Source: Candidatus Zixiibacteriota bacterium
GTDB taxonomy: Bacteria > Zixibacteria > MSB-5A5 > GN15 > PGXB01
Reading direction: 5' to 3'
NCBI GenBank assembly: GCA_016933955.1
Contig: JAFGTT010000004.1
Span: forward strand, 1-64,000
DNA: 64,000 bases
This document shows, piece after piece, positions 1 through 64,000 of the stretch; the first letter of the stretch is position 1; every line of letters begins with the position of its first letter. Both the position numbers and the translations under genes were made by a program. Under the pieces are notes generated by a model, which saw only the letters and a list, made by a program, of their open reading frames with translations, was not told the DNA's origin and ran no database searches.

Positions 1-3
1 ATC

Positions 4-35
4 AAGTAACGTCAACGCCCGACCTGACGTTACTT
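4..35. repeat. perfect 11-bp inverted repeat
   Basis: AAGTAACGTCA at 4-14 is the exact reverse complement of 25-35, with a 10-nt loop. It stands 18 bp before a rho-independent terminator. It could be the end of a structured RNA or an operator belonging to a gene left of the window; nothing here decides which. Confidence 0.6.
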
Positions 36-53
36 CAGGAACACCACCCAATC

Positions 54-83
54 AAAAGCCCCGCTAGCAATAGCGGGGCTTTT
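54..83. terminator. rho-independent terminator, works in both directions
   Basis: A 10-bp stem (57-66 with 71-80) closes on a GCAA tetraloop and is flanked by an A run on the left and a T run on the right. It can end a plus-strand gene lying left of the window and also minus-strand transcription passing through. Confidence 0.85.
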
Positions 84-101
84 GTGTGCCCGGGCAGTTC
101 C

Positions 102-137
102 ATTCCACCATCGGGTTATAAATCCGATAAGTGGAAT
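102..137. repeat. imperfect inverted repeat in gene-free stretch
   Basis: ATTCCAC (102-108) pairs with GTGGAAT (131-137), and ATCGG (110-114) with CCGAT (124-128), around a 9-nt AT-rich loop with small bulges. No gene is visible between 84 and 166. It is either an RNA structure or a protein-binding dyad; its role is unknown. Confidence 0.4.
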
Positions 138-166
138 AAATTGATTTCCGGATACCCCCGAAGCAA

Positions 167-197
167 ATAAAAAAACCCCGCCAATTACGCGGGGCTT
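167..197 (-). terminator. terminator of the tRNA-Thr/tRNA-Tyr transcript
   Basis: CCCCGC (176-181) pairs with GCGGGG (189-194). Read on the minus strand the stem is followed by a run of at least seven T, directly downstream of tRNA-Tyr. Confidence 0.8.
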
Positions 198-205
198 AAT
201 TTAAA

Positions 206-287
206 TGGAGGGGGGAGGATTCGAACCTCCGAAGGCTTCGCCGACAGATTTACAGTCTGTTCCCTTTGGCCGCTCGGGAACCCCTCC
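206..287 (-). tRNA. tRNA-Tyr (anticodon GTA)
   Basis: A cloverleaf of about 82 nt with a long class II variable arm. The acceptor is GGAGGGG pairing with 207-213, the anticodon GTA lies at 251-253 and the T arm reads GGTTCGAATCC. CCA is not encoded. It is the second gene of a two-tRNA unit with tRNA-Thr upstream and a terminator right after it. Confidence 0.93.
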
Positions 288-341
288 GTAATATTCAATT
301 TTTATATCGGCCTATTAGTTCACGTCCCACACCCTAAAAAT

Positions 342-414
342 AGCCGGCGAAGGGACTCGAACCCCCGACAGGCTGATTACAAATCAGCTACTCTACCATC
401 TGAGTTACGCCGGC
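342..414 (-). tRNA. tRNA-Thr (anticodon TGT)
   Basis: A 73-nt class I cloverleaf. The acceptor GCCGGCG pairs with 343-349, the anticodon stem GCTGA/TCAGC encloses the loop TTTGTAA, and the T arm is GGGGGTTCGAGTCCC. CCA is not encoded. It is transcribed from the promoter at 433-460, ahead of tRNA-Tyr. Confidence 0.93.
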
Positions 415-432
415 GCCGACAAACAGGAAACT

Positions 433-460
433 ATTATATTAATTTTGCCGAATAAGTCAA
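433..460 (-). promoter_or_regulatory. sigma70-type promoter for the tRNA pair
   Basis: On the minus strand TTGACT, 16 nt, then a perfect TATAAT. The expected start is about 12 nt before tRNA-Thr. It lies in the 81-nt space behind the cysS stop codon. Confidence 0.65.
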
Positions 461-495
461 GTCAAATGTGGCACGATACAATCTAAATAATATCA

Positions 496-1893
496 TCAGA
501 GTTTGCGTTTCCACTTGGTCCCGGTTGGGGTATCTTCCAGAATGATTCCGCGCTCGAGGAGTTGATCACGGATGGCATCGGCCGTTTTGAAATCACGCTT
601 TTTCTTCGCCTCTACTCTCTTCCGGATCATATCCTCAATCTCGGAATCAAGATTATTTTCCTCGCTTTGAAGCAGATCCAATACTGAATCGATTTTGTCG
701 ATGGCCTCAATGGATTTATCCGCCTCGGATTTTGATAGTCTATTCTCCGCTTTGAGACGATTAATATCCCGGATAAAATCAAAGACCTTTCCCAGGGCGG
801 CAGAAATATTTAAATCATCATCCAGAGCTTCCTCGAACTCCTTTAAAAACTGCTCGACATAACCGCCGGCTTCGCCCGAGGAGTTACCTCCCGAATACGA
901 TTTTAGATTCTGATAGAAATCATTATATCGCTCCAGAGTATTCCTGGAGGCTTCAATCCCCTCGAAGGTGAAATTCAACTGCTGGCGATAGTGAGTAGCC
1001 ATTAGGGCATACCTGACCGCCAGGGCGTTATAGCCTTTATCCAGAATCTGTCGGAGGGTGTAAAAGTTATTAAAGGATTTCGACATTTTACGACCCTCAA
1101 CAATAAGATGCTCGCTATGCATCCAGTAATTGACAAAACGTTTTCCTGTGGCCCCTTCCGATTGGGCGATTTCGTTTTCATGATGAGGGAAAATGTTATC
1201 TACCCCGCCGGTGTGAATATCAAAGGATTCTCCGAGATATTTCATGGACATAACCGAACATTCCAGATGCCAGCCCGGCCGTCCTTTTCCCAGTTCTGTC
1301 TCCCAGAATACATCTCCATCGTTTTCATCCCAGGCTTTCCACACTGCGAAATCGGAAAGGGATTCCTTTTCATATTCATCATTGGCCACCCGGGCTCCGG
1401 GTCTTAGTCCCTCCAGATCAAGGTGAGCCAGTTTGCCGTAACCGGGGAATTTGGCAATAGAAAAGTAATAATTGCCGTCGATTTCATAGGCCAGACCTTT
1501 CTCGGCAAGAATCTTTACCATGGCAACCATTTCATCAATATGATCCGTCGCCGCGGGATAGTATTCGGCCCGCTCAATCCGAAGCATATCCAGATCCTCG
1601 AAAAAAGCCTTTTTATAGGTTTCGGTATATTCCGTCAGGGTTTTTCCTTCAGCCTTTGATTTCCTGATAGTCTTATCATCGACATCAGTCAGATTCATAA
1701 CCTGGATAACCTGGTAACCTTTATATTTCAGGAATCGACGCAATAGGTCCTCGAAAATATAGGTCCGGAAATTCCCAATATGGGCATAATCATGAATAGT
1801 CGGCCCGCAGGTATACATCCGGACTTTCATATCTTCGACTGGTTTAAATTCCTCCAGTCGGCGTGTAAGCGTATTAGTAACTTTCAGGGTCAT
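496..1893 (-). CDS. cysS: cysteinyl-tRNA synthetase
   Basis: Class I aminoacyl-tRNA synthetase that charges tRNA-Cys in the cytoplasm. The 465-residue product has the zinc-binding Cys29 in YTCGPT, the HIGN version of the HIGH signature at 38-41, the ECSVMS and PHHENE zinc-site motifs, and KMSKS near residue 267. Length is normal for bacteria. The ATG at 1893 is preferred because it starts the conserved MTLKV N-terminus and has AAGG about 8 nt upstream; the frame stays open 23 codons further upstream into the preceding gene, but that part is not conserved. It lies 11 nt after the M42 peptidase gene and is probably cotranscribed with it. Confidence 0.96.
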   Translation of the reverse strand: MTLKVTNTLTRRLEEFKPVEDMKVRMYTCGPTIHDYAHIGNFRTYIFEDLLRRFLKYKGYQVIQVMNLTDVDDKTIRKSKAEGKTLTEYTETYKKAFFEDLDMLRIERAEYYPAATDHIDEMVAMVKILAEKGLAYEIDGNYYFSIAKFPGYGKLAHLDLEGLRPGARVANDEYEKESLSDFAVWKAWDENDGDVFWETELGKGRPGWHLECSVMSMKYLGESFDIHTGGVDNIFPHHENEIAQSEGATGKRFVNYWMHSEHLIVEGRKMSKSFNNFYTLRQILDKGYNALAVRYALMATHYRQQLNFTFEGIEASRNTLERYNDFYQNLKSYSGGNSSGEAGGYVEQFLKEFEEALDDDLNISAALGKVFDFIRDINRLKAENRLSKSEADKSIEAIDKIDSVLDLLQSEENNLDSEIEDMIRKRVEAKKKRDFKTADAIRDQLLERGIILEDTPTGTKWKRKL

Positions 1894-1904
1894 AAGCGAA
1901 TACC

Positions 1905-2978
1905 TTAATTTTCGGTCAAGACTGCGACTGCTTTTCGATCCAGTTTCTTTATCACCTCGCAAGTCAGCCTGACCACATTATCATAATCATCACGATGGAT
2001 AATACTGTTATGCGAATGGATATACCTGGTTTCGATGGCTATAAAAATAGTCGGGACACCGGATCGGCTGATATGGAAGGCCCCGCCATCAGTGCCGCCT
2101 CTTCTAAGGGATGTCAGATGAAATGGCAGTTTCTTAAGTTCGGCCGTCCTGATAACCAGTTCCCGAAGCCTTTGATTGGGTATCATAGAACCATCATAAA
2201 CAAGGATTCCCGGACCGCCCCCAAGTTTTTCGGCTCTTTTAAATCCATCGGGGGGAATATCACGGGCCACGCTGACATCGAGAATCAGGGCCACATCAGG
2301 ATTACTTTCATATGCCGCCGTACGGGCCCCCCGTAAACCAACCTCTTCCTGAACCGTCCCGATCCCCAGGATGGTATTGGGATGATTATTTTTATTGAAA
2401 TACTTTAGAATATCGGCCACCATGGCGCAACAGACGCGATTATCGAAAGCCTTGGCCATATACAGTTTTTTATTATTCATGATGGCGAAGTTCGAATCCG
2501 GAATAATCGGATCGCCGACTCGAATCCCGAGTTTTTTTGCCACATCAAATTTTTCCATGGCACCAACATCGATAAACATATCATCGATATCAAGCACTTT
2601 CTTCCGCTCATCTTCCTTAAGCAGATGAGGTGGCGTCGATCCGATAACTCCAAGAACCGGCCCCTTGGAAGTTATTACCCGGACGCGCTGAGCCAGTGCC
2701 ACATGCCCCCACCAGCCTCCCAGCGGAATAAATTTAATATACCCATCTTCTGTAATTTCACTGACCATGAAACCGATTTCATCCAGATGGCCAACCACCG
2801 CCACCCGCGGGCTGTCGGAGGTTCCCTTTTTGGTGCCGATTACGGAGCCCAGTTTATCATAGCTGAGTTTGGCATATTTTTTCAAATGGCGGATCATCAC
2901 GTCCCGGGCGCCACCTTCATAACCCGATGTTCCATGAGCATCCGTTATTTCTTTTAACAGAATTTCAGTTTGATCCAC
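1905..2978 (-). CDS. M42 family metallopeptidase (glutamyl aminopeptidase/endoglucanase M type)
   Basis: Cytosolic di-zinc (or cobalt) aminopeptidase of the tetrahedral-aminopeptidase family, 357 residues. GHLDEIG gives the first metal ligands (His64, Asp66); KAFDNRV supplies the bridging Asp; TVQEEVGLRGA gives the catalytic and binding Glu pair; the C-terminal IHSHNSI gives the last His ligand. The start is GTG at 2978, behind AAGGAGG about 4 nt away; an ATG two bases upstream is out of frame. The promoter at 3013-3041 precedes it, and cysS follows. Substrate preference (Glu, Leu or Lys aminopeptidase) cannot be read from sequence alone. Confidence 0.9.
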   Translation of the reverse strand: MDQTEILLKEITDAHGTSGYEGGARDVMIRHLKKYAKLSYDKLGSVIGTKKGTSDSPRVAVVGHLDEIGFMVSEITEDGYIKFIPLGGWWGHVALAQRVRVITSKGPVLGVIGSTPPHLLKEDERKKVLDIDDMFIDVGAMEKFDVAKKLGIRVGDPIIPDSNFAIMNNKKLYMAKAFDNRVCCAMVADILKYFNKNNHPNTILGIGTVQEEVGLRGARTAAYESNPDVALILDVSVARDIPPDGFKRAEKLGGGPGILVYDGSMIPNQRLRELVIRTAELKKLPFHLTSLRRGGTDGGAFHISRSGVPTIFIAIETRYIHSHNSIIHRDDYDNVVRLTCEVIKKLDRKAVAVLTEN

Positions 2979-3012
2979 ATCTCCTCCTTATTCTCGACGG
3001 CATTAAAATCAA

Positions 3013-3041
3013 AATATAAGCATATTTCAAAGGATCGTCAA
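3013..3041 (-). promoter_or_regulatory. sigma70-type promoter for M42 peptidase-cysS
   Basis: Minus strand TTGACG, 17 nt, TATATT, about 30 nt before the GTG start at 2978. It lies just after the stop of the HAD gene, so a new transcript begins here. Confidence 0.6.
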
Positions 3042-3042
3042 T

Positions 3043-3774
3043 TCAGACTCCGATATGCGCCGGTAATTCAGACAGGGATTTAATTACGGTTAAATCCGAT
3101 GGCAAGGGATCGGGATAATCCCGCCCCTCCCGATATTTCAGAATCGGCCTGATACCCATCTTTTGAGGTCCCAGACAGTCTTCCTGGTAGCGATCGCCAA
3201 CAAATACCAGATTTTCGGGTGGAAGGTCAATTAATTTCAGGGCGTGTTGATAAATAGACGGATGCGGTTTCCGGAATCCAAAGGATGATGAAAAGATGGT
3301 AAAATCAAAATACGGCAGAAGGCCATATTTTTTTAACTCATCAAGGTGATAATCGGCCGGGAAAATCGTATTGGAAACCAGTCCGATTTTAAATCCTCTT
3401 TGCTTCAGTTCTCTCAGAATATGTTGACTATCGGCGAATAATGACAATTGCCTTGAAATCGGCTGATAGAAAGCCCGGAAAAATATTTCAGCCAGCGATT
3501 TTTCGCCGTTAATTCCTACCGATTTAAGCAGTTCATTTAGAGCATCGACAACATTCCATTCTCGGAGCGTATCCGCGGCGTATTTCCTGTAGTTCTGCCT
3601 TATTTCAAGATGTTTTTCCCAGAAAACATCCCGTGGTGGGACATCAATCCCATCTTTCACCAGAAAACTATAACCGGCATCAAAACACCTGATGTTTAAT
3701 TCTTCCCATGGAATAGTCTCATATTCCAATAGGGTTGAACCCAGATCAAATAGAACGCCTTTTATTTCGGCCAT
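3043..3774 (-). CDS. HAD family hydrolase
   Basis: Haloacid-dehalogenase-fold phosphatase, 243 residues. Motif I is FDLGST (nucleophile Asp; the usual second Asp of DxD is replaced by Ser-Thr), motif II is LVSNT, motif III is the Lys in GFRKPHP and motif IV is FVGDRYQED. A helical cap domain lies between motifs I and II. The ATG at 3774 begins right at the motif I strand and sits 13 nt after the ddl stop; an in-frame start 18 codons upstream inside ddl is unlikely. It is the last gene of the queA-ispD-ispF-DedA-ddl run. The altered DxD weakens a simple phosphomonoesterase call; substrate unknown. Confidence 0.85.
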   Translation of the reverse strand: MAEIKGVLFDLGSTLLEYETIPWEELNIRCFDAGYSFLVKDGIDVPPRDVFWEKHLEIRQNYRKYAADTLREWNVVDALNELLKSVGINGEKSLAEIFFRAFYQPISRQLSLFADSQHILRELKQRGFKIGLVSNTIFPADYHLDELKKYGLLPYFDFTIFSSSFGFRKPHPSIYQHALKLIDLPPENLVFVGDRYQEDCLGPQKMGIRPILKYREGRDYPDPLPSDLTVIKSLSELPAHIGV

Positions 3775-3787
3775 GCTATTATTTTCT

Positions 3788-4816
3788 TTACTCAATCGCC
3801 GCCCGGCATATTTCCTCGACCAGATCATCGAAACTTATTCCGGCTTCACTAGCCGCCATCGGGGAAAGAGACAGCTCTGTCATACCCGGCAAGGTATTAA
3901 TTTCGAGGAAATACGGCCGGTTCTTATCATCCAGGATGAAATCGACCCGGGCCAGACCCGCACAACCGATTATATCATAGGCGCGAACTGCCAGATTCTG
4001 GATTAATCCGGTGATATTTTCAGGAATTTGCGCCGGGCAAATGTATTGCGATTTGCCTTTGGTATATTTACACTGATAATCATACAGCTCATTGGACGGC
4101 ACAATCTCCACCAGAGGCAACGGGCGCCCATTCAGAAGAGCGGCCGTGATTTCGCGCCCTTGGATATATTTTTCAACCAGGACTTCCATGGAGACCTCTA
4201 AAGCCGCATCAAAGGCGGCCCTGAGGCCTTTCTCATTTTTAACAAGGGTCAGGCCGCAGGTTGAACCGGAATTATTGGGCTTGATAATAACCGGGAAATC
4301 GAATTTTGTTTTTATTTCACCCAGGCAATCATTTAGCTTTGCGGGCCTGATATTTTTATACAAAATCCAGCTTGGGGTCGGGATTTCTTCATTATTAAGA
4401 ATTCGCTTGGTGAAGGCTTTATCCATCGCCACCGCCGATGCCAGCCGTCCGGAACCGGTATATTTAACTCCGGCCAGATCCAGCACCGCCTGAATAGTGC
4501 CGTCTTCCCCGGCTCCGCCGTGAAGCCCCAAAAAAACCACATCCAGTTTACCGAATTCATCGCGACTCATCACTTTGGTCAGAGCCAAGCCGCCTCGATC
4601 TTTAAGGGCAATTTTCGAGGTCGAGTTTTTATCTTTGACCAGAAGAAACTGTCCCCGACCATCAGTCAGCGATTGACCGGTGGCGGAATCAATAACCGCA
4701 ACCTGATGACCGCGTCTAACCAGGGCCTCAAAAATAGCGCGAGATGAGGATAGGGAAACATCTCTTTCTTCGGAGTACCCCCCGGCCAAAATCAGAATAT
4801 TCAATTTCTTTTTCAT
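3788..4816 (-). CDS. ddl: D-alanine--D-alanine ligase
   Basis: ATP-grasp ligase that makes D-Ala-D-Ala for peptidoglycan, 342 residues. Seen are the N-terminal LAGGYSEERDVS loop, the central ATP-grasp segment FPVIIKPNNSGSTCGL, the VEKYIQGREIT segment, and the C-terminal metal-binding FILDDKNRPYFLEINTLPG and ending with MTELSLSP. Its ATG shares an ATGA overlap with the stop of the DedA gene, so translation is coupled. The HAD gene follows after 13 nt. Dipeptide versus depsipeptide specificity was not determined. Confidence 0.94.
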   Translation of the reverse strand: MKKKLNILILAGGYSEERDVSLSSSRAIFEALVRRGHQVAVIDSATGQSLTDGRGQFLLVKDKNSTSKIALKDRGGLALTKVMSRDEFGKLDVVFLGLHGGAGEDGTIQAVLDLAGVKYTGSGRLASAVAMDKAFTKRILNNEEIPTPSWILYKNIRPAKLNDCLGEIKTKFDFPVIIKPNNSGSTCGLTLVKNEKGLRAAFDAALEVSMEVLVEKYIQGREITAALLNGRPLPLVEIVPSNELYDYQCKYTKGKSQYICPAQIPENITGLIQNLAVRAYDIIGCAGLARVDFILDDKNRPYFLEINTLPGMTELSLSPMAASEAGISFDDLVEEICRAAIE

Positions 4817-5436
4817 TTCTTGTACGATTTATATACCTTTACGATAATCAGGGCCGCAACAATCAATATTATAATCGGCCAAACGATTTTCTCATACATA
4901 TGAAAATAATGCGCAATTGTCTCAAAATTTGTGACAAAAATAAAACTGCTGAAAAGCAGGATACCATTAAAAAGCCAGAAAGAAAGTGAGGTAAAAAATA
5001 CCATTTTGCCGGGATTATAACGGCCGATTCCAGAAACCAGGGCGATAGCGGCCCGGGCCCCAACTATAAAGCGGCTGAAAACCAGTAACAAAGCACCCTG
5101 TTTTATAAACCAGGATTCCATTTTGTCGATATCTTCGGCCGAAAAAACCCGATAATTTTTCCTTATAAAGAACTCCCGCCCGTAATGTCGTCCGAAATAA
5201 TAAACCAGCATGGTGGAGGCAATTCCCCCCAGATATACCACGATAAAAATAAGAAAAATATTCAACCAGCCTGAAGCCGCCAGACCACCGGCCGTGATTG
5301 TAAAGAAATCACCCGGAAAAGGAGGAAATACATTCTCAATAAATGAGGCCATAAACAGCGCCAGGTATATCCAGCCCGGCCCGTAGGTGAAAAGCCTTTC
5401 CAGGAATTCATTAATCAGGTTGAGTGATTGTTCCAT
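4813..5436 (-). CDS. DedA family membrane protein
   Basis: Integral membrane protein of the DedA/SNARE-associated (VTT domain) family, 207 residues, whose members are implicated in lipid carrier recycling and membrane homeostasis. The family signature ENVFPPFPGD (about residues 34-43) and the re-entrant FSRFIVGARA segment are both present, with four to five hydrophobic helices and a basic C-terminus. It overlaps ispF by 26 nt upstream and ddl by 4 nt downstream. Between isoprenoid and D-Ala-D-Ala ligase genes, a role in undecaprenyl-phosphate flipping would fit, but that is inference from position. Confidence 0.88.
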   Translation of the reverse strand: MEQSLNLINEFLERLFTYGPGWIYLALFMASFIENVFPPFPGDFFTITAGGLAASGWLNIFLIFIVVYLGGIASTMLVYYFGRHYGREFFIRKNYRVFSAEDIDKMESWFIKQGALLLVFSRFIVGARAAIALVSGIGRYNPGKMVFFTSLSFWLFNGILLFSSFIFVTNFETIAHYFHMYEKIVWPIIILIVAALIIVKVYKSYKK

Positions 5437-5920
5437 TGTCCTTGTATATCAGGCAGCTGGCTACAACGGCGATCCCTTCCTCGCGCCCGACAAAACCCAT
5501 TCTTTCATTGGTGGTGGCCTTGATTGAGATATCATTTTCAGATATAACCAGTATCCTTGCAATTCTGGATTTCATGGCCGGGATGTGAGGCGACATTTTG
5601 GGCGTTTCGGCAATTATAACGGCATCGACATTACCCACCTGATATCCCTCCATGACAACCATTTTGAAAACCTCGGCGAGAATTTTTGTTGATTGAATAT
5701 CCTTTATGGCCGCATCAGTGTCGGGAAAATGCTGCCCGATATCGCCCAGCCCAATGGCTCCCAGCAGGGCATCGGCTATTGAATGGAGTAATACATCGGC
5801 GTCGCTGTGTCCCTGCAAGCCTTTATCATGGGCAATAATTACCCCACCCATGATCAGCGGGCGTCCCTCAACAAACCTGTGAGAGTCATAGCCGATACCA
5901 ATCTTGATATCCGGTTTCAT
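5411..5920 (-). CDS. ispF: 2-C-methyl-D-erythritol 2,4-cyclodiphosphate synthase
   Basis: Fifth step of the MEP isoprenoid pathway; converts CDP-ME 2-phosphate to MEcPP with loss of CMP. In 169 residues it shows GIGYDSHRF (zinc Asp and His), the GHSDADVLLH signature, DIGQHFPDTD, and the C-terminal KATTNERMGFVGREEGI loop. It starts in an ATGA overlap with ispD, its usual partner, and its end overlaps the DedA start by 26 nt. About ten residues longer at the C-terminus than the E. coli enzyme. Confidence 0.96.
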   Translation of the reverse strand: MKPDIKIGIGYDSHRFVEGRPLIMGGVIIAHDKGLQGHSDADVLLHSIADALLGAIGLGDIGQHFPDTDAAIKDIQSTKILAEVFKMVVMEGYQVGNVDAVIIAETPKMSPHIPAMKSRIARILVISENDISIKATTNERMGFVGREEGIAVVASCLIYKDNGTITQPD

Positions 5921-6600
5921 GCTCTAATCCCTATAATTAATCCCGCTATAATCAGGTCTTCCTCGGTCGTTATTTTGATATTTATGCTTTTCGGTATCAC
6001 CCTCCGGACTTTAAAACCCATCATTTCTATCATACAGGCATCATCGGTGATCTCGCTGTCGCTTGCCGTTTTTTCATGAGCATTCATAATCAAATCGTAT
6101 TGAAACACCTGGGGAGTTTCTGCCAGATATAATTTCGTTCGGTCAAGGGTTGAGATAATATAATCACCTTCCACTCTTTTGACCGTGCTGGATATGGGGC
6201 GAGCCAGAATGGCCGCCCTGTCTTTTCGGGCGGCATCCACCACCCGGTCTATATCAGCATGATCGATCAATGGTCTTGCGCCGTCATGGATAGCGACAAA
6301 ATTGGTTGAGATGGGAAGGGCTTTTAAACCCCGGCAGACCGATTCCCGGCGGGTGGCACCGCCTTTGACAAGCAGCCGGACCTTGGAAAAAGCAAACGGA
6401 TTGACGATTTTTTCATTCGTAAACAACAGGGCTTCCTCGGCAACGACGACCACAATATCATCTATTGAAGCAGCTTTTTCAAACTGCTCAATTGTCCACG
6501 ACAACAGCGGTTTTTCCATTATATGGCGAAACTGCTTGGGGACATCGCCACCGAAGCGTACCCCGCGTCCAGCCGCAACGATTAAGGCAACGGTTTTCAT
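5917..6600 (-). CDS. ispD: 2-C-methyl-D-erythritol 4-phosphate cytidylyltransferase
   Basis: Third step of the MEP pathway, forming CDP-methylerythritol from CTP and MEP. The nucleotidyltransferase signature LIVAAGRGVRFGGDVPKQF is at the N-terminus, followed by GGATRRESVCRGL, the AIHDGARP metal-binding loop, and TPQVF. Length (227) is typical. It overlaps ispF by 4 nt; the queA stop lies 59 nt upstream, so the two pathway genes form a coupled pair inside a larger run. With ispF it shows that the organism uses the non-mevalonate route. Confidence 0.96.
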   Translation of the reverse strand: MKTVALIVAAGRGVRFGGDVPKQFRHIMEKPLLSWTIEQFEKAASIDDIVVVVAEEALLFTNEKIVNPFAFSKVRLLVKGGATRRESVCRGLKALPISTNFVAIHDGARPLIDHADIDRVVDAARKDRAAILARPISSTVKRVEGDYIISTLDRTKLYLAETPQVFQYDLIMNAHEKTASDSEITDDACMIEMMGFKVRRVIPKSINIKITTEEDLIIAGLIIGIRA

Positions 6601-6659
6601 AATGGGGTAATATATCTTCCGGATGATTCAATAAAAAGGATATTTTGGAAAAAGATGCC

Positions 6660-7700
6660 CTAAAGAATCAGCATGCAATCGCCGTAACTGTAAAACCGAT
6701 ATTTCTCTTTAACCGCAAGTTTATAGGCTTCTAAAATCTTTTCCCGTCCGGCCAGGGCTGAAACCAATAAAATCAGAGATGATTTTGGCAGATGGAAATT
6801 AGTAATAAGATGATCGACAACATTGAATTGGTAACCCGGTCTGATATATAAATCAACCGGTGCCGCAAAAGGCTGGATTTCGCCATTAATCTGCGGCGCG
6901 GATTCCAGGGTTCTTACCGAAGTGGTTCCAACGGCAAAAATTTTGCCTCCGGCGGCCCGAATCCGGTTAATAGAAGCCGCCGCACTTTTGGAAATTTCTG
7001 CATATTCGGCATCAACCGAGTGATCCTCAATGTTATCGACCTTGACCGGTTTAAAAGTGCCGTACCCGACATGAAGCGTAATCGGAATAACTTTAATCCC
7101 CTTTCCCGTGATTTTTTTCAGGACGCGCGGGGTAAAATGCAAACCGGCGGTCGGGGCAGCCACCGCCCAGGTTTTGGATTCTTTGGCAAAAATAGTCTGA
7201 TATCGACTTTCGTCTGTCTTTTCATCGGGACGATGGATATAGATCGGCAGGGGGATATGACCATATTTGGAGATGATCTTTTTTTCTTCCGTTTTGTTCC
7301 GGAAACTTATTAACGACCGCCCGCCGGGAACTTTTTTTATGACCTCGATCATCAGGCCATCATCAACCACAACCTCTTCGCCTTCCTTCAGCCTTTTGGT
7401 GGGGTGTGACAGAATTTCCCAGCAGTCTCTGTTTTCATAAGATATTTTATTGAGTAAAAACAGCTCGATTTTCCCTCCAGTCTGACGATGCACAAAGAGA
7501 CGAGCCTTCAGCACCTTGGTGTCATTGACAACCAGAGCATCGCCCTCATTCAAATATGAGACGATTCCGGTAAATTTATCGTGCGAAATCCGGCCGCTCA
7601 CCCGATCAAGAATCATCAATCGTGAGAGATCGCGTTGCCGGGCCGGATAATAGGCAATGGCATCAGGCGGCAAATCATAGTTAAAAAGCGATATATCCAT
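6660..7700 (-). CDS. queA: S-adenosylmethionine:tRNA ribosyltransferase-isomerase
   Basis: Transfers and isomerises the ribose of SAM onto 7-aminomethyl-7-deazaguanine in tRNA, giving epoxyqueuosine. Family motifs are the N-terminal FNYDLPPDAIAYYPA, RDLSRLMILDR, GDALVVNDTKVLKARLF, AAPTAGLHFT, the LHVGYGTFKPV segment, and the C-terminal ITNFHLPKSSL. 346 residues. I use the ATG at 7700 because it starts the conserved MDISLFNYDLP; two in-frame ATGs lie 9 and 16 codons upstream but add unconserved sequence. It is probably first gene of the run down to the HAD gene. Confidence 0.95.
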   Translation of the reverse strand: MDISLFNYDLPPDAIAYYPARQRDLSRLMILDRVSGRISHDKFTGIVSYLNEGDALVVNDTKVLKARLFVHRQTGGKIELFLLNKISYENRDCWEILSHPTKRLKEGEEVVVDDGLMIEVIKKVPGGRSLISFRNKTEEKKIISKYGHIPLPIYIHRPDEKTDESRYQTIFAKESKTWAVAAPTAGLHFTPRVLKKITGKGIKVIPITLHVGYGTFKPVKVDNIEDHSVDAEYAEISKSAAASINRIRAAGGKIFAVGTTSVRTLESAPQINGEIQPFAAPVDLYIRPGYQFNVVDHLITNFHLPKSSLILLVSALAGREKILEAYKLAVKEKYRFYSYGDCMLIL

Positions 7701-7837
7701 TAATCCCACTTCTGTTTTAATCGGCATAAGATGATTAAACGGGGCCATTTGTCAACATGAATATGCCAATAATAAGACTCCCCATCAGGGCCGGATCAGT
7801 TTTTTCGAAAACTTTTGTCAAATTCGTCCTGTAGCTA

Positions 7838-7865
7838 TAAAAAAAGGCCGGGAAATGGCCCGGCC
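7838..7865 (-). terminator. terminator after the HDOD gene
   Basis: GGCCGGG (7846-7852) pairs with CCCGGCC (7859-7865); on the minus strand an eight-T run follows. It lies 20 nt past the HDOD stop and marks the left end of the flagellar island. Confidence 0.8.
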
Positions 7866-7884
7866 ATAAACCTTTTGTCTCACT

Positions 7885-8781
7885 TTATTTCAAACCTGCG
7901 ATAGTCATAAAAATCTCGGCTTTGGAATATTCCTCAATCAGTTTGCCTTTAAGCTTTTTAATCAGGGCGTCATCGACTTCAAATAATTCCCCGGTTTCGG
8001 AATTGAGTTTATACCGCAATGATTGCGAGTCGTCAACCAGAGTTGAAATATGAACAACATAATTGGCCAGGTTTATCAGATGGGCAAAATTATCACTTTT
8101 GTTCTCGATTCCGGGCGAATGGTGATAGCCGATGGTGTCGGCCAGACGTTCCGGAAGCTTCCAGGCAACAGCCAGCTGACGTCCCAGCTGGGCATGATTG
8201 AAACCGAGAATGGCGACCTCGGCTTCCATCTCCGAAACCTTGGGATGCTGTTCCATATATTCCATGATTTGTTTATGTTCCGCAGGCATAAAACAGCAGA
8301 TTATCATTTTCCCGATATCATGAATAAGGCCCGATGAAAAGGCCGGGTCGGGATTGAAGATTTTGCCTCCTCGATGCTCGTGAGCCAAAAGACGCGAGGC
8401 CAGCGCGGTGGACAGGGAATGACGCCAGAAATTCTCATGGTATTCCTTGTTTTCATTATTGGCCTTGAACATACTCAGAACCGAGGCTGACAGAACCAAA
8501 TTTTTAACTGCCTCCAATCCGATTATCATGACGGCGTGCCGAACCGAGTCGATTTCACGCGATAAACCATAAAAAGCGGAATTGGTCAGTTTCAACACCT
8601 TTACGGACATAGCCGGGTCCTCGGATAAAATACCGGCGACATCGGCAACCGAAGTATCCGGATTATTGATGACCTTTTGAATTTGCTCAAAAACAATCGG
8701 TGGGGTAGGCAAATTCCTGATATTATTGATGATTTGTTTTAATCTGTTTTCAAGCGATGCTACCGCTAAAGTCGATGTCAT
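7885..8781 (-). CDS. HDOD domain signal transduction protein
   Basis: A 298-residue stand-alone HDOD (HD-related output domain) protein; such proteins act in regulation and signal transduction, often of motility and c-di-GMP networks. The N-terminal RNLPTPPIVFEQI and the ILSEDPAMSVKVLKLTNSAFYG motif are diagnostic, and a degenerate HD site LIHDIGKM lies in the middle, followed by NHAQLGRQLAVAWKLP. The ATG at 8781 has GAGG 6 nt upstream. It lies 113 nt downstream of the FliT-like gene and ends at a terminator, so it may belong to the flagellar regulon. Target unknown. Confidence 0.88.
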   Translation of the reverse strand: MTSTLAVASLENRLKQIINNIRNLPTPPIVFEQIQKVINNPDTSVADVAGILSEDPAMSVKVLKLTNSAFYGLSREIDSVRHAVMIIGLEAVKNLVLSASVLSMFKANNENKEYHENFWRHSLSTALASRLLAHEHRGGKIFNPDPAFSSGLIHDIGKMIICCFMPAEHKQIMEYMEQHPKVSEMEAEVAILGFNHAQLGRQLAVAWKLPERLADTIGYHHSPGIENKSDNFAHLINLANYVVHISTLVDDSQSLRYKLNSETGELFEVDDALIKKLKGKLIEEYSKAEIFMTIAGLK

Positions 8782-8894
8782 AAATACCTCGTGTCTTACT
8801 GTCTTTGGTCATCATCGGCAGGTACTTCTTAATTGGTTGCCATAGGCCGCAATTATACCGCCGGCGCCGAGGACGAAGGCGATAATTTCTATTG

Positions 8895-9350
8895 TCAATT
8901 CTTACCATTCACGAATTGCGGCGCCGCCGGTTCGCTATCCCGGATATACTGCAATATCTTCTGGCTGTTTTTCAATTCCTGAAGTTCGGATTTCAGCCGG
9001 CTGTGGCGACCGCGAAGGTAGCTCTCATTGTCCTGAACCAGGGAGATACTTTTCTTCACCATGGTAATAATACTGTTCACGAGTTTCTTCACTTCCGGAG
9101 CGGTCGAGGCAATATGAAATATCTTCTGGTCTTTCTCTCTCATGGATGATATTTTCTGCTCCGATTGCTCGATCCGCTGATGACAGCGTTCAATTTCAGT
9201 GAAAAGGTCAATCAATTTTTCATCCTTCTCGAACTTGACCATATCTTTCTGCTTATCCAGAAGGATATAAAGCGACTGATAGAAAGAATATTCCTCTTTC
9301 AGGACAAAGACGAGTTCGCGCTCCAACTGCGTAATCTGATTAAATTCCAT
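8895..9350 (-). CDS. FliT/FlgN-like flagellar chaperone
   Basis: A 151-residue, almost all-helical, charged protein with heptad-like Leu/Ile spacing over most of its length. No catalytic motif. It directly follows fliS (14-nt gap), the place held by fliT in many bacteria, and its composition resembles FlgN, although a separate FlgN gene is present at 21815-22339. I infer an export chaperone, most likely for FliD. The start is ATG 9350 with GAGG 9 nt before it; an in-frame TTG 6 codons upstream is less likely. A specific family name cannot be proved from sequence by eye. Confidence 0.65.
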   Translation of the reverse strand: MEFNQITQLERELVFVLKEEYSFYQSLYILLDKQKDMVKFEKDEKLIDLFTEIERCHQRIEQSEQKISSMREKDQKIFHIASTAPEVKKLVNSIITMVKKSISLVQDNESYLRGRHSRLKSELQELKNSQKILQYIRDSEPAAPQFVNGKN

Positions 9351-9364
9351 ATTTATAAGCCTCT

Positions 9365-9805
9365 TCAAACCGAAAGTGATACGCTATCGGTGTTTTTCGC
9401 TGCATTCGTTTTTTCGGTTAACGACCGGGAATTTCGTTTATATTCCTCGGCCAGTTGCACCCAGCCTTCGCGAATATTATTCAGAACGATAATGGAATCC
9501 TCGATCAATGATAATTCCTTGGTGGCTTCGACAAAATTAATCTGTTCGATTACGAAGGCATAAAGCCGGGAGAGATTTCGGGCAATTTCGCCGCCCTTCT
9601 CCTCATCGAGAGTCGTATAGAGATGGACCACGAACTTTTTGGCTTTTTCCATCTTCCCTTGAGCGGCATCGAATTCATTCTCGCGATAACATGCTACGGC
9701 CTCGCGAAGGTTGCCTATGGCGCCGTCATAAACCTTGACAACCAGCTCCGGGGCGGATTTCCCCAGAGTATCCACGGCCTTATAGTTTTGTAAACCTTTT
9801 TGCAT
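9365..9805 (-). CDS. fliS: flagellin export chaperone FliS
   Basis: Binds the C-terminal disordered part of unassembled flagellin in the cytoplasm and delivers it to the export gate. 146 residues. The N-terminal NYKAVDTLGKSAPELVVKVYDGAIGNLREA segment is the FliS signature region (a Tyr near the start and an LVxxxYDGAI motif), followed by helices with the QINFVEATKELSLI and REGWVQLAEEY motifs. The ATG at 9805 shares one base with the fliD stop (TAATG) and has AGGA 9 nt upstream, so it is translationally coupled; a TTG 9 codons upstream is rejected. Confidence 0.92.
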   Translation of the reverse strand: MQKGLQNYKAVDTLGKSAPELVVKVYDGAIGNLREAVACYRENEFDAAQGKMEKAKKFVVHLYTTLDEEKGGEIARNLSRLYAFVIEQINFVEATKELSLIEDSIIVLNNIREGWVQLAEEYKRNSRSLTEKTNAAKNTDSVSLSV

Positions 9806-12150
9806 TAATCTGATCCTAATATTTGACTCCAATTACTACTTAGATTTGCCAGTTGTGTATCGAGATATGTTCCCACCGATTGATACTCCGATATAGCGGT
9901 TTCCATTGCCTGGAATTTAGTATACAGGTCTTCCCTTCTCAGTTCCAGGCGCTCATTGAAATCCTCTATCTGTCCGTCAATCTCTTCTATTTGTTTATTA
10001 AGAGCCGAAGTCCGGCGGGCAATCGAACCGTCGATACTCTTGGTAATATTTTCCAGCGTGCTATCCATCTTGGTCGAGAGTCCCTGTGTAACGGTAACGG
10101 TCGCTTCGGCACTGCCTGACACCAGTTGACTCCTTGACATGGTCACCTTCAGCTTCAGTCCGGCCGTTGTCGCATTATCATCATTCCCGGTTAGAATCTG
10201 CCCTTTGCCGGTGGTTGCCTCACCATTGATGGTCCCTGCCACATCATCACCGTTATGCACCATACCCGAGGCCAGTCCCAATTTTGAGAATGCACTGTTG
10301 GAGATGGCGGTCATCATCTGCACGCTTGAAGTTGAACCATATGATCCACTGGTTAATTTAAGATAGCCGCCGCCGTTGAGTTGTTCCACCCATTCAACAG
10401 TTACGCCGCGGCCTTTTAACTTGGAATCAGCGTCAAGCCTGGTCTGAACCTCATTGGCCAGATCCTCACCGGAAACATAAGTTCTTTCCGAAAGAACCAG
10501 TTCGTTCGATACCATTCCATCCACCTTTATCTGGAGCCGATTGTTGCTACTATCCAGGGTCAGCGCCGTGCCGGCCGGGTCAATACTTGTGCCCTGATAA
10601 TAACCGCGCGTGGCCACCTGGGTGATATCTACATCAAAAGCCGTACCCGGCTTGGTATCGGTTCCGGCCGAAACGAATTCGATGTACGGACTCGATGATT
10701 CGGCCGAATCGGTGAATAGCTTTAAAAAGCTGTCGAAGTTACCTGTAAGCGCCTCGGTCAGAAGAGATGAATTGGTGATACTCAATTTACCATCGATCCC
10801 GGAACGTATGCCGATCGAAGCCAAACTCCTAATATCACCGGTCAGCTCATTGATAGCCAGTGCGGCCGAAGACCGCAGGCTGGATTGCATTACCTGAAGT
10901 GAATAATCGGCAAATAGAATTCCGGACTCTTCGGTATCCTGATCATAGGTAAATTGATTGTCGATAAAATCCATGATATCATTATATTTACTGATAAAAT
11001 CGGTAATCATGGTCTTGATGCCGTCGGTATCGATTGAGGTATTGATTGAAACCGTTTCGCCGGATTCTGTCAGCTTGGCCACCTTCAGGCTCAATCCGGG
11101 AATTACTTCTTTGAATTCATTGGTGCTGGAATTGATGACGATCGATGATCCGCCGGAATCAGTGTCACCACCGATTTCAATCGTGGCATCGCTGGCTTTC
11201 TGGAGGACCGGCGAAAAAGCCGTTACCTGGAAGGTATCTCCCCCGGTCAGCCTTCCCGAAGATAAGGATAATTTGAGTCCATCCGCACCTTCACCGACAA
11301 GTTCGACCTCACTATCAGCCTGAGTGACCTGAATCGACCCGGAATTGGTGCCGTCACTCCAATTAATGGTAATAATATCCGATCCGATTGTCTGCGCTCC
11401 GCTACCATCCACGGTAAAGGTATATACTTTATTTTTACATCCGGAATATGAGGCCGATGAGCCAAGAGCGACGGCGGCAGTGGAAGTGGTTGCGAATGAT
11501 ATCTCTTCGGGGGTATCAAAGGAGCTATTGACATAATCCAGAGTTTCGCCGCCTTCCAGCGAGACATTCAATTTTATGGAGTTGGTTTGCCCGGTTTTGT
11601 CGGCTGTTAAAAGCAGGCGGTACGGATTAGATGAAGACCCATCATTTATTACTGATGCGGTTACACCGACATCGGCATTGTTAATAGCGTCTTTGATACC
11701 GATCAAGTTATTATTTCCGTCATCGATACTGATGGTCGTAAGACTGGCATCGCCAACAGCCAGTTGAATAGTCCCCGTTCCAAAGATATTGGAAGTAGCG
11801 TCATCGACTCCCTGCGAGGCGAGTTGATGATTATGGGCCAGCGAAGTTACCCGGAGATTATATGACCCCGAGGTCACGCGGTCGGTGGCCGTCGCGCTTA
11901 AAACATCCGGGTCGGAAATTTCAATATTGGCTTTGTTATATGATGATTCTTTTTTCAGTAATTTAATCTGGGTTTGAAGAGCAATGAATTTGGCCAGAAC
12001 GGCATTATAGGCCGCCACCTGCTGAGTTTTTAGCTCCTTTTCCTGCTCCATGTATGTAACTTCAACCTTCTCAAATGACATGAGGGTATCGACCATTTCG
12101 GTGATATCAAGGTTGGAAGCAAGACCTTCAATAGTTTGTGTGCCGGGCAT
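9805..12150 (-). CDS. fliD: flagellar filament cap protein FliD (HAP2), enlarged
   Basis: Forms the distal cap under which flagellin is inserted. 781 residues against about 470 in E. coli. The N-terminal GLASNLDITEMVDTLM and following coiled coil are the FliD_N domain; the C-terminal part (about 700-781) with DGQIEDFNERLELRREDLYTKFQAMETAI is the matching FliD_C coiled coil. The middle holds extra modules, including a stretch near 500-640 that resembles the repeats in FliC and FlgL here (LDADSKLKGRGV ... GYLKLTSGSYG). SD AAGGAG lies 5 nt before the ATG. It heads fliD-fliS-fliT. Confidence 0.93.
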   Translation of the reverse strand: MPGTQTIEGLASNLDITEMVDTLMSFEKVEVTYMEQEKELKTQQVAAYNAVLAKFIALQTQIKLLKKESSYNKANIEISDPDVLSATATDRVTSGSYNLRVTSLAHNHQLASQGVDDATSNIFGTGTIQLAVGDASLTTISIDDGNNNLIGIKDAINNADVGVTASVINDGSSSNPYRLLLTADKTGQTNSIKLNVSLEGGETLDYVNSSFDTPEEISFATTSTAAVALGSSASYSGCKNKVYTFTVDGSGAQTIGSDIITINWSDGTNSGSIQVTQADSEVELVGEGADGLKLSLSSGRLTGGDTFQVTAFSPVLQKASDATIEIGGDTDSGGSSIVINSSTNEFKEVIPGLSLKVAKLTESGETVSINTSIDTDGIKTMITDFISKYNDIMDFIDNQFTYDQDTEESGILFADYSLQVMQSSLRSSAALAINELTGDIRSLASIGIRSGIDGKLSITNSSLLTEALTGNFDSFLKLFTDSAESSSPYIEFVSAGTDTKPGTAFDVDITQVATRGYYQGTSIDPAGTALTLDSSNNRLQIKVDGMVSNELVLSERTYVSGEDLANEVQTRLDADSKLKGRGVTVEWVEQLNGGGYLKLTSGSYGSTSSVQMMTAISNSAFSKLGLASGMVHNGDDVAGTINGEATTGKGQILTGNDDNATTAGLKLKVTMSRSQLVSGSAEATVTVTQGLSTKMDSTLENITKSIDGSIARRTSALNKQIEEIDGQIEDFNERLELRREDLYTKFQAMETAISEYQSVGTYLDTQLANLSSNWSQILGSD

Positions 12151-12337
12151 GGCAACTCCTTTGAAAAAAAGGTGTCCCTTGTTTAGCTAATAGCGGCATA
12201 AAAATTTCGGATAACCGGTTATCGATCATTTCAATACCCGTTATTATGCCTTTTTCCCCTACATTATTTTATCGGTAATTTCGCGATTTTATTCAGCCAT
12301 AACCATGAATTGGACAGGGCGCAAAAAGGGAGAATGG

Positions 12338-12372
12338 CAAAAAAAAACCGGCGGGTATATTCCCCGCCGGTT
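12338..12372 (-). terminator. flagellin gene terminator
   Basis: A 10-bp stem (12346-12355 with 12363-12372) and, on the minus strand, a run of A-complement giving seven to nine T. It starts 13 nt after the fliC stop, as expected for a strongly expressed single-gene transcript, and separates fliC from fliD. Confidence 0.9.
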
Positions 12373-12385
12373 ATCAGACATGGTA

Positions 12386-14569
12386 TTAACCGAAGAGCGA
12401 CAGCACAACCTGCGGAACCTGGTTGGCCTGGGCCAGCATGGCGGTGCCGGCCTGCAACAGAATCTGGCTCTTCACGAAAGTCGACATTTCCTTGGCCATG
12501 TCGGTATCGCGAATACTGGATTCCGAGGACTGCAGGTTCTGCGAGGCTACCCGCAGGTTTCTCAGGTTGGATTCCAGAGTGTTTTTCTGGAAACTACCGA
12601 GAGTGCCGCGGGATGTGGAAACCTCATCGATGGCCTGATCAATGATGGACTGGGCATCCTGAGCGCCCTGGACCGTTGTCACATTGATTGCTGACAATGA
12701 GCTGAACATGTTACCGGCCACATTCTTAGCCAGAGCGGAAGCGGACATGTTGTTAAGACCGATTTTGGCGATCTGTCCAACGTTGGCACCAATCTGGAAG
12801 ACCAGCGACTGGTCGGTATTGGTGATCTGCTCGCTGCCACCGTTGGAGGTAAGGTCGATATTGAGTTTCATCGATTCCGTCCGATCGGCGTTGTAAACCA
12901 GCGTATCAACACCGGCGGTAACGGCCGTAGCCGGACCGGAGTCGAGACGGACATCGTATTTCGCCGCCGTGACATCAAGCAGCATATTACCGAGGTTGAC
13001 GCCCTGGTTGGCGGTTGCCAGAGTAATACCTATCGTTCCGCGACCGGATTCGCCGGTAGCCTTATTGGCTATGGTCACGTTGCGGCTGCTGCCATAATCG
13101 ACAGCCGAAATCGTGTTGGTATAATTGTCGAAGCTGATTAATGCATCGGTCCCCTGAACAGCCACGGCATCAGTGGTAAGGCCGAGAACGCTTCGAGCCG
13201 AACCCACACCATCGCCGGAGACGGCGGCTTTCAGCTGAATGCTGTAGTCCGAACCTTCATCACTCAGGGTGAACTTGATCCGATCCGTCCCGAGAGCGCT
13301 GGCTGTCAGGTTAGCCACGCTGGTTCCCTCAACGGTGCCAAAGGCGGTGGCATCATCGAGCTTGTCATTGATTTCGGTTATCAAGGCTGACAGCGAAGTA
13401 TAGGTATTGGCCGCGATCTGAATGGTGGTGTCGACGCTGGCCGAGGTTTTGGCCACGTCAATCTGGAATCTCAGATCCTGATGCGAAACGCCGCGGGACG
13501 AGGCATCGGCAAAGCTGAACCAGGCCACGCCGGCGGTGGTTGAAGAATCATCAACGGCCACGGAGTATCCGGAACCCTCGTTGGTCGAAGTGAACTGGAG
13601 GGTGGCACCGTCAAGAGCAGCCTCAACTTTACCGGCCAGTTCGGCATTGGAGTTGATGGCCGCATTCCACAACGAAACCAGATCGGCTCTCTGGGTCGTG
13701 GCGCCGGCGGCGGTCGAAACATCGATGTTCAAAGTCTGCCAGCCGGTGGTGGATTCACCGTTTTCCTGATAATTCAATTTCACCGTGTAGGTTCCGCTGT
13801 GAGTCGCGGCGGCACCGATAGCTCCACCGGTATCCACGATGGCTTTGGCGGCGGCGGTATCAAAAGTAATACCATTGCCCCAGGCATCGAGAATGTTGAT
13901 GCTATCACCCGATTTTGTAGCGCCCGCGGAAGCCTGGATAACGTCGAGGTTGTGTATACCATCGGTCAGGTTATATGGCGTTATGGTACTGTCGAGCGAA
14001 AGACCATAAGAAGTGGTATTAAGCGAAGCTGTCGGATCAGCTGTCTTGGTGGCCACGATAGAATGGGATCCGGTGGTCAGGTAGCTGTCCTTAATTGTAA
14101 TACCGGTGGTATTGGCACTGGTGATGGTGGCGGTATTGGCCTTGGTGCCATCAAGCAGCTTCTTGGTTCCAAACTGGGTGTTGGCGGCAATACGATCAAT
14201 GGTCTTGATGGCATTGTCGATTTCAGCCTGATCGGCTTCCAGCTGGGCGGTGTCGTTGAAACCTTCGTTGGCGGCGTGAATGGCCAATTCTCTCATGGAG
14301 ACCAACAGGTTATTGATTTCGTTCAGAGCGCCTTCAGCCGTCTGGATCATGTTGATCGATCCCTCGGAGTTTTCGATGGCGCGGTTGAGACCGGCAATCT
14401 GGGCACGGAACTGCTCCGAAATCACCAGACCGGCCGGGTTATCAGCCGCCCGGTTGATCTGGTAACCGGACGACAATTTTTCCATGGACTTGGAAAGATC
14501 GGTCGTGGTGTTAACCAGATTGCGATGCGCGTTAATGGCGGCAATATTGTTGTTGATACGAAGTGACAT
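12386..14569 (-). CDS. fliC: flagellin FliC with large variable region
   Basis: Filament subunit exported by the flagellar type III system. 727 residues. The conserved N-terminal D0/D1 (SLRINNNIAAINAHRNL, SSGYQINRAADNPAGL, about residues 1-145) and C-terminal D1/D0 (about 635-727, ending PQVVLSLFG) are intact. Between them lies a long Ala/Thr/Ser/Gly-rich region with an internal duplication: residues about 279-345 and 368-450 both run IDV...VE...FT..EGSxYS. AAGGAGG stands 9 nt before the ATG. Expression is predicted from sigma28 (14765-14791), with CsrA acting on the leader. The Thr/Ser richness would suit glycosylation by the neighbouring transferase. Confidence 0.96.
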   Translation of the reverse strand: MSLRINNNIAAINAHRNLVNTTTDLSKSMEKLSSGYQINRAADNPAGLVISEQFRAQIAGLNRAIENSEGSINMIQTAEGALNEINNLLVSMRELAIHAANEGFNDTAQLEADQAEIDNAIKTIDRIAANTQFGTKKLLDGTKANTATITSANTTGITIKDSYLTTGSHSIVATKTADPTASLNTTSYGLSLDSTITPYNLTDGIHNLDVIQASAGATKSGDSINILDAWGNGITFDTAAAKAIVDTGGAIGAAATHSGTYTVKLNYQENGESTTGWQTLNIDVSTAAGATTQRADLVSLWNAAINSNAELAGKVEAALDGATLQFTSTNEGSGYSVAVDDSSTTAGVAWFSFADASSRGVSHQDLRFQIDVAKTSASVDTTIQIAANTYTSLSALITEINDKLDDATAFGTVEGTSVANLTASALGTDRIKFTLSDEGSDYSIQLKAAVSGDGVGSARSVLGLTTDAVAVQGTDALISFDNYTNTISAVDYGSSRNVTIANKATGESGRGTIGITLATANQGVNLGNMLLDVTAAKYDVRLDSGPATAVTAGVDTLVYNADRTESMKLNIDLTSNGGSEQITNTDQSLVFQIGANVGQIAKIGLNNMSASALAKNVAGNMFSSLSAINVTTVQGAQDAQSIIDQAIDEVSTSRGTLGSFQKNTLESNLRNLRVASQNLQSSESSIRDTDMAKEMSTFVKSQILLQAGTAMLAQANQVPQVVLSLFG

Positions 14570-14578
14570 CAGTCATTT

Positions 14579-14585
14579 CCTCCTT
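14579..14585 (-). promoter_or_regulatory. strong SD of fliC, candidate second CsrA site
   Basis: AAGGAGG with a second GGA immediately after (AGGAGGAAA), 9 nt before the ATG. GGA within a Shine-Dalgarno sequence is the usual place where CsrA blocks ribosomes, so this and the hairpin at 14596-14611 could be bound together by one CsrA dimer. Confidence 0.6.
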
Positions 14586-14595
14586 GAATAGTGCC

Positions 14596-14611
14596 GGGGT
14601 TTCCGTTCCCC
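14596..14611 (-). promoter_or_regulatory. candidate CsrA-binding hairpin in fliC leader
   Basis: On the transcript GGGG, the 8-nt loop AACGGAAA, then CCCC. A GGA displayed in a hairpin loop is the known recognition feature of CsrA/RsmA (known for the family; binding here is inferred). It lies 27 nt upstream of the ATG and about 11 nt from the SD. A second dyad, CCCTGTGCAGGG at 14627-14638, is next to it. Confidence 0.5.
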
Positions 14612-14764
14612 AACATACTTGACTACCCCTGTGCAGGGTTACATCCGATGTCAACTTTCCTATTAGACTAATAATTGGATGGAACTTATTCCTCGATACA
14701 CCTCCCCTTTAGTTTAAAATTGACTTTATAAGTGGTTTTTCTTCTATTCATATTTTTGATAATT

Positions 14765-14791
14765 AAATCGGCATAAAACCGCGAAACTTTA
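14765..14791 (-). promoter_or_regulatory. sigma28 (FliA) promoter of fliC
   Basis: Minus strand TAAAGTTT (14784-14791), exactly 11 nt, GCCGATTT (14765-14772). This matches the enterobacterial sigma28 consensus TAAAGTTT-N11-GCCGATAA at 14 of 16 positions, with the ideal spacing. It predicts a leader of roughly 190 nt, which contains several GGA motifs and the hairpin described at 14596-14611. Confidence 0.8.
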
Positions 14792-14839
14792 CAGAACACT
14801 TCCCGCGGTATTTTTAAATCGGACCTGAATTTCAATGAC

Positions 14840-17515
14840 TTAGGCCGGGGCTTTGGCGGTTTCCATTTCATTCAGGCGGCGGGCGGCCGGTTCAAAATCC
14901 GGACGGATCTTGAGAATCTGCCGGTAACCTATTGCCGCGGAATCGGCATAGCCGAGATTGAGGTAGCACTCCGAGATGTTGAAAAGGCAATCAATATTTT
15001 TAGGGTTTCTCCCGAGGAATTTTTCAAAATGCGGGATTGCCGCCCCGAAAGCACCTTCCTGAAAATCGATAATCCCAAGAGCCATAACAACATCCAGATC
15101 GTCCGGGGCGATTTTGTTATAATTTTCAAGATATGTCCGGGCTTCCTTTAATTTGCCCAGGCACAGTTTGGTCAGGCCGATATTGCGATAGGTGGCGGCA
15201 ATATTTGAATTTAATTCCAGAGATCGGCCAAACAACTCCTCGGCCTCTTCAAATCTGCCCAGTTTAAAGGCACAGCCGGCCATGTCGTTGATAGCCTCGG
15301 CATTATCGGGAGCCATTTGGGTATATTTCTTATACCATTCATAAGCTGTTTCGAAATTTCCCCGGTCATAATGAACCCTGGCCAGCAATGAACAGCCATG
15401 TTCGTAACCCGGTCTCAGGTCGAGCAGACGTTCCAGAATGGGAATAGCCCGGTCATAATTATTTGAACCGGCCCAGTAAACTCCTGCTCTTTCAAGGATT
15501 TCAGGATTATCCCGGGTTAAATCGACGGCTTTACTTAAATAGTGTTCGGCCTTTGCATTTAGATTTTTCAAACCGAAATAACGTGCTTTATAGAGATTGG
15601 CCATATCGGATTCGGGATTACGGTTCAGTTCCCGGTCAATATAATCATTCGCCTTTTCAAGTTCCCGCCGATCCAGATATATGGCGGCCAATTTCAAATA
15701 CGTGTCGCTATATGGTTCCAATTCATCAAGACATTTCAGGAAATACTCCTCGGCGGATTTGAACTCCTGCCGGAAATTGGTAATCGTACCCAGCCAGTAA
15801 TAAACCTTGTGACGGGCCATGGCGTAAAGCTGGATCATACTGATTTGCTCTTTGGCCGGATCATAGACTTCCTGTTCATGCAAATATTTAAGAAAATATT
15901 CCTCGGCCCGATCCAGGTCGGAAAGCTTGGCATAGGCCTCGGCCAGAGTGAAAAGCGCATCCAGGTAATTCGGCTTCAATTCCAGAGCCCGAAGACAGAT
16001 ATTTTTGGATTCTTCGAATTGCCCCATTCTCAACAGGGTTGTGGCCTGTTGGTGCAAGGCCTGAAGACGGACACCCGGTGAATGATGTTCGTGAGTATTA
16101 CTTAGATCTACCGCTATCCGGGCATGTTTCAGAATTTTATTGCATAAACTTTCATCCGGTTCGTTGGTACTGCTTCGGAGTATCTGGGCATAATTGAAAT
16201 GGACAAACGGGTCATCCGGAAAATCCTGTAATTGTTTTTCCAGCAGAGCGGTTGAACGGGCGATTTTCTGTTTCATTTTATCCGGGGCAAGATTATAGCC
16301 ATAGTGTTTCAACCGGATTCCGGCCTGGACAATGACTTCCGATTCATCGTACTTCAACTGATTATGGACAATTCCTTCGAATTGGAATCCCGCATCACTG
16401 CGAAAAATCCGGGGATATGATAATATCGAGGTGCATTCACCTGTTTCTTTTTTGATATTGTAGATATCAACCGATATAAGCCGGCAGTTTTCCAGCGCCA
16501 TGGCTTGCCTCAGACGGCCGACATCTTCCTGCACGAATTCCTCATCGGCATCAATATAGAGAATCCAGTCGCAGGTGGCTTTGGATATGGAGAAATTACG
16601 GGCCGCGGAGAAACTTCCTTCCCACTCTTTGAAAAAAACTTTGGCTCCATACTGGTGGGCGATTTCGACCGTCCGATCGGTAGAGCCGGTATCAACAATA
16701 ATCAGGTCATCCACCCAGCTCCTGATCGAATCAAGACAATTGGGCAGCAGTTCTTCCTCGTTTTTGACGATCAGGCAGGCGCATATGGTAGCCCGATTTT
16801 CCAGCGATTTTTTAATCAACCGCAATTCCTGCACCTGGGAAGATTGCTTTAATCCCAAATCGACGATTTTTTCGGCCTGCATATAATCATTACGGTGTTG
16901 ATACAAATTGGCCAGGTTCAAATAAGCGTGTTCATAGGCCGGATTGAGTTCAATTACCCTCCGGAAAGCTACTTCGGCTTTTTCGAATTCATTACTGGCC
17001 TTGTACGCCAAACCCAGATAATTGAATATCAGATGCTCGTGTCCCTCGCTGAGATAACGAATCCCGTCCTTGCCTTTTTTCATGCGTGCGAGCAGTTTGA
17101 CAAATTTTATTGAATGTTCGAGACTTCTCTTATAATCCTTAAAACCGGTAAAGACATAGGCCAGGCCAAAATGGAAATCCGGATCATCGGAATCCAATTC
17201 CAGACCTTTTAAGGCGGCCTTTTCGGCATCAGCGCTTCTTCCGCTGTTGGCATACGAGAATGTCAATAAGCGATAATAATCCAGGCGTTCCGTATCAGGG
17301 GCATTGTCCAGTATTTCCGCCAGTGAATCAAGATAGGCTATGGCCTCGCCGAAGTTTCTCTCGAAATAAACCGCCGCCGCTTTCTTAAGAGTATTGCGTA
17401 TGGCCGTGACTGACGATTTCCCGGTCCGCTTGCCGGCCGGATTCTTTTTCCCGGCTGACGGAGTCTTACCGGATCGCGCTTTTCGCGAGGGTACTTTACT
17501 TTTCTTTGCGGCCAT
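14840..17515 (-). CDS. TPR-flanked family 2 glycosyltransferase, probable flagellin glycosyltransferase
   Basis: 891 residues. A Lys/Ser-rich N-terminus (1-40) is followed by tetratricopeptide repeats (about 45-240), a GT2 domain from about 243 (CLIVKNEEELLPNCLDSI, IIVDTGSTDRTVEIA, and the metal-binding DxD-type site in YIDADEEF near 322) to about 470, and a second long TPR array (about 480-885). No signal peptide or membrane helix, so it acts in the cytoplasm. It lies 5 nt behind fliW and just before the fliC promoter. TPR-linked transferases at flagellin loci glycosylate flagellin, so that is my inference; the sugar is unknown and no sugar-biosynthesis genes are nearby. Confidence 0.85.
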   Translation of the reverse strand: MAAKKSKVPSRKARSGKTPSAGKKNPAGKRTGKSSVTAIRNTLKKAAAVYFERNFGEAIAYLDSLAEILDNAPDTERLDYYRLLTFSYANSGRSADAEKAALKGLELDSDDPDFHFGLAYVFTGFKDYKRSLEHSIKFVKLLARMKKGKDGIRYLSEGHEHLIFNYLGLAYKASNEFEKAEVAFRRVIELNPAYEHAYLNLANLYQHRNDYMQAEKIVDLGLKQSSQVQELRLIKKSLENRATICACLIVKNEEELLPNCLDSIRSWVDDLIIVDTGSTDRTVEIAHQYGAKVFFKEWEGSFSAARNFSISKATCDWILYIDADEEFVQEDVGRLRQAMALENCRLISVDIYNIKKETGECTSILSYPRIFRSDAGFQFEGIVHNQLKYDESEVIVQAGIRLKHYGYNLAPDKMKQKIARSTALLEKQLQDFPDDPFVHFNYAQILRSSTNEPDESLCNKILKHARIAVDLSNTHEHHSPGVRLQALHQQATTLLRMGQFEESKNICLRALELKPNYLDALFTLAEAYAKLSDLDRAEEYFLKYLHEQEVYDPAKEQISMIQLYAMARHKVYYWLGTITNFRQEFKSAEEYFLKCLDELEPYSDTYLKLAAIYLDRRELEKANDYIDRELNRNPESDMANLYKARYFGLKNLNAKAEHYLSKAVDLTRDNPEILERAGVYWAGSNNYDRAIPILERLLDLRPGYEHGCSLLARVHYDRGNFETAYEWYKKYTQMAPDNAEAINDMAGCAFKLGRFEEAEELFGRSLELNSNIAATYRNIGLTKLCLGKLKEARTYLENYNKIAPDDLDVVMALGIIDFQEGAFGAAIPHFEKFLGRNPKNIDCLFNISECYLNLGYADSAAIGYRQILKIRPDFEPAARRLNEMETAKAPA

Positions 17516-17520
17516 GGCAA

Positions 17521-18009
17521 TTATACCGGCACGGCCGGTTCCATCGTTTCTATCGATTGCCCAGTGGCGATGACAGCTTCCAGGTCTTTCATCAGATAAT
17601 GCTTGATGCTGTAAGATGAATTCACCAAAACCAGCTGCTTGGCCAACCGCGTTCGGGTATTAATCAGGATCGGCCCCTGAAGATTGATCGACATATTGGC
17701 CGGGTCGGCCGGGGGAATCGTCACAATGCCATAGGTCTCGACCGTATGAACGTCATCCACCCGCAATTCTTCTATTTCTTTGGGATTGACTTCAATCCGG
17801 TAATCTTCAAAAAAGAACAGCGGGTTCACCATCAGAAAAGCCACTGACGGATTATCTACCGATTGGAACCAGAGAAAAGGCTGGCAGTCCTCCCGTTCGA
17901 TTATGCAGTATTTCTTCAGCTGTTCAAAACCAAGGACCGGTTTGGCCATGGTAATAATCCTGTCACCAGGTATTTCCAGGTCTCCGAAGCGAAGGGTCGA
18001 TATCATCAT
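17521..18009 (-). CDS. fliW: flagellar assembly factor FliW (CsrA antagonist)
   Basis: Cytoplasmic protein of 162 residues that binds either flagellin or CsrA; when flagellin is exported, FliW is free to take CsrA off the flagellin mRNA. Seen are the family features TLRFGDLEIP at the start, ITMAKPVLGFEQLKKY (FliW usually has F-x-x-G-L-P-G-F here), FLWFQSVDNPSVAFLMVNP, and the late VTIPPADPANMSINLQGPILINTRTRLAKQLVL, the most conserved block. Two ATGs stand at the start. It is cotranscribed with flgL (25 nt) and the glycosyltransferase (5 nt). Confidence 0.93.
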   Translation of the reverse strand: MMISTLRFGDLEIPGDRIITMAKPVLGFEQLKKYCIIEREDCQPFLWFQSVDNPSVAFLMVNPLFFFEDYRIEVNPKEIEELRVDDVHTVETYGIVTIPPADPANMSINLQGPILINTRTRLAKQLVLVNSSYSIKHYLMKDLEAVIATGQSIETMEPAVPV

Positions 18010-18034
18010 CTATACATCCTCTGTAAAGAATTTT

Positions 18035-19972
18035 TTAACTTAAGAAATCCAGAAGGGTCGGCTGGATAATTTTGGCTGCAGCAATCAAGGCGGCCTGATA
18101 ATTGTTTTCCTGCATGGCCAGATCGGTCACCAGTTCGGTCAGATCGGCGTCCTCAACTTCACTCAGCAGATTGGTGTAATTCAAATCCAGATCGGTCAAC
18201 CGGGAATTGGTATTCTCCAGCCTGATCACCTTGGACCCGATTGAAGCCCGATTATTCGACATTTCCTGCATACCCTTGTCGAGATTGCCGATTATCTGAG
18301 CCACAACATCGCGGTCGTCATTGCGTAGAGCGTTTTCAAGTATCGTCATTGAGCCCAGGATATCCGGTGAACCGAAAATCCCGAGATTATGAGCCGTCTG
18401 CCCATCGTCTATTTCTTCAATTTTCAAAGATGTCGTTGTTGAAGTTGAACGTACCTGGATGCCGGTCTGATCGGCATTAATCGAAGCCTCGATATCAAGG
18501 CCGCTGTTATTGAACACATCAATCAGATCGCCGATTGTACTCAGCGATGAATCGCCCAGATTGAGGTTTACGACCCGGTCTCCCTGAGAAACCTTGATGA
18601 CCCCGAGATCCAAGCCCAGACCGTTTTTAATCAGGGATAGAGGCGTATTCAAATTTACCGTCGGTTGCAGTGACGATCCCGAAAAATTAATTGAGAAATC
18701 ACCCTCCAGCCCAAGGTCGGCCGCGGTTGTCTGGCCGCTGCCGGCTTCGGTAACTGAAAAATCCAGAACCGGGTTGAGATCCTTACCATTCAGAACCGGA
18801 TCGATATCGCCCAGTAAACCCAGATCGGTCGCCGTGGTTGCCGAACCATTGACCTCACTGATACTCAGGCCCAGAGTTCCCCCGGTGTTGTCCGTAATAT
18901 CAATTCCTGTGCCGCTGCCATTTATTGCGGCCGTGGCGTTTACCCCGGCGGCCGTCAGAGCGGTATTGATAGTGCTTATAACATCGCCAATATTGGCGGC
19001 CGATGATAAATCGACTTCGACATTGGTTGAATAATCGGCATTATGTACTATGAAGCCGCCATTCAACATATCTATTCCGTTGCCGCTATTCAAATTTGAA
19101 AGCGGTGTCTGGGCCGAGATAAGACCATTATCCGCTGTTACCCAGCGCAGGTTATTGCCTTCCAACCCGTAGTCGACAGCCAGATTGGTGATGCCGCCCG
19201 CCGCCAGCTGCGTATTAATGGCCGTCACGACATCGTCGAGAGTAGTCGCGGCACTGATATCGGCCAGAACGGTTATACCGGAATTATTATCTGTGATGGA
19301 GATCTGGCCCGGATTGGTTCCCGTGGTCAGATCAACTCCCTCGCCGAGATGCAGATCGGCAAGGAGAGTCGCCGCATCTACGCCAACCTCCAAATCGGCA
19401 TCTTCCCCAAGAATGGAAAGTTCATTCAACAGAAAATCCGCGCCGATGAGATTGATACCAACCTTCGATCCCGGTTCAATCTCAATCTGAAAATTGCCGA
19501 AATCCCCCTGATAAGTAAAACCGGAGGCGCTGGCTCGGATCGTTTGGACATCGGTTCGGTATCCTGAAAAAACGTAACGCCCGTCAACCTGGTTATTGGC
19601 CAGACTCAGCATCTGGTCAATTAGTTCCTTTATTTCGTTGGCGGCGGCATTCCGCGCAGTAGCATCGTAAGTGTCATTGGCCAGTGAGACAGCCACTTCA
19701 TTGGCCGAGGATACAATGTTCTTAAGATCTCCGAGAGTGTTGTCATAACCCGACAGAAGACTGAGTCCACTGGAGATATTGCGCTGGTACTGCGCGATTT
19801 CCGTAAGAGTTTTCCGATACCGTAAATCTTTCTGGGTTCCCACCGGATCATCAGATGGTTTTTCAAGCCTTCGTCCCGAAGACATCCGGGACTGCAGCTT
19901 CATATATTGAGACAATGACCGGCTGAGGTTGTAAACCACCTGGTCGGAAATCATCTGATTGGTGACTCGCAT
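18035..19972 (-). CDS. flgL: hook-filament junction protein FlgL (HAP3), enlarged
   Basis: Flagellin-related junction protein, 645 residues (317 in E. coli). The N-terminal MRVTNQMISDQVVYNLSRSL and LEKPSDDPVGTQK, and the C-terminal ADLTELVTDLAMQENNYQAAL, identify FlgL. The middle carries three copies of a module of roughly 45 residues at about 237-280, 319-365 and 470-515 (pattern IGDVISTINxxLxxAGxxATAxI...GIxIxD), like the flagellin hook IN repeat, plus three TAxDLGLxG-type motifs at about 381, 416 and 528. RBS GGGGAG is 9 nt from the ATG, within a leader containing repeated GGA. Confidence 0.93.
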   Translation of the reverse strand: MRVTNQMISDQVVYNLSRSLSQYMKLQSRMSSGRRLEKPSDDPVGTQKDLRYRKTLTEIAQYQRNISSGLSLLSGYDNTLGDLKNIVSSANEVAVSLANDTYDATARNAAANEIKELIDQMLSLANNQVDGRYVFSGYRTDVQTIRASASGFTYQGDFGNFQIEIEPGSKVGINLIGADFLLNELSILGEDADLEVGVDAATLLADLHLGEGVDLTTGTNPGQISITDNNSGITVLADISAATTLDDVVTAINTQLAAGGITNLAVDYGLEGNNLRWVTADNGLISAQTPLSNLNSGNGIDMLNGGFIVHNADYSTNVEVDLSSAANIGDVISTINTALTAAGVNATAAINGSGTGIDITDNTGGTLGLSISEVNGSATTATDLGLLGDIDPVLNGKDLNPVLDFSVTEAGSGQTTAADLGLEGDFSINFSGSSLQPTVNLNTPLSLIKNGLGLDLGVIKVSQGDRVVNLNLGDSSLSTIGDLIDVFNNSGLDIEASINADQTGIQVRSTSTTTSLKIEEIDDGQTAHNLGIFGSPDILGSMTILENALRNDDRDVVAQIIGNLDKGMQEMSNNRASIGSKVIRLENTNSRLTDLDLNYTNLLSEVEDADLTELVTDLAMQENNYQAALIAAAKIIQPTLLDFLS

Positions 19973-20049
19973 AATTCTCTACTCCCCGGTGCAGACTCCC
20001 CCGTCTCCGTACGGTAGCCTGTCATCTGCCCCAATTTAGTCCGAAAGGC

Positions 20050-20388
20050 TCAATCGATGTTTTTTATATTACCTCGATCATCGCTCTGGTCTTTTCCCTT
20101 TGAGGATTTTTTGTATTTAATATCCGGTGACTTCCTTTTCTTTCCGATATCACCCGTAATCTTATCCTTGAGCAGTTTGACGACACTGGTGAGATCCTGT
20201 TTGACTGTCTTGGCTGCCTTCCGATTCTCCTTTTGAATCTTCACATAGATTTCTTCTCGATGGACCACCACTTTTGATGGTGCCTCGATGCCGATACGAA
20301 CCTGTCGGCCGAAGACACCAAGTACCGTAACCTTGATATCATCGCCGATAGTAATCGACTCACCCAACTTCCTTGTCAGTATCAGCAT
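20050..20388 (-). CDS. csrA: carbon storage regulator CsrA with C-terminal tail
   Basis: Dimeric RNA-binding translational repressor. Residues 1-60 are a standard Csr[21 protein letters not shown], a VRIGIEAP strand and VHREEIY with the RNA-contacting Arg. The protein then continues to 112 residues with a Lys/Asp/Ser-rich tail, about 50 residues beyond the usual 61-75, probably disordered. GGAGG lies 4 nt before the ATG. It sits between flgK and flgL, with fliW one gene further; FliW is known to bind CsrA of the Bacillus type, so a FliW-CsrA-flagellin switch is likely. The tail may alter RNA or FliW binding. Confidence 0.95.
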
Positions 20389-20420
20389 TAACCCTCCGTG
20401 GCCTGTTAATGGTTATTTTT

Positions 20421-21815
20421 TCATCTGCCGACCACACCCATTCCAAGGATGACCGTATCCAGCGCTTCATCCATCACCGTAATTATCCTGGCCGCCGCAT
20501 CGTACGCATGCTGGAACTTTATCATCTGGGCCATTTCTTCATCCAATGAGACACCCTGGACGGACTGCCGGGAATTATCGATTTGGGAGGTCAGAAGTGA
20601 ATAATTTTCCTTTAATGTCGTCGCCTTGCCGGTTTCCACGCCTATCTGGCCGACTAATCCCTGGTAAAATTCGCTAATGGTCGCCGTTCCACGGGACATA
20701 AAGCGTGAATTCCTCAGATCCGCAATGGCCAGAGCATTGGAATTATCCCCGATCGCCCCCGATTGCGAAGCGGCAATATTGTTAACATCGTTTTCAATGA
20801 TTGAATTGAGACTGAGACCCGAGGCCGAAACATCGGACATGTCGAAAAAACTTATACCGGTGGATCCATCCAGACCATAACCGGTCTGATGCAGAGCATT
20901 GACACTGGCGGCCAGAGAGGCCGCCATATCATCAAGCGCCGCCATGTATTCCGGGATAATTTCGTCTCGGGTTTCGATCAGACCGCTTAACTCACCATTC
21001 AGAATCTTGATCTCCTTGGTGGTTCCAGCCCAGGTTACTTTACTGATAGTCGCATTTTCGGTCCCCGCTTTATATGTCCCGATTTTGTAGGATGACGAAC
21101 CGTCAACAATCGCCAGGGAACCGATATAAACCGTAGCGGTGCCGTTTTTCTGTTCGGAGACATTGACATCGACATATTCCGACAGACCTTCGATCAACAG
21201 GTCCCTTTTATCGCGAAGATCATTGGCATTATCCCCGCCCAGTTCCGTTCGGGATATCTGGACATTAAGATCTGCTATCTCGGCTGAAATACTGTTGATA
21301 TTTTCGACAGCCAGGGTAACATCGTTGTCAACCGATGCGCGCAAATCGTTTAACTGGGAATACAATCGATGGAAACTGCTGGTCAGAAGATTGGTCTGCT
21401 CTTTCAGCGAGGTGCGAGCGGCCAAAGACTCAGGATTATTGGCCAGATCCGACCAACTGTTCCAGAAATCGTCCATCAGGCCGCTCAAAGAATCGCCATC
21501 CGGCTCATTGAACAGGGATTCAATCTGTGTCAGAGTTTTTTCCAGTGATGTCCATTGCCCCAGGGAGCTGTTTTGCTGGCGGTATTGCTGATTTAAAAAG
21601 AGATCCCTTACTTGGAGAATTTCGGTGGCTTGAACTCCGGTTCCCACTGGCCCGGCCGGATTATCGGACGGGGTTGTGGTGGTTATGGTTACTCGCTGCC
21701 GGGTATAGCCGGGGGTATTGACATTGGCGATATTGTGGCCGATCGTATTCAGCCATAACTGGTGCGTCGCCAAGGCTCGTTTGCCCAGTTCCAATCCTTC
21801 AAAAAGCCCTGCCAT
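20421..21815 (-). CDS. flgK: hook-filament junction protein FlgK (HAP1)
   Basis: First junction protein between hook and filament, exported by the flagellar system. 464 residues. The N-terminal LELGKRALATHQLWLNTIGHNIANVNTPGYTRQRV is the flagellar rod/hook N-motif, and the C-terminal VSLDEEMAQMIKFQHAYDAAARIITVMDEALDTVI is the matching C-motif. It is somewhat shorter than the E. coli protein (547), in contrast with the enlarged FlgL, FliD and FliC here. Its ATG shares a base with the flgN stop (TAATG), coupling it to its own chaperone. Confidence 0.95.
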   Translation of the reverse strand: MAGLFEGLELGKRALATHQLWLNTIGHNIANVNTPGYTRQRVTITTTTPSDNPAGPVGTGVQATEILQVRDLFLNQQYRQQNSSLGQWTSLEKTLTQIESLFNEPDGDSLSGLMDDFWNSWSDLANNPESLAARTSLKEQTNLLTSSFHRLYSQLNDLRASVDNDVTLAVENINSISAEIADLNVQISRTELGGDNANDLRDKRDLLIEGLSEYVDVNVSEQKNGTATVYIGSLAIVDGSSSYKIGTYKAGTENATISKVTWAGTTKEIKILNGELSGLIETRDEIIPEYMAALDDMAASLAASVNALHQTGYGLDGSTGISFFDMSDVSASGLSLNSIIENDVNNIAASQSGAIGDNSNALAIADLRNSRFMSRGTATISEFYQGLVGQIGVETGKATTLKENYSLLTSQIDNSRQSVQGVSLDEEMAQMIKFQHAYDAAARIITVMDEALDTVILGMGVVGR

Positions 21816-22339
21816 TATGCCCTCCGATCAAGGGCCAGCGTGGTCTGCGAAGACTCCATCTTCCCTTTTCCCTGATAATTTCCCGATGGCGATTTGAATC
21901 GCCCCAACAGTTCCATTGTTTTCATTATGGTCTCCCGGGAATGATTGATCAGCAGTTCATTCTGCGATCTTATCTTCATTATTTTTCCATTAAGATCAAT
22001 AATCGTGTCTCGCAACAATTCCAGGGTTGTCGCCTGACCCGGCAACACCAGTTCCATAAGCCTCGATACCGTCACATCCCCGGTTATATTTTGTTCCTCG
22101 GCAAGCTGTCTGGTCAATAGCTCTCGCTTTCGAGCCAGAATCCCGCTTTCAATTACCCTTTCACGTTGCCGTTCTGTTGTCTCCTTCAGGGCGTTGAGAT
22201 TGTTTTCGATCAGGGCCTGCTGCTGCTGTTCAAGCAATTCCAGAAATGACTCGAAAAGCGATGCCTCCCTTTTCAGTGTTTCTACCAGCTCTCTGATAAG
22301 TTCAGAATTTGAACTATTTTCAATATTTTCTTTCGGCAT
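21815..22339 (-). CDS. flgN: FlgK/FlgL export chaperone FlgN
   Basis: A 174-residue helical protein of the FlgN family. The pattern LIRELVETLKREASLFESFLELLEQQQQALIENNLNALKE is the characteristic first FlgN helix pair, and the middle carries a further coiled-coil region. The C-terminal about 30 residues are Ser/Gly-rich, where FlgN proteins bind client. It is immediately upstream of flgK with stop-start overlap, the usual gene order, and 30 nt after flgJ. Confidence 0.85.
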   Translation of the reverse strand: MPKENIENSSNSELIRELVETLKREASLFESFLELLEQQQQALIENNLNALKETTERQRERVIESGILARKRELLTRQLAEEQNITGDVTVSRLMELVLPGQATTLELLRDTIIDLNGKIMKIRSQNELLINHSRETIMKTMELLGRFKSPSGNYQGKGKMESSQTTLALDRRA

Positions 22340-22369
22340 CTTGAAAAATCTCTTTAGTCAGGTGGTTTA

Positions 22370-23227
22370 TCATTTGTCCGGAAGTTTTGCCGACAATTCT
22401 GCGAGAACCGTTTTGATATAATTCCGGGTCTCTGGATACGGTGGCACCCCACCATATTTATCAACTGTCGCAGGACCGGCATTATAGGCCCCCAATGCCA
22501 ATTCGAGATTTCCGAATCGGTCTATCATTTTTCTTAAATATTTGCTGCCGCCATCGATATTCTGGGCGGGATTGAATACGTCATCCACTCCCATATCGGC
22601 CGCGGTAGTATCCGTTAATTGCATCAATCCTTTGGCCCCGGCCTCTGAAACCGCGCCCGGATTGCCCCCTGACTCCCTTTTGATAATCGCCTCAATTAAT
22701 TCAGCACTGATTTTGTATTTTTGTGCCGCTGTTTTAACATGTTCCCGGTAATCGTCGTTTTGAGAATTTGATGTTATTTCATCTGAGGATTTTACAGATT
22801 TTGCCGCATCCGGTGTTTCCTTCTTTATTGGAAGATAAGTCGGTGTCGGGAAAAGTGATTTTTCGACCGTCTCATCTTCTGGCCCGGTTCCAGCCTGCTT
22901 TTCGAGAACTTCTTCAAGCGAACGATAAAGAACCCCGGCCAGACTCCGGTCACTGACACCGGCCATATTCCGCGCTAATTCCTGATCAAACATCTGAGTA
23001 TAGATATCTTTTCCCAATCCCCCGCCCATTCCCAAGCCGTCTTCTTCATCAGCTTTGGGAATGGCACTGCGCATGGCCTGCATGACCTGGTATAGAAAAA
23101 CCGATTCCATCTCTTTGGCGGCTTTCATCAGACGTTTTTTCTCGAACTCGAGACTTTTTTTGCCGCTGATGGCAACCGGTTCCCGGTTTTCCTGCAGGAG
23201 AATGCTGGTCGTATTATCTATACTCAT
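22370..23227 (-). CDS. flgJ: rod-assembly protein FlgJ with lytic transglycosylase domain
   Basis: 285 residues in two parts. About 30-110 is the rod-binding FlgJ domain (MKAAKEMESVFLYQVMQAMRSAIP, GGGLGKDIYTQMFDQELAR). After a Ser/Thr/Pro-rich linker, about 160-280 is an SLT/goose-lysozyme-like transglycosylase: catalytic Glu185 in ESGGNP, AKGLMQL, NIDGGSKYLRKM and ALGAYNAGP. It would open peptidoglycan for the rod in the periplasm. E. coli FlgJ has an N-acetylglucosaminidase (GH73) at this place instead. No signal peptide, as for FlgJ exported by the flagellar apparatus. Follows flgI by 5 nt. Confidence 0.92.
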   Translation of the reverse strand: MSIDNTTSILLQENREPVAISGKKSLEFEKKRLMKAAKEMESVFLYQVMQAMRSAIPKADEEDGLGMGGGLGKDIYTQMFDQELARNMAGVSDRSLAGVLYRSLEEVLEKQAGTGPEDETVEKSLFPTPTYLPIKKETPDAAKSVKSSDEITSNSQNDDYREHVKTAAQKYKISAELIEAIIKRESGGNPGAVSEAGAKGLMQLTDTTAADMGVDDVFNPAQNIDGGSKYLRKMIDRFGNLELALGAYNAGPATVDKYGGVPPYPETRNYIKTVLAELSAKLPDK

Positions 23228-23232
23228 GGTTT

Positions 23233-24366
23233 CTATATGATTACCAGTTCGGCTCGGAGAGCTCCGGCTTGTTTGAGGGCTTCGAAAATGGCAATGATAT
23301 CCCTCGGGGCGGCCCCGATCATATTCAGGGCGTTAGCCACATCGGCCAGCGACATGGTTTCCTCGAAATTCACCACCCGCGCTTTCTCGTTTTCGACCGA
23401 TAGTTGATATTCTGTGGTTGTTACCGTTTCGCCCTGGGAAAAGGGTTCCGGTTGCGATACCGAGGGGAATGATTTGATATTAACTGTAATATTCCCGTGG
23501 GCAATCGCCACCGGGGCGATTGAGACGAATTCCCCGGCGACAATAGTCCCGGTTCGTTCATTAATAACTACCCTGGCCGCCGCATCCGGCGTAATCACCA
23601 TCGATCCGATATCCGCAATGAATTCCCCCCTTTCATTGGGGTATGAAAGCGAATCGGGAACTTCTATTCTGATGGTGGCAGCATCAATCGTATAGGCCGT
23701 TGTGCCGTATTTGATATTTATTTTTCTGGTTATTCTCGAAGCCGTGGCATAATCGGGATTACGCAGGGTCAGGAGAATATCTTTGTCATTGGTTCGGCCC
23801 TCCGCTTCGCGAGTCACCTTGGCCCCGTCCGGAACTCGACCGACCACGGTATAATTGTTGATGATTTTGTTGCCCTCATCCACCTGAACATTGAACCCCC
23901 CGATCGATACCGGCCCCTGGGCCACGGCATAAACATCGCCATCAGGCGAGGCCAGTTGCGTCAGCAGGAGATTTCCACCCTGCAGAGAGGAAGCATCGCC
24001 GATCGATGAAACCGTCACATCCAGCCGGTCACCCATTCTCTGGTTGGAGGACAGCCGGGCTGTTACCACTACCGCCGCCACGTTTTTAATTTTCATCTGC
24101 GAGGGGTCAACCGTCATGCCCATTCTTTCCAGCATGTTGGAAAGTGACTGGACCGTAAATTTGGCGCCTTTGCTATCCCCGGTTCCATCCAATCCGATAA
24201 TCAGACCATAACCGATCAAATCAATCTGGTTTTCAGTATGAAAGCGGGTTATATCCTTGATCCTGGTTCCCGCTTCGGATGACGGGCAGAACAGGCTTAT
24301 TACCAGTAACAAAACGCTAATAGAGACGACCGGTAAGGAAAACTGATAGTGCATCATGTTTTTCAT
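23233..24366 (-). CDS. flgI: flagellar P-ring protein FlgI
   Basis: Periplasmic ring around the rod in the peptidoglycan layer. 377 residues. The N-terminal hydrophobic signal peptide (about 8-30) ends near SSEAGTRIKDI. Diagnostic are DLIGYGLIIGLDGTGDS, NMLERMG, KNVAAVVVTARL, GDRLDVTVSSIGDASSLQGGNLLLTQL and the C-terminal DVANALNMIGAAPRDIIAIFEALKQAGAL. A strong SD AGGAGG precedes the ATG. Presence of a P-ring indicates a cell wall plus outer membrane. Confidence 0.96.
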   Translation of the reverse strand: MKNMMHYQFSLPVVSISVLLLVISLFCPSSEAGTRIKDITRFHTENQIDLIGYGLIIGLDGTGDSKGAKFTVQSLSNMLERMGMTVDPSQMKIKNVAAVVVTARLSSNQRMGDRLDVTVSSIGDASSLQGGNLLLTQLASPDGDVYAVAQGPVSIGGFNVQVDEGNKIINNYTVVGRVPDGAKVTREAEGRTNDKDILLTLRNPDYATASRITRKINIKYGTTAYTIDAATIRIEVPDSLSYPNERGEFIADIGSMVITPDAAARVVINERTGTIVAGEFVSIAPVAIAHGNITVNIKSFPSVSQPEPFSQGETVTTTEYQLSVENEKARVVNFEETMSLADVANALNMIGAAPRDIIAIFEALKQAGALRAELVII

Positions 24367-24376
24367 ATCGCCCCTC

Positions 24377-24964
24377 CTAAAACAGCCAGTTCAGAAAACG
24401 CATGACGATACCGGGCCGGCTGGCCGAATCGGCCACCCCCTTGCCGTTATAATTGATCTCGGCATCGGCGATCAGATATGAGTCGATCGTGTTTTCTGGC
24501 GTGACATCCTTCTGGCGGATCACCCCGGTCAACGCCAGCGTTTCCTTGTCTTTGGAAATCCCGATCGTCCGGCTTCCCTTGATGACCAGATCACCGTTTT
24601 CTCTGACCTCAACCACGGTTACCGACATTTTGGCCCTGAGACTCTGGTTTCGCAGGTTTTCGCCCTTGCCGTTATATGAGTTTTCATTACTCCCGGCCGC
24701 CCCGAAAAGCGGGATAAAATCAAGAGTCCCGATTCCTGGTCCGCCTGAGGTGGAAAACTCACCGCTTTTTTCGGTCTTGGTTTCGGCCTGACTGGAAGCG
24801 TTCGAGGCTTCATAAATCAGGACGGTCAGGATATCGCCCACCTTATGCGCCTTAATATCCGTAAACAAAGACGTGCCCTGTCCAAAATCACCCGACAGGA
24901 CTCTCAGAGTGAACGGCAAAAGAAGCAAAAGCAGGGTGATAAACAGGATTTTCTTCAAATTCAT
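24377..24964 (-). CDS. flgH: flagellar L-ring protein FlgH
   Basis: Outer-membrane ring subunit, 195 residues. It has an N-terminal hydrophobic segment, then SLFTDIKAHKVGDILTVLIYEASNASSQAETKTEKSG, VEVRENGDLVIKGSRTIGI and LTGVIRQKDVTPENTIDSYLIADAEINYNGKG, all FlgH hallmarks. Most FlgH are lipoproteins; I do not see a clear lipobox cysteine here, so anchoring may differ. I choose ATG 24964 (GAGGTG 9 nt upstream) over an ATG 14 codons upstream that lies inside flgA. Confidence 0.94.
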   Translation of the reverse strand: MNLKKILFITLLLLLLPFTLRVLSGDFGQGTSLFTDIKAHKVGDILTVLIYEASNASSQAETKTEKSGEFSTSGGPGIGTLDFIPLFGAAGSNENSYNGKGENLRNQSLRAKMSVTVVEVRENGDLVIKGSRTIGISKDKETLALTGVIRQKDVTPENTIDSYLIADAEINYNGKGVADSASRPGIVMRFLNWLF

Positions 24965-24974
24965 ATCATGCACC

Positions 24975-25673
24975 TCAATGTGATGATACCCGCACGGTTT
25001 CGTCATCTACGATGGTGCAGGCAATTATTTTATTCGACCCGGCGTTTTTGACCCGGATAACATCTCCTATGTTTCCGGTTTCAAGAGCCACCCCTCGGGC
25101 CGTTATTTCCAGAAGATTGTTGATATATTCAATCGCCACAGCGTCCCCGGTTTGAATATCGGGAATGGTTTCAATTAATCCCGCGGTCAAGATCTGTCCC
25201 CGGCGGATATTTTTTCTGGCTCGTTTGCCATCAAGATCCCCGGCCGAGGTTAACGGGCGATCGGTCAGCGACGTCACTTCGACTCGTTGGAGAGAGTACT
25301 GCTCGGGCGTAATTATATCGTGCATCGTAATTCGTTCGGCCGCCACCAGGGATTCTTGGTACCAGGCTATCTTCACCCGGACCTGCCGCCGTTCAACCAA
25401 ACTGCCGTTGTTAAAAAGTTGAACCATAAAGGGCATCAGTCCTCTGGGATCGGACTTGGTCATAGGTTCGATTTCCAAGCGGTCATATTTACCTGTCGCT
25501 GTTTCCAGACGGTTTCGGCGCATTTCAATTTCAACCCGGGCCGTATCGAGGTCATAATACTGGATTATCATTTCCGATATGGCCCGATCGAGTGCCTCAT
25601 CGGCCCGGATACCTGATGGCAAAGCAATCCATCCAAGCAGTAACAGGGCGAATATGCTCCGGTTAATCATCAA
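24975..25673 (-). CDS. flgA: flagellar P-ring assembly chaperone FlgA
   Basis: Periplasmic chaperone for FlgI, 232 residues. A signal peptide (about 1-24, ending SGIRADE) is followed by a variable region and a C-terminal SAF/beta-clip domain (about 110-232) with ERITMHDIITPEQYSLQRVEV, RARKNIRRGQILTAGLIE, GDAVAIEYINNLLEITARGVALETGNIGDVIRVKNAGSNKII. It starts 6 nt after flgG and lies directly before its client's operon partner flgH. Confidence 0.93.
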   Translation of the reverse strand: MMINRSIFALLLLGWIALPSGIRADEALDRAISEMIIQYYDLDTARVEIEMRRNRLETATGKYDRLEIEPMTKSDPRGLMPFMVQLFNNGSLVERRQVRVKIAWYQESLVAAERITMHDIITPEQYSLQRVEVTSLTDRPLTSAGDLDGKRARKNIRRGQILTAGLIETIPDIQTGDAVAIEYINNLLEITARGVALETGNIGDVIRVKNAGSNKIIACTIVDDETVRVSSH

Positions 25674-25679
25674 TCACCA

Positions 25680-26468
25680 TTACCTTCTCAGGTTATTGGA
25701 AACCTGCATCATATCCTCACTGGTCTGGACTACTTTGGAGTTCAGCTCATAAGCGCGCTGGGCTACAATCATGTTGACCATTTCATCGACGACCTCGACA
25801 TTGGAAATTTCCAGGTAGCCCTGGTCGATTTTTCCCAATCCGTCCTGGGAAGGACTGCCCAGAATCGGTGTGCCGGAGGCGACCGTCTGGTTATAAAGAT
25901 TATGTCCCACCGCCGAGAGACCCGCCGGATTGATAAACCGGGCCAGTTCGATTTGCCCGATCACCTGTGGTTCGTCAGTGCCGACTACCATAACGGAAAC
26001 CTCACCATTGATACCCACCGAAACCGAGGTGGCATCCTCCGGAACAGATATTTCCGGATAAAGGAAAAAACCATCGGAGTTAACCACCTGTCCATCGGCC
26101 GACAGCTTGAAAGACCCGTCGCGAGTGTATGAAATGGTTCCATCGGGCATGGTAATCTGGAAAAAGCCATTGCCGCTGATGGCCAGATCGAGAGCATTTC
26201 CGGTTTGCTGGAAATCTCCGACCGAAAATTCACGAACTGTCGCCACCGGTTTGGTGCCGTATCCGACATCAAGATTGGTCGGTATCATCGAACCGATAGC
26301 CGAAGCGGTTCCGGCCTCTCGATAATTCTGATACAGGATATCCTGAAATTCGACCCGGCTTCGTTTGAAACCGGTAGTGTTGACGTTGGCCAGGTTATTG
26401 GCGATGTTGTCAACATTCATCTGCTGGGCGCTCATCCCGGTGACCGCCGTCCTCATTGCTTTAAGCAT
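25680..26468 (-). CDS. flgG: distal rod protein FlgG
   Basis: Distal rod subunit, 262 residues, a standard length. N-terminal motif MLKAMRTAVTGMSAQQMNVDNIANNLANVNTTGFKRSRVEFQDI and C-terminal LEISNVEVVDEMVNMIVAQRAYELNSKVVQTSEDMMQV are typical of FlgG, as is the GTKPVATVREFSVGDFQQTGNALDLAISGNGFF core. SD GGAG lies 8 nt before the ATG. It follows flgF by 26 nt. Confidence 0.96.
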   Translation of the reverse strand: MLKAMRTAVTGMSAQQMNVDNIANNLANVNTTGFKRSRVEFQDILYQNYREAGTASAIGSMIPTNLDVGYGTKPVATVREFSVGDFQQTGNALDLAISGNGFFQITMPDGTISYTRDGSFKLSADGQVVNSDGFFLYPEISVPEDATSVSVGINGEVSVMVVGTDEPQVIGQIELARFINPAGLSAVGHNLYNQTVASGTPILGSPSQDGLGKIDQGYLEISNVEVVDEMVNMIVAQRAYELNSKVVQTSEDMMQVSNNLRR

Positions 26469-26494
26469 GCTTTATACTCCATCCTTCCTGTTTA

Positions 26495-27223
26495 TCATAC
26501 CCGTCCGACATTATTGAATAACTTTTCCAGGGAATCATCCTGAGCCTGAACCGCCTTGGCATCAGCCTCGAAATTACGGTACGACGTAATCATGCCAATC
26601 ATCTCTTCGACGACATTGACATTGGATGACTCCAGATATCCCTGGCGAATGATGATATTCACCGCCGGGGCCGGTTCGATACCATCCGGAACCATGAACG
26701 ATGTCTTACCAACTTTAACAAGGATAGTCGGGTCTTCGATATTGACCACCCGGATATTGGCCGCCACCGTATTATCAACCTCGACCTGCCCGGACTCGTT
26801 AACGGAAACATTGCCGCCGCCGACTGCAATCGGTCCGCCGTCGCCAAGCAATTGTTGACCATCGGGATTGACTATGAAACCATCGGAACTCACGGTCAAG
26901 GCTCCGGCCCGGGATAAAACACTATTGCCGTCGCCGGAATCGAACATGAAGAAACCGTCACCCTCAATAGCCAGATCCAGCGGATTGCCGGTCTGATCGA
27001 AATTACCCTGCTCGTATTTGGTGTAAACCTGGTCGATCATGGGGGTTTCCCAATCTGACTGACGGGGAACCTTCCGGGCTTCAGCCCGTGATAATTCTTT
27101 AGTAAAGACCATATCTTTCTTAAATCCGGGAGCCGAAGCATTGGCCAGGTTATTGGCTACCACTTCCTGTCTCTTAATCTGGGGCAACATGCCCGAGGCC
27201 GAACGGTACAATCCTTTAATCAT
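26495..27223 (-). CDS. flgF: proximal rod protein FlgF
   Basis: Rod protein of the FlgF/FlgG class, 242 residues, starting MIKGLYRSASGMLPQIKRQEVVANNLANASAPGFKKDMV and ending with the hook/rod C-motif SSNVNVVEEMIGMITSYRNFEADAKAVQAQDDSLEKL. First gene of the operon running through fliW and the glycosyltransferase. ATG 27223 has GGAG 7-8 nt upstream; the open frame 9 codons further upstream would start inside the sigma54 promoter and is rejected. Confidence 0.93.
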   Translation of the reverse strand: MIKGLYRSASGMLPQIKRQEVVANNLANASAPGFKKDMVFTKELSRAEARKVPRQSDWETPMIDQVYTKYEQGNFDQTGNPLDLAIEGDGFFMFDSGDGNSVLSRAGALTVSSDGFIVNPDGQQLLGDGGPIAVGGGNVSVNESGQVEVDNTVAANIRVVNIEDPTILVKVGKTSFMVPDGIEPAPAVNIIIRQGYLESSNVNVVEEMIGMITSYRNFEADAKAVQAQDDSLEKLFNNVGRV

Positions 27224-27244
27224 GGTTTTCTCCGGGGTTCCTAT

Positions 27245-27261
27245 AAGCAAGGCCTGTGCCG
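27245..27261 (-). promoter_or_regulatory. sigma54 (RpoN) promoter of the flgF operon
   Basis: Minus strand CGGCACA, 4 nt, TTGCT; the GG and GC dinucleotides are separated by exactly 10 nt, as sigma54 requires. The start point would be about 12 nt before the flgF ATG with its SD included. The NtrC-type activator at 37551-38903 is the obvious candidate regulator. Confidence 0.75.
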
Positions 27262-27566
27262 CTCATTTTTTGCCAGCGGTGGAATAACCCTATCCTGTTG
27301 TGAATCATTGTGGTAGAGCCATAATATTTTAGCCTGATCGGATTACTAAAAGATTGTATCATTCGGAATACGGAAAAGATTTCCAGACCACAGGGTCAGG
27401 TCTTTCCGAAAATGGAATAAATTCAAACTGAGCTGATCTTAACAAATAATGAAAAATCCGGTTTATTTTTTCTCGGGAACTGGTCCATTTTACCAGGGGA
27501 CAGAATCCGGCCGCAGATTACCCTGCAATCTATTTCATAAGCCCGGTGATTCTATCGATTTTTTAC
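27262..27566. other. gene-free stretch between divergent transcripts
   Basis: About 300 nt between the flgF promoter and the promoter of the secreted cohesin gene. It is AT-rich and holds no convincing gene. An imperfect dyad at about 27372-27409 (GGAAA...GACC acag GGTC...TTTCC) could be an activator-binding site for the sigma54 promoter roughly 110-150 nt away; that is a guess from position. Confidence 0.4.
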
Positions 27567-27595
27567 TTGCCTAAGGGCCAAAAAGGATATATATT
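27567..27595 (+). promoter_or_regulatory. possible sigma70-type promoter of the cohesin gene
   Basis: TTGCCT, 17 nt, TATATT. It would give a leader of about 125 nt before the ATG at 27728. The -35 match is only 4 of 6. Confidence 0.35.
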
Positions 27596-27727
27596 TTATA
27601 AGAATTATTCGTTGATACATATATACTTACTGCCGCTTAAACATTTCTTTAAACAGGGCCGCAGGAATTATTTGATTTTCGCATCTCTTTTGCTCTCAGT
27701 GTAATGACACTAAAGGGAAAAGTTATT

Positions 27728-28996
27728 ATGAAAATCTATTATACCTTATCAATCCTTATTGCTCTGGCTATTTCGGCTGTGGCCATGGCCGATCCCGGTG
27801 TTCGCGATACGGTTCGGGTGGGATCATTATCCGCTCTCCCCGGTGATCAATTCACGGTACCGGTTTATTTCTCCAATGACGAACTCCTGAATGCCGCGGA
27901 AGTAGTTCTGAAATTCGAATCCAGTAAAATGGACCTTGATTCATTTTCGCTGGTTGGCGGACGTCTGGAATATGTCGATGAAAATACGGTATTCAGTTAT
28001 ATTGCCGGCGACACTATCGACATTAACGTTATGGACTGGTCAACCTACATCCCCGAAGGAAACGGTCTTTTCTGTAATCTTTTTTTCACCGCTCACGCTG
28101 CCGCAATCCCCGGGCAAACCGCAATCGATACGGTTTCCAGGTCGGTAGCCCGAACCTGTTTTGCCGATATCTCGGCCATGCCCATATATCCGGAATTCGT
28201 CAAGGGTTTGATCGATATCAATGAACCTCCACCCAGCTCCGACTCGATTTGGGTTGATAAGGTAACAGGCTCCCCAGGCCAGACAGTCGCCGTAAATATC
28301 AACGCCTACAACACTGAGGATATTGCCAATATGAAATTGGCTCTTATCTATGGTTCCAATGATCTGATATACAACAGCACAATTTTCACAGGGACTCGAG
28401 GAGAGGCGGCGATCAGCAAAATTGTTAGTCCCAGCAGTCAATCGCTGAGGCATTTGCTGGTTACGCTGATTTTTGATGATGACGCCCCGTTGGCGCCCGG
28501 GACAGGCGTCATGGCAACAATATTATTCGATATAGAGGCATCTGCCCCCGATGGTCAGGTGGCCATAGATTCCATAAGCTACCTGGGGGCTCAGCCGCTG
28601 GAGATTACTCTTACAGAAGATTACGGCGGGCTTACCTTCACCCCCCGTTTCACCGCCGGTTATGTTGAGATAAATTCGGCCACAGCCGTTGAAGATAATG
28701 ATAATATTTTGATTCCCGAACATTATGCTCTGGAGCAAAATGTTCCCAATCCATTTAATCCCTCGACAGTCATATCATTTGATCTGCCGACGGCATCCGA
28801 TATCCGATTGGAAGTGTTTAATATAATTGGACAAAAAGTCAAAACCTTAGTTAACGGGCCCATGCCCGCAGGCCATCATAAAATAACCTTTGAAGGGAGA
28901 GGTGATAACGAACAAGTACTGTCTTCCGGTGTGTATTTCTATCGTATCAGCGCAGGAGAATTCCATCAGAGCAAGAAGATGACTTTGATAAAATAG
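27728..28996 (+). CDS. secreted cohesin-like protein with type IX sorting domain
   Basis: 422 residues, one of two convincing plus-strand genes. A signal peptide (about 1-21, ending AVAMADP) is followed by two similar beta-sandwich modules of cohesin type (about 25-160 and 170-320; pattern PGDQFTVPVYFSN...AAEVVLKFE and PGQTVAVNINAYNTEDIANMKLALIYG, each ending GLIDIN or GYVEIN). The C-terminal about 85 residues contain EQNVPNPFNPSTVISFDLP, VFNIIGQKVKTLV and SSGVYFYRI, the Por secretion (T9SS type A) sorting signal. It should be exported to the cell surface by the type IX system. Start ATG 27728 follows AAGGGA. It stands alone between two flagellar operons. Ligand unknown. Confidence 0.85.
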   Translation: MKIYYTLSILIALAISAVAMADPGVRDTVRVGSLSALPGDQFTVPVYFSNDELLNAAEVVLKFESSKMDLDSFSLVGGRLEYVDENTVFSYIAGDTIDINVMDWSTYIPEGNGLFCNLFFTAHAAAIPGQTAIDTVSRSVARTCFADISAMPIYPEFVKGLIDINEPPPSSDSIWVDKVTGSPGQTVAVNINAYNTEDIANMKLALIYGSNDLIYNSTIFTGTRGEAAISKIVSPSSQSLRHLLVTLIFDDDAPLAPGTGVMATILFDIEASAPDGQVAIDSISYLGAQPLEITLTEDYGGLTFTPRFTAGYVEINSATAVEDNDNILIPEHYALEQNVPNPFNPSTVISFDLPTASDIRLEVFNIIGQKVKTLVNGPMPAGHHKITFEGRGDNEQVLSSGVYFYRISAGEFHQSKKMTLIK

Positions 28997-29025
28997 ATTT
29001 CCTGCGGACATTATACCTATCATCC

Positions 29026-29060
29026 AAAAAAGCTCCCGGTTATAACGGGAGTTTTTTTTT
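29026..29060. terminator. bidirectional terminator shared by the cohesin gene and fliJ
   Basis: CTCCCG (29033-29038) pairs with CGGGAG (29046-29051), with six A on the left and nine T on the right, so it works on both strands. The fliJ stop codon (29040-29042) lies in its loop, so the fliJ mRNA uses the hairpin's right arm as its last codons. Confidence 0.88.
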
Positions 29061-29495
29061 GTGTATAAACATTTGCGAGGCTATTTCATCCTGTTCCTTT
29101 TGCTGGAGTGTTTCCATTTCCTTATCGTAAGCCTGTCGTTTTTTTTCTTTCAGCTTCTCATATATCTTTTTTTCCCGTGTCGCCGAAACCAGATCGAGCC
29201 TTTTTTTTTCCTGTTCCCGCTGATATATGCGAAGCAATTCCCGCCCGGTTAATTCATTTTTCTTAAGGAGCGTATAATATCGGGAAAACATGGTCAGAGA
29301 TGTCAGGGCCAGTCGGCCGGTAAGATAACCTCGTTGATCGGCCTGGGTTTCCAGCCGTTTTTGGCCGAGTCCCGCCAGATGATTTTCCTGGTTGACTACC
29401 TTCTGGGTGGCCTGGGCCAGATTTTTCTGCCGCTCTTTTTCTTTATGTTCTTTTAGCTGGAGCATTCTTTCCAGCCGGAATCTGAACTTTTTCAT
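29040..29495 (-). CDS. fliJ: flagellar export protein FliJ
   Basis: A 151-residue, highly charged, almost entirely coiled-coil protein beginning MKKFRFRLERMLQLKEHKEKERQKNL, the FliJ N-terminal signature. FliJ is the stalk-like part of the FliH-FliI ATPase complex and carries chaperones to the export gate. It overlaps the end of fliI by 53 nt from ATG 29495 (71 nt if an ATG 6 codons upstream is used). Last gene of the flgB operon; its stop lies in the terminator loop. Confidence 0.86.
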   Translation of the reverse strand: MKKFRFRLERMLQLKEHKEKERQKNLAQATQKVVNQENHLAGLGQKRLETQADQRGYLTGRLALTSLTMFSRYYTLLKKNELTGRELLRIYQREQEKKRLDLVSATREKKIYEKLKEKKRQAYDKEMETLQQKEQDEIASQMFIHKKKLPL

Positions 29496-30831
29496 CCTTG
29501 CCTGTCCGACCATTATCGGTTTCGAATACTTTCGCCAATTCCTTCAGGGAATCATCGAAAAGACATTTCTCCGAAATCTCCTGTCGGAAAAAGTTATTAA
29601 TATCATCGATCTTGGATATGGCGTAATCTATTCGAGATGAGGATCCTTTAACATAGGCGCCGATATTTATCAAATCCTCCGCCTCCCGATAAGTGGCAAC
29701 AATCTGGCGGACTTTCGCGGCCAGTTCAAGATGCTCGGGAGTGGCGACCTCAATCATCAACCGGCTGATGGAATCGAGAATATCCACTGCCGGGTACTGA
29801 TTCATGGAGGCCAATCGGCGCGACAGGGCGATATGACCATCAAGGATAGATCTGACGGCATCGGAGACCGGTTCGTTGAAATCGTCTCCTTCCACCAGCA
29901 CAGTATAAAGACCGGTGATGGAACCCCGTTCGTTGGTTCCGGCCCGTTCCAATAGACGTGGTAACAGGGCAAAAACCGATGGTGTAAAACCTTTGGTCGC
30001 CGGAGGTTCTCCGACGGCCAGACCGATTTCGCGCTGGGCAATGGCAATCCGGGTCAGTGAATCCATTAACAACATGACATTCATTCCCTGGTCCCGAAAA
30101 TGTTCCGCAATGGCGGTGGCCACCATAGCGCCTTTGACTCGAATAAGTGATGGTTGGTCGGAGGTAACCACGACCACCACTGACCGTTTCAGGCCGTTTG
30201 CCCCAAGGTCTTTTTCAATAAATTCGCGGACTTCTCTTCCCCGTTCACCCACCAGAGCAATCACATTGACATCGGCCGTCGAACCCCTCGCAATCATGCC
30301 CAGGGCAACTGATTTACCCACCCCGGAACCGGCAAAGATCCCCATCCTCTGGCCCTGACCGCAGGTAGCCATTATATCTATAGCCTTAATACCGGTCCAG
30401 ATCGCCCGGGTGATTCTGGTACGTTTCAGGGCCGAAATCGGGAGACTGTCGATTGGCCGCATCTTTCCTGTGAGAATTGGCCCCAGGCTATCGATTGGCT
30501 GACCCAATCCGCCCAGAACGCGGCCGATCAACTGCTCCCCGACCGGAACCCGTAGTTGTTCCCCGGTCGATACCACAATGGACCCCGGGGTTATACCTGA
30601 TACCGACCCAAGGGGCATCAATAAAATACGATTATCCCGAAAACCGACCACCTCGGCGCGAATTTTATCGCCGTTTTCCGGATTCTCTATCTGGCAGAGA
30701 TCCCCGATTGAGACCGCCGGCCCGATTGATTCAATAACAAGTCCGATAATCTGGGCAACTCGCCCGGAGTGTTTAATAGTCGAAGCCTGGTCTATCTGAC
30801 CGGCAAACAGGTCATAGGGAATCGTTTTCAT
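29443..30831 (-). CDS. fliI: flagellum-specific ATP synthase FliI
   Basis: Export-apparatus ATPase related to F1 beta, 462 residues. Walker A GSGVGKS at 168-174, LVGERGREVREFIE, Walker B region VMLLMDSLTRIA, AVGEPPATKGFTPSVFALLPRLLERAG and GSITGLYTVLVEGDDFNEPV are all present. The C-terminal about 30 residues are extended and charged and overlap the fliJ start. It lies 2 nt after fliH. It is cytoplasmic, docked at the base of the export gate. Confidence 0.96.
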   Translation of the reverse strand: MKTIPYDLFAGQIDQASTIKHSGRVAQIIGLVIESIGPAVSIGDLCQIENPENGDKIRAEVVGFRDNRILLMPLGSVSGITPGSIVVSTGEQLRVPVGEQLIGRVLGGLGQPIDSLGPILTGKMRPIDSLPISALKRTRITRAIWTGIKAIDIMATCGQGQRMGIFAGSGVGKSVALGMIARGSTADVNVIALVGERGREVREFIEKDLGANGLKRSVVVVVTSDQPSLIRVKGAMVATAIAEHFRDQGMNVMLLMDSLTRIAIAQREIGLAVGEPPATKGFTPSVFALLPRLLERAGTNERGSITGLYTVLVEGDDFNEPVSDAVRSILDGHIALSRRLASMNQYPAVDILDSISRLMIEVATPEHLELAAKVRQIVATYREAEDLINIGAYVKGSSSRIDYAISKIDDINNFFRQEISEKCLFDDSLKELAKVFETDNGRTGKDEKVQIPAGKNAPAKRT

Positions 30832-30833
30832 GT

Positions 30834-31535
30834 TTAATCCTCGTAGGCCTGAATAGCCTCGGCAATGACATCCATCTGGGTATCCACCCGGGCGTCGATA
30901 TCACCCGTCGGCGTTTCGATAAAACAGCCACCGAAACGGACCCGGGTGTCGGGTTCAATGGATATTTCTTTAACCACATTGGAATCACCACGGAAACGAT
31001 CGATTTGCTGTTCGATCAGAGGAAGATGGTCGGGATGAACTTTGACTTTGATTTTTGATCTTTCAACCAGCCGATCAATGACCCCGGATATGATACTGGC
31101 CGTTACATCGGCGTCAATGCGGGCGGCATCGAAGGTGACCTTACGGGCGATTTGAAGGACCAATTCCAATATTTTCCGCCGTGCCTCATTATACAGTACT
31201 TCCCGCTCACTCACGGCATCCTGAATTAGCCGGGTAAAATTGTCGATGACTTTTTTGGCTTCGGCATACCCCTTGGTAAGACCCTCTTTGTATCCCCGAT
31301 CATACCCTTGCTCTTCGACTTCAGCCTTTTCTTTTATAACCTGTTCTTCGATCTTAAGAAGTTCCTGAATAGGAACCATTTTTTTCCCGTCGATGGTGGT
31401 AAAAACATTTATCCCCAGAAAAACTTCCGCCAATTTTTTTTCGGCTCTCTGGTCGGCTTCGATATCGGCACGAAATTCACCAATGATGACCTTGTCCGGG
31501 CCGACCGTGGTATGGTACAGCTTAGACAATGACAT
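30834..31535 (-). CDS. fliH: flagellar assembly protein FliH
   Basis: Regulator of the FliI ATPase, 233 residues. The EEQGYDRGYKEGLTKGYAEAKK segment has the GxxxG-like repeats typical of FliH, followed by a long helix and a C-terminal domain with RKILELVLQIARKVTFDAARID and KVHPDHLPLIEQQ. Start is uncertain: ATG 31535 overlaps fliG by 14 nt, but AAGGAGG lies directly against it; a TTG at 31529 has the same SD at an ideal 6 nt. Confidence 0.88.
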   Translation of the reverse strand: MSLSKLYHTTVGPDKVIIGEFRADIEADQRAEKKLAEVFLGINVFTTIDGKKMVPIQELLKIEEQVIKEKAEVEEQGYDRGYKEGLTKGYAEAKKVIDNFTRLIQDAVSEREVLYNEARRKILELVLQIARKVTFDAARIDADVTASIISGVIDRLVERSKIKVKVHPDHLPLIEQQIDRFRGDSNVVKEISIEPDTRVRFGGCFIETPTGDIDARVDTQMDVIAEAIQAYED

Positions 31536-32532
31536 CCTCCTTGCCGCCGCGTCCCGAGATAACAATCTGCCCTTCCTCCTCGAGTCTTCTCACCGCTTCG
31601 ACTATACGTTGCTGAGCCGCTTCGACGTCGGAAAGCCTCATGGGCCCCATAAACTCCATTTCCTCTTTTATCATCACCGCCACACGCTCGGAGACATTGG
31701 CATAAATCTTCCCTCGGACTTCTTCCGAGGCGGCCTTAAGAGCAATCGACAGATCCTTGGTCTCCACTTCTTTGAGTAAGCGCTGGATGGAACGATCGTC
31801 AAGAAGAATTATATCGTCGAAAACGAACATCATATTTTTAATTTCAGCGGCCAGATCGGCATTATTGGCCTCAATCGACTGAAGGATATTCTTCTCGGCT
31901 GAGCTCTCTATCAGGTTTAAAATTTCGGCCATGGTTTTGGCCCCACCCGACGATGACAGATCGCCGGTATTGGTGGTATCAAAATGCCCCTCCAGGGTCG
32001 ATTCAATATCTTTCAGTATTTCCGGCGAGATTTTTTCCATGGTGGCAATCCGGAGAGCCACCTCCGACTGCAGTTCCGAGGGCAGTTCGGAGAGTACCCC
32101 GGCGGCCTGATGTGAGGCCAGTTGCGATAGAATCAGGGCAATTGTCTGCGGGTGTTCATTCTGCAAAAATTGAACCAGCTGGCGCGAATCGATATTCTTG
32201 AGGAGGTTGAATCCGGAAGTCCGGAAAGATGATTCCAGACGGGCCATAATTTCCGTGGCTTTCTTGGCCCCTACCGCCTTTTCCAGAATTTCCCGAGCGA
32301 AATCCACGCCGCCCTGGGAAATATATTTGCGGGCCATGAATATCTGATAACACTCACCGATAACTTTTTCTTCGATCTCTGCCGGAACGTCACCAAGGTT
32401 GGCGATCTCAACGGTTATTTTCTCCACATCCGATTCGGAGAGGCCTTTAAGTACCAGCGATGACACTTCGGTTCCGAAGGCTACCAGAGCGATGGCCGCT
32501 TTCTGCAAATTTGACAAATCTTCATAATTCAC
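31522..32532 (-). CDS. fliG: flagellar motor switch protein FliG
   Basis: Rotor protein that contacts MotA, 336 residues. It shows LQKAAIALVAFGTEVSSLVLKGLSE at the N-terminus, the EHPQTIALILSQL middle motif, and the C-terminal MFVFDDIILLDDRSIQRLLKEVETKDLSIALKAASEEVRGKIYANVSERVA torque domain with its charged residues. The start codon is GTG, 6 nt after AAGGTGG; it follows fliF by 11 nt. fliM and fliN are not in this window. Confidence 0.96.
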   Translation of the reverse strand: MNYEDLSNLQKAAIALVAFGTEVSSLVLKGLSESDVEKITVEIANLGDVPAEIEEKVIGECYQIFMARKYISQGGVDFAREILEKAVGAKKATEIMARLESSFRTSGFNLLKNIDSRQLVQFLQNEHPQTIALILSQLASHQAAGVLSELPSELQSEVALRIATMEKISPEILKDIESTLEGHFDTTNTGDLSSSGGAKTMAEILNLIESSAEKNILQSIEANNADLAAEIKNMMFVFDDIILLDDRSIQRLLKEVETKDLSIALKAASEEVRGKIYANVSERVAVMIKEEMEFMGPMRLSDVEAAQQRIVEAVRRLEEEGQIVISGRGGKEDVIV

Positions 32533-32543
32533 GTTGCACCACC

Positions 32544-34106
32544 TTATTCAAGCATCATCGTCTTAATGACTTTGGCAATTTCCTCGGGCTGCCCCTTGGC
32601 GGTTTCCTGCATCTGGTCTACCAATTTCTTGCGTCTCTTCTCCGGCTGGATTTTGGGAATTTCCACTTCTTCCTCTTCGACTATTGGAGTTGAACCCGAA
32701 TAAGCCGCCTTCTGCGGGCGCGCCGGGGGCAGGAATTGACCGAGGGCGGCGAACAGCTTTTTCGCTTTTTTTCGGAAATACAGAAGAGCCAGAATAGCCA
32801 GAACGACCAACCCGACTTTCTTACCAATATCCAGATAGAGCTCCTGCATATACATCTGATCCAGCTTATCCTGCTCGTAATTCATGGAAGTGTTGTCGAA
32901 AGACAGATTGGTCACTTCGATCTGATCGTTGCGCTCGGAATCGAAACCGACCGCGTTTTTGACAATAGCCGTAATGCGATCAATATCTTCCTGCGAACGA
33001 GGTTCATAGACCCGTTCGGTTACGCCTTCGGCGTTTTCCACGTCGCGATACACCCCGTCGAGCATAACGGCAATGGATAGTTTGCTGATATCACCGATTT
33101 CGCCGACAATATGTTCAACGGTTTTATTTATTTCATAATTGGTAATCGAAGATTCGATTTTTGATTCATCATTTTTTTCAGCCAGTTCTTCCTGCTTATC
33201 CTTGGCCGTTTTGGTTTCATCAGTCCGTTCCTCGCTTCGAATGACAGCCGAGTTGGGGTCATACAATTCCGAGGTCCGTTCGACCTGTTGGAAATTGAGT
33301 TTGGCGGTGACCCGGACAATAGATTTGCCTCGACCTATGACACCATCAAGCAGTGATTGGGCCTTTTCTTCGAGATATTTTTCGACATTTTGACGGACAT
33401 CCAGTTGCGAGGCCGTCAATCCGGCAATCGCGTCCATCTCCATTTTTGATGAAAGCAGATTCCCATCATAGTCGATAATAGAGATATTTTCCGGTTTGAG
33501 ACCTTCGACCGAGGAAGCCACGAGATGGCTGATTCCGGCCAATTGGCTTTTACTGAGACCGGCCGGGTTCCTGAGCTTAAGAACGACCGAGGCGGTCGCT
33601 TCTTTTTTATCCTTGGCAAAGAGCCGGTCTTTCGGCATAACGATATGGACCCGGGCGGCCTGGACATCCGATAATTGCATGATTGTCCGCATCAACTCGC
33701 CTTCCAGGGCCCGGCGGAAATTCAGATTCTGCAGAAATTCCGTCATCCCGAGATTGGACTGGTCGAAAATCGAATACCCGATGTTACCCGAACGCGGCAT
33801 ACCTTCCGAAGCCAGAGAAATCCTCAGGCGATAGACATCGCCCGACGGAACTGCAATTGTCCGACCGCCATCGGAGAGTTCGAAGGGGATATTCTGTTCA
33901 TTAAGATAATTGGTTATCTCGCCCGCTTCCGATGGATCAAGATTGGTATAGAGGGTGGCATAATTAACGCTGCCGATCCAACCGGTCATGGCAATAGCGC
34001 CGACAACGATACCGGCTGTAATGCCAATCAGCATTATCGCCTGACTGGGCGACATGGCCCGGATAAATTCGGAAATATTCCGAAAAAGCTGTTTAAAGTA
34101 TTCCAT
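32544..34106 (-). CDS. fliF: flagellar MS-ring protein FliF
   Basis: Inner-membrane ring on which the flagellum is built, 520 residues. Two transmembrane segments (about 22-42 and 428-448) enclose a periplasmic region with LYTNLDPSEAGEI, the DLYRLRISLASEGMPRSGNIGYSIFDQSNLGMTEFLQNLNFRRALEGELMRTI block and the ring-building motifs. The short cytoplasmic tail (about 450-520) binds FliG. An SD AGGA precedes the ATG. It lies between fliE (56 nt) and fliG (11 nt). Confidence 0.96.
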   Translation of the reverse strand: MEYFKQLFRNISEFIRAMSPSQAIMLIGITAGIVVGAIAMTGWIGSVNYATLYTNLDPSEAGEITNYLNEQNIPFELSDGGRTIAVPSGDVYRLRISLASEGMPRSGNIGYSIFDQSNLGMTEFLQNLNFRRALEGELMRTIMQLSDVQAARVHIVMPKDRLFAKDKKEATASVVLKLRNPAGLSKSQLAGISHLVASSVEGLKPENISIIDYDGNLLSSKMEMDAIAGLTASQLDVRQNVEKYLEEKAQSLLDGVIGRGKSIVRVTAKLNFQQVERTSELYDPNSAVIRSEERTDETKTAKDKQEELAEKNDESKIESSITNYEINKTVEHIVGEIGDISKLSIAVMLDGVYRDVENAEGVTERVYEPRSQEDIDRITAIVKNAVGFDSERNDQIEVTNLSFDNTSMNYEQDKLDQMYMQELYLDIGKKVGLVVLAILALLYFRKKAKKLFAALGQFLPPARPQKAAYSGSTPIVEEEEVEIPKIQPEKRRKKLVDQMQETAKGQPEEIAKVIKTMMLE

Positions 34107-34162
34107 TGTAAATCCTATTTATGCCTGATTGCCGATCCCATGGCAGTTCAGCTTTTTATTTT

Positions 34163-34474
34163 CTACATTGGCATACGCATGATTTCCTGGTATGCATCCA
34201 TCAGCCGATTCCTTATTTCCAGCAGCAAATCGGTTGCGATACCGGCCTCTTCTATAGCAATCATCACCTGGTGCAGATCCTCAGCCTCCCCCGTCGCCAA
34301 AAGTTCCTGGGCCTTACCCGCATCCAGATGAAGCTCATTAACCGAATCCAGCAGATTGTTGAAAAGTTCCGTAAATTTACCCTTATCGGGTTGTTCATTC
34401 GAAACCTGTCCGGGATTGAGCTGTTCCTGTAAACCGGGAACCAGCCGGCTCACTTGTCCGATATTACCGCTCAT
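34163..34474 (-). CDS. fliE: flagellar hook-basal body protein FliE
   Basis: Small export-gate/rod adaptor between the MS-ring and FlgB, 103 residues. The C-terminal half VNELHLDAGKAQELLATGEAEDLHQVMIAIEEAGIATDLLLEIRNRLMDAYQEIMRMPM is the conserved FliE core, ending in the usual MRMPM-type tail. Its ATG forms an ATGA overlap with the small unknown gene upstream, so the two are translated together. Confidence 0.94.
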   Translation of the reverse strand: MSGNIGQVSRLVPGLQEQLNPGQVSNEQPDKGKFTELFNNLLDSVNELHLDAGKAQELLATGEAEDLHQVMIAIEEAGIATDLLLEIRNRLMDAYQEIMRMPM

Positions 34475-34797
34475 AATTTCACGTCAATTTGTTTTCCAAG
34501 ATAAGAGCTATTCGTTTGTCCATCATTTGAATATGCGCCCTGCCGGGGTGCTACACCCTGGTACTTATCGAAGAATATTTCCATGGCCTGCTTTTCTTCT
34601 GCCGAAAGCATATCGACAAAAGTACCGGGCTTCAGTTGTACCGAAAGCTCCGATCCGACTTTTTCACCCTGGCCTGGAATTTGTATGGTTTCCGCCTGCT
34701 GGGCCTGTTTTTTATTTTCAGCGGCCATTCTGGTCTCCGACTGCGGCCGGTTTGTCATCTGGCGATAAGTGTCAATTCCGATTTGATTGATTTTCAT
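34471..34797 (-). CDS. uncharacterised small protein inside the basal-body operon
   Basis: 108 residues; I do not recognise the family. Visible are an N-terminus MKINQIGIDTYRQMT, a Gln/Ala/Lys-rich middle (about 15-45), the helix LSAEEKQAMEIFFDKY (about 65-80), a Gln/Ser/Asn-rich stretch, and a short last strand GKQIDVKL. No cysteine, signal peptide or membrane segment. It lies 19 nt after flgC and overlaps fliE by 4 nt, where most genomes have flgC directly joined to fliE. The beginning recalls the N-termini of some FlgM proteins, but the C-terminal sigma28-binding helices of FlgM are not apparent. Being coding is well supported by the coupled context. Confidence 0.75.
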   Translation of the reverse strand: MKINQIGIDTYRQMTNRPQSETRMAAENKKQAQQAETIQIPGQGEKVGSELSVQLKPGTFVDMLSAEEKQAMEIFFDKYQGVAPRQGAYSNDGQTNSSYLGKQIDVKL

Positions 34798-34816
34798 GGT
34801 CTATTCCCTCTAATTG

Positions 34817-35311
34817 CTAAATTTCAAGTGCATTCTTGGCCATATCCTTGGCCGCGGAAATGGCCATGGTATTGGCTTCATAGGCTCGAGATGAGGCCAG
34901 CATATCGACCATCTCGGTGACAACCTCAACATCCGGCATTTTCACGAAACCATCCTGATCGGCCTCGGGATGCGACGGATCATAAACGAGACGGAAATCG
35001 TCCGCCGGGGCCGCCTTAATATCCGCCTTCACTTCCGATAATTCGGATGTCTGCGGCAAACGCTTGGTACCGCCGGAAATATGACCGGGATCGGTACGCA
35101 CCAGACGTGATTTCGCCCGGGTCATTTCGTTGCGGAAAGAAGTCTCCCGCGTATTTTCAGCGGCGACCAGCCGTTTCCTTCGATACGGACCGCCTTCCGG
35201 GGTCCTGGTAGTTTCAGCATTGGCAATATTCTCAGCGACCACATCCATTTTCTGTCGCTGGACCGTTAATCCGGTGGCGGAGATATCAATTGATGTGAAA
35301 ATTCCCGGCAT
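34817..35311 (-). CDS. flgC: proximal rod protein FlgC
   Basis: Rod subunit, 164 residues. N-motif FTSIDISATGLTVQRQKMDVVAENIANAETTRTPEGGPYRRKRL and C-motif VKMPDVEVVTEMVDMLASSRAYEANTMAISAAKDMAKNALEI are unmistakable, with the PDDFRLVYDPSHPEADQDGFV-like segment before it. About 25 residues longer than the E. coli protein (134), due to a longer middle (about 55-95). It follows flgB by 20 nt. Confidence 0.96.
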   Translation of the reverse strand: MPGIFTSIDISATGLTVQRQKMDVVAENIANAETTRTPEGGPYRRKRLVAAENTRETSFRNEMTRAKSRLVRTDPGHISGGTKRLPQTSELSEVKADIKAAPADDFRLVYDPSHPEADQDGFVKMPDVEVVTEMVDMLASSRAYEANTMAISAAKDMAKNALEI

Positions 35312-35331
35312 AATTATTCATCCCGTTTTAT

Positions 35332-35748
35332 CTACTTGCTCTTTATGGCGTTTTTCAATCCGGTGATTTTCCTGGCCAGTATTTGCGCACCGACAGAATA
35401 ATAGATCTGGTTTCTGGCCAGATTAGCCACTTCCCGATCGACATCGACATTATTTATTCCGTTGGCATCTCTTGAATCATTGACAATAACTTCCGGGGCG
35501 CTGTTCTTATTCTGGCCGAGCGGCAGATGGGCCGGATTGGTCAGTTTTCCCGCAATATGCTCCGATTGACCCACCGCCTTTTTTAATTCGCCATGGAAAT
35601 CAATATCCTTGCTTTTGTAATTGGGGGTTGAAACATTGGCCAAATTCCCGGCAATCAATTTCTGCCTGGTCGATGATAAATCGAGGAATTTTTCCAGCAA
35701 TGGAATTCCGCTTTTATCGATTATTACATTTTTTATCAAGTTCGACAT
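35332..35748 (-). CDS. flgB: proximal rod protein FlgB
   Basis: First rod protein of the basal body, 138 residues; first gene of the operon running to fliJ. N-motif PLLEKFLDLSSTRQKLIAGNLANVSTPNYKSKDIDFHGEL and C-motif NNVDVDREVANLARNQIYYSVGAQILARKI identify FlgB. ATG 35748 is chosen: the open frame continues 13 codons upstream but into the sigma54 promoter. The SD is weak (GGCGGG, about 8 nt). Confidence 0.94.
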   Translation of the reverse strand: MSNLIKNVIIDKSGIPLLEKFLDLSSTRQKLIAGNLANVSTPNYKSKDIDFHGELKKAVGQSEHIAGKLTNPAHLPLGQNKNSAPEVIVNDSRDANGINNVDVDREVANLARNQIYYSVGAQILARKITGLKNAIKSK

Positions 35749-35770
35749 AGCATTACCCGCCAAAGCCTTA

Positions 35771-35787
35771 AGCAAAGATAATGCCAA
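35771..35787 (-). promoter_or_regulatory. sigma54 (RpoN) promoter of the flgB operon
   Basis: Minus strand TTGGCATT, 4 nt, TTGCT. The GG (35784-35785) and GC (35772-35773) are 10 nt apart; TGGCA and TTGCT match the sigma54 consensus well. The predicted start is about 12 nt before the flgB ATG. Confidence 0.8.
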
Positions 35788-35908
35788 TGTTTCAGGGCCG
35801 GACTAACATACTGCCAGTCAATTACTTACGTGCGAGATAAATTCCGGACCGGGATGTCGGTCTGGAATATAATACTCACCGAACGAGAATAATTTTCCGG
35901 AAAGGCGG

Positions 35909-36643
35909 CTACTGGCGGTACAATTCCGAGCTTGGTTCGGCCGCAGTCAGTTCCATGGTGAGAACGACAATATCGACCCGGCGATTCTGGGCCCGATTCT
36001 CAATGGTATTGTTGGGTTTCATGGGACGGAATTCACCATAACCGAGAGCCGAGATTTCGCTCGGTTTGATGGAATGGGTATTAATCAGGTAGCGAACAAC
36101 CTCAGTTGCCCGGGCTGATGACAATTCCCAGTTGGATGGATATTTATTGGTGGCGATGGGAACATTGTCGGTATGACCTTCAACCCGGATATGATTGGGG
36201 ATATCATGCAGATTATCGGAGACAATATCGAGGACCATTCTGGCCTGAGGTTCCAGATCTGCGGAACCGAGTTTAAACAGGGCCGATTCCATAATATGTA
36301 TAACCAGGCCGCGTTCTGTGATTTCGGTGCTGACCGTTTTATTATCGCCGGATTTTTCTTTTATTTTTTCACGGATTTTATCGCCGATTGAAACCAGATG
36401 CCCGACCTGCATAACTCCGCGTCCAGGTGCCGTACCTATATCATCCCCGCGCCGGACCGCGATTTCACCGCCCTTGAGAACGCCTGAAAGGGCTTTGGAC
36501 ATTTTACCGAATTTCTTGGCATCGACCTGTGACATGGAATACATGACAATAAAAAAGGCCAGAAGAAGAGTAATCAAATCGGCGTAGGTCAACAACCATC
36601 TTTCAAGATTTTCGTGGTCTTCTTTTTTGGAACGGCGTATCAT
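35909..36643 (-). CDS. motB: flagellar motor stator protein MotB
   Basis: Stator subunit anchored to peptidoglycan, 244 residues. The single transmembrane segment contains the proton-binding Asp22 in LTYADLITLLLAFF; a plug/linker region follows; the OmpA-like domain (about 110-230) has VEGHTDNVPI, YPSNWELSSARATEVVRYLI and GYGEFRPM...NRAQNRRVDIVVL. It follows motA by 6 nt, and a 160-nt space separates it from flgB. Proton rather than sodium coupling is likely but not proved. Confidence 0.95.
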   Translation of the reverse strand: MIRRSKKEDHENLERWLLTYADLITLLLAFFIVMYSMSQVDAKKFGKMSKALSGVLKGGEIAVRRGDDIGTAPGRGVMQVGHLVSIGDKIREKIKEKSGDNKTVSTEITERGLVIHIMESALFKLGSADLEPQARMVLDIVSDNLHDIPNHIRVEGHTDNVPIATNKYPSNWELSSARATEVVRYLINTHSIKPSEISALGYGEFRPMKPNNTIENRAQNRRVDIVVLTMELTAAEPSSELYRQ

Positions 36644-36649
36644 AGAGAC

Positions 36650-37411
36650 CTATTCTTCGCCGCGTAACTGGGGCGAAACGAAAGACAGCAGTTTGGTTCG
36701 GACCACCCGTGGATTATCACCCGACTGGATTGAAATAACACCCTCCATAATTAAATCCAGATTGGCCAGCTCTTCTTCATGACGAAGTTTAAGTTTGTCA
36801 CCAATTGGCAGATAACAGAGATTAGCCAGGGCCACTCCCCAGAGAGTGGCGATAAAAGCCCCGGCTATGGCCTGAGCCATACGCTCGGCATCGGACGTAC
36901 TCCCTAGCGTATGAATCAGCCCCAATACAGTCCCGATAATTCCCAGGGTCGGTGAAAAACCACCCATTTTTTGAAAAAAGAGGATTCCTTTTTTATGACG
37001 ATCCTCAGTATATGCTATTTCCGTTTCCAGAATGTTTTTCAGTACTGATGTTTCCGTGCCATCAATAACCAGCCGAATGGCTTTCCGGAAAAAGGGATCG
37101 GCGATATGGTTCATATCTTTTTCCAACCCCAAGACACCCTCTTTACGGGCTTTTTCGGACATATGGACCAACTGGTCAACCGTCTCCAGAGAATCGGGAG
37201 GCTTCCTGAAAAAGGCCATTTTTAGCAAATTGGGAATATTTCCGAGAGTCTTGACCGAGGTGGTAACAATGGTAGCCCCGATTGTGCCGCCGATAACAAT
37301 CATCATGGCAGGGGGTTGGACAATGGCGCTCAGGTGCCCGCCCTCAAGAAGAAATGAAACGATCACGGCCCCGATGCCAATTATCAATCCACCAATAGTC
37401 GCTATATCCAT
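36650..37411 (-). CDS. motA: flagellar motor stator protein MotA
   Basis: Four-helix stator protein, 253 residues. Typical are the N-terminal helix IGGLIIGIGAVIVSFLLEGG, PPAMMIVIGGTIGATIV, the cytoplasmic loop with charged residues RKEGVLGLEKDMNHIADPFFRKAIRLVIDG, and the final helices MGGFSPTLGIIGTVLGLIHTL and AIAGAFIATLWGVALANLCYLPIGDKLK. It interacts with FliG at the rotor. Likely transcribed with motB from the sigma28-like element at 37472-37498. Confidence 0.96.
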   Translation of the reverse strand: MDIATIGGLIIGIGAVIVSFLLEGGHLSAIVQPPAMMIVIGGTIGATIVTTSVKTLGNIPNLLKMAFFRKPPDSLETVDQLVHMSEKARKEGVLGLEKDMNHIADPFFRKAIRLVIDGTETSVLKNILETEIAYTEDRHKKGILFFQKMGGFSPTLGIIGTVLGLIHTLGSTSDAERMAQAIAGAFIATLWGVALANLCYLPIGDKLKLRHEEELANLDLIMEGVISIQSGDNPRVVRTKLLSFVSPQLRGEE

Positions 37412-37471
37412 AAAAAAACCAATATTTTACTACCCCGGCGGATATTTAATTTCATCCGCCGATCAATACTG

Positions 37472-37498
37472 GTATCGGCAATTATGAAATATTTTAAA
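37472..37498 (-). promoter_or_regulatory. possible sigma28 promoter of motAB
   Basis: The -10 element GCCGATAC (37472-37479) matches the sigma28 consensus at 7 of 8; 11 nt upstream TTTAAAAT is only a fair -35. The class (motAB) is a usual sigma28 target. The predicted leader is about 55 nt. Confidence 0.55.
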
Positions 37499-37513
37499 GC
37501 GGCCAGGGGCCGC
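37491..37513 (-). terminator. hairpin ending the NtrC-type regulator transcript
   Basis: GCGGCC (37499-37504) and GGCCGC (37508-37513) form a 6-bp stem with a 3-nt loop, followed on the minus strand by TTTAAAAT. The tail overlaps the -35 region of the motA promoter. T run is short, so termination may be partial. Confidence 0.5.
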
Positions 37514-37550
37514 GGAAGCCTCTAAAAAGCAATAAATTAGCCCCACTATT

Positions 37551-38903
37551 TCAGTCGTCGGTCTCAATATTGTATTCGGCCAGCTTATTCCTTATAGTTC
37601 GCGGTGTAACATTAAGGATTTCAGCAGTTTTGGTTTTATTCCCGCCATATTGCTCAAGGGTCTTGAGGATAAGATATTTTTCGCCATCGGCCAGACTCAT
37701 ACCTACCGAAATCCCTGAAATTTCATCAGCCAGTTTGCCTAAGACCAAATCGTTGGGGAAATCATTCTGGCTTAAGATGTTTGACGATGATGTAACGATC
37801 GCCCGCTCGATATAGTTCTCAAGCTCCCGGACATTTCCCGGCCAGTGATATCTCATCATCATTCGCATCACGTTTTCGTCGGCCTCGGATACCATCTTAC
37901 CATTTTCATCGTTGTACTTTTCAATAAAATGCTGTATCAGAAGCGGGATATCGCCCAGGCGCTCCCGAAGAGGCGGCAGATGAACAGGAATGACATTCAA
38001 ACGATAATAAAGGTCTTCGCGAAATTTTTCCTGTTTTATCAATTCCTTGAGATTACGATTGGAGGTGGCGATAATCCGAACATCAACCTCGATCGTAGCG
38101 GTTGAACCGACTCGCTCGAAACATCTTTCCTGTAAAACCCGAAGCAACTTGGCCTGTAAACCGGTCGGCATTTCGGAAATTTCATCAAGTAACAGAGTCC
38201 CTCCGTCGGCGATTTCGAATCGACCCTTATGCTGTTTTATGGCTCCCGTAAAAGCACCTTTTTCATAACCAAACAGCTCAGCCTCTACCAGGTTTTCAGG
38301 TAAAGCGGCGCAATTGAGAGTTATAAACGGACGATCCTTACGATCCGAGGCATAATGTATGGCCCGGGCCACCATTTCCTTTCCGGTCCCGGACTCTCCG
38401 GTTATCATAACTGTTGAGCGCGCCCTGGCGGTGGTGGCGATCAAATCGAATATCTGCCTCATCTGAGATGATTTACCGATTATATCCTGATAGCGGTTGG
38501 CCAGGTCCGATTTTAACTGGCGGTTCTCGTTTCTTAGACTGACCAATTCGGCGGCTCGTTCCACCACAATTTCAAGAGCATCAGGCGAAACCGGTTTCAA
38601 AAGAAAATCATAAGCACCCAATTTCATGGCTCTGACGGCATTTTCAACCGTACCGTAAGCCGTAACCAGGATTACCACCATTTCGGGTTGCAGTTGACGG
38701 GCTTTCTGAAGTAGTTCGATGCCATCCATATTTTTCATGCGAATATCGGAAACCACAATATCGAATGGCTTATTCTCGATTTCCTGAAGCGCTTCCTCAG
38801 CCGAAAATGCCGAAGTGACTTCGTATCCCGCCCGTTTCAGGGTTTCGGTGAAAAATTCATTGGCCAGTTTATCATCATCAACCGCCAGAACATTTATTTT
38901 CAT
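37551..38903 (-). CDS. sigma54-dependent response regulator (NtrC/FlgR/FleR type)
   Basis: 450 residues: a receiver domain with phospho-Asp53 in VVSDIRMK, an AAA+ sigma54-activation domain with Walker A GESGTGKE, the sigma54-contacting GAFTGA loop, GGTLLLDEISEMP (Walker B) and the R-finger region REDLYYRLNVIPVHLPPLRER, and a Fis-type helix-turn-helix at the end (GGNKTKTAEILNVTPRTIRNKL). It starts 15 nt after the histidine kinase gene. Position in the flagellar island and sigma54 promoters at flgB and flgF make it the likely flagellar master activator. Confidence 0.92.
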   Translation of the reverse strand: MKINVLAVDDDKLANEFFTETLKRAGYEVTSAFSAEEALQEIENKPFDIVVSDIRMKNMDGIELLQKARQLQPEMVVILVTAYGTVENAVRAMKLGAYDFLLKPVSPDALEIVVERAAELVSLRNENRQLKSDLANRYQDIIGKSSQMRQIFDLIATTARARSTVMITGESGTGKEMVARAIHYASDRKDRPFITLNCAALPENLVEAELFGYEKGAFTGAIKQHKGRFEIADGGTLLLDEISEMPTGLQAKLLRVLQERCFERVGSTATIEVDVRIIATSNRNLKELIKQEKFREDLYYRLNVIPVHLPPLRERLGDIPLLIQHFIEKYNDENGKMVSEADENVMRMMMRYHWPGNVRELENYIERAIVTSSSNILSQNDFPNDLVLGKLADEISGISVGMSLADGEKYLILKTLEQYGGNKTKTAEILNVTPRTIRNKLAEYNIETDD

Positions 38904-38918
38904 GCTATCCCTCCTGCC

Positions 38919-40223
38919 CTAATTTATATTCACAGGTATTAAAATCGAGAATTTTGTTCCCCGGCCAGGCTGCGAACAGGCACTCAGGTCCCCGCCGTGG
39001 GCCTTGACAATTTTCCAGGCAATCGACAAACCCAGACCAATACCGTTTTCCTTGGTGGAATAAAATGGAGAAAACATTTTCCGGCAATCCGCTTCGGAAA
39101 AACCCGGACCATTATCTTCAACTATAATCTGGACCAGAGTCTCGGTTCCGGCCAGTCCCAACCCCTCGGAATATTCCTTCTGCGCGTCAACCAGGGGAAG
39201 GAGTCCAAATCGAATTGTTACTTGCGTATCTTTGCCGCCGGCTTCAAATCCATTTTTTATAAGATTAAAAAATACCTGTCTGAAAAGATGTTGGTCCAGA
39301 TTGACTATCAGGTCTCCCGATGATGCCTCTAATTTGAGTTTGTCGCCGATATCCGTCGGGCCATATTCCTCGGCATAAGCAACCAGAAGAGCCGACAGAT
39401 AATTCTTTAAATCAATCGGAGATTTCTGAATTTTCTCACGCCGGGCGAAGTCGAGAAGAGTTTGAATAATTCGATTGATACTCTCCACTCCGCCGACAAT
39501 TTTCCGGGCCATCTCTTTTTTGGCCGGGTCATCTTCAAGATCGCGGGTTAGAAGTGATGCAAAACCACCAATACCATTTAAAGGGTTACGGATTTCATGG
39601 GCTATGGAAGCCGCCATTTCGCCTAACGAAGCCAAAACTTTCATTTGCGACAATTGCTCTTCCATCTTTCTCAGCTTGGAAATATCATGAAACAGCTCCA
39701 CCGCGCCGATTATCTGCCCGGATTGGTTTTTTAGAAGAGAAGTGGAAACTGATAGATTCACATCGGTTCCGTACCTGGTTTTTATCTCCTTTTCCCTTCC
39801 TTCAATTTCGTGTCCGGAATGTATGGCTTCAAGGGCGGATAATTCCGGATCTTGCGAAACCGGCATGATATCATTATATTGCGCGCCCAGAATTCCGTCA
39901 TCTGCCTCACCAAAACCAAGAATCTTTCTGGCGGCCGGATTCATATGTGATATCCGTCCGACGGAATCAATAGCCATTACTCCCGATGACAGCGAATTGA
40001 GAATGTTGTTCAAAAATTCCGTGACCGCCCGGTTTTCCCCCATTAAGACCTGAAGAGTCTTGTTGACAGCCTGTAATTCCTCGCTTTGATGAGAATACAT
40101 TTCCTTCAGAGAAAGATATTGCCGCTGGAGTTTATTGATTATCTGATTAAAGGAAGAATAGGTTTCCGCAAAACGCCCGACATCATCGGCGATTTCAACT
40201 TCCATGGCTTCCCGTTCATCCAT
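38919..40223 (-). CDS. PAS-domain sensor histidine kinase
   Basis: 434 residues, no transmembrane segment, so a cytoplasmic sensor. An N-terminal coiled coil (about 20-70) leads to a PAS domain (about 72-185), a HisKA dimerisation domain with His209 in SIAHEIRNPLNG, and a HATPase domain with NLIKNGFEAG, VEDNGPGFS, FSPFYSTKENGIGLGLSIAWKIV and GRGTKFSILIP. ATG 40223 has GAGGAG 7 nt upstream. Its response regulator follows after 15 nt. Architecture is like the kinases that phosphorylate FlgR/FleR in sigma54-controlled flagellar systems. Confidence 0.92.
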   Translation of the reverse strand: MDEREAMEVEIADDVGRFAETYSSFNQIINKLQRQYLSLKEMYSHQSEELQAVNKTLQVLMGENRAVTEFLNNILNSLSSGVMAIDSVGRISHMNPAARKILGFGEADDGILGAQYNDIMPVSQDPELSALEAIHSGHEIEGREKEIKTRYGTDVNLSVSTSLLKNQSGQIIGAVELFHDISKLRKMEEQLSQMKVLASLGEMAASIAHEIRNPLNGIGGFASLLTRDLEDDPAKKEMARKIVGGVESINRIIQTLLDFARREKIQKSPIDLKNYLSALLVAYAEEYGPTDIGDKLKLEASSGDLIVNLDQHLFRQVFFNLIKNGFEAGGKDTQVTIRFGLLPLVDAQKEYSEGLGLAGTETLVQIIVEDNGPGFSEADCRKMFSPFYSTKENGIGLGLSIAWKIVKAHGGDLSACSQPGRGTKFSILIPVNIN

Positions 40224-40250
40224 TTTGCATCTCCTCAAGGATGCCGGAAA

Positions 40251-40278
40251 TATATAACCGACGATATGTTATAATCAA
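40251..40278 (-). promoter_or_regulatory. sigma70-type promoter of the kinase-regulator pair
   Basis: Minus strand TTGATT, 16 nt, TATATA; predicted start about 20 nt before the kinase ATG. A housekeeping promoter would suit the top of the flagellar hierarchy. The rest of 40279-40457 holds no gene I can support. Confidence 0.45.
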
Positions 40279-40457
40279 CAAAAACATATCAGTATCCGAT
40301 ACCCCGGCAATAAATTAAGCCCCATAAAAAGAAAAACAGCAATGCCATTATACCTGATCCGCATATCCCGCAAAAGCAAAAAATGACGGTATGGCAAAAA
40401 TCCTTATCAGGGGTTTGAGATAGAAAAGACTTCTTAAGTTGAATATACTGAATAATA

Positions 40458-40487
40458 AAAAAGGCGCCTGACAAAGGGTGCCTTTTT
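40458..40487 (-). terminator. terminator of the PP2C/anti-sigma/receiver operon
   Basis: An 11-bp stem (40458-40468 with 40477-40487, one G-U pair) and an 8-nt loop; the minus-strand side continues in T. It lies about 30 nt after the stop of the receiver gene. Confidence 0.8.
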
Positions 40488-40515
40488 AAGAATGACTTAA
40501 TCAGATTTTTTTGGG

Positions 40516-40929
40516 CTAATGGTATTCGACATCTTCGGTCCGGCGATCACCAGCCCGGGAATGATTATTTTCTGCAATATCATCCATGGCCTTGTACAGC
40601 TTATTGATATTGAAAGGCTTGATGATATAATCTTCGACTTTCACCCGAAGGGCCTCTATGGCTGTCTCAACCGAAGGAAAGGCGGTCATTATGACAACCG
40701 GGAGATCCGGATAAAGATCGCGGATTTTCTTTATCAAGGCTATCCCGTCGATTTCCGGCATTTTTAAATCGACCAAAGCAATATCGTATTTTCGATTTTT
40801 AAGGCTTTCCAGGGCACGTTCGGCGGTATCAAAAACCGACACTCCCCAGTCCTTCTCAGAGAAAAAATCATATAGCAGATCTCTGATAAGAAGTTCATCA
40901 TCGATGATAATAATATTTTTCCGGCTCAA
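40516..40929 (-). CDS. response regulator receiver protein
   Basis: A 137-residue CheY-like receiver without an output domain: acidic pair IIDDE, phospho-Asp54 in ALVDLKMPEIDG, the Thr in VVIMTAFPS and Lys in YIIKPFN. A charged tail of about 15 residues follows. The start is a TTG at 40929 with GGAG 7 nt upstream; no ATG fits. It ends the operon behind the anti-sigma/STAS fusion and the PP2C phosphatase, 40 nt after the former. Its kinase and partner are not evident. Confidence 0.9.
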   Translation of the reverse strand: MSRKNIIIIDDELLIRDLLYDFFSEKDWGVSVFDTAERALESLKNRKYDIALVDLKMPEIDGIALIKKIRDLYPDLPVVIMTAFPSVETAIEALRVKVEDYIIKPFNINKLYKAMDDIAENNHSRAGDRRTEDVEYH

Positions 40930-40969
40930 CCTTTAACTCCTCCAATCCGGGATCAGGTCGATCAATTGA

Positions 40970-41764
40970 TCACACCGTTATTTCGCTATATGATTTAAGA
41001 GCTTCTTCTTCGCTGTTATAGATTTCGAAAATATGCGACAGCTGGGTAATGTCGAATATCTCCTGGACATAATCAGCCAGATTGGAAAGGGTCAACCGGC
41101 CCCGATGAATCCTTATTTCTTTCATCATGGAGACCAGAGCCCCCAGACCGGAACTATTGACGAATTCAACCTCACCGAGATTGAGATGGATTGATATTTT
41201 CCCTGAGGTCAGGAGGTTTTTTATTTCCTCCTTCAATTTCCCTCCGTTGCTTAAATCGAGACGCCCTGACATGCTGATAACGGTTGTACTGCCGGCGTCT
41301 TTTTTCCGGAATTCCATCTTGTCCTCCATATCTGATAATGAATAATCATCGCTTATATATTTGCTTCGGTCAAAAATCATTGAGATTTTCAGACCGGAGT
41401 CATTCTGGCCTTTTTCAAACCTAATTTCATCGGCCAATGATTCCATAAGATCGACTCCGCGGCCCCCCTCCTGAAATAAATCCGGAGCCTTTCTTGACCT
41501 GAGAATTTCAATATTTCCCGCTCCTTCATCCATTATATCGGCAATAACAAGGCGCTTATTAATGGTAATCGAGATTTGGATGGACTTCTCCCGATTATAC
41601 TTATTGCCGTGGATCAGAGCGTTGGTAAAGCCTTCGGATATGGCCAGTATGATTTTGTACAATAACGTTTTGGGAAGGCCAGCCAGGGAAAGTGTCCCTT
41701 TGACATCCTGATACATCCGGCTTTCGGATTCCAGACATGATGGATAATTGAACACCTTTTTCAT
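40970..41764 (-). CDS. fused anti-sigma kinase (RsbW-like) and STAS domain (RsbV-like) protein
   Basis: 264 residues. About 1-135 is a GHKL ATPase of the RsbW/SpoIIAB kind, with AISEGFTNALIHGN (N box), ADIMDEGAGN (G1) and EGGRGVDLMESLADEI (G2). After a linker, about 155-262 is a STAS domain: TVISMSGRLDLSNGGKLKEEI and VEFVNSSGLGALVSMMKEI, in which the Ser of NSSGLG is the usual phosphorylation site. These two are normally separate antagonistic proteins. Its ATG overlaps the PP2C phosphatase stop (ATGA). No sigma factor is nearby. Confidence 0.88.
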   Translation of the reverse strand: MKKVFNYPSCLESESRMYQDVKGTLSLAGLPKTLLYKIILAISEGFTNALIHGNKYNREKSIQISITINKRLVIADIMDEGAGNIEILRSRKAPDLFQEGGRGVDLMESLADEIRFEKGQNDSGLKISMIFDRSKYISDDYSLSDMEDKMEFRKKDAGSTTVISMSGRLDLSNGGKLKEEIKNLLTSGKISIHLNLGEVEFVNSSGLGALVSMMKEIRIHRGRLTLSNLADYVQEIFDITQLSHIFEIYNSEEEALKSYSEITV

Positions 41765-43068
41765 TTTTGATCATCCCGCAACATTCTGATTGCCAGCAAT
41801 GTCAAATCATCAAAGGGCTCTTCTCCCGCACCTTCGGTAAAACGGTCCACCTGGTCCCTTACATGGCTGCAAAATTTCTCCGCCGACATATCTATTTCAC
41901 GTAAAAACATCCGCTTGAGACGTTCCGTCCCAAACTGACGTCCATTAATATCCTCTGCTTCGGTAATCCCATCGGTGAAGGCCAGAAAACGATCCCCCGG
42001 ATTAAAGACCATGGTGTCTTCTTTAAACTGCATATCCGGAAACTGGCCCACGAAAGTGCCACCGGGACGCCATTCCGATATTTCGCGCCGCCCCGAATCC
42101 CAGAATAGCGGCGGCAGGTGCCCGGCATTACAATAAACTATTTCCCGACTGTCAAGATTAATATGAGCGATAAACATCGTCACAAACATATCATGGCTTT
42201 TGATTATTCGACTGCAAAGTACATTATTCAGATTATTCATCAGCGTTCCCGGACTGATATCAGGGCATTTCATCAATTCGCATCGAATAATCGCAATCGA
42301 GGCCGCCATAAGCATGGCCGCCGGTATTCCCTTATTGGACACATCGCCGACAATTATCACGAATTCGCTGTCACTGAGTTTAACAATATCATAGAAATCG
42401 CCCCCGACCGAACGGGCCGGTCGATACAATCGTCCAATGTCCACACCTTTTATTTTAATGGCGCTGTTGGGCAATATGGTTTCCTGTATCTGTCGGGCGA
42501 TAGTCAACTCCTGTTCGATTTTCTGTTTCTGCAAAGACTCTTTCAAGAGAATGGAATTATCTATCGCGACGGCCGCGAAATTAATCAGCATTTCCAGATT
42601 TTTTTGATCCTCATCGGTAAATAACTCATCGGTGGTTTTATTAATGATGACGATAACGCCATGACACTGGGATCGTGATTTTATGGGAAGAGCCAGAAGA
42701 CTGGTCAGATTCGGCCCAAGATCCGTATTATGACCGAAATCACTCATGACTACCGGTTCCTGCCGGATAAAGCAGTAATCGGCGACATTTTTGTCGTCGC
42801 GATAAATAATATTCCTGATAACCGTATCATCCACGCCCCAGGTTATTTTAGAAACAAGTTCGCCGTTTTCTTCGAGCTGAATCAGACCAACTTCACCATC
42901 GACCGTCCTGATAGACATTTCCATCACCACCGATAAGATTGTTTCAAGGTTCAAAATCGAGGTGATAAGAGCCCCCATAGTGGTCAAATCAAGCAGTTTT
43001 AATCTGGTTTTTTCAAGCTTGCTTTCGAGGTCGAAAATTTCATCTTCAGTAGATATTGGCAATGTCAT
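41761..43068 (-). CDS. GAF domain PP2C-type (SpoIIE/RsbU) serine phosphatase
   Basis: 435 residues. A short coiled coil, a GAF sensor domain (about 30-175), a linker helix with ELTIARQIQETILP (a conserved motif of RsbU-type phosphatases), and a SpoIIE phosphatase domain with GGDFYDIVKLSD, IIVGDVSNKGIPAAMLMA, YCNAGHLPPL and FTDGITEAED, all metal-binding Asp in place. It would dephosphorylate the STAS domain of the next gene, its 4-nt overlapping neighbour, in response to a ligand of the GAF domain. Confidence 0.91.
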   Translation of the reverse strand: MTLPISTEDEIFDLESKLEKTRLKLLDLTTMGALITSILNLETILSVVMEMSIRTVDGEVGLIQLEENGELVSKITWGVDDTVIRNIIYRDDKNVADYCFIRQEPVVMSDFGHNTDLGPNLTSLLALPIKSRSQCHGVIVIINKTTDELFTDEDQKNLEMLINFAAVAIDNSILLKESLQKQKIEQELTIARQIQETILPNSAIKIKGVDIGRLYRPARSVGGDFYDIVKLSDSEFVIIVGDVSNKGIPAAMLMAASIAIIRCELMKCPDISPGTLMNNLNNVLCSRIIKSHDMFVTMFIAHINLDSREIVYCNAGHLPPLFWDSGRREISEWRPGGTFVGQFPDMQFKEDTMVFNPGDRFLAFTDGITEAEDINGRQFGTERLKRMFLREIDMSAEKFCSHVRDQVDRFTEGAGEEPFDDLTLLAIRMLRDDQK

Positions 43069-43158
43069 ACCCGGAAAATCGGCAGTTATGCCAATAACTT
43101 GAAGGAAATAAGCGGTCCCGGCCGATTCCGTTCCGGCTTTGGCCCAAACAGCGATTAA

Positions 43159-44469
43159 TTATTTTTTGCGAAACTTTATCCTGATGGGTATACCCTCGAA
43201 ATCATAGCGACTTCGAATCTGATTCTCGATATAGCGCAAATAGCTTTTTTGCAGTGATTGAGGATAATTACAGAAGAAAATAAAGGTCGGGGGGCGGATA
43301 TCGGGCTGGGTGACATAAAAAAGTTTGACGTACTTACCCTGAACGGCCGCCGGCGGCTGTTTCTGGACAATCTCCTCGAGAAGTGTATTCAGTTCCGGGG
43401 TCGGGATTCGTCTTTCCCAGTTTTCGTAAACCCGATCGACCAGATCAATGGTCTTGATCACCCGTTGTCCGGTCAGGGCTGAAATATATATGATGGGCAA
43501 ATAGGCAATCGTCCGAGCGAATTCTTTGATTTGCGAGGTGAAAATATCGGCCGTGCGATGATCCTTTTCCACGAGATCCCATTTATTGACCGCCAGGACC
43601 AGCCCACGGCGAGCTTCCACCGCATCCTCAATAACTTTCAAATCCTGGACCGAGAGACCCTCCTGAGCGTCTACCAGCACCACCGCCACATGGCATCCTT
43701 CGATGGCTCGCAGAGTTCTCAGGGTGGTAAAATATTCAACCGCCTCGGTTACTTTGGATTTTCTCCTCAATCCGGCCGTATCGATCAGAACATATTTACG
43801 GCCGTCAAGGGTAAAGGGAGTATCGACCGCATCCCGGGTGGTTCCGGCCACGGGCGAGACAATCACTCTCTCCTCCCCGATCAGGCGGTTGATGAAAAGA
43901 GATTTCCCGACATTCGGTTTGCCGATAACAGCAATTCTTATGGCCGAAGCTTCCTCTGCCTGTTGATCGGTCTCCGGCAAAGCATCCACGATAGCGTCGA
44001 GGGCCTCGCCGATATTTCTCCCTCCCGTGGCTGAAATCGGGAGTGGTTCTCCCAGCCCGAGCCTCATGAATTCATATATATCCAGTTCGCCGCTATCGCT
44101 GTCGGCTTTATTGGCCAGGAGGATGACATTTTTGCCGGCCCGTTGCAGACGGGTGGCAATCTGCTCATCAATTTCATCAGCGCCGGCTTGACAATCCACA
44201 ATCAGAACAACAAGGTCGGCCTGGTCGATACTTATTTCGGATTGTTCGAGAACCAGACGATTAATCCCGCTTTTACTGCCCGGGATCATTCCTCCGGTGT
44301 CAACCAGATAGAACTCCTTCCCCCGCCATTCACACAGCGAATAATTACGATCGCGCGTAATACCCGGGGTATCATCGACAATGGCGATTTTCTTTCTTAA
44401 AAAACGGTTAAACAGCGATGATTTTCCGACATTCGGGCGTCCGATCAATGTTACCAGAGGAAGACTCAT
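43159..44469 (-). CDS. der: ribosome biogenesis GTPase Der (EngA)
   Basis: Double-GTPase protein for 50S assembly, 436 residues. Two G domains, with G1 motifs GRPNVGKSS and GKPNVGKS, G3 DTGG and DTAG, G4 NKAD and NKWD, and a C-terminal KH-like domain with FIFFCNYPQSLQKSYLRYIENQIRSRYDFEGIPIRIKFRKK. ATG 44469 forms an ATGA overlap with the DUF512 gene, its operon partner, so the TTG two codons upstream is rejected. Confidence 0.96.
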   Translation of the reverse strand: MSLPLVTLIGRPNVGKSSLFNRFLRKKIAIVDDTPGITRDRNYSLCEWRGKEFYLVDTGGMIPGSKSGINRLVLEQSEISIDQADLVVLIVDCQAGADEIDEQIATRLQRAGKNVILLANKADSDSGELDIYEFMRLGLGEPLPISATGGRNIGEALDAIVDALPETDQQAEEASAIRIAVIGKPNVGKSLFINRLIGEERVIVSPVAGTTRDAVDTPFTLDGRKYVLIDTAGLRRKSKVTEAVEYFTTLRTLRAIEGCHVAVVLVDAQEGLSVQDLKVIEDAVEARRGLVLAVNKWDLVEKDHRTADIFTSQIKEFARTIAYLPIIYISALTGQRVIKTIDLVDRVYENWERRIPTPELNTLLEEIVQKQPPAAVQGKYVKLFYVTQPDIRPPTFIFFCNYPQSLQKSYLRYIENQIRSRYDFEGIPIRIKFRKK

Positions 44470-45740
44470 TGGCAAACCTCATTTAGAGTATCAATCATGC
44501 TGTATTTCCCCGTTCTAATATCAAGTCCCGATTCCTTCCGGAAACCCTCCAGTGAAAGATCATCCAGAAAGAGGTTATCATTATTTAAGCAGTTCGGAGG
44601 CAGGATGGCAATATCATAATTTCGGCGCAACTGAGCGGCTTTTTTTAAAATATCGCGGCCGGTCAACAAACCGCTGACAGTGATTTTTTCGCCCCAGAAA
44701 TTATTTTTTATCGGAATGATATCAGCAAAAAATCCTTTTCTTTTTAAATCAGGCTTGACTCGATTCTCAAGAACCGTAAAGGCCGATTCCCCGGTCAGAA
44801 TGGCCAGACGATATCTCCTGTCGCCCGGTTTCAGAAAACGCTTGCGGCGGTTAAAATCGGTCAGGAAATGACGCATCATACCGATTCCGTTTTCGAATTG
44901 TTCCATCTCCTCGTACTCCGAGATTCCGGGGAAATCATGACCAGCCAGAATATAGAACTCATCAGCGGCAAAAACAAAACGTGACCCTCCCCTTCTGAAA
45001 AACTCCCTCTGCCGCCGATGAACATATTTTATCATGAGATCCGCGCCAATAGCATCAAAGGCTCTCAGTTGCGGGAGGTTTTCCCTGTAACGGGTTAATC
45101 CGACCGGAACAATACCCAGGGTCGCCACCCCCGGGCATAATGAATAAAGATCATTTATCGTTTTCTCCAGATGAATTCCATCGTTGATTCCAGGACAGAT
45201 CACCACCTGGGTATGGAAAACAATTCCCTTTTCGGTCAGCGCCCTGAGTTGTTCCATTATGGGAGGAAGATTACGATTACCGAACATGACCCGGCGTAAT
45301 TGATCATCAGTCGTATGAACCGAAATATAGAGCGGTGAAAGACGCTGCTCGATAATCCTCGAGATATCATTATCAGTAATATTGGAAAACGAAATAAAAT
45401 TGCCGTGCGTGAATGAAAGTCGATAATCATCATCCTTGATATATAACGAGCGCCGCATCCCTTGGGGTTGCTGGTGGATAAAACAAAAAATGCAGGTATT
45501 CCGGCATCGTTTAATACGATCGGATTCAAAGGTCAGACCGATATCTTCGGGATAATCAAATCGGAATCGCTGTCTATATCCCGTATTATCTTCGATTTCC
45601 AGTTCCACAATATCTTCGGCCAGTTTATACATACAGTCGATATTATCCCGAACCGACTCGCCATTTACCGAAATCAGATTATAACCTGGTCGAATATGAC
45701 CGAACAGGGGTGAATCGGGATTGACAGCAGTGATTTTCAT
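44466..45740 (-). CDS. radical SAM DUF512 family protein
   Basis: 424 residues. The N-terminal PDZ-like segment (about 5-60, PDSPLFGHIRPGYNLISVNGESV) precedes a radical-SAM domain with a CxxxCxxC cluster (C at RCRNTCIFCF), followed by the DUF512 domain (DEFYILAG ... LLTGRDI). Such proteins are widespread next to der; their reaction is not established. The ATG 45740 (MKITAVNP) is preferred; another in-frame ATG stands at 45746. No clear SD is seen. The tRNA-Gly gene ends only 7-13 nt upstream. Confidence 0.88.
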   Translation of the reverse strand: MKITAVNPDSPLFGHIRPGYNLISVNGESVRDNIDCMYKLAEDIVELEIEDNTGYRQRFRFDYPEDIGLTFESDRIKRCRNTCIFCFIHQQPQGMRRSLYIKDDDYRLSFTHGNFISFSNITDNDISRIIEQRLSPLYISVHTTDDQLRRVMFGNRNLPPIMEQLRALTEKGIVFHTQVVICPGINDGIHLEKTINDLYSLCPGVATLGIVPVGLTRYRENLPQLRAFDAIGADLMIKYVHRRQREFFRRGGSRFVFAADEFYILAGHDFPGISEYEEMEQFENGIGMMRHFLTDFNRRKRFLKPGDRRYRLAILTGESAFTVLENRVKPDLKRKGFFADIIPIKNNFWGEKITVSGLLTGRDILKKAAQLRRNYDIAILPPNCLNNDNLFLDDLSLEGFRKESGLDIRTGKYSMIDTLNEVCQ

Positions 45741-45753
45741 GACCATAAGCAAA

Positions 45754-45825
45754 AGCGGGCGAAGGGGGTCGAACCCTCGACGTCAAGCTTGGGAAGCTTG
45801 CATTCTACCGCTGAATTACGCCCGC
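45754..45825 (-). tRNA. tRNA-Gly (anticodon CCC)
   Basis: A 72-nt cloverleaf. The acceptor GCGGGCG pairs with 45755-45761; the anticodon stem CAAGC/GCTTG encloses the loop TTCCCAA (anticodon CCC, reads GGG); T arm GAGGGTTCGACCCCC. CCA is not encoded. It stands immediately in front of the DUF512-der genes on the same strand with no terminator between. Confidence 0.92.
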
Positions 45826-45841
45826 TTAGACAGCTTTAATT

Positions 45842-45869
45842 AATTTATTTCAATAATTCCCCAAGTCAA
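45842..45869 (-). promoter_or_regulatory. sigma70-type promoter for tRNA-Gly and probably DUF512-der
   Basis: Minus strand TTGACT, 16 nt, TAAATT; predicted start about 11 nt before the tRNA. It follows the menA stop by a few nt. Confidence 0.5.
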
Positions 45870-45887
45870 GGGAATTTGTAACCACCA

Positions 45888-46802
45888 TTAAATCAATGCT
45901 CCCGCTACACAGCCGATGGCCATCAGCAACCCGGTTACCAAATGAACCTGAATCGTACCGGCCTGAGCCGGGATCAATTCCGCAATCTTATCGAATTCCC
46001 TCGAAAACAAACGAACCGTTTTCAGGGCTATCGGAAGGCTCAACAGGGCCAATAATGCATATGGCGTTAATCGGGCAAAAGCCACTGCCAGAATAATGAT
46101 GGCATAGTTGCCGAAAATCAGAAAATAGTAACCGTACCGGGCCCTTTTCTTGCCCAGCGTGACCACCAGGTGATTCTTGCCGACAGATTTATCAGCCAAA
46201 TAGTCAGGATATTGATTGATATATAAAATGGCCGTAATTAAGAAACCTATTGGAAGCGATGACCAGAATGACAACCACGTGAATTGTCCTGTTTGCACGT
46301 AGTAAGAACCCATAACAGGCAGTATCCCGAAATTGATCAGGATAGCCAGTTCGCCGATTCGGTTGTATGAAAAGGCGTACCTGGATGCGGTATAAAAGAA
46401 ACCACCGATAAAACCCATTACAGCCAGGGCAATAATCCAATAACCCGGTGTCATCATGGTCAGATAAATCCCGGCCGCCAGAGCCATCCCCCAGCATACA
46501 AGTGCCGCGGTCAGAACCGATCCCGGTTTTAATATCTTCTTTTGAATCACCCGGGATCCGCCCGAAAACGGAGTGTAGTTTTCATTTATATCATCATCGG
46601 TGGATTTATGATCGAAATAATCATTGGCCATATTGGCGGCGGCATGGGCAAAAATCCCCCCGGTCAAGGTGATAAAAAACAACATCCATTGGAATTCTCC
46701 GACTTGATAATAGGCCAGAGCCGCACCGAAAATTATAGGGATACCGATTCCGGTAAAGAATGGCGTCCGAGCCGCCGTGATCCATTTTTTTATTACATTC
46801 AT
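45888..46802 (-). CDS. menA: UbiA-family prenyltransferase, probably MenA
   Basis: Membrane enzyme of about 304 residues with eight to nine hydrophobic helices. First Asp-rich site NMANDYFDHKSTDDD (about 58-72) and the second NQYPDYLADKSVGKNHLVV (about 200-220) are as in 1,4-dihydroxy-2-naphthoate prenyltransferase, which attaches the isoprenoid tail of menaquinone. No other men gene is nearby, so a related UbiA substrate cannot be excluded. ATG 46802 is used; a GTG three codons upstream is possible but too close to the SD AGGAG. Confidence 0.82.
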   Translation of the reverse strand: MNVIKKWITAARTPFFTGIGIPIIFGAALAYYQVGEFQWMLFFITLTGGIFAHAAANMANDYFDHKSTDDDINENYTPFSGGSRVIQKKILKPGSVLTAALVCWGMALAAGIYLTMMTPGYWIIALAVMGFIGGFFYTASRYAFSYNRIGELAILINFGILPVMGSYYVQTGQFTWLSFWSSLPIGFLITAILYINQYPDYLADKSVGKNHLVVTLGKKRARYGYYFLIFGNYAIIILAVAFARLTPYALLALLSLPIALKTVRLFSREFDKIAELIPAQAGTIQVHLVTGLLMAIGCVAGALI

Positions 46803-46885
46803 ACCATTCACGTCTCCTCAAGCTTTTATTAGCCTGTTATACAAATATAAGATATGGCCAATTTTGAATAATTCAAGTTTCTCAA

Positions 46886-47629
46886 TTATTTTTTACTGCC
46901 GCTTATTTTAACGATAATAATGGTGATTTCATAAAGAATATACAGCGGCACCGCCAGCAACAATTGAGAAAAAACGTCGGGCGGGGTCAATATAGCGGCC
47001 ACTATTAATATGGCAACCAGAGCATAGGGCCGAATACGACCCAGCCCTTTCCCCGTAATAACACCGATTCGCCCCAGAAAATAACCGACCACGGGTAATT
47101 GAAAGGCCAGCCCAAAAGCCAAAAGAAGCATCCCGGCGAATGAAATATAGCTGGACACGGTTATAATCGGGGTCATCTCCCCTTCCCCGTAGTGAATCAG
47201 AAAATCAAGCGCAAACGGCAATACCACAAAAAAACAAAAAGCCGCCCCGGCCAGAAAAAGGCCGGTAGAATAGAAAGCCATCGGCAGAATCGTTTTCTTT
47301 TCCTTTTTATATAATCCCGGACCAATAAATTTCCAAAGCTGGTAAAAGACTATCGGTAATGCGGCAAAGATGCCGGTGATAAGCGAAATTTTCAGATAGG
47401 CGTAAAAAGACCCGGTGATTTCCGTGAAATGCAATTTGGTATCACCCAATGGGGCGGTTATAAATTCATATACATATTGGGCAAATCCAAATGAAATGCA
47501 GGTCATCACGCCGATGGCGACCAGGGACCAAATCAGCCGCCGGCGTAACTCCTCAATATGCTCCAAAAATGGCATACTGGATTTTTTAACGACTTCTTCC
47601 GAAGTATCCGATTTTTGGTTATCCGCCAT
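46886..47629 (-). CDS. tatC: Sec-independent protein translocase TatC
   Basis: Twin-arginine translocation receptor in the inner membrane, 247 residues with six transmembrane helices. The N-terminal SSMPFLEHIEELRRRL motif that reads the twin-arginine signal, the following GSFYAYLKISLITGIFAALPIVFYQLWKFIGPGLYKKEKK loop and the closing segment LTPPDVFSQLLLAVPLYILYE are all present. No tatA/B is seen close by. It precedes menA with a gap of 83 nt. Confidence 0.96.
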   Translation of the reverse strand: MADNQKSDTSEEVVKKSSMPFLEHIEELRRRLIWSLVAIGVMTCISFGFAQYVYEFITAPLGDTKLHFTEITGSFYAYLKISLITGIFAALPIVFYQLWKFIGPGLYKKEKKTILPMAFYSTGLFLAGAAFCFFVVLPFALDFLIHYGEGEMTPIITVSSYISFAGMLLLAFGLAFQLPVVGYFLGRIGVITGKGLGRIRPYALVAILIVAAILTPPDVFSQLLLAVPLYILYEITIIIVKISGSKK

Positions 47630-47716
47630 AATGATAATGAATTAGAGGAAACTTCGGAATTAAGTCAAATGATTTTTAATCTGCTGTGGGTATTACTAAG
47701 AGCCGGTATTGTATTT

Positions 47717-48166
47717 CTAACTCAGAAGTTTCTTCAATTCCTCAAGAAATTCCGTCTTGTCCTGAAATTTACGATAAACCGAGGCGAATCGGACATAGGC
47801 AATTTCATCAGTCTCCTTGAGCTTTTCCATGACCAGTTCCCCGATATACTTGCTGGTCACCTCGCTTTTGGAGCGTTCCTGTAGCCGCGCCTCGATCTCA
47901 TCGACCATCGCCTCAATTTTCTTCTGTGAAACCGGGCGTTTGTTGCAGGCCAATTTGATACCCTGAATTATTTTCTGACGGTCAAAGGGTTCCCGCCGGT
48001 TATCCGATTTGGTAACAGTCAGAACGACATTTTCGATATATTCATAAGTGGTAAATCGCTCTTTGCATTTAAGACATTCGCGGCGGCGGCGGACCGCCCG
48101 CCCGTCCTGGGCGCTCCGGGAATCAACCACCTTATCTTCCTCATGTCCGCAGAAAGGACATTTCAT
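47717..48166 (-). CDS. nrdR: transcriptional repressor NrdR
   Basis: Nucleotide-sensing repressor of ribonucleotide reductase genes, 149 residues. An N-terminal zinc ribbon (MKCPFCG ... [12 protein letters not shown]; four Cys) is followed by an ATP-cone domain with [24 protein letters not shown] and [23 protein letters not shown]. It starts in an ATGA overlap with the dCMP deaminase gene, so both dNTP-balance genes are coexpressed. Confidence 0.95.
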
Positions 48167-48663
48167 TTGATCAGGTCCTCAATCGGTTTATCGGGCTGGT
48201 TTATCAGCAACCGATGAATTACCACCCCGGCCTCTTCCATCATCTCCTTTGAAAGATCATCGGGATACCCCTCGGCCACATAAATCTCCCGTATTCCCGA
48301 ATTTATCAGCATCTTGGCACACAGGGTACATGGAAAGGTTGTCGTGTACAGAATACCGCCTTCGATCGAGATGCCCGATGTGGCGGCTTGGATAATGGCG
48401 TTTTGTTCGGCATGAATCGCCCGGCATAATTCATGTCTTTGCCCGGAAGGGATCCCCATTTTCTCGCGCAAACATCCGGTTTCCAGACAATGATGCAATC
48501 CCGAGGGAGCTCCGTTATAGCCGGTTGCCAGGACTTTTTTGTTCTTAACAATAACCGCCCCGACCTGGCGTCGAAGACAGGTTGATCGCGACGCCGCCAG
48601 CATGGCGATCCGCATGAAATACTCGTTCCATGACGGCCGCCGGGAATTCAAATGTTCACTCAT
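48163..48663 (-). CDS. dCMP deaminase (ComEB-like cytidine/deoxycytidylate deaminase)
   Basis: Zinc-dependent deaminase supplying dUMP for dTMP synthesis, 166 residues. Zinc and catalytic sites: [11 protein letters not shown] (His, catalytic Glu) and [10 protein letters not shown] (two Cys); an extra zinc-type loop [10 protein letters not shown] is characteristic of dCMP deaminases. ATG 48663 begins 10 nt after the preceding gene; a TTG 12 codons upstream is unlikely. Coupled to nrdR downstream. Confidence 0.9.
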
Positions 48664-48673
48664 GGGGTGCAAT

Positions 48674-49483
48674 TTACGCGTTGCAAATAACCGGCGCAAT
48701 TAAAATCTTGGCCGATAGATCAGAGTTGATATCAAAATAGTCGGCCGCCGAGCCCCAATTTATCGCGATTTCGAGATAACCGAAGGAATTGATATAACAC
48801 AACGCCCGCCCCTTTTTCGCCCGGTCATATGTCTCCCGAAGGGCACCGATTTTATGGCCATTTAAATACACCGAATATCTGCTTTCCGGTAAATCCGTCT
48901 GCCGAAAGGAGGTCACGAGATTCCCGAAATGATCGACATATATAATCCGTCCGATCAGCTGCCCCCCCCTTTTTGTATACCGCCTTTCCTTCAATCTGAT
49001 TAACTTCGGCAGTTTCCTTCCAAACTCATCAGGCATAACTCCAAGCGACAGATAGCCCGCCACGGGGGCGAAAATATCACGGCCATGAAAGGTGGCAGAG
49101 GTTGGTCTCAGGTGATATTTCCCGGCAGTCAGAGAAATAATCCGGAGAATCGAATCCGTTGCCAGAAATGAGAAAAGACCATTGTCGGGGCCAATAAAGA
49201 AATAATCCTCAGTTTCTATCAGAATGGCCTTTCTTTTGGTTCCGACGGTTGGATCAATAATTCCGACATGGATTGTCCCTGAAGGAAAATTGCCGTATGA
49301 TGTTTCAATGAGATATTTACCGGCTTCAATATTGAAAACCGGGCTCGCGTGACTGATATCAATGATTCTTGCCAGAGGGTTCAATCCTGTTATTACCCCC
49401 CTGACAATCCCGGCATAATTATCCCGCCAGCCAAAATCGGTGGTCAGAGTGATTACCGGAGATTTTGTATTTACAATTGCCAA
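48674..49483 (-). CDS. SAM hydroxide adenosyltransferase (DUF62 family)
   Basis: 269 residues. Family enzymes hydrolyse S-adenosylmethionine to adenosine and methionine (relatives are the fluorinase/chlorinase). Motifs: N-terminal [38 protein letters not shown], the nucleotide site [13 protein letters not shown] and [12 protein letters not shown], and the C-terminal [12 protein letters not shown]. It overlaps the DUF296 gene by 13 nt, and is followed by the dCMP deaminase. Confidence 0.92.
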
Positions 49484-49896
49484 TGGCCGATATTTCTTTT
49501 CGGATCCTGTGTCCGGGTGATTTTATCTTTTAAAGTTCTAATATAAACTTCAAGCGTAAGTAGCACGGTGGCTTCAACTAAATGACCGGTAAAGGCGCTC
49601 AAAGAACGGTCGGATACGACCATATGACAGTGAATAAACGGCTCATCACTATCCGGCGGGTAGGATATATTGGCGCTTAAATGGCCTACCTCGAGTTCAT
49701 CCATGAAGGTTTTGGTGACGAATTCCTTCTGTTCCGAATCATAGATTCCCAGAGTCGCCTCGGTAACCGCCCCGACTCCTGAGATAATACCCGCCTGTAT
49801 ATGATGTTGCTTAACGAAACCCCGGAGTGATTCCAGGATGTTTTCGCCCCTTTCCAGAAGAACCAGATACCCATCCTCAACCGGCCGGTACTTCAT
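49471..49896 (-). CDS. DUF296 (PCC domain) protein
   Basis: 141 residues covering one PCC/DUF296 domain, found in bacterial stand-alone proteins and at the C-terminus of plant AT-hook proteins. It shows GYLVLLERGENILESLRGFVKQHHIQAGIISGVGAVTEATLGIYD, then PFIHCHMVVSD with the conserved His pair and a final EVYI strand. Function unknown; trimer formation and metal binding are known for relatives. Coupled to cutA by an ATGA overlap. Confidence 0.88.
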   Translation of the reverse strand: MKYRPVEDGYLVLLERGENILESLRGFVKQHHIQAGIISGVGAVTEATLGIYDSEQKEFVTKTFMDELEVGHLSANISYPPDSDEPFIHCHMVVSDRSLSAFTGHLVEATVLLTLEVYIRTLKDKITRTQDPKRNIGHWQL

Positions 49897-50210
49897 TGGC
49901 TGGTCTCCTTATCGACCCAGTCAAGATAGTCGGGATTTCCTTCGGCGACAGTCAGTGAAATCACTTCGGGTACCTCATATGAATGATTTTCCCGAATAAA
50001 ACGAATCAGGTTTTCTACCTTTTTGGTGGTCGTCTTGACAATAAGCATGCTTTCGGCGTCTTTTTTAATTACACCCTTCCAGTGATAAATGGATTTCACG
50101 TGATCAACGATATTGACACATGCTGCCAGCCGGCTTTCGACTATTTTCTGGGAAAGCTCCTCGGCCTTGTCAACCGAAACGGTAATAAGCATAACTCTGA
50201 ATGCGGACAT
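49893..50210 (-). CDS. cutA: divalent-cation tolerance protein CutA
   Basis: 105 residues, a normal CutA1 length. Trimeric PII-like ferredoxin fold; the family tends to bind copper and other cations, but its general role is unclear. Motifs are AEELSQKIVESRLAACVNIV, SIYHWKGVIKKDAESMLIVKTT and HSYEVPEVISLTVAEGNPDYLDWV. SD GAGG lies 7 nt before the ATG. It forms a cluster with the MTH1187-like gene upstream (15 nt) and DUF296 downstream, all small trimeric or tetrameric putative sensors. Confidence 0.94.
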   Translation of the reverse strand: MSAFRVMLITVSVDKAEELSQKIVESRLAACVNIVDHVKSIYHWKGVIKKDAESMLIVKTTTKKVENLIRFIRENHSYEVPEVISLTVAEGNPDYLDWVDKETSQ

Positions 50211-50225
50211 CTGGAAACCTCTATG

Positions 50226-50531
50226 TTACGAATTAATTTTCCTTTTAAGCCGTTTTTCAAGCGAATCTATTTTCCCCATCAGACGTTTTCTGGCCTGTTT
50301 CCGGTCATCCATGGTCAGGACCATGTAGATTCTATTATTATTTCGTCTTAAACGCAGCCGACATTTATTAATTAATTTAATTATTTCATTCCATTCGCCC
50401 TCAATCACGGTTGACATGGCTGAGGTTTTATAGGGAAGACCGGATTTGTCGATCAAATCAATGATTTTGGCAACCTCGGCCGAGGCCGACTCCTTATTGC
50501 CTGCCGGAAACATGGAAAACTGAATCAGCAT
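50226..50531 (-). CDS. MTH1187 family (DUF77) protein, thiamine-binding type
   Basis: 101 residues with the MTH1187/YkoF fold pattern: MLIQFSMFPAGNKESASAEVAKIIDLIDKSGLPYKTSAMSTVIEGEWNEIIKLINKC. Relatives bind thiamine or its precursors. The C-terminal part is unusually basic (Arg/Lys-rich from about residue 58: RLRLRRNNN ... KQARKRLMGKIDSLEKRLKRK), which is not typical. SD GGGGAG precedes the ATG. First gene of the run to nrdR. Confidence 0.8.
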   Translation of the reverse strand: MLIQFSMFPAGNKESASAEVAKIIDLIDKSGLPYKTSAMSTVIEGEWNEIIKLINKCRLRLRRNNNRIYMVLTMDDRKQARKRLMGKIDSLEKRLKRKINS

Positions 50532-50652
50532 TTTATTTCTCCCCTTTAATGGTGGAATCCATTGTCAGAGACATTATCTTATCTCCCGTTTCCCAATTCA
50601 AAGATATTACGGCTTTAAAATCAATGATTAATAGTATAGGCAATAAATAAAG

Positions 50653-50680
50653 AAGGCCGACTTATTGAAAAGGCGGCCTT
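50653..50680 (-). terminator. terminator of glyA
   Basis: AAGGCCG (50653-50659) pairs with CGGCCTT (50674-50680), extended by three further pairs beyond a mismatch; followed on the minus strand by a T-rich but interrupted tract. It lies 20 nt after the glyA stop. Confidence 0.6.
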
Positions 50681-50699
50681 AATACCTTAAATTTCCGAG

Positions 50700-51947
50700 T
50701 TATTTTTTACGCTCTTCGTATAGCGGGAATTTATCACACAAGGTTTTGACCTCACCGCGGATCCCTTCGAGAACCCTTTCATCTTCCCTGTTCTCAATAG
50801 CCGTATCAATAAAATCGGCGATAGTTTTCATTTCGGACAGCCCCATCCCCCGGGTTGTAATAGCCGGGGTTCCGATCCGAATCCCCGATGTTACCAGCGG
50901 CTTTCGAGTATCAAACGGCACCGTATTTTTGTTCACCGTAATCCCGGCGCTATCCAAAGCCCTTTCAATTTTCTTTCCCGAATAATCGCGATCAATGAAA
51001 GACATTAAAAACAGATGGGTATCGGTTCCGCCTGAGACAATGTGATGTCCCCTGCCCTTCAATTCTTCCGACATAATTCTGGCGTTTTCCAGAATTCGTT
51101 TCTGGTATGCCTTGAAATCATCGGACAGAGCCTCCTTGAAAGCCACCGCTTTGGCGGCGATAACATGCATCAATGGCCCGCCCTGAATACCCGGCATCAC
51201 GGTACGATCAAGATCGGCGGCATACTTTTCTTTGCACATGACCATCCCGCCGCGCGGCCCTCGAAGGGTTTTATGAGTGGTGGTGGTGACAAAATCGGCA
51301 TAGGGAATCGGCGACGGATGTAAACCGGCCGCCACCAGTCCGGCGATATGGGCAATATCAACCATCAAATAGGCGCCGCAGGCGTCGGCCGCCTCTCGAA
51401 ATTTTATAAAGTCCAGTATTCTCGGATAGGCCGAGGCCCCGGTCACGATTAATTTTGGCTTGATCTCTCTGGCCATGGCGATTAATTTATCATAATCGAT
51501 AACCTCGGTATCCTTCTCCACCTGGTATCCGTGAAACTGATACAGTTTGCCCGAAAAATTGAGCGGATGACCATGTGTCAGATGTCCGCCATGAGACAGA
51601 TCAAGTCCCATCACCTTATCACCCGGTTCTAGAATTGTAAAATATACCGCCATATTCGCCTGGGAGCCGGAATGCGGCTGCACATTGGCATGCTCGCAAC
51701 CAAACAGCTTTTTGGCCCTTTCGCGGGCCAGATCCTCGGCCAGATCAACGAATTCACAACCGCCATAATATCTCTTGCCCGGATAACCTTCGGCGTACTT
51801 ATTGGTCATGACGCCGCCATTAGCTTCCAGAACCGCCTCGGATACGAAATTTTCGGAGGCGATTAATTCCAGTTTATCCGATTCCCGTTCCGTCTCTTTT
51901 AACATCGCATCATAGATTTCGGGATCGGTTTTTTTCAGATAAGACAT
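50700..51947 (-). CDS. glyA: serine hydroxymethyltransferase
   Basis: PLP enzyme that makes glycine and 5,10-methylene-tetrahydrofolate from serine, 415 residues. Conserved: [42 protein letters not shown], the PLP-Lys in [15 protein letters not shown] (about 228), and the C-terminal [15 protein letters not shown]. Strong GGAGG 10 nt upstream. It follows rpiB by 68 nt and ends at a terminator. Confidence 0.97.
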
Positions 51948-52015
51948 GATATGCTATCCTCCAGCTATACTGATCGGCGCTCCAAAAGCCTGCTTCCCGG
52001 AAATGCGGAAAGCGA

Positions 52016-52465
52016 TTATTTGTTTTTTTCGGCCGCCGCTATTTTCTCTAATCTCGCTATATGGCGTCCACCCTCAAACTCGGTTTCCAGCCAGGTTTTG
52101 ATTATATTCGGCAGATCAGTCTCTTTGACATATTTCTGCCCCAATGTAAGCACATTGGCATTGTTGTGAAGACGGGCGTAATAGACCATGTCCGGGGTCA
52201 AACACAGAGCCGCGCGAATCCCCTTAACCTTATTGGCAGTCATAGCCATACCGTTCCCGGTCCAGCATATGGCCACCCCGCTGTCGGCCTTACCGGAAGC
52301 CACGGCCCGGGCCACTTTGAGTCCATAATCCGGGTAATCGACGGAATCTTTTCCAGCGGGGCCAAAATCAAGTACATCAATATCATGGTCCATAAGTATC
52401 CTGCGGATCTTTTCCTTGTACTCAAAACCGGCATGATCCGATCCAACGGCCACCAGCATTGCCAT
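52016..52465 (-). CDS. rpiB: ribose 5-phosphate isomerase B
   Basis: Interconverts ribose 5-phosphate and ribulose 5-phosphate, 149 residues. The N-terminal VAVGSDHAGFEYKEKI, DYPDYGLKVARAVA, catalytic Cys67 in GVAICWTGNGMAMTANKVKGIRAALC, and HNNANVLTLGQK are present. The ICWTGNG version of the usual ICGTGxG motif occurs in a subset of the family. SD GGGGAT is next to the ATG. Lies between ilvE (16 nt) and glyA, probably one operon. Confidence 0.93.
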   Translation of the reverse strand: MAMLVAVGSDHAGFEYKEKIRRILMDHDIDVLDFGPAGKDSVDYPDYGLKVARAVASGKADSGVAICWTGNGMAMTANKVKGIRAALCLTPDMVYYARLHNNANVLTLGQKYVKETDLPNIIKTWLETEFEGGRHIARLEKIAAAEKNK

Positions 52466-52481
52466 ATCCCCTATATTAAAT

Positions 52482-53420
52482 TTACACGTTCTCCCGTGAG
52501 GGGACTAATGTCAGCCAGCCATAATTATCATCGGCCCGCCCCTCAAGAATATCAAAAAGCCGTTTCTGAAGTTTCTCGGTTATCGGTCCCCGCCGGCCAA
52601 TCCCGATTTGATAATCATCGATATGAGAAATAGGCGTGACTTCGGCGGCCGATCCGGTGAAGAAAACTTCGTCGGACATATAAAGCATTTCCCGCGGGAT
52701 ACTCTGCTCGGCAATCTCGATATTGAATTCCCGTGCCAGGGTGATTATGGTATCGCGCGTGATCCCCGGCAGGACTGAATTCGAAAACGGCGGCGTATAG
52801 ACTTTCCCCCTGTAAACCACGAAAATATTTTCGCCGGAACCTTCGGAAACCAGACCATAAGCGTCAAGAGCGATACCCTCCACATAACCGCGGGCAAGCG
52901 CCTCCATTTTAATCAATTGCCCGCTGGCATAATTGGCGCCTGATTTAGCCATCATTGGCATGGTATCCGGAGCGCATCGCCTCCACGTCGAGACACATAC
53001 CTTGACCCCTTTCTCCATGGCCTCCGGGCCAAGATATTTCCCCCACGGCCAGACGGCAATGGCGACATCGACGGGGCAACGGGAAGGATCAACCCCCAGG
53101 GAATCATATCCGCGATAAACAACCGGCCGAATATAGCATTCTTCCAGTCCGTTTACGGCAATGATATTGAGCATGGCATCGTAAATCTCCTTTTTGGTAA
53201 AAGGAATTTCCATGCGGTATATCTTGGCGGAATTGAACAGCCGATCCACATGTTCCTGGTGACGGAAAGTGGCCGGTCCCTTGGGTGTTTTATAGCAACG
53301 CTGGCCCTCGAAAACCGATGAGCCATAATGAACGACATGAGACAGAACGTGGATTTTCGCATCGTCCCAGGGCACCATTTTGCCGTTCATCCAGATATAA
53401 TCGACTTTATTAAAAGGCAT
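52482..53420 (-). CDS. ilvE: branched-chain amino acid aminotransferase
   Basis: Fold-type IV PLP transaminase for Leu, Ile and Val, 312 residues. Motifs: [52 protein letters not shown]-binding Lys159 in [32 protein letters not shown] and [22 protein letters not shown] precedes the ATG by 6 nt and a good promoter lies at 53462-53490. Functionally it produces the keto acids that feed the leucine-degradation genes at the right end. Confidence 0.95.
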
Positions 53421-53461
53421 AGATTCCTCCTGAAATCAAAAGGTTAAATGCGAGCCAGTCA

Positions 53462-53490
53462 AATATATTAAATAATTCTGACGATTTCAA
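53462..53490 (-). promoter_or_regulatory. sigma70-type promoter of ilvE-rpiB-glyA
   Basis: Minus strand TTGAAA, exactly 17 nt, TATATT; predicted start about 35 nt before the ilvE ATG. Confidence 0.65.
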
Positions 53491-53573
53491 GAACTAACCG
53501 GATTTTTAAATCTTGAGAGTTTTGGTTATTTAATTAATAAAGAAGAGGTTTTGAAATACGCCAGTTTTCGATT

Positions 53574-54512
53574 TCAATAGCGGTTTGGATTCTTGTTGCT
53601 GAATCTCTTGGGGATTAAATAATGCCGGCCGTCGTATCTGACCTCACACATTTCATCATCTTTGATCAAACGACTTACGGTCCCATGTTCCACAAAAGCC
53701 GCTTCGATTCTCTCTGCCTGGTCCAAACGAAGTGGGTGGCGGGAACCGATTTCAATAATGGCCTGACGGGCATCGGCAAAACCCCGAAGGTCATATTCCC
53801 CTTTTTCCACCTCGAGCATCGGAACGGCCCGGCCGATAATTTCCTGGGCCAGAATCACGGTCTGGGGATCCGGCGGCCGGACCCAGCTTTCGGCCGGGGG
53901 ATGAGTCGGAATCGTGACATAAACCCGGTCTGGTTCGATCTCATCGATAGCATGGCGAATACTCCAGAGTTCTTCCTCGCTGTCATTCCAGTCTTTGATA
54001 AGCATGGTTTCGATCCAGAGACGGCCGAAGTATCCGCGCCGGAAATCTATCAAACCTTTCAGGATAGTGCTGAAATCAAGACTCTGATGCGCCCGGCTGA
54101 TTGAGCGATACATTTTTTCGTTCCCGGCATTGAGTGAAATATTGATGATATCCGCCCGATTCAGATCGAGTCTGACGTCTTTATCAGGCAAAAGTGAACC
54201 ATTGGTCATGACTGCAACGTCAATACTCAATTTCGATTTGATTTGCCTGATTAGCCATCCCAGATCGGCCGACAGGGTAGGTTCTCCATGTCCGGTAAAA
54301 GTTATATGGTCCGGCTTTATATCCCGGGCGCGCTCAACCACAGAATCAAGAATATCCTGTCGCGGATAAAATGACTCCCGAATCACCTGGAGCCGATCAG
54401 TGGCTCCCTGATCACAATAAACGCATGAACAGGTACATGTTTTGGACGGAACAAGACTGACTTCCAGCGAGCGACCCAGGCGGCGGGATAAAACCGGTCC
54501 ATAAATATACAT
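53574..54512 (-). CDS. radical SAM protein (COG0731-like)
   Basis: 312 residues. The iron-sulfur site is CxxxCxxC in TCTCSCVYCDQG near residues 25-32, followed by HITFTGHGEPTLSADLGWLIRQIK, MTNGSLL and INISLNAGNE, as in the COG0731 group of Fe-S oxidoreductases. The last 60 residues form a winged-helix-like tail (HPLRLDQAERIEAAFVEHGTVSRLIKDDE). ATG 54512 has GGAAAG 9 nt upstream. It is a single-gene transcript; the reaction is unknown. Confidence 0.85.
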   Translation of the reverse strand: MYIYGPVLSRRLGRSLEVSLVPSKTCTCSCVYCDQGATDRLQVIRESFYPRQDILDSVVERARDIKPDHITFTGHGEPTLSADLGWLIRQIKSKLSIDVAVMTNGSLLPDKDVRLDLNRADIINISLNAGNEKMYRSISRAHQSLDFSTILKGLIDFRRGYFGRLWIETMLIKDWNDSEEELWSIRHAIDEIEPDRVYVTIPTHPPAESWVRPPDPQTVILAQEIIGRAVPMLEVEKGEYDLRGFADARQAIIEIGSRHPLRLDQAERIEAAFVEHGTVSRLIKDDEMCEVRYDGRHYLIPKRFSNKNPNRY

Positions 54513-54570
54513 TAACCGACTTTCCTCATAAAACACTTATTCGGGTCAGTTATTCATTAATACAGGTATA

Positions 54571-54598
54571 TTCATAATTAGAATTGCCGGATTGTCAA
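54571..54598 (-). promoter_or_regulatory. sigma70-type promoter of the radical SAM gene
   Basis: Minus strand perfect TTGACA, 16 nt, TATGAA; predicted start about 50 nt before the ATG at 54512. Confidence 0.5.
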
Positions 54599-54660
54599 GA
54601 GAGGGGAATAAAATTATTTAACAGAATGGATGGGAATTGGCTTTTTAATTTCGGGAAACT

Positions 54661-54687
54661 GGGGCGGCCTAATTATCCGGCCGCCCC
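54661..54687 (-). terminator. terminator of the acyl-CoA dehydrogenase operon
   Basis: A 9-bp GC-rich stem (54661-54669 with 54679-54687) and a 9-nt loop, 20 nt after the stop of the last gene of the operon. The T tract behind it is short. Confidence 0.65.
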
Positions 54688-54706
54688 GTAATTAGCTGTC
54701 AGGAAA

Positions 54707-55858
54707 TTAAATCTTCGGGATCAATTCATGGAGAGCCTCGCGGGCAATCACAATCCGCTGGACTTCCGATGTCCCCTCGCCTATTTCACAGAGCTTCATA
54801 TCGCGGAAATAGCGTTCCGCCGGAAAATCCTCGGTAATACCATCGAGTCCGAGAATCTGAATCGCCTGATAAGTGCAGTAATGGCTGACCTCGGAAGCAT
54901 ATAACTTGCACATGGCTGACAACTTGGTATAGCGATGTTTATTGTCCTTCAGCCAAGCCGTTTTATACATTAGCAACCGGGCCGCTTCAACCTGCATGGC
55001 CATATCAGCCAGTTTGAACTGAATGGATTGATGCCGGTTGATCGGTTTGCCATTTTCCAGGGTGGATTCCGAATAACGAGCCGCTGTTTCCAAGGCCGCC
55101 TGGGCCAGGCCGATAGCCATAGCCCCGATCGAGATCCGGCCGCCGTCAAGAGTGATCATGAATTGTTTGAAACCTTCGCCTTCCTTACCGATAAGATAAT
55201 CAATGCTGATTTTCAGATCATCCAGATGCAGGTAGGCGGTATTGGACCCTCGGCAACCCATCTTATTCTCTTTCTTACCGGCCGAAAAACCCTCCATCCC
55301 CTTTTCAACTATGAAAGAAGATATCCCGTGAACTCCTCCCTCATCGCTGGTTCGGGCAGTAATAATAGCCGTATCGCAGACATTGGCCGAAGTGATCCAG
55401 CATTTGGTTCCATTGATCAGGTATCCATATTCCTTCTTCTCGGCCCGGCTTTTGGTTCCGCCCGCATCGGACCCGGCTTCAGGTTCGGTCAATCCAAAGG
55501 CTATCAGCTTTCCCTTTTCGGCCGCCTCGGGGAGATATTTTTTGCGTTGGGATTCAGTTCCGAAAGCATATATGGGGAATGTCCCCAGGGAATTATGAGC
55601 CGCAAAAGTCAAACCAGTCGATCCGCAGACTCTTGATATTTCCTCGACAATAATCGCGTACTCCACCGTTGACAATCCCAGTCCGCCATAATCCTTCGGA
55701 ACAATTGATCCCCACCAGCCTTTCCGGTTGATATCTTCATGGATTTCTCGGGAATAAAACTGGTCCCGATCAACCTCAACGGCATGGGGCGCGATTTTCT
55801 CCTCGCAATAGGCTCGGATTTCCTGCCTGAAATCTTTGTACTTGATATCGAAATCCAT
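54707..55858 (-). CDS. acyl-CoA dehydrogenase
   Basis: FAD flavoenzyme that makes the 2,3-double bond of an acyl-CoA, 383 residues. Motifs FGLTEPEAGSDAGGTKSRA (signature 1 region), KCWITSANVCDTAII, GRISIGAMAIGLAQAALETAARY and the C-terminal RYFRDMKLCEIGEGTSEVQRIVIARE with the catalytic Glu position in GEGTSE. Second of two tandem paralogues, 2 nt behind the other. With thiolase and hydroxyacyl-CoA dehydrogenase in the operon it belongs to a beta-oxidation-type pathway; chain length and branching are not readable. Confidence 0.93.
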   Translation of the reverse strand: MDFDIKYKDFRQEIRAYCEEKIAPHAVEVDRDQFYSREIHEDINRKGWWGSIVPKDYGGLGLSTVEYAIIVEEISRVCGSTGLTFAAHNSLGTFPIYAFGTESQRKKYLPEAAEKGKLIAFGLTEPEAGSDAGGTKSRAEKKEYGYLINGTKCWITSANVCDTAIITARTSDEGGVHGISSFIVEKGMEGFSAGKKENKMGCRGSNTAYLHLDDLKISIDYLIGKEGEGFKQFMITLDGGRISIGAMAIGLAQAALETAARYSESTLENGKPINRHQSIQFKLADMAMQVEAARLLMYKTAWLKDNKHRYTKLSAMCKLYASEVSHYCTYQAIQILGLDGITEDFPAERYFRDMKLCEIGEGTSEVQRIVIAREALHELIPKI

Positions 55859-55860
55859 GG

Positions 55861-57003
55861 CTATTCCTTCAGGATATCCCTGGAAATTACGATCCTTTGT
55901 GCTTCCGATGTCCCCTCATAAATTTCGGTCACCCGGGCATCACGGAAGTATCTCTCCACCGGATATTCTTTAACATAGCCATAGCCTCCGTGAATCTGAA
56001 CCGCTTCATTGGCTACCCAGTTGGCCGTTTCCGAAGCCACCAGTTTGGCCATCGAAATCTTTCGGGAATGGCGTCCTTCGGCATCCTTGAGAACTGCGGC
56101 CTGGTAGGCCATCAACCGGGCGTATTCAATTCTTGTGGCCATGTCGGCCAGTTTAAATTGAATCGCCTGGAAATCACAAATAGGCCGCCCGAATTGCTTG
56201 CGCTCGCGGGAATACTTAAGGGCTTCTTTAAAGGCTGATTCAGCAATACCCAGAGCTTGGGCCGCAATACCTATCCGGCCGTTATCGAGTAACGACAGGG
56301 CAATTTTGAAACCGCTGTTTTCCTCACCAAGGAGATTTTTTCTTGGAACCTGCGCATCCATAAAGGATAACTCCCGGGTATCAGAACACTTCATCCCCAT
56401 CTTTTTCTCATTGGCCCCAAGCGTCAATCCCGGCGTATCCCTGGGAACTATAATAGCCGAGACACCCTTGGAACCCTGAGTCGGATCGGTCAGGGCAAAA
56501 ACAATAAAGATACCGGCATGTTTCGCGGTGGACACCCAGTTTTTGGTGCCGTTAAATATAAAATGATCGCCGTCTGGAATAGCCTGGCAGGACATAGCCC
56601 CGGCATCGGTTCCCGAACCCGGCTCTGAAAGCGAATAAGCTCCGACAATCTCACCGGCGGCCAGCTTGGGAAGATAGGTCTTTTTCAATTCATCCGACCC
56701 GTAATTTTCAATAGCCTTAATCGCCAGCGAATTATGAACGCTTATCGAAATCGCCAGACCGGCGCAGGCTTTCGAAATTTCTTCGATCACCAGCGCATAA
56801 CTGAGAGTATCGACTCCCAGGCCGCCGTATTCTTCCGGGGCAAGAAGCCCGAAGTACCCCAGTTCAGCAATTTCCCGCAATAATTCCTCCGGGAGATCTC
56901 CTTTTTCATCCAGTTCTTCCGCGATCGGGAAAAGCCTCTTTTCGGCGAATTCACGGGCCGAATCCCGAAACATCTCCTGATCTTCATTCAGATTAAAATC
57001 CAT
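55861..57003 (-). CDS. acyl-CoA dehydrogenase (short-chain/butyryl-CoA type)
   Basis: 380 residues, about the family length. MDFNLNEDQEMFRDSAREFAEKRL at the start, YSLSEPGSGTDAGAMSCQA, KNWVSTAKHAGIFIVFAL, GRIGIAAQALGIAESAFKEALKY, QFKLADMATRIEYARLMAYQAA and the C-terminal RYFRDARVTEIYEGTSEAQRIVISRDIL with catalytic Glu in YEGTSE. The pattern is closest to butyryl-CoA dehydrogenases. Follows the 3-hydroxyacyl-CoA dehydrogenase gene by 11 nt. Confidence 0.94.
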   Translation of the reverse strand: MDFNLNEDQEMFRDSAREFAEKRLFPIAEELDEKGDLPEELLREIAELGYFGLLAPEEYGGLGVDTLSYALVIEEISKACAGLAISISVHNSLAIKAIENYGSDELKKTYLPKLAAGEIVGAYSLSEPGSGTDAGAMSCQAIPDGDHFIFNGTKNWVSTAKHAGIFIVFALTDPTQGSKGVSAIIVPRDTPGLTLGANEKKMGMKCSDTRELSFMDAQVPRKNLLGEENSGFKIALSLLDNGRIGIAAQALGIAESAFKEALKYSRERKQFGRPICDFQAIQFKLADMATRIEYARLMAYQAAVLKDAEGRHSRKISMAKLVASETANWVANEAVQIHGGYGYVKEYPVERYFRDARVTEIYEGTSEAQRIVISRDILKE

Positions 57004-57014
57004 ATCGGACCTCG

Positions 57015-57878
57015 CTATTTGGAATAATCATAAAATCCGCGACCGCTCTTACGTCCCAGGAATCCGGCCTCGACATATTTTTTAAGAAGAGGGCAGGGCC
57101 GATATTTGGGATCGCCCAGACCGTCGTGGAGAACCTCCAGAATGGCCAGACAGACATCCAGACCGATGAAATCAGCCAATGTCAATGGCCCCATGGGATG
57201 CGCCATACCCAGCTTCATAACATTGTCGATATCCTCGACCGTCCCGACCCCCTCAAAAAGGGCCTGCACAGCTTCATTGATCATCGGCATCAAAATCCGA
57301 TTGGCAATGAATCCCGGATAATCATTGGATGGGACTGGGGTTTTATCCAGCTTCTTGGCCAGTTCCATGACCGTGGCGAAAGTCTCGTCGGATGTAGCAA
57401 ATCCGCGAATCATCTCCACCAGTTTCATCATCGGAACCGGATTCATAAAATGCATCCCGACCACATCCGCCGGCCTTTTGGTGGCTGATGCCAGTTTGGT
57501 TATTGAAATTGACGAGGTATTCGACGCCAGGATCACACCGCCCGGGCAGATCGTATCGAGTTTTTTAAATATATCGAGTTTAACATCCAGATTTTCAAAG
57601 ACTGCTTCTATTACGATCTGACAGTCTTTGATATCATTCAGATTGGTCGACTTTTTTATTCTCGCCAGAGCATTATCCTTATCGGCCGCGGTTATTTTTT
57701 CCTTTTTGACCATACGATCAAGATTACCTGTTATAGTGGCCAGGGCACGATCGAGAAATTCCTGCTTGGTTTCCACGAGAACAACATTATACCCGTTCAT
57801 GGCGCAAATATGAGCGATCCCGTTTCCCATGGTCCCGCCGCCGATAACACCGATTTTAATTATATTGTCAACACGCAT
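57015..57878 (-). CDS. 3-hydroxyacyl-CoA (3-hydroxybutyryl-CoA) dehydrogenase
   Basis: NAD(P)-dependent, 287 residues, a single-domain short enzyme of the Hbd type. Rossmann motif [26 protein letters not shown] (about 11-36), catalytic His and Glu region [38 protein letters not shown] and [27 protein letters not shown]. 18 nt behind the thiolase gene. It could run in either the catabolic or the butyrate-forming direction. Confidence 0.95.
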
Positions 57879-57896
57879 AGTCCGTATTCTCCCTTC

Positions 57897-59087
57897 TTAA
57901 ACAATTTCGATTGACATGGCCACGGCGTTACCGCCGCCCAGGCAAAGGGTCGCCAAACCGTTCTTCAGGCCTCTGTCCTTGAGAGCATAAATAAGAGTAG
58001 TCAACACCCGAGTTCCGGAGGCACCGATTGGATGACCCAGAGCCACCGCGCCACCGTGAACATTGACCTTGTTCCAATCCCAGCCAAGTTCCTTGCCATC
58101 AGCCAGAGCTTGAACGGAGAAGGCCTCATTGGCCTCAATCAGATCGAAATGATTAATATCAACACCCGTTTTTTTCATAAGCTTCCGTACGGCATAGATG
58201 GGTGAGAAGAAAATTAATTCCGGTTCGATTCCGACTGAAGTATAATCGATAATTCGGGCCAGCGGTTTCAGGTTGTTGTCTTTCATGAATTTTTCGGAAA
58301 CAACAACAGTTGCCGATGATCCATCATTGAGTCCCGGGGCGTTTCCGGCTGTTACGGTGCCATCCTTTTCAAAAGCCGGCTTTAACCGGGCCAGGACCTC
58401 CATTGAAATATTCCCCCGCGGGCCCTCATCTTTATCGAAAATAACAGGATCACCCTTGCGCTGGGGGATTTCAACCGGGAATATTTCGGCCTGGAATTTT
58501 CCCGCTTCCTGGGCGGCCACGGCCTTTTTATGGGAATTAAAGGCAAACTCATCCTGCTCCTCGCGGCTGATACCGGCTTTCCGCCCTGTCAATTCGGCGG
58601 CACTGCCCATATGCCAATTTTTGAAGGCGCACCAGAGACCGTCGAGAACCATTGAATCCTGGAGTTTTCTATCCCCGTACTTGAAACCCGCCTTGGCTCC
58701 ATGAAGGACATATGGTGTCCCGGACATCGATTCCATTCCCCCGGCCACGATACAATCCTGATCCCCGGCTCGGATCGACTGCGCGGCCAGCGCCACGGCT
58801 TTTAAACCGGAACCGCAAACCTTATTAATAGTCATGGCCGGAACTTCAGCAGGAATCCCGCCGAAAATGGCGGCCTGCCGGGCTGGAGCCTGTCCCAATC
58901 CGGCCTGAACCACCTGTCCCATTATAACTTCATCAATTTTCTTGGGGTCCACACCGGCCCGTTTGACGGCCTCTTTAATGGCCAGGGCTCCCAACTGCGT
59001 TGCCGTAAATCCTGACAACCCGCTCAAAAAGGTACCGATAGCGGACCGGCAGGCAGACACTATATAGGCATCGTTTCTTTCAGCCAT
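57897..59087 (-). CDS. acetyl-CoA acetyltransferase (thiolase)
   Basis: 396 residues. The acylated Cys91 in NKVCGSGLKAV, DAYIVSACRSAIGTFLSGLS at the N-terminus, the GGMESMSGTPYVL loop, NVHGGAVALGHPIGASG with the catalytic His, and the final LATLCLGGGNAVAM with the second catalytic Cys. A degradative/biosynthetic acetoacetyl-CoA-type thiolase. ATG 59087 is chosen because GGAGG lies 4-5 nt upstream; the frame 18 codons upstream is not conserved. First gene of the operon. Confidence 0.95.
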   Translation of the reverse strand: MAERNDAYIVSACRSAIGTFLSGLSGFTATQLGALAIKEAVKRAGVDPKKIDEVIMGQVVQAGLGQAPARQAAIFGGIPAEVPAMTINKVCGSGLKAVALAAQSIRAGDQDCIVAGGMESMSGTPYVLHGAKAGFKYGDRKLQDSMVLDGLWCAFKNWHMGSAAELTGRKAGISREEQDEFAFNSHKKAVAAQEAGKFQAEIFPVEIPQRKGDPVIFDKDEGPRGNISMEVLARLKPAFEKDGTVTAGNAPGLNDGSSATVVVSEKFMKDNNLKPLARIIDYTSVGIEPELIFFSPIYAVRKLMKKTGVDINHFDLIEANEAFSVQALADGKELGWDWNKVNVHGGAVALGHPIGASGTRVLTTLIYALKDRGLKNGLATLCLGGGNAVAMSIEIV

Positions 59088-59131
59088 TATTCCTCCAGAA
59101 TGATTGTTTGGTCTTTTGAATTCGTGTTGTT

Positions 59132-59160
59132 TATATAACACATGGACTGGCTGAAATCAA
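59132..59160 (-). promoter_or_regulatory. sigma70-type promoter of the thiolase operon
   Basis: Minus strand TTGATT, exactly 17 nt, TATATA; predicted start about 38 nt before the thiolase ATG. It is back-to-back with the promoter of the beta-barrel gene. Confidence 0.55.
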
Positions 59161-59199
59161 GTGAAACCAATCACAAGATTCAATTTTGCATTATTTTAG

Positions 59200-59228
59200 T
59201 TGACAAGTTCTTTTTTTGCAAACTTATT
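59200..59228 (+). promoter_or_regulatory. possible promoter of the beta-barrel gene
   Basis: A perfect TTGACA -35 at 59200-59205; 17 nt later stands CTTATT, a poor -10. TATAAG at 59242-59247 is a better -10 in sequence but then the spacing is wrong for this -35. Confidence 0.35.
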
Positions 59229-59303
59229 GGTCACAATTTGTTATAAGTATAAAGATGTTTTTTTATGATGACGTGCGTCCGAGTTCTCAGAAAGGAGAAA
59301 CAG

Positions 59304-59957
59304 ATGAGAAAATCGATGTACCATAGAGCGGTACTGGTCGCCCTGGTTATGGCTTTTATTTTCGGGATGGCAGCCCCCGGATTCGCCTTCGACAAAGAAA
59401 GAAAAGGTTTCATTCTCGGATTCGGATTGGGACCCGGTTTTACTTCATACAGCGAAACCAGGGTGGAAAGCGGACAGGATGATGTTACGCAGGATGGCAG
59501 CAAATTCTCTTTTTTAAGTAACTTTAAAATCGGATATGCTCCCAGTAACCAGCTTATGGTTTATTGGCTCAGTAATGTGGCCTGGTACGGCATCGATACC
59601 AGTGTCGAAATGTATTATGACGGCGACAAGGAATCATACCTTCCCTACAATGATGTGACGCTTCTTTCCGGTGTCGGCGGTATTGGAGTGACATACTTTT
59701 TCCGCCCCAAGGCTCCATCGATTTTTGTCACGGCCGGAGCCGGTCTTTCAGCCATGTCATTGCCATTCGAGGGTACCGATACCAGAACCGGATTGGGAAT
59801 ATCCGGGGGTATTGGCTATGAGTTCGCACGCAACTGGTGTCTGGAGGCAAGTGTTATCTGGGGGGACGCCAAAAGGACTCTCGAGGAATCTGAGTATGAC
59901 GAATATAATGGCGATTTCCTGGGATTTGGCCTGACCATAAATGTTCTGGGATATTAA
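59304..59957 (+). CDS. outer-membrane beta-barrel protein
   Basis: 217 residues. A signal peptide (about 1-30, AVLVALVMAFIFGMAAPGFAFD) followed by alternating hydrophobic/aromatic strands with many Gly, as in small OmpW/OmpX-like barrels, ending in an aromatic-rich strand LTINVLGY. AAGGAG lies 6 nt before ATG 59304; an ATG 13 codons upstream is not supported. Single-gene transcript between a promoter and a terminator. No specific family recognised; the role is unknown. Confidence 0.8.
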   Translation: MRKSMYHRAVLVALVMAFIFGMAAPGFAFDKERKGFILGFGLGPGFTSYSETRVESGQDDVTQDGSKFSFLSNFKIGYAPSNQLMVYWLSNVAWYGIDTSVEMYYDGDKESYLPYNDVTLLSGVGGIGVTYFFRPKAPSIFVTAGAGLSAMSLPFEGTDTRTGLGISGGIGYEFARNWCLEASVIWGDAKRTLEESEYDEYNGDFLGFGLTINVLGY

Positions 59958-59986
59958 TACCATTGACCGATCTTTTAAATTCCCAT

Positions 59987-60021
59987 AAAAAAACCGGGGT
60001 CTTCCAACCCCGGTTTTTTTT
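59987..60021. terminator. bidirectional terminator between the beta-barrel gene and the biotin carrier gene
   Basis: A 9-bp stem (59992-60000 with 60007-60015) with seven A on the left and eight T on the right; serves the two convergent genes. Confidence 0.9.
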
Positions 60022-60032
60022 CGTGGGTCATT

Positions 60033-60536
60033 TCACTCTTCTTCAGGTAATTCCAGTTCGATTATCGGTGTTTCGGTATCAACCTGATCACCCTCGGAAA
60101 AATTAATCTTTTTAACCCTGCCAGCCGCCGGTGAAATAAGCTGATTCTCCATCTTCATGGCCTCGACAATCACCATCGGCTGTTTTTCTTTCACCTCTTC
60201 ACCCTCGCCAACCTGTATTTTGACAATCTTGCCGGGCATGGGAGCGAAAATTTTATCCTTAACCCCGACCCCTCCGGCCGCACCGGAAGCGGTGGCACCA
60301 TCTTCGGATGGAATCTTTAAATCCAGTAACCTTGCCTCGATATCCAGATAAGCCTTTCCATCGCGGATAATGCAGCAAACATCCACTTTATGACCATTAA
60401 TAATAACACAATATAAACCAGGAGATTTTTCCGTAATGAAGTAGATTTTATCGCCGACTGAGACTTTTACTCCATTTTCGCCCAACTCCGCGTTAGTCTC
60501 AATTAAATCATCCTGATACTGGAATTCATTAATCAT
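60033..60536 (-). CDS. biotin carboxyl carrier protein of an acyl-CoA carboxylase
   Basis: 167 residues. The C-terminal biotinyl domain (about 92-165) carries the biotin-acceptor Lys128 in EAMKMEN; the N-terminal part (about 1-75) resembles the BT-type beta-barrel stretch that joins biotin carboxylase to carrier in fused alpha subunits, then a Gly/Ala linker. ATG 60536 shares an ATGA overlap with the biotin carboxylase stop and has GAGG 9 nt upstream. In most methylcrotonyl-CoA carboxylases this is the C-terminal part of the alpha subunit; here it is a separate gene. Confidence 0.9.
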   Translation of the reverse strand: MINEFQYQDDLIETNAELGENGVKVSVGDKIYFITEKSPGLYCVIINGHKVDVCCIIRDGKAYLDIEARLLDLKIPSEDGATASGAAGGVGVKDKIFAPMPGKIVKIQVGEGEEVKEKQPMVIVEAMKMENQLISPAAGRVKKINFSEGDQVDTETPIIELELPEEE

Positions 60537-62047
60537 CTGGTAATCCTCATTCCAATCTCCCACGGTCCGATAGTCTGCCAGGGTGATGGTGACTCCACCG
60601 GTCCGCCGCCGGTTGAAAACTTTGTCTTTTTCATCAAGGCCGCCGATGATACTGCCGCGGCCAGATCGATCATATCTTCAAATCCGGTCCCGCGGTCGGC
60701 CATGTTATTTTCTATAAAATTGGTGTAGGTTTCCCCTTTTCGGAAGGCCTCATGGGAGAGAACATCGATCATAAAACGGCGTGAGGTTTTTATCCCAAGT
60801 ATTTTATAGCCAATGAGAGCATTTATCATTTTGGTTATGGCCAGATCGCGATTTGGCGCATAAACAATAAGCTTAGCCAGAATTGGGTCATACTCGACTC
60901 CCACCACGCTATTCTCACAGACCCCGCTGTCCACCCGGATACCCGGTCCGACCGGCTCCCGGTAGTAATGGATATGGCCCGACGATGGCAGGAAGTCATT
61001 CTCACCATCCTCGGCATAGATACGGCACTCAATAGAATGACCCCGCTGTACGGCCTTCATGACATAATCCGAGATCGGCATCCCGGCGGCAATCCTGATT
61101 TGCTCCACCGCCAGATCAACCCCGGTCACCATTTCGGTCACGGGGTGCTCCACCTGGATTCGCGTATTCATTTCCAGGAAATAGAAACCGCCGGTCTGAT
61201 CAAGCAGGAATTCCACCGTCCCGGCATTGCGATACCCGGCCGCCTCGGCCACTTTGACCGCGACCTCTCCCATCCGTTTTCGGATTTCGGGAGTCACCGC
61301 CGTCGATGGTGTTTCTTCGATTATTTTCTGATGACGGCGCTGAATCGAGCATTCCCGTTCGAACAGGTGAATCGTATTACCGTGGTTATCGGCCAGGATC
61401 TGAAATTCGATATGGCGAGGATTTTCAATATATTTTTCCAGATAAACCGTATCATCGCCAAAGGCGTTTTTGGCTTCCCGCATAGCCGCCTCTATGGCCG
61501 CTTTCAATTCCGATGACTCGCGGACGATCCTCATGCCTTTGCCGCCTCCGCCAGCCGCCGCCTTGATTAAAACCGGATAACCGGTTTTATCGGCCGCCTG
61601 TTCAAAAGCAACAAGACTCGCTCCGGCGGTTTTCATTCCCGGAATCAGCGGGACTCCGGCTTCAGCCATTTTTTTTCGGGATTCCACCTTATTACCCATC
61701 AGCCTCATGGCCTCCGCGGTCGGCCCGATAAAGACAATTCCGGCTTTCTCGCAGGCTTCCGGAAGGCGCGGATTCTCCGCCAGAAAACCATAACCGGGAT
61801 GAATGGCGTCACATTTGTAATCGACCGCCGCCTTAATTATCCTGTCAATCGCCAGGTAGGATTCATTGGGCGGGGGTGGCCCGATTTCTACCGCCTCATC
61901 GGCCATCATGGCATGTACCGCTCCCTTATCAGCCGATGAATATACTGCCAATGTTGGAATTCCCAGAAGCCCGCAGGCATTCAATATCCTTACCGCGATT
62001 TCGCCGCGATTGGCCACCAGAATTTTCTTGAATAATTTGTCACCCAT
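60533..62047 (-). CDS. liuD: biotin carboxylase subunit of acyl-CoA (methylcrotonyl-CoA) carboxylase
   Basis: 504 residues. ATP-grasp biotin carboxylase: FKKILVANRGEIAVRIL, HPGYGFLAENPRL, the ATP-binding PVLIKAAAGGGGKGMRIV, ECSIQRRHQKIIEETPS, GTVEFLLDQTGGFYFLEMNTRIQVEHPVTE and the biotin-site RGHSIECRIYAEDG. The end after about residue 450 is variable. Downstream of a methylcrotonyl-CoA-type carboxyltransferase and hydratase, this is most likely the MCC alpha BC part, but it might also serve other carboxylases. The enoyl-CoA hydratase stop is immediately before the start. Confidence 0.9.
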   Translation of the reverse strand: MGDKLFKKILVANRGEIAVRILNACGLLGIPTLAVYSSADKGAVHAMMADEAVEIGPPPPNESYLAIDRIIKAAVDYKCDAIHPGYGFLAENPRLPEACEKAGIVFIGPTAEAMRLMGNKVESRKKMAEAGVPLIPGMKTAGASLVAFEQAADKTGYPVLIKAAAGGGGKGMRIVRESSELKAAIEAAMREAKNAFGDDTVYLEKYIENPRHIEFQILADNHGNTIHLFERECSIQRRHQKIIEETPSTAVTPEIRKRMGEVAVKVAEAAGYRNAGTVEFLLDQTGGFYFLEMNTRIQVEHPVTEMVTGVDLAVEQIRIAAGMPISDYVMKAVQRGHSIECRIYAEDGENDFLPSSGHIHYYREPVGPGIRVDSGVCENSVVGVEYDPILAKLIVYAPNRDLAITKMINALIGYKILGIKTSRRFMIDVLSHEAFRKGETYTNFIENNMADRGTGFEDMIDLAAAVSSAALMKKTKFSTGGGPVESPSPWQTIGPWEIGMRITR

Positions 62048-62830
62048 TTATTCATCAACCCATTTTGGTTTTCGCTTTTCCAGAAAGGCGTTCATACCTT
62101 CCTGTCCTTCATCTGAGATCCTGAGTTTTGCAATCATTTCGGCCGTGAACGGCTTATACTGCTTCTCGGGCATATTGGGAACCGATGACACCAATACTTT
62201 GGCTACCGAGATTGCTTCCGGACCCGATGATTTAATCATTTTTAACAAATCCTTGACCGCACCATCAAGTGCCTCATCCTTGACACATTGGTTAACCAGG
62301 CCAATATGGAAAGCCTTCTCCCCTTTCATCCTCTCCCCGGTGATAAAAAACTCACGGGCTCTGCCCTCGCCTATTTTTTTTACCACATACGGCCCGATAC
62401 ACGCCGGAACCAACCCGATTTTGACTTCGGAGAAGGAAAACACCGCCGATTCGGCGGCCAGGGCGATATCACACACGGCCACAAAGCCGACTCCCCCGCC
62501 AATAGCGGCCCCGTTGATTTTACCGATAACCGGACAGCGGAAATTATATATTTTCCCAAAAAGATCAGCCAGAGCATTTGATTCCATCAAATTTTCCTCA
62601 AAGGATTGGGTGATCACCCGTTTCATCCAGTTGAGATCGGCCCCGGCACAAAATGACTTCCCCTGCCCGGAAAGGACCACCGCGCGAAGGGATTTTTCTT
62701 TGTCAAGCCGGTCAAAGAGTTCGGTCATTTCATAAATGACGGTGTCGTTGAAAGCATTATGCACCTCAGGGCGACAAAAATCCACCCGGGCAACCATATC
62801 CTGTATTTCACAACTGATTGTTTTGTACAT
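62048..62830 (-). CDS. liuC: methylglutaconyl-CoA hydratase (crotonase family)
   Basis: Hydrates 3-methylglutaconyl-CoA to HMG-CoA in leucine breakdown. 260 residues; crotonase oxyanion-hole motifs SGQGKSFCAGADLNWMKRV and NGAAIGGGVGFVAVCDIALA are present. The GADLNWMKR form and SEVKIGLVPACIGPYVVKKIG are characteristic of LiuC-like enzymes. ATG 62830 has AAGG 6 nt upstream; a GTG four codons earlier abuts the carboxyltransferase stop. It lies between MCC beta and biotin carboxylase, as in liu clusters. Confidence 0.85.
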   Translation of the reverse strand: MYKTISCEIQDMVARVDFCRPEVHNAFNDTVIYEMTELFDRLDKEKSLRAVVLSGQGKSFCAGADLNWMKRVITQSFEENLMESNALADLFGKIYNFRCPVIGKINGAAIGGGVGFVAVCDIALAAESAVFSFSEVKIGLVPACIGPYVVKKIGEGRAREFFITGERMKGEKAFHIGLVNQCVKDEALDGAVKDLLKMIKSSGPEAISVAKVLVSSVPNMPEKQYKPFTAEMIAKLRISDEGQEGMNAFLEKRKPKWVDE

Positions 62831-62842
62831 AATAGCCTTCAC

Positions 62843-64000
62843 CTACATCCTGAAGACACCATATTTCTGATCAGGAATATCGGCATTGAGGGACATGGCA
62901 ATTCCCAACGCAACGGCCTCGCGCGTATCCGTCATGCCGATAATGCCGTCATCCCAGAGGCGGGCCGAGGAATAATAAGGCGAGGATTCGGCCTCATATT
63001 TTTCCAGAATCGGTCGGCGGATTTCTTCGATCTGTTCCTTCGTCAGTTTCTGGCCAGCTCGTTCCAGTTGTTTGACTTTAACCGTGGCCAGAACATCAGC
63101 CGCCTGCTCACCGCCCATAACGCATATTTTCGAATTAGGCCACATCCAGAGTAGCCTGGGGAAATAACCCCGGCCGCACATGGCGTAATTCCCGGCTCCG
63201 TACGATCCCCCGACAATAACGGTGAATCGAGGTACCTGGGCATTGGCTACGGCATGCACCAGTTTGGCTCCGTCGCGGGCAATCCCGCCCGCTTCGTACT
63301 GCCGTCCGACAATGAAACCGGTTATATTTTGCAGGAATAAGAGCGGGATTTTGCGCTCGGTACACAGCTCAATAAAGTGCGCCCCCTTAAGCGACGATTC
63401 CGAGAATAGCACCCCGTTGTTAGCCAAAATACCAACCGGATATCCCATAATCCGCGCGAATCCGCAGACCAGTGTTATTCCGTACAGCTCTTTGAACTCA
63501 TGGAATTTCGAACTATCGACGATCCGCGCAATCAGTTCCCTGATATCGTATTGTTTCCTGACATCATTGGGGATAACACCATAGAGTTCCTCAGGATCAT
63601 AATAAGGTTCTTCCGGCTCGGCCATATCCAGCCGGAATTTCGGCTGACGATTGACATTCTCGATAATATTGCGGCATATCTGCAGGGCATGTTTATCATT
63701 GAGAGCATAGTGATCGGTCACGCCCGAAGTTCGACAGTGAACATCTGCGCCACCCAGGTCCTCGGCTGAGACCACCTCGCCGGTGGCCGCTTTAACCAGT
63801 GGCGGGCCGCCAATGAAAATGGTCCCCTGCTTGCGGACAATCACCGTCTCATCCGACATGGCCGGGAGATAGGCTCCGCCGGCCGTGCACGAACCCAGAA
63901 CCGCCGATATTTGCGGAATACCTTTGGCCGACATCCTCGCCTGATTATAAAATATTCGTCCGAAATGATCCTTATCGGGAAAAACGCCGGATTGCAATGG
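62843..64000 (-). CDS. liuB: methylcrotonyl-CoA carboxylase carboxyltransferase (beta) subunit, 5' end outside the window
   Basis: The C-terminal 385 residues are here; the start lies beyond base 64000 (whole proteins are about 530). It transfers the carboxyl group from biotin to 3-methylcrotonyl-CoA. Strongly MCC-like: [73 protein letters not shown], the carboxyltransferase oxyanion region [47 protein letters not shown] and the C-terminal [27 protein letters not shown]. First visible gene of the liu-type operon. Confidence 0.93.

Follow-up and report, generated by a model that had tools for sequence, protein, structure and literature searches.

Which protein is modified, and with which sugar, by a large glycosyltransferase encoded between the flagellar genes fliW and fliC? 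The gene lies at 14840..17515 (−) of the window, by which we mean the whole 64,000-nucleotide stretch of DNA that was analyzed. It starts with ATG, encodes 891 amino acids, and has orthologues in 89 of 117 relatives. A preliminary description of this DNA had suggested that the enzyme modifies flagellin, leaving donor and sugar open. Our reading, which we regard as quite probable from the genomic comparisons below, is that this GmaR-type enzyme would O-glycosylate Ser/Thr residues of the flagellin FliC in the cytoplasm before export. The kind of enzyme is already known; within the literature searched, what is new is a TPR–GT2–TPR protein as a phylum-wide core gene, together with its natural variants.

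Domain architecture and conservation

The center of the protein matches Glycos_transf_2 (PF00535) at residues 247–367 (E 1.1e-23), and TPR families match on either side. Both marks of the GT2 family, the PF00535 match and a conserved DXD motif, are present. The N-terminal TPR array comprises residues ∼35–239 (16799..17413 (−)) and is followed by the GT2 (GT-A) catalytic domain with a conserved C-terminal extension (residues 241–440; 16196..16795 (−)), assigned from PF00535 and the match to GmaR. The C-terminal TPR array (residues 441–886; 14858..16195 (−)) is assigned from helix pairs, conservation, and Pfam TPR matches, which run from ∼440 to ∼880. A single-sequence AlphaFold model, which is poor (mean pLDDT 55), predicts with low confidence helix pairs before (residues 35–239) and after (from ∼392) an α/β core. 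The Pfam domains thus bear out the anatomy first described for this 891-residue protein, with TPR arrays flanking GT2.

In an alignment of 64 full-length homologues, conservation is among the highest at the catalytic residues and lowest in the TPR arrays. The metal-site motif D322-A323-D324 of GT2 (16544..16552 (−)), which is common to GmaR, is at least 95% identical. The N-terminal TPR array is the least conserved part, with an entropy of 2.4–3.0 bits. Exceptions to the low conservation of the TPRs are the last unit (residues 841–870), which is the best conserved, and the stretch adjoining GT2.

Genomic neighborhood and expression

The upstream neighbor is fliW (17521..18009 (−); PF02623, E 3.7e-38), and only 5 nt (17516–17520) separate its stop codon from the ATG of the transferase. 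The same gene run contains flgL (18035..19972 (−)), recognized by a Flagellin_N match and synteny, and csrA (20050..20388 (−)), which is syntenic with fliW in relatives and was named from its own sequence. On the other side, 270 nt lie between the end of the transferase gene and the start of fliC (12386..14569 (−)), the gene of the proposed acceptor, a 727-amino acid flagellin identified by Flagellin_N and Flagellin_C (PF00669/PF00700) and by its composition.

In the interval ahead of fliC, a sigma-28-type promoter, TAAAGTTT-N11-GCCGATTT (14765..14791 (−)), shows no mismatch to the consensus and is the only such site in the window. The placement of the gene 5 nt after fliW and ahead of the fliC promoter, as given in the preliminary description, is therefore correct. 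Relatives carry sites of this type in the corresponding position, with scores above those of shuffled sequences (66 intervals scanned). None was seen between fliW and the transferase gene, nor before flgL. The close gene spacing indicates that the transferase is probably part of the transcript of the flgN-flgK-csrA-flgL-fliW run. Because fliC is preceded by a late sigma-28 promoter of its own, an enzyme made with this run could precede flagellin and would be available before its substrate.

The leader of fliC (window 14570–14765 (−), ∼196 nt) contains eight GGA triplets, which are possible CsrA sites. Elsewhere in the window, 27704–28996 (+) encodes a protein that combines a cohesin domain with a FlgD-Ig/secretion-tail domain; its gene runs opposite to the flagellar genes. 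In agreement with the earlier statement that sugar-biosynthesis genes are missing beside the transferase, no sugar-nucleotide gene was recognized by eye in the list of open reading frames of the window, a subset of which was domain-searched.

Catalytic domain, acceptor, and donor sugar

Among solved structures, GmaR (PDB code 22ao; E 8.8e-41) is the closest relative of the GT2 domain, with 42% identity over 190 aligned residues. In the GT2 region, 45 near-invariant positions were compared, and GmaR has the same residue at 35 of them, including D275, D322-A-D324-E325, H384, and H404. The next relatives are the SunS-type S-glycosyltransferases (PDB codes 7msn and 7msk), which share a related GT2 fold with a helical extension and transfer sugar to Cys. 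For SunS, the comparison covered the N-terminal half, and 10 of the 29 near-invariant positions there differ. Against the SunS model TIGR04195, the protein scores 101 bits, far under the curated cut-off of 350, and FliC, the presumed substrate, does not contain a single Cys. S-Glycosylation was rejected on the latter ground, and both observations together make Ser/Thr the likely acceptor.

Other known routes of flagellin glycosylation were also considered. Neither NeuB nor GT41 (PF13844) was found in this genome, the protein's own catalytic domain being GT2. Maf (PF01973) is absent from the protein and had no match in any of the 117 genomes; the four matching controls are all archaea, which demonstrates sensitivity for archaeal Maf only. 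The respective genes were not found (with archaeal controls only for Maf), and on this ground the routes through Maf, GT41, and nonulosonates were discarded; the lack of NeuB, GT41, and Maf matches makes a nonulosonic acid unlikely as the flagellin sugar. The genome does encode MurG, which indicates that UDP-GlcNAc is made, and we infer UDP-GlcNAc as the donor. From gene content, the identity of the sugar thus appears narrowed by the absence of NeuB and Maf and the presence of MurG.

Distribution and synteny in related genomes

The GT2 domain has a match with E ≤ 1e-50 in 89 of the 117 related genomes, nearly always in open frames of 600–1000 residues; weaker GT2 matches are short proteins of ∼270 residues. 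The gene is also present in 95 of the 132 genomes that make up the phylum set, which are all of one class. Synteny was read at 88 loci: 72 have fliW on the upstream side of the transferase gene and 70 have fliC on the downstream side, in 60 cases no more than 350 nt away, and 57 show both neighbors. The exceptions are mainly due to contig ends; a few loci carry other genes in the stretch read (e.g. L098, L100, L103, L105, and L112). The preliminary description had held that finding the gene pair in this genome only would speak against flagellin modification; the pair in fact recurs across the phylum.

The presence of the gene tracks that of flagellin: it was found in 88 of 100 genomes with a Flagellin_N match versus 1 of 17 without (Fisher p 2e-11, a value that ignores shared ancestry). 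Four genomes encode a filament-type flagellin and no orthologue (G056, G062, G105, and G035). In G056 and G062 the contigs end near fliC, and in G105 fliC and fliW lie on different contigs; G035 is described below. A locus search of the wider genome contigs returned only distant TPR matches at 23–25% identity.

Conversely, FliW occurs without a Flagellin_N match in G081, G086, G087, G090, G096, G100, G101, G111, and G116. At two loci (L139 and L141), such a flagellin-less FliW gene adjoins csrA, which suggests a role of FliW–CsrA without flagella. The searches also revealed a 257-amino acid flagellin-like gene with Flagellin_N and Flagellin_C in G000 (contig C19, L140:6785–7558 (+)), directly 3′ of murG-murC-ftsQ-ftsA-ftsZ and ahead of serS. 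A short flagellin-like gene adjoins or lies near ftsZ in G003, G012, G033, G044, and G060 as well; no neighboring division genes were found in several outgroups.

Genes between fliW and fliC in relatives

The transferase gene directly follows fliW in 35 of 72 loci, whereas one gene intervenes in 28 and two to six in 9. The commonest extra gene, seen at 30 loci, encodes TPRs together with a GT4-type transferase domain; in some loci it is fused to a further GT2. In outlying families, the slot additionally holds genes for an NAD-dependent epimerase/dehydratase, a DegT aminotransferase, a hexapeptide acyltransferase, a protein with a formyltransferase C-terminal domain, radical SAM proteins, methyltransferases, and a GNAT acetyltransferase. 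On this gene content, the slot is a predicted flagellin-glycosylation island whose constant member is the TPR–GT2 gene. In the genome studied here, the island is reduced to one enzyme, and no other gene remains at the site. Since the fliW–fliC slot spans one to about seven genes, genome comparison could assign individual genes to parts of the glycan.

Two kinds of natural variants were observed. In G035 (L122:7912–8874), a 320-amino acid open reading frame joins the N-terminal TPRs in frame to the last TPRs, and the GT2 domain is gone. The GT4 gene is also missing there and fliC is intact; an assembly error may explain the GT2 deletion. By contrast, G050 and G053 (L086 and L088) encode a single protein of ∼1465 amino acids with two GT2 domains, each carrying a DADE motif. 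The two-GT2 proteins and the GT2-less variant are natural tests of the role of the TPRs.

Substrate and role of the TPR arrays

The central region of FliC consists of 23.8% Ser+Thr (Thr 13.3%) versus 12.4% Ser+Thr in the N-terminal helices. The flagellin region described at first as rich in Thr, Ser, and Gly is thus rich in Thr and Ser, and only mildly so in Gly (9.3%). However, composition does not single out FliC, because FlgL is also rich in Ser/Thr and FliD, at 22.9% Ser+Thr overall, is as rich as FliC. FliD moreover adjoins fliC in relatives, and in a mirror-tree comparison the distances of the glycosyltransferase correlate with those of FliD as strongly as with those of FliC. Glycosylation of other axial proteins (FliD, FlgL, or FlgK) instead of, or besides, FliC would account for these data, but we consider it quite unlikely. 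The gene directly precedes fliC in most loci, and the nearest relative as well as other precedents act on flagellin. The correlation between GT2 and the FliC center also persists once FliD is removed: after accounting for FlgL and FliD, the partial r is 0.30 for GT2 and 0.02 for the N-terminal array, which lends weak support to co-evolution with the FliC center for GT2 and none for the N-terminal array.

FliW is a flagellin-binding regulator, and the transferase gene comes after fliW. TPR solenoids bind proteins, and the putative in-frame deletion in G035 retains the TPRs without GT2. One could therefore imagine that the protein serves chiefly as a regulator similar to GmaR, or as a chaperone that holds flagellin, with catalysis as a secondary function. 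We regard this as very improbable, given that the catalytic residues are so strongly conserved and the TPRs so little. That the protein is a surface-polysaccharide enzyme located beside fliC by accident is scarcely credible: polysaccharides are frequent GT2 substrates, and a separate short GT2 match of such a kind exists elsewhere in the genome, but the gene keeps its position across the phylum and is lost together with flagellin, and the protein combines TPR arrays with a GmaR-type core.

Modification of flagellin, as first suggested for this locus, is hence supported by the phylum-wide gene pair, by GmaR as the nearest relative, and by the sugar and transferase genes in the slot of relatives. 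In the O-glycosylation that we propose, the TPR arrays would hold the flagellin chain while GT2 transfers the sugar. A single HexNAc, presumably from UDP-GlcNAc, would be placed on Ser/Thr residues of the FliC central region before export. In relatives, the additional transferases and sugar genes of the slot may extend or decorate this first sugar, judging from gene content. For the TPR arrays, holding the flagellin chain is the most likely role by analogy to FlmG of Caulobacter, whose TPR domain was shown to bind flagellin (PMC7591256). The TPR scaffold might also act as a chaperone beside FliW and FliS, holding or handing over flagellin independently of catalysis, which we think rather unlikely. 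If so, G035 would represent a natural separation of both functions.

Comparison with known flagellin-modifying systems

The closest known system is GmaR of Listeria, which transfers GlcNAc to flagellin (PMC9638930). Both proteins possess a GmaR-type GT2 core (GmaR domain, PDB codes 22ao and 22ap) followed by TPRs, and for both the substrate is, or is proposed to be, flagellin. In GmaR (637 amino acids), however, GT2 is N-terminal without a preceding TPR array, and an antirepressor domain for MogR is present (PMC9638930), whereas the protein described here has 200 TPR residues before GT2 and a longer array after it. The MogR family (PF12181) had no match in the 117 genomes, and the control genomes were also without a match.

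CD0240 of Clostridioides difficile likewise transfers GlcNAc to FliC (PMC4441256). By description, its role as the first transferase of a flagellin island, acting on Ser/Thr of FliC, resembles that proposed for the present enzyme; its locus adds phospho-threonine genes (PMC4441256), none of which was seen here. In Clostridium, too, GT2–TPR proteins have been predicted to be flagellin transferases (PMC13317340); GT2 and TPRs are there similarly combined in a flagellar island. Those predictions concern variable clostridial islands; here, a single conserved core gene is found in another phylum.

FlmG shares the combination of a TPR domain and a transferase (PMC7591256), but it is a pseudaminic acid transferase of GT-B fold, and the present genome lacks GT41. 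The Maf flagellin transferases also glycosylate flagellin before export and belong to a different enzyme family. Our analysis would extend the range of GmaR-type flagellin glycosylation to an entire phylum, one where Maf was not found, and it points to a transferase that belongs to the inherited core of the flagellar cluster and not to a variable island.
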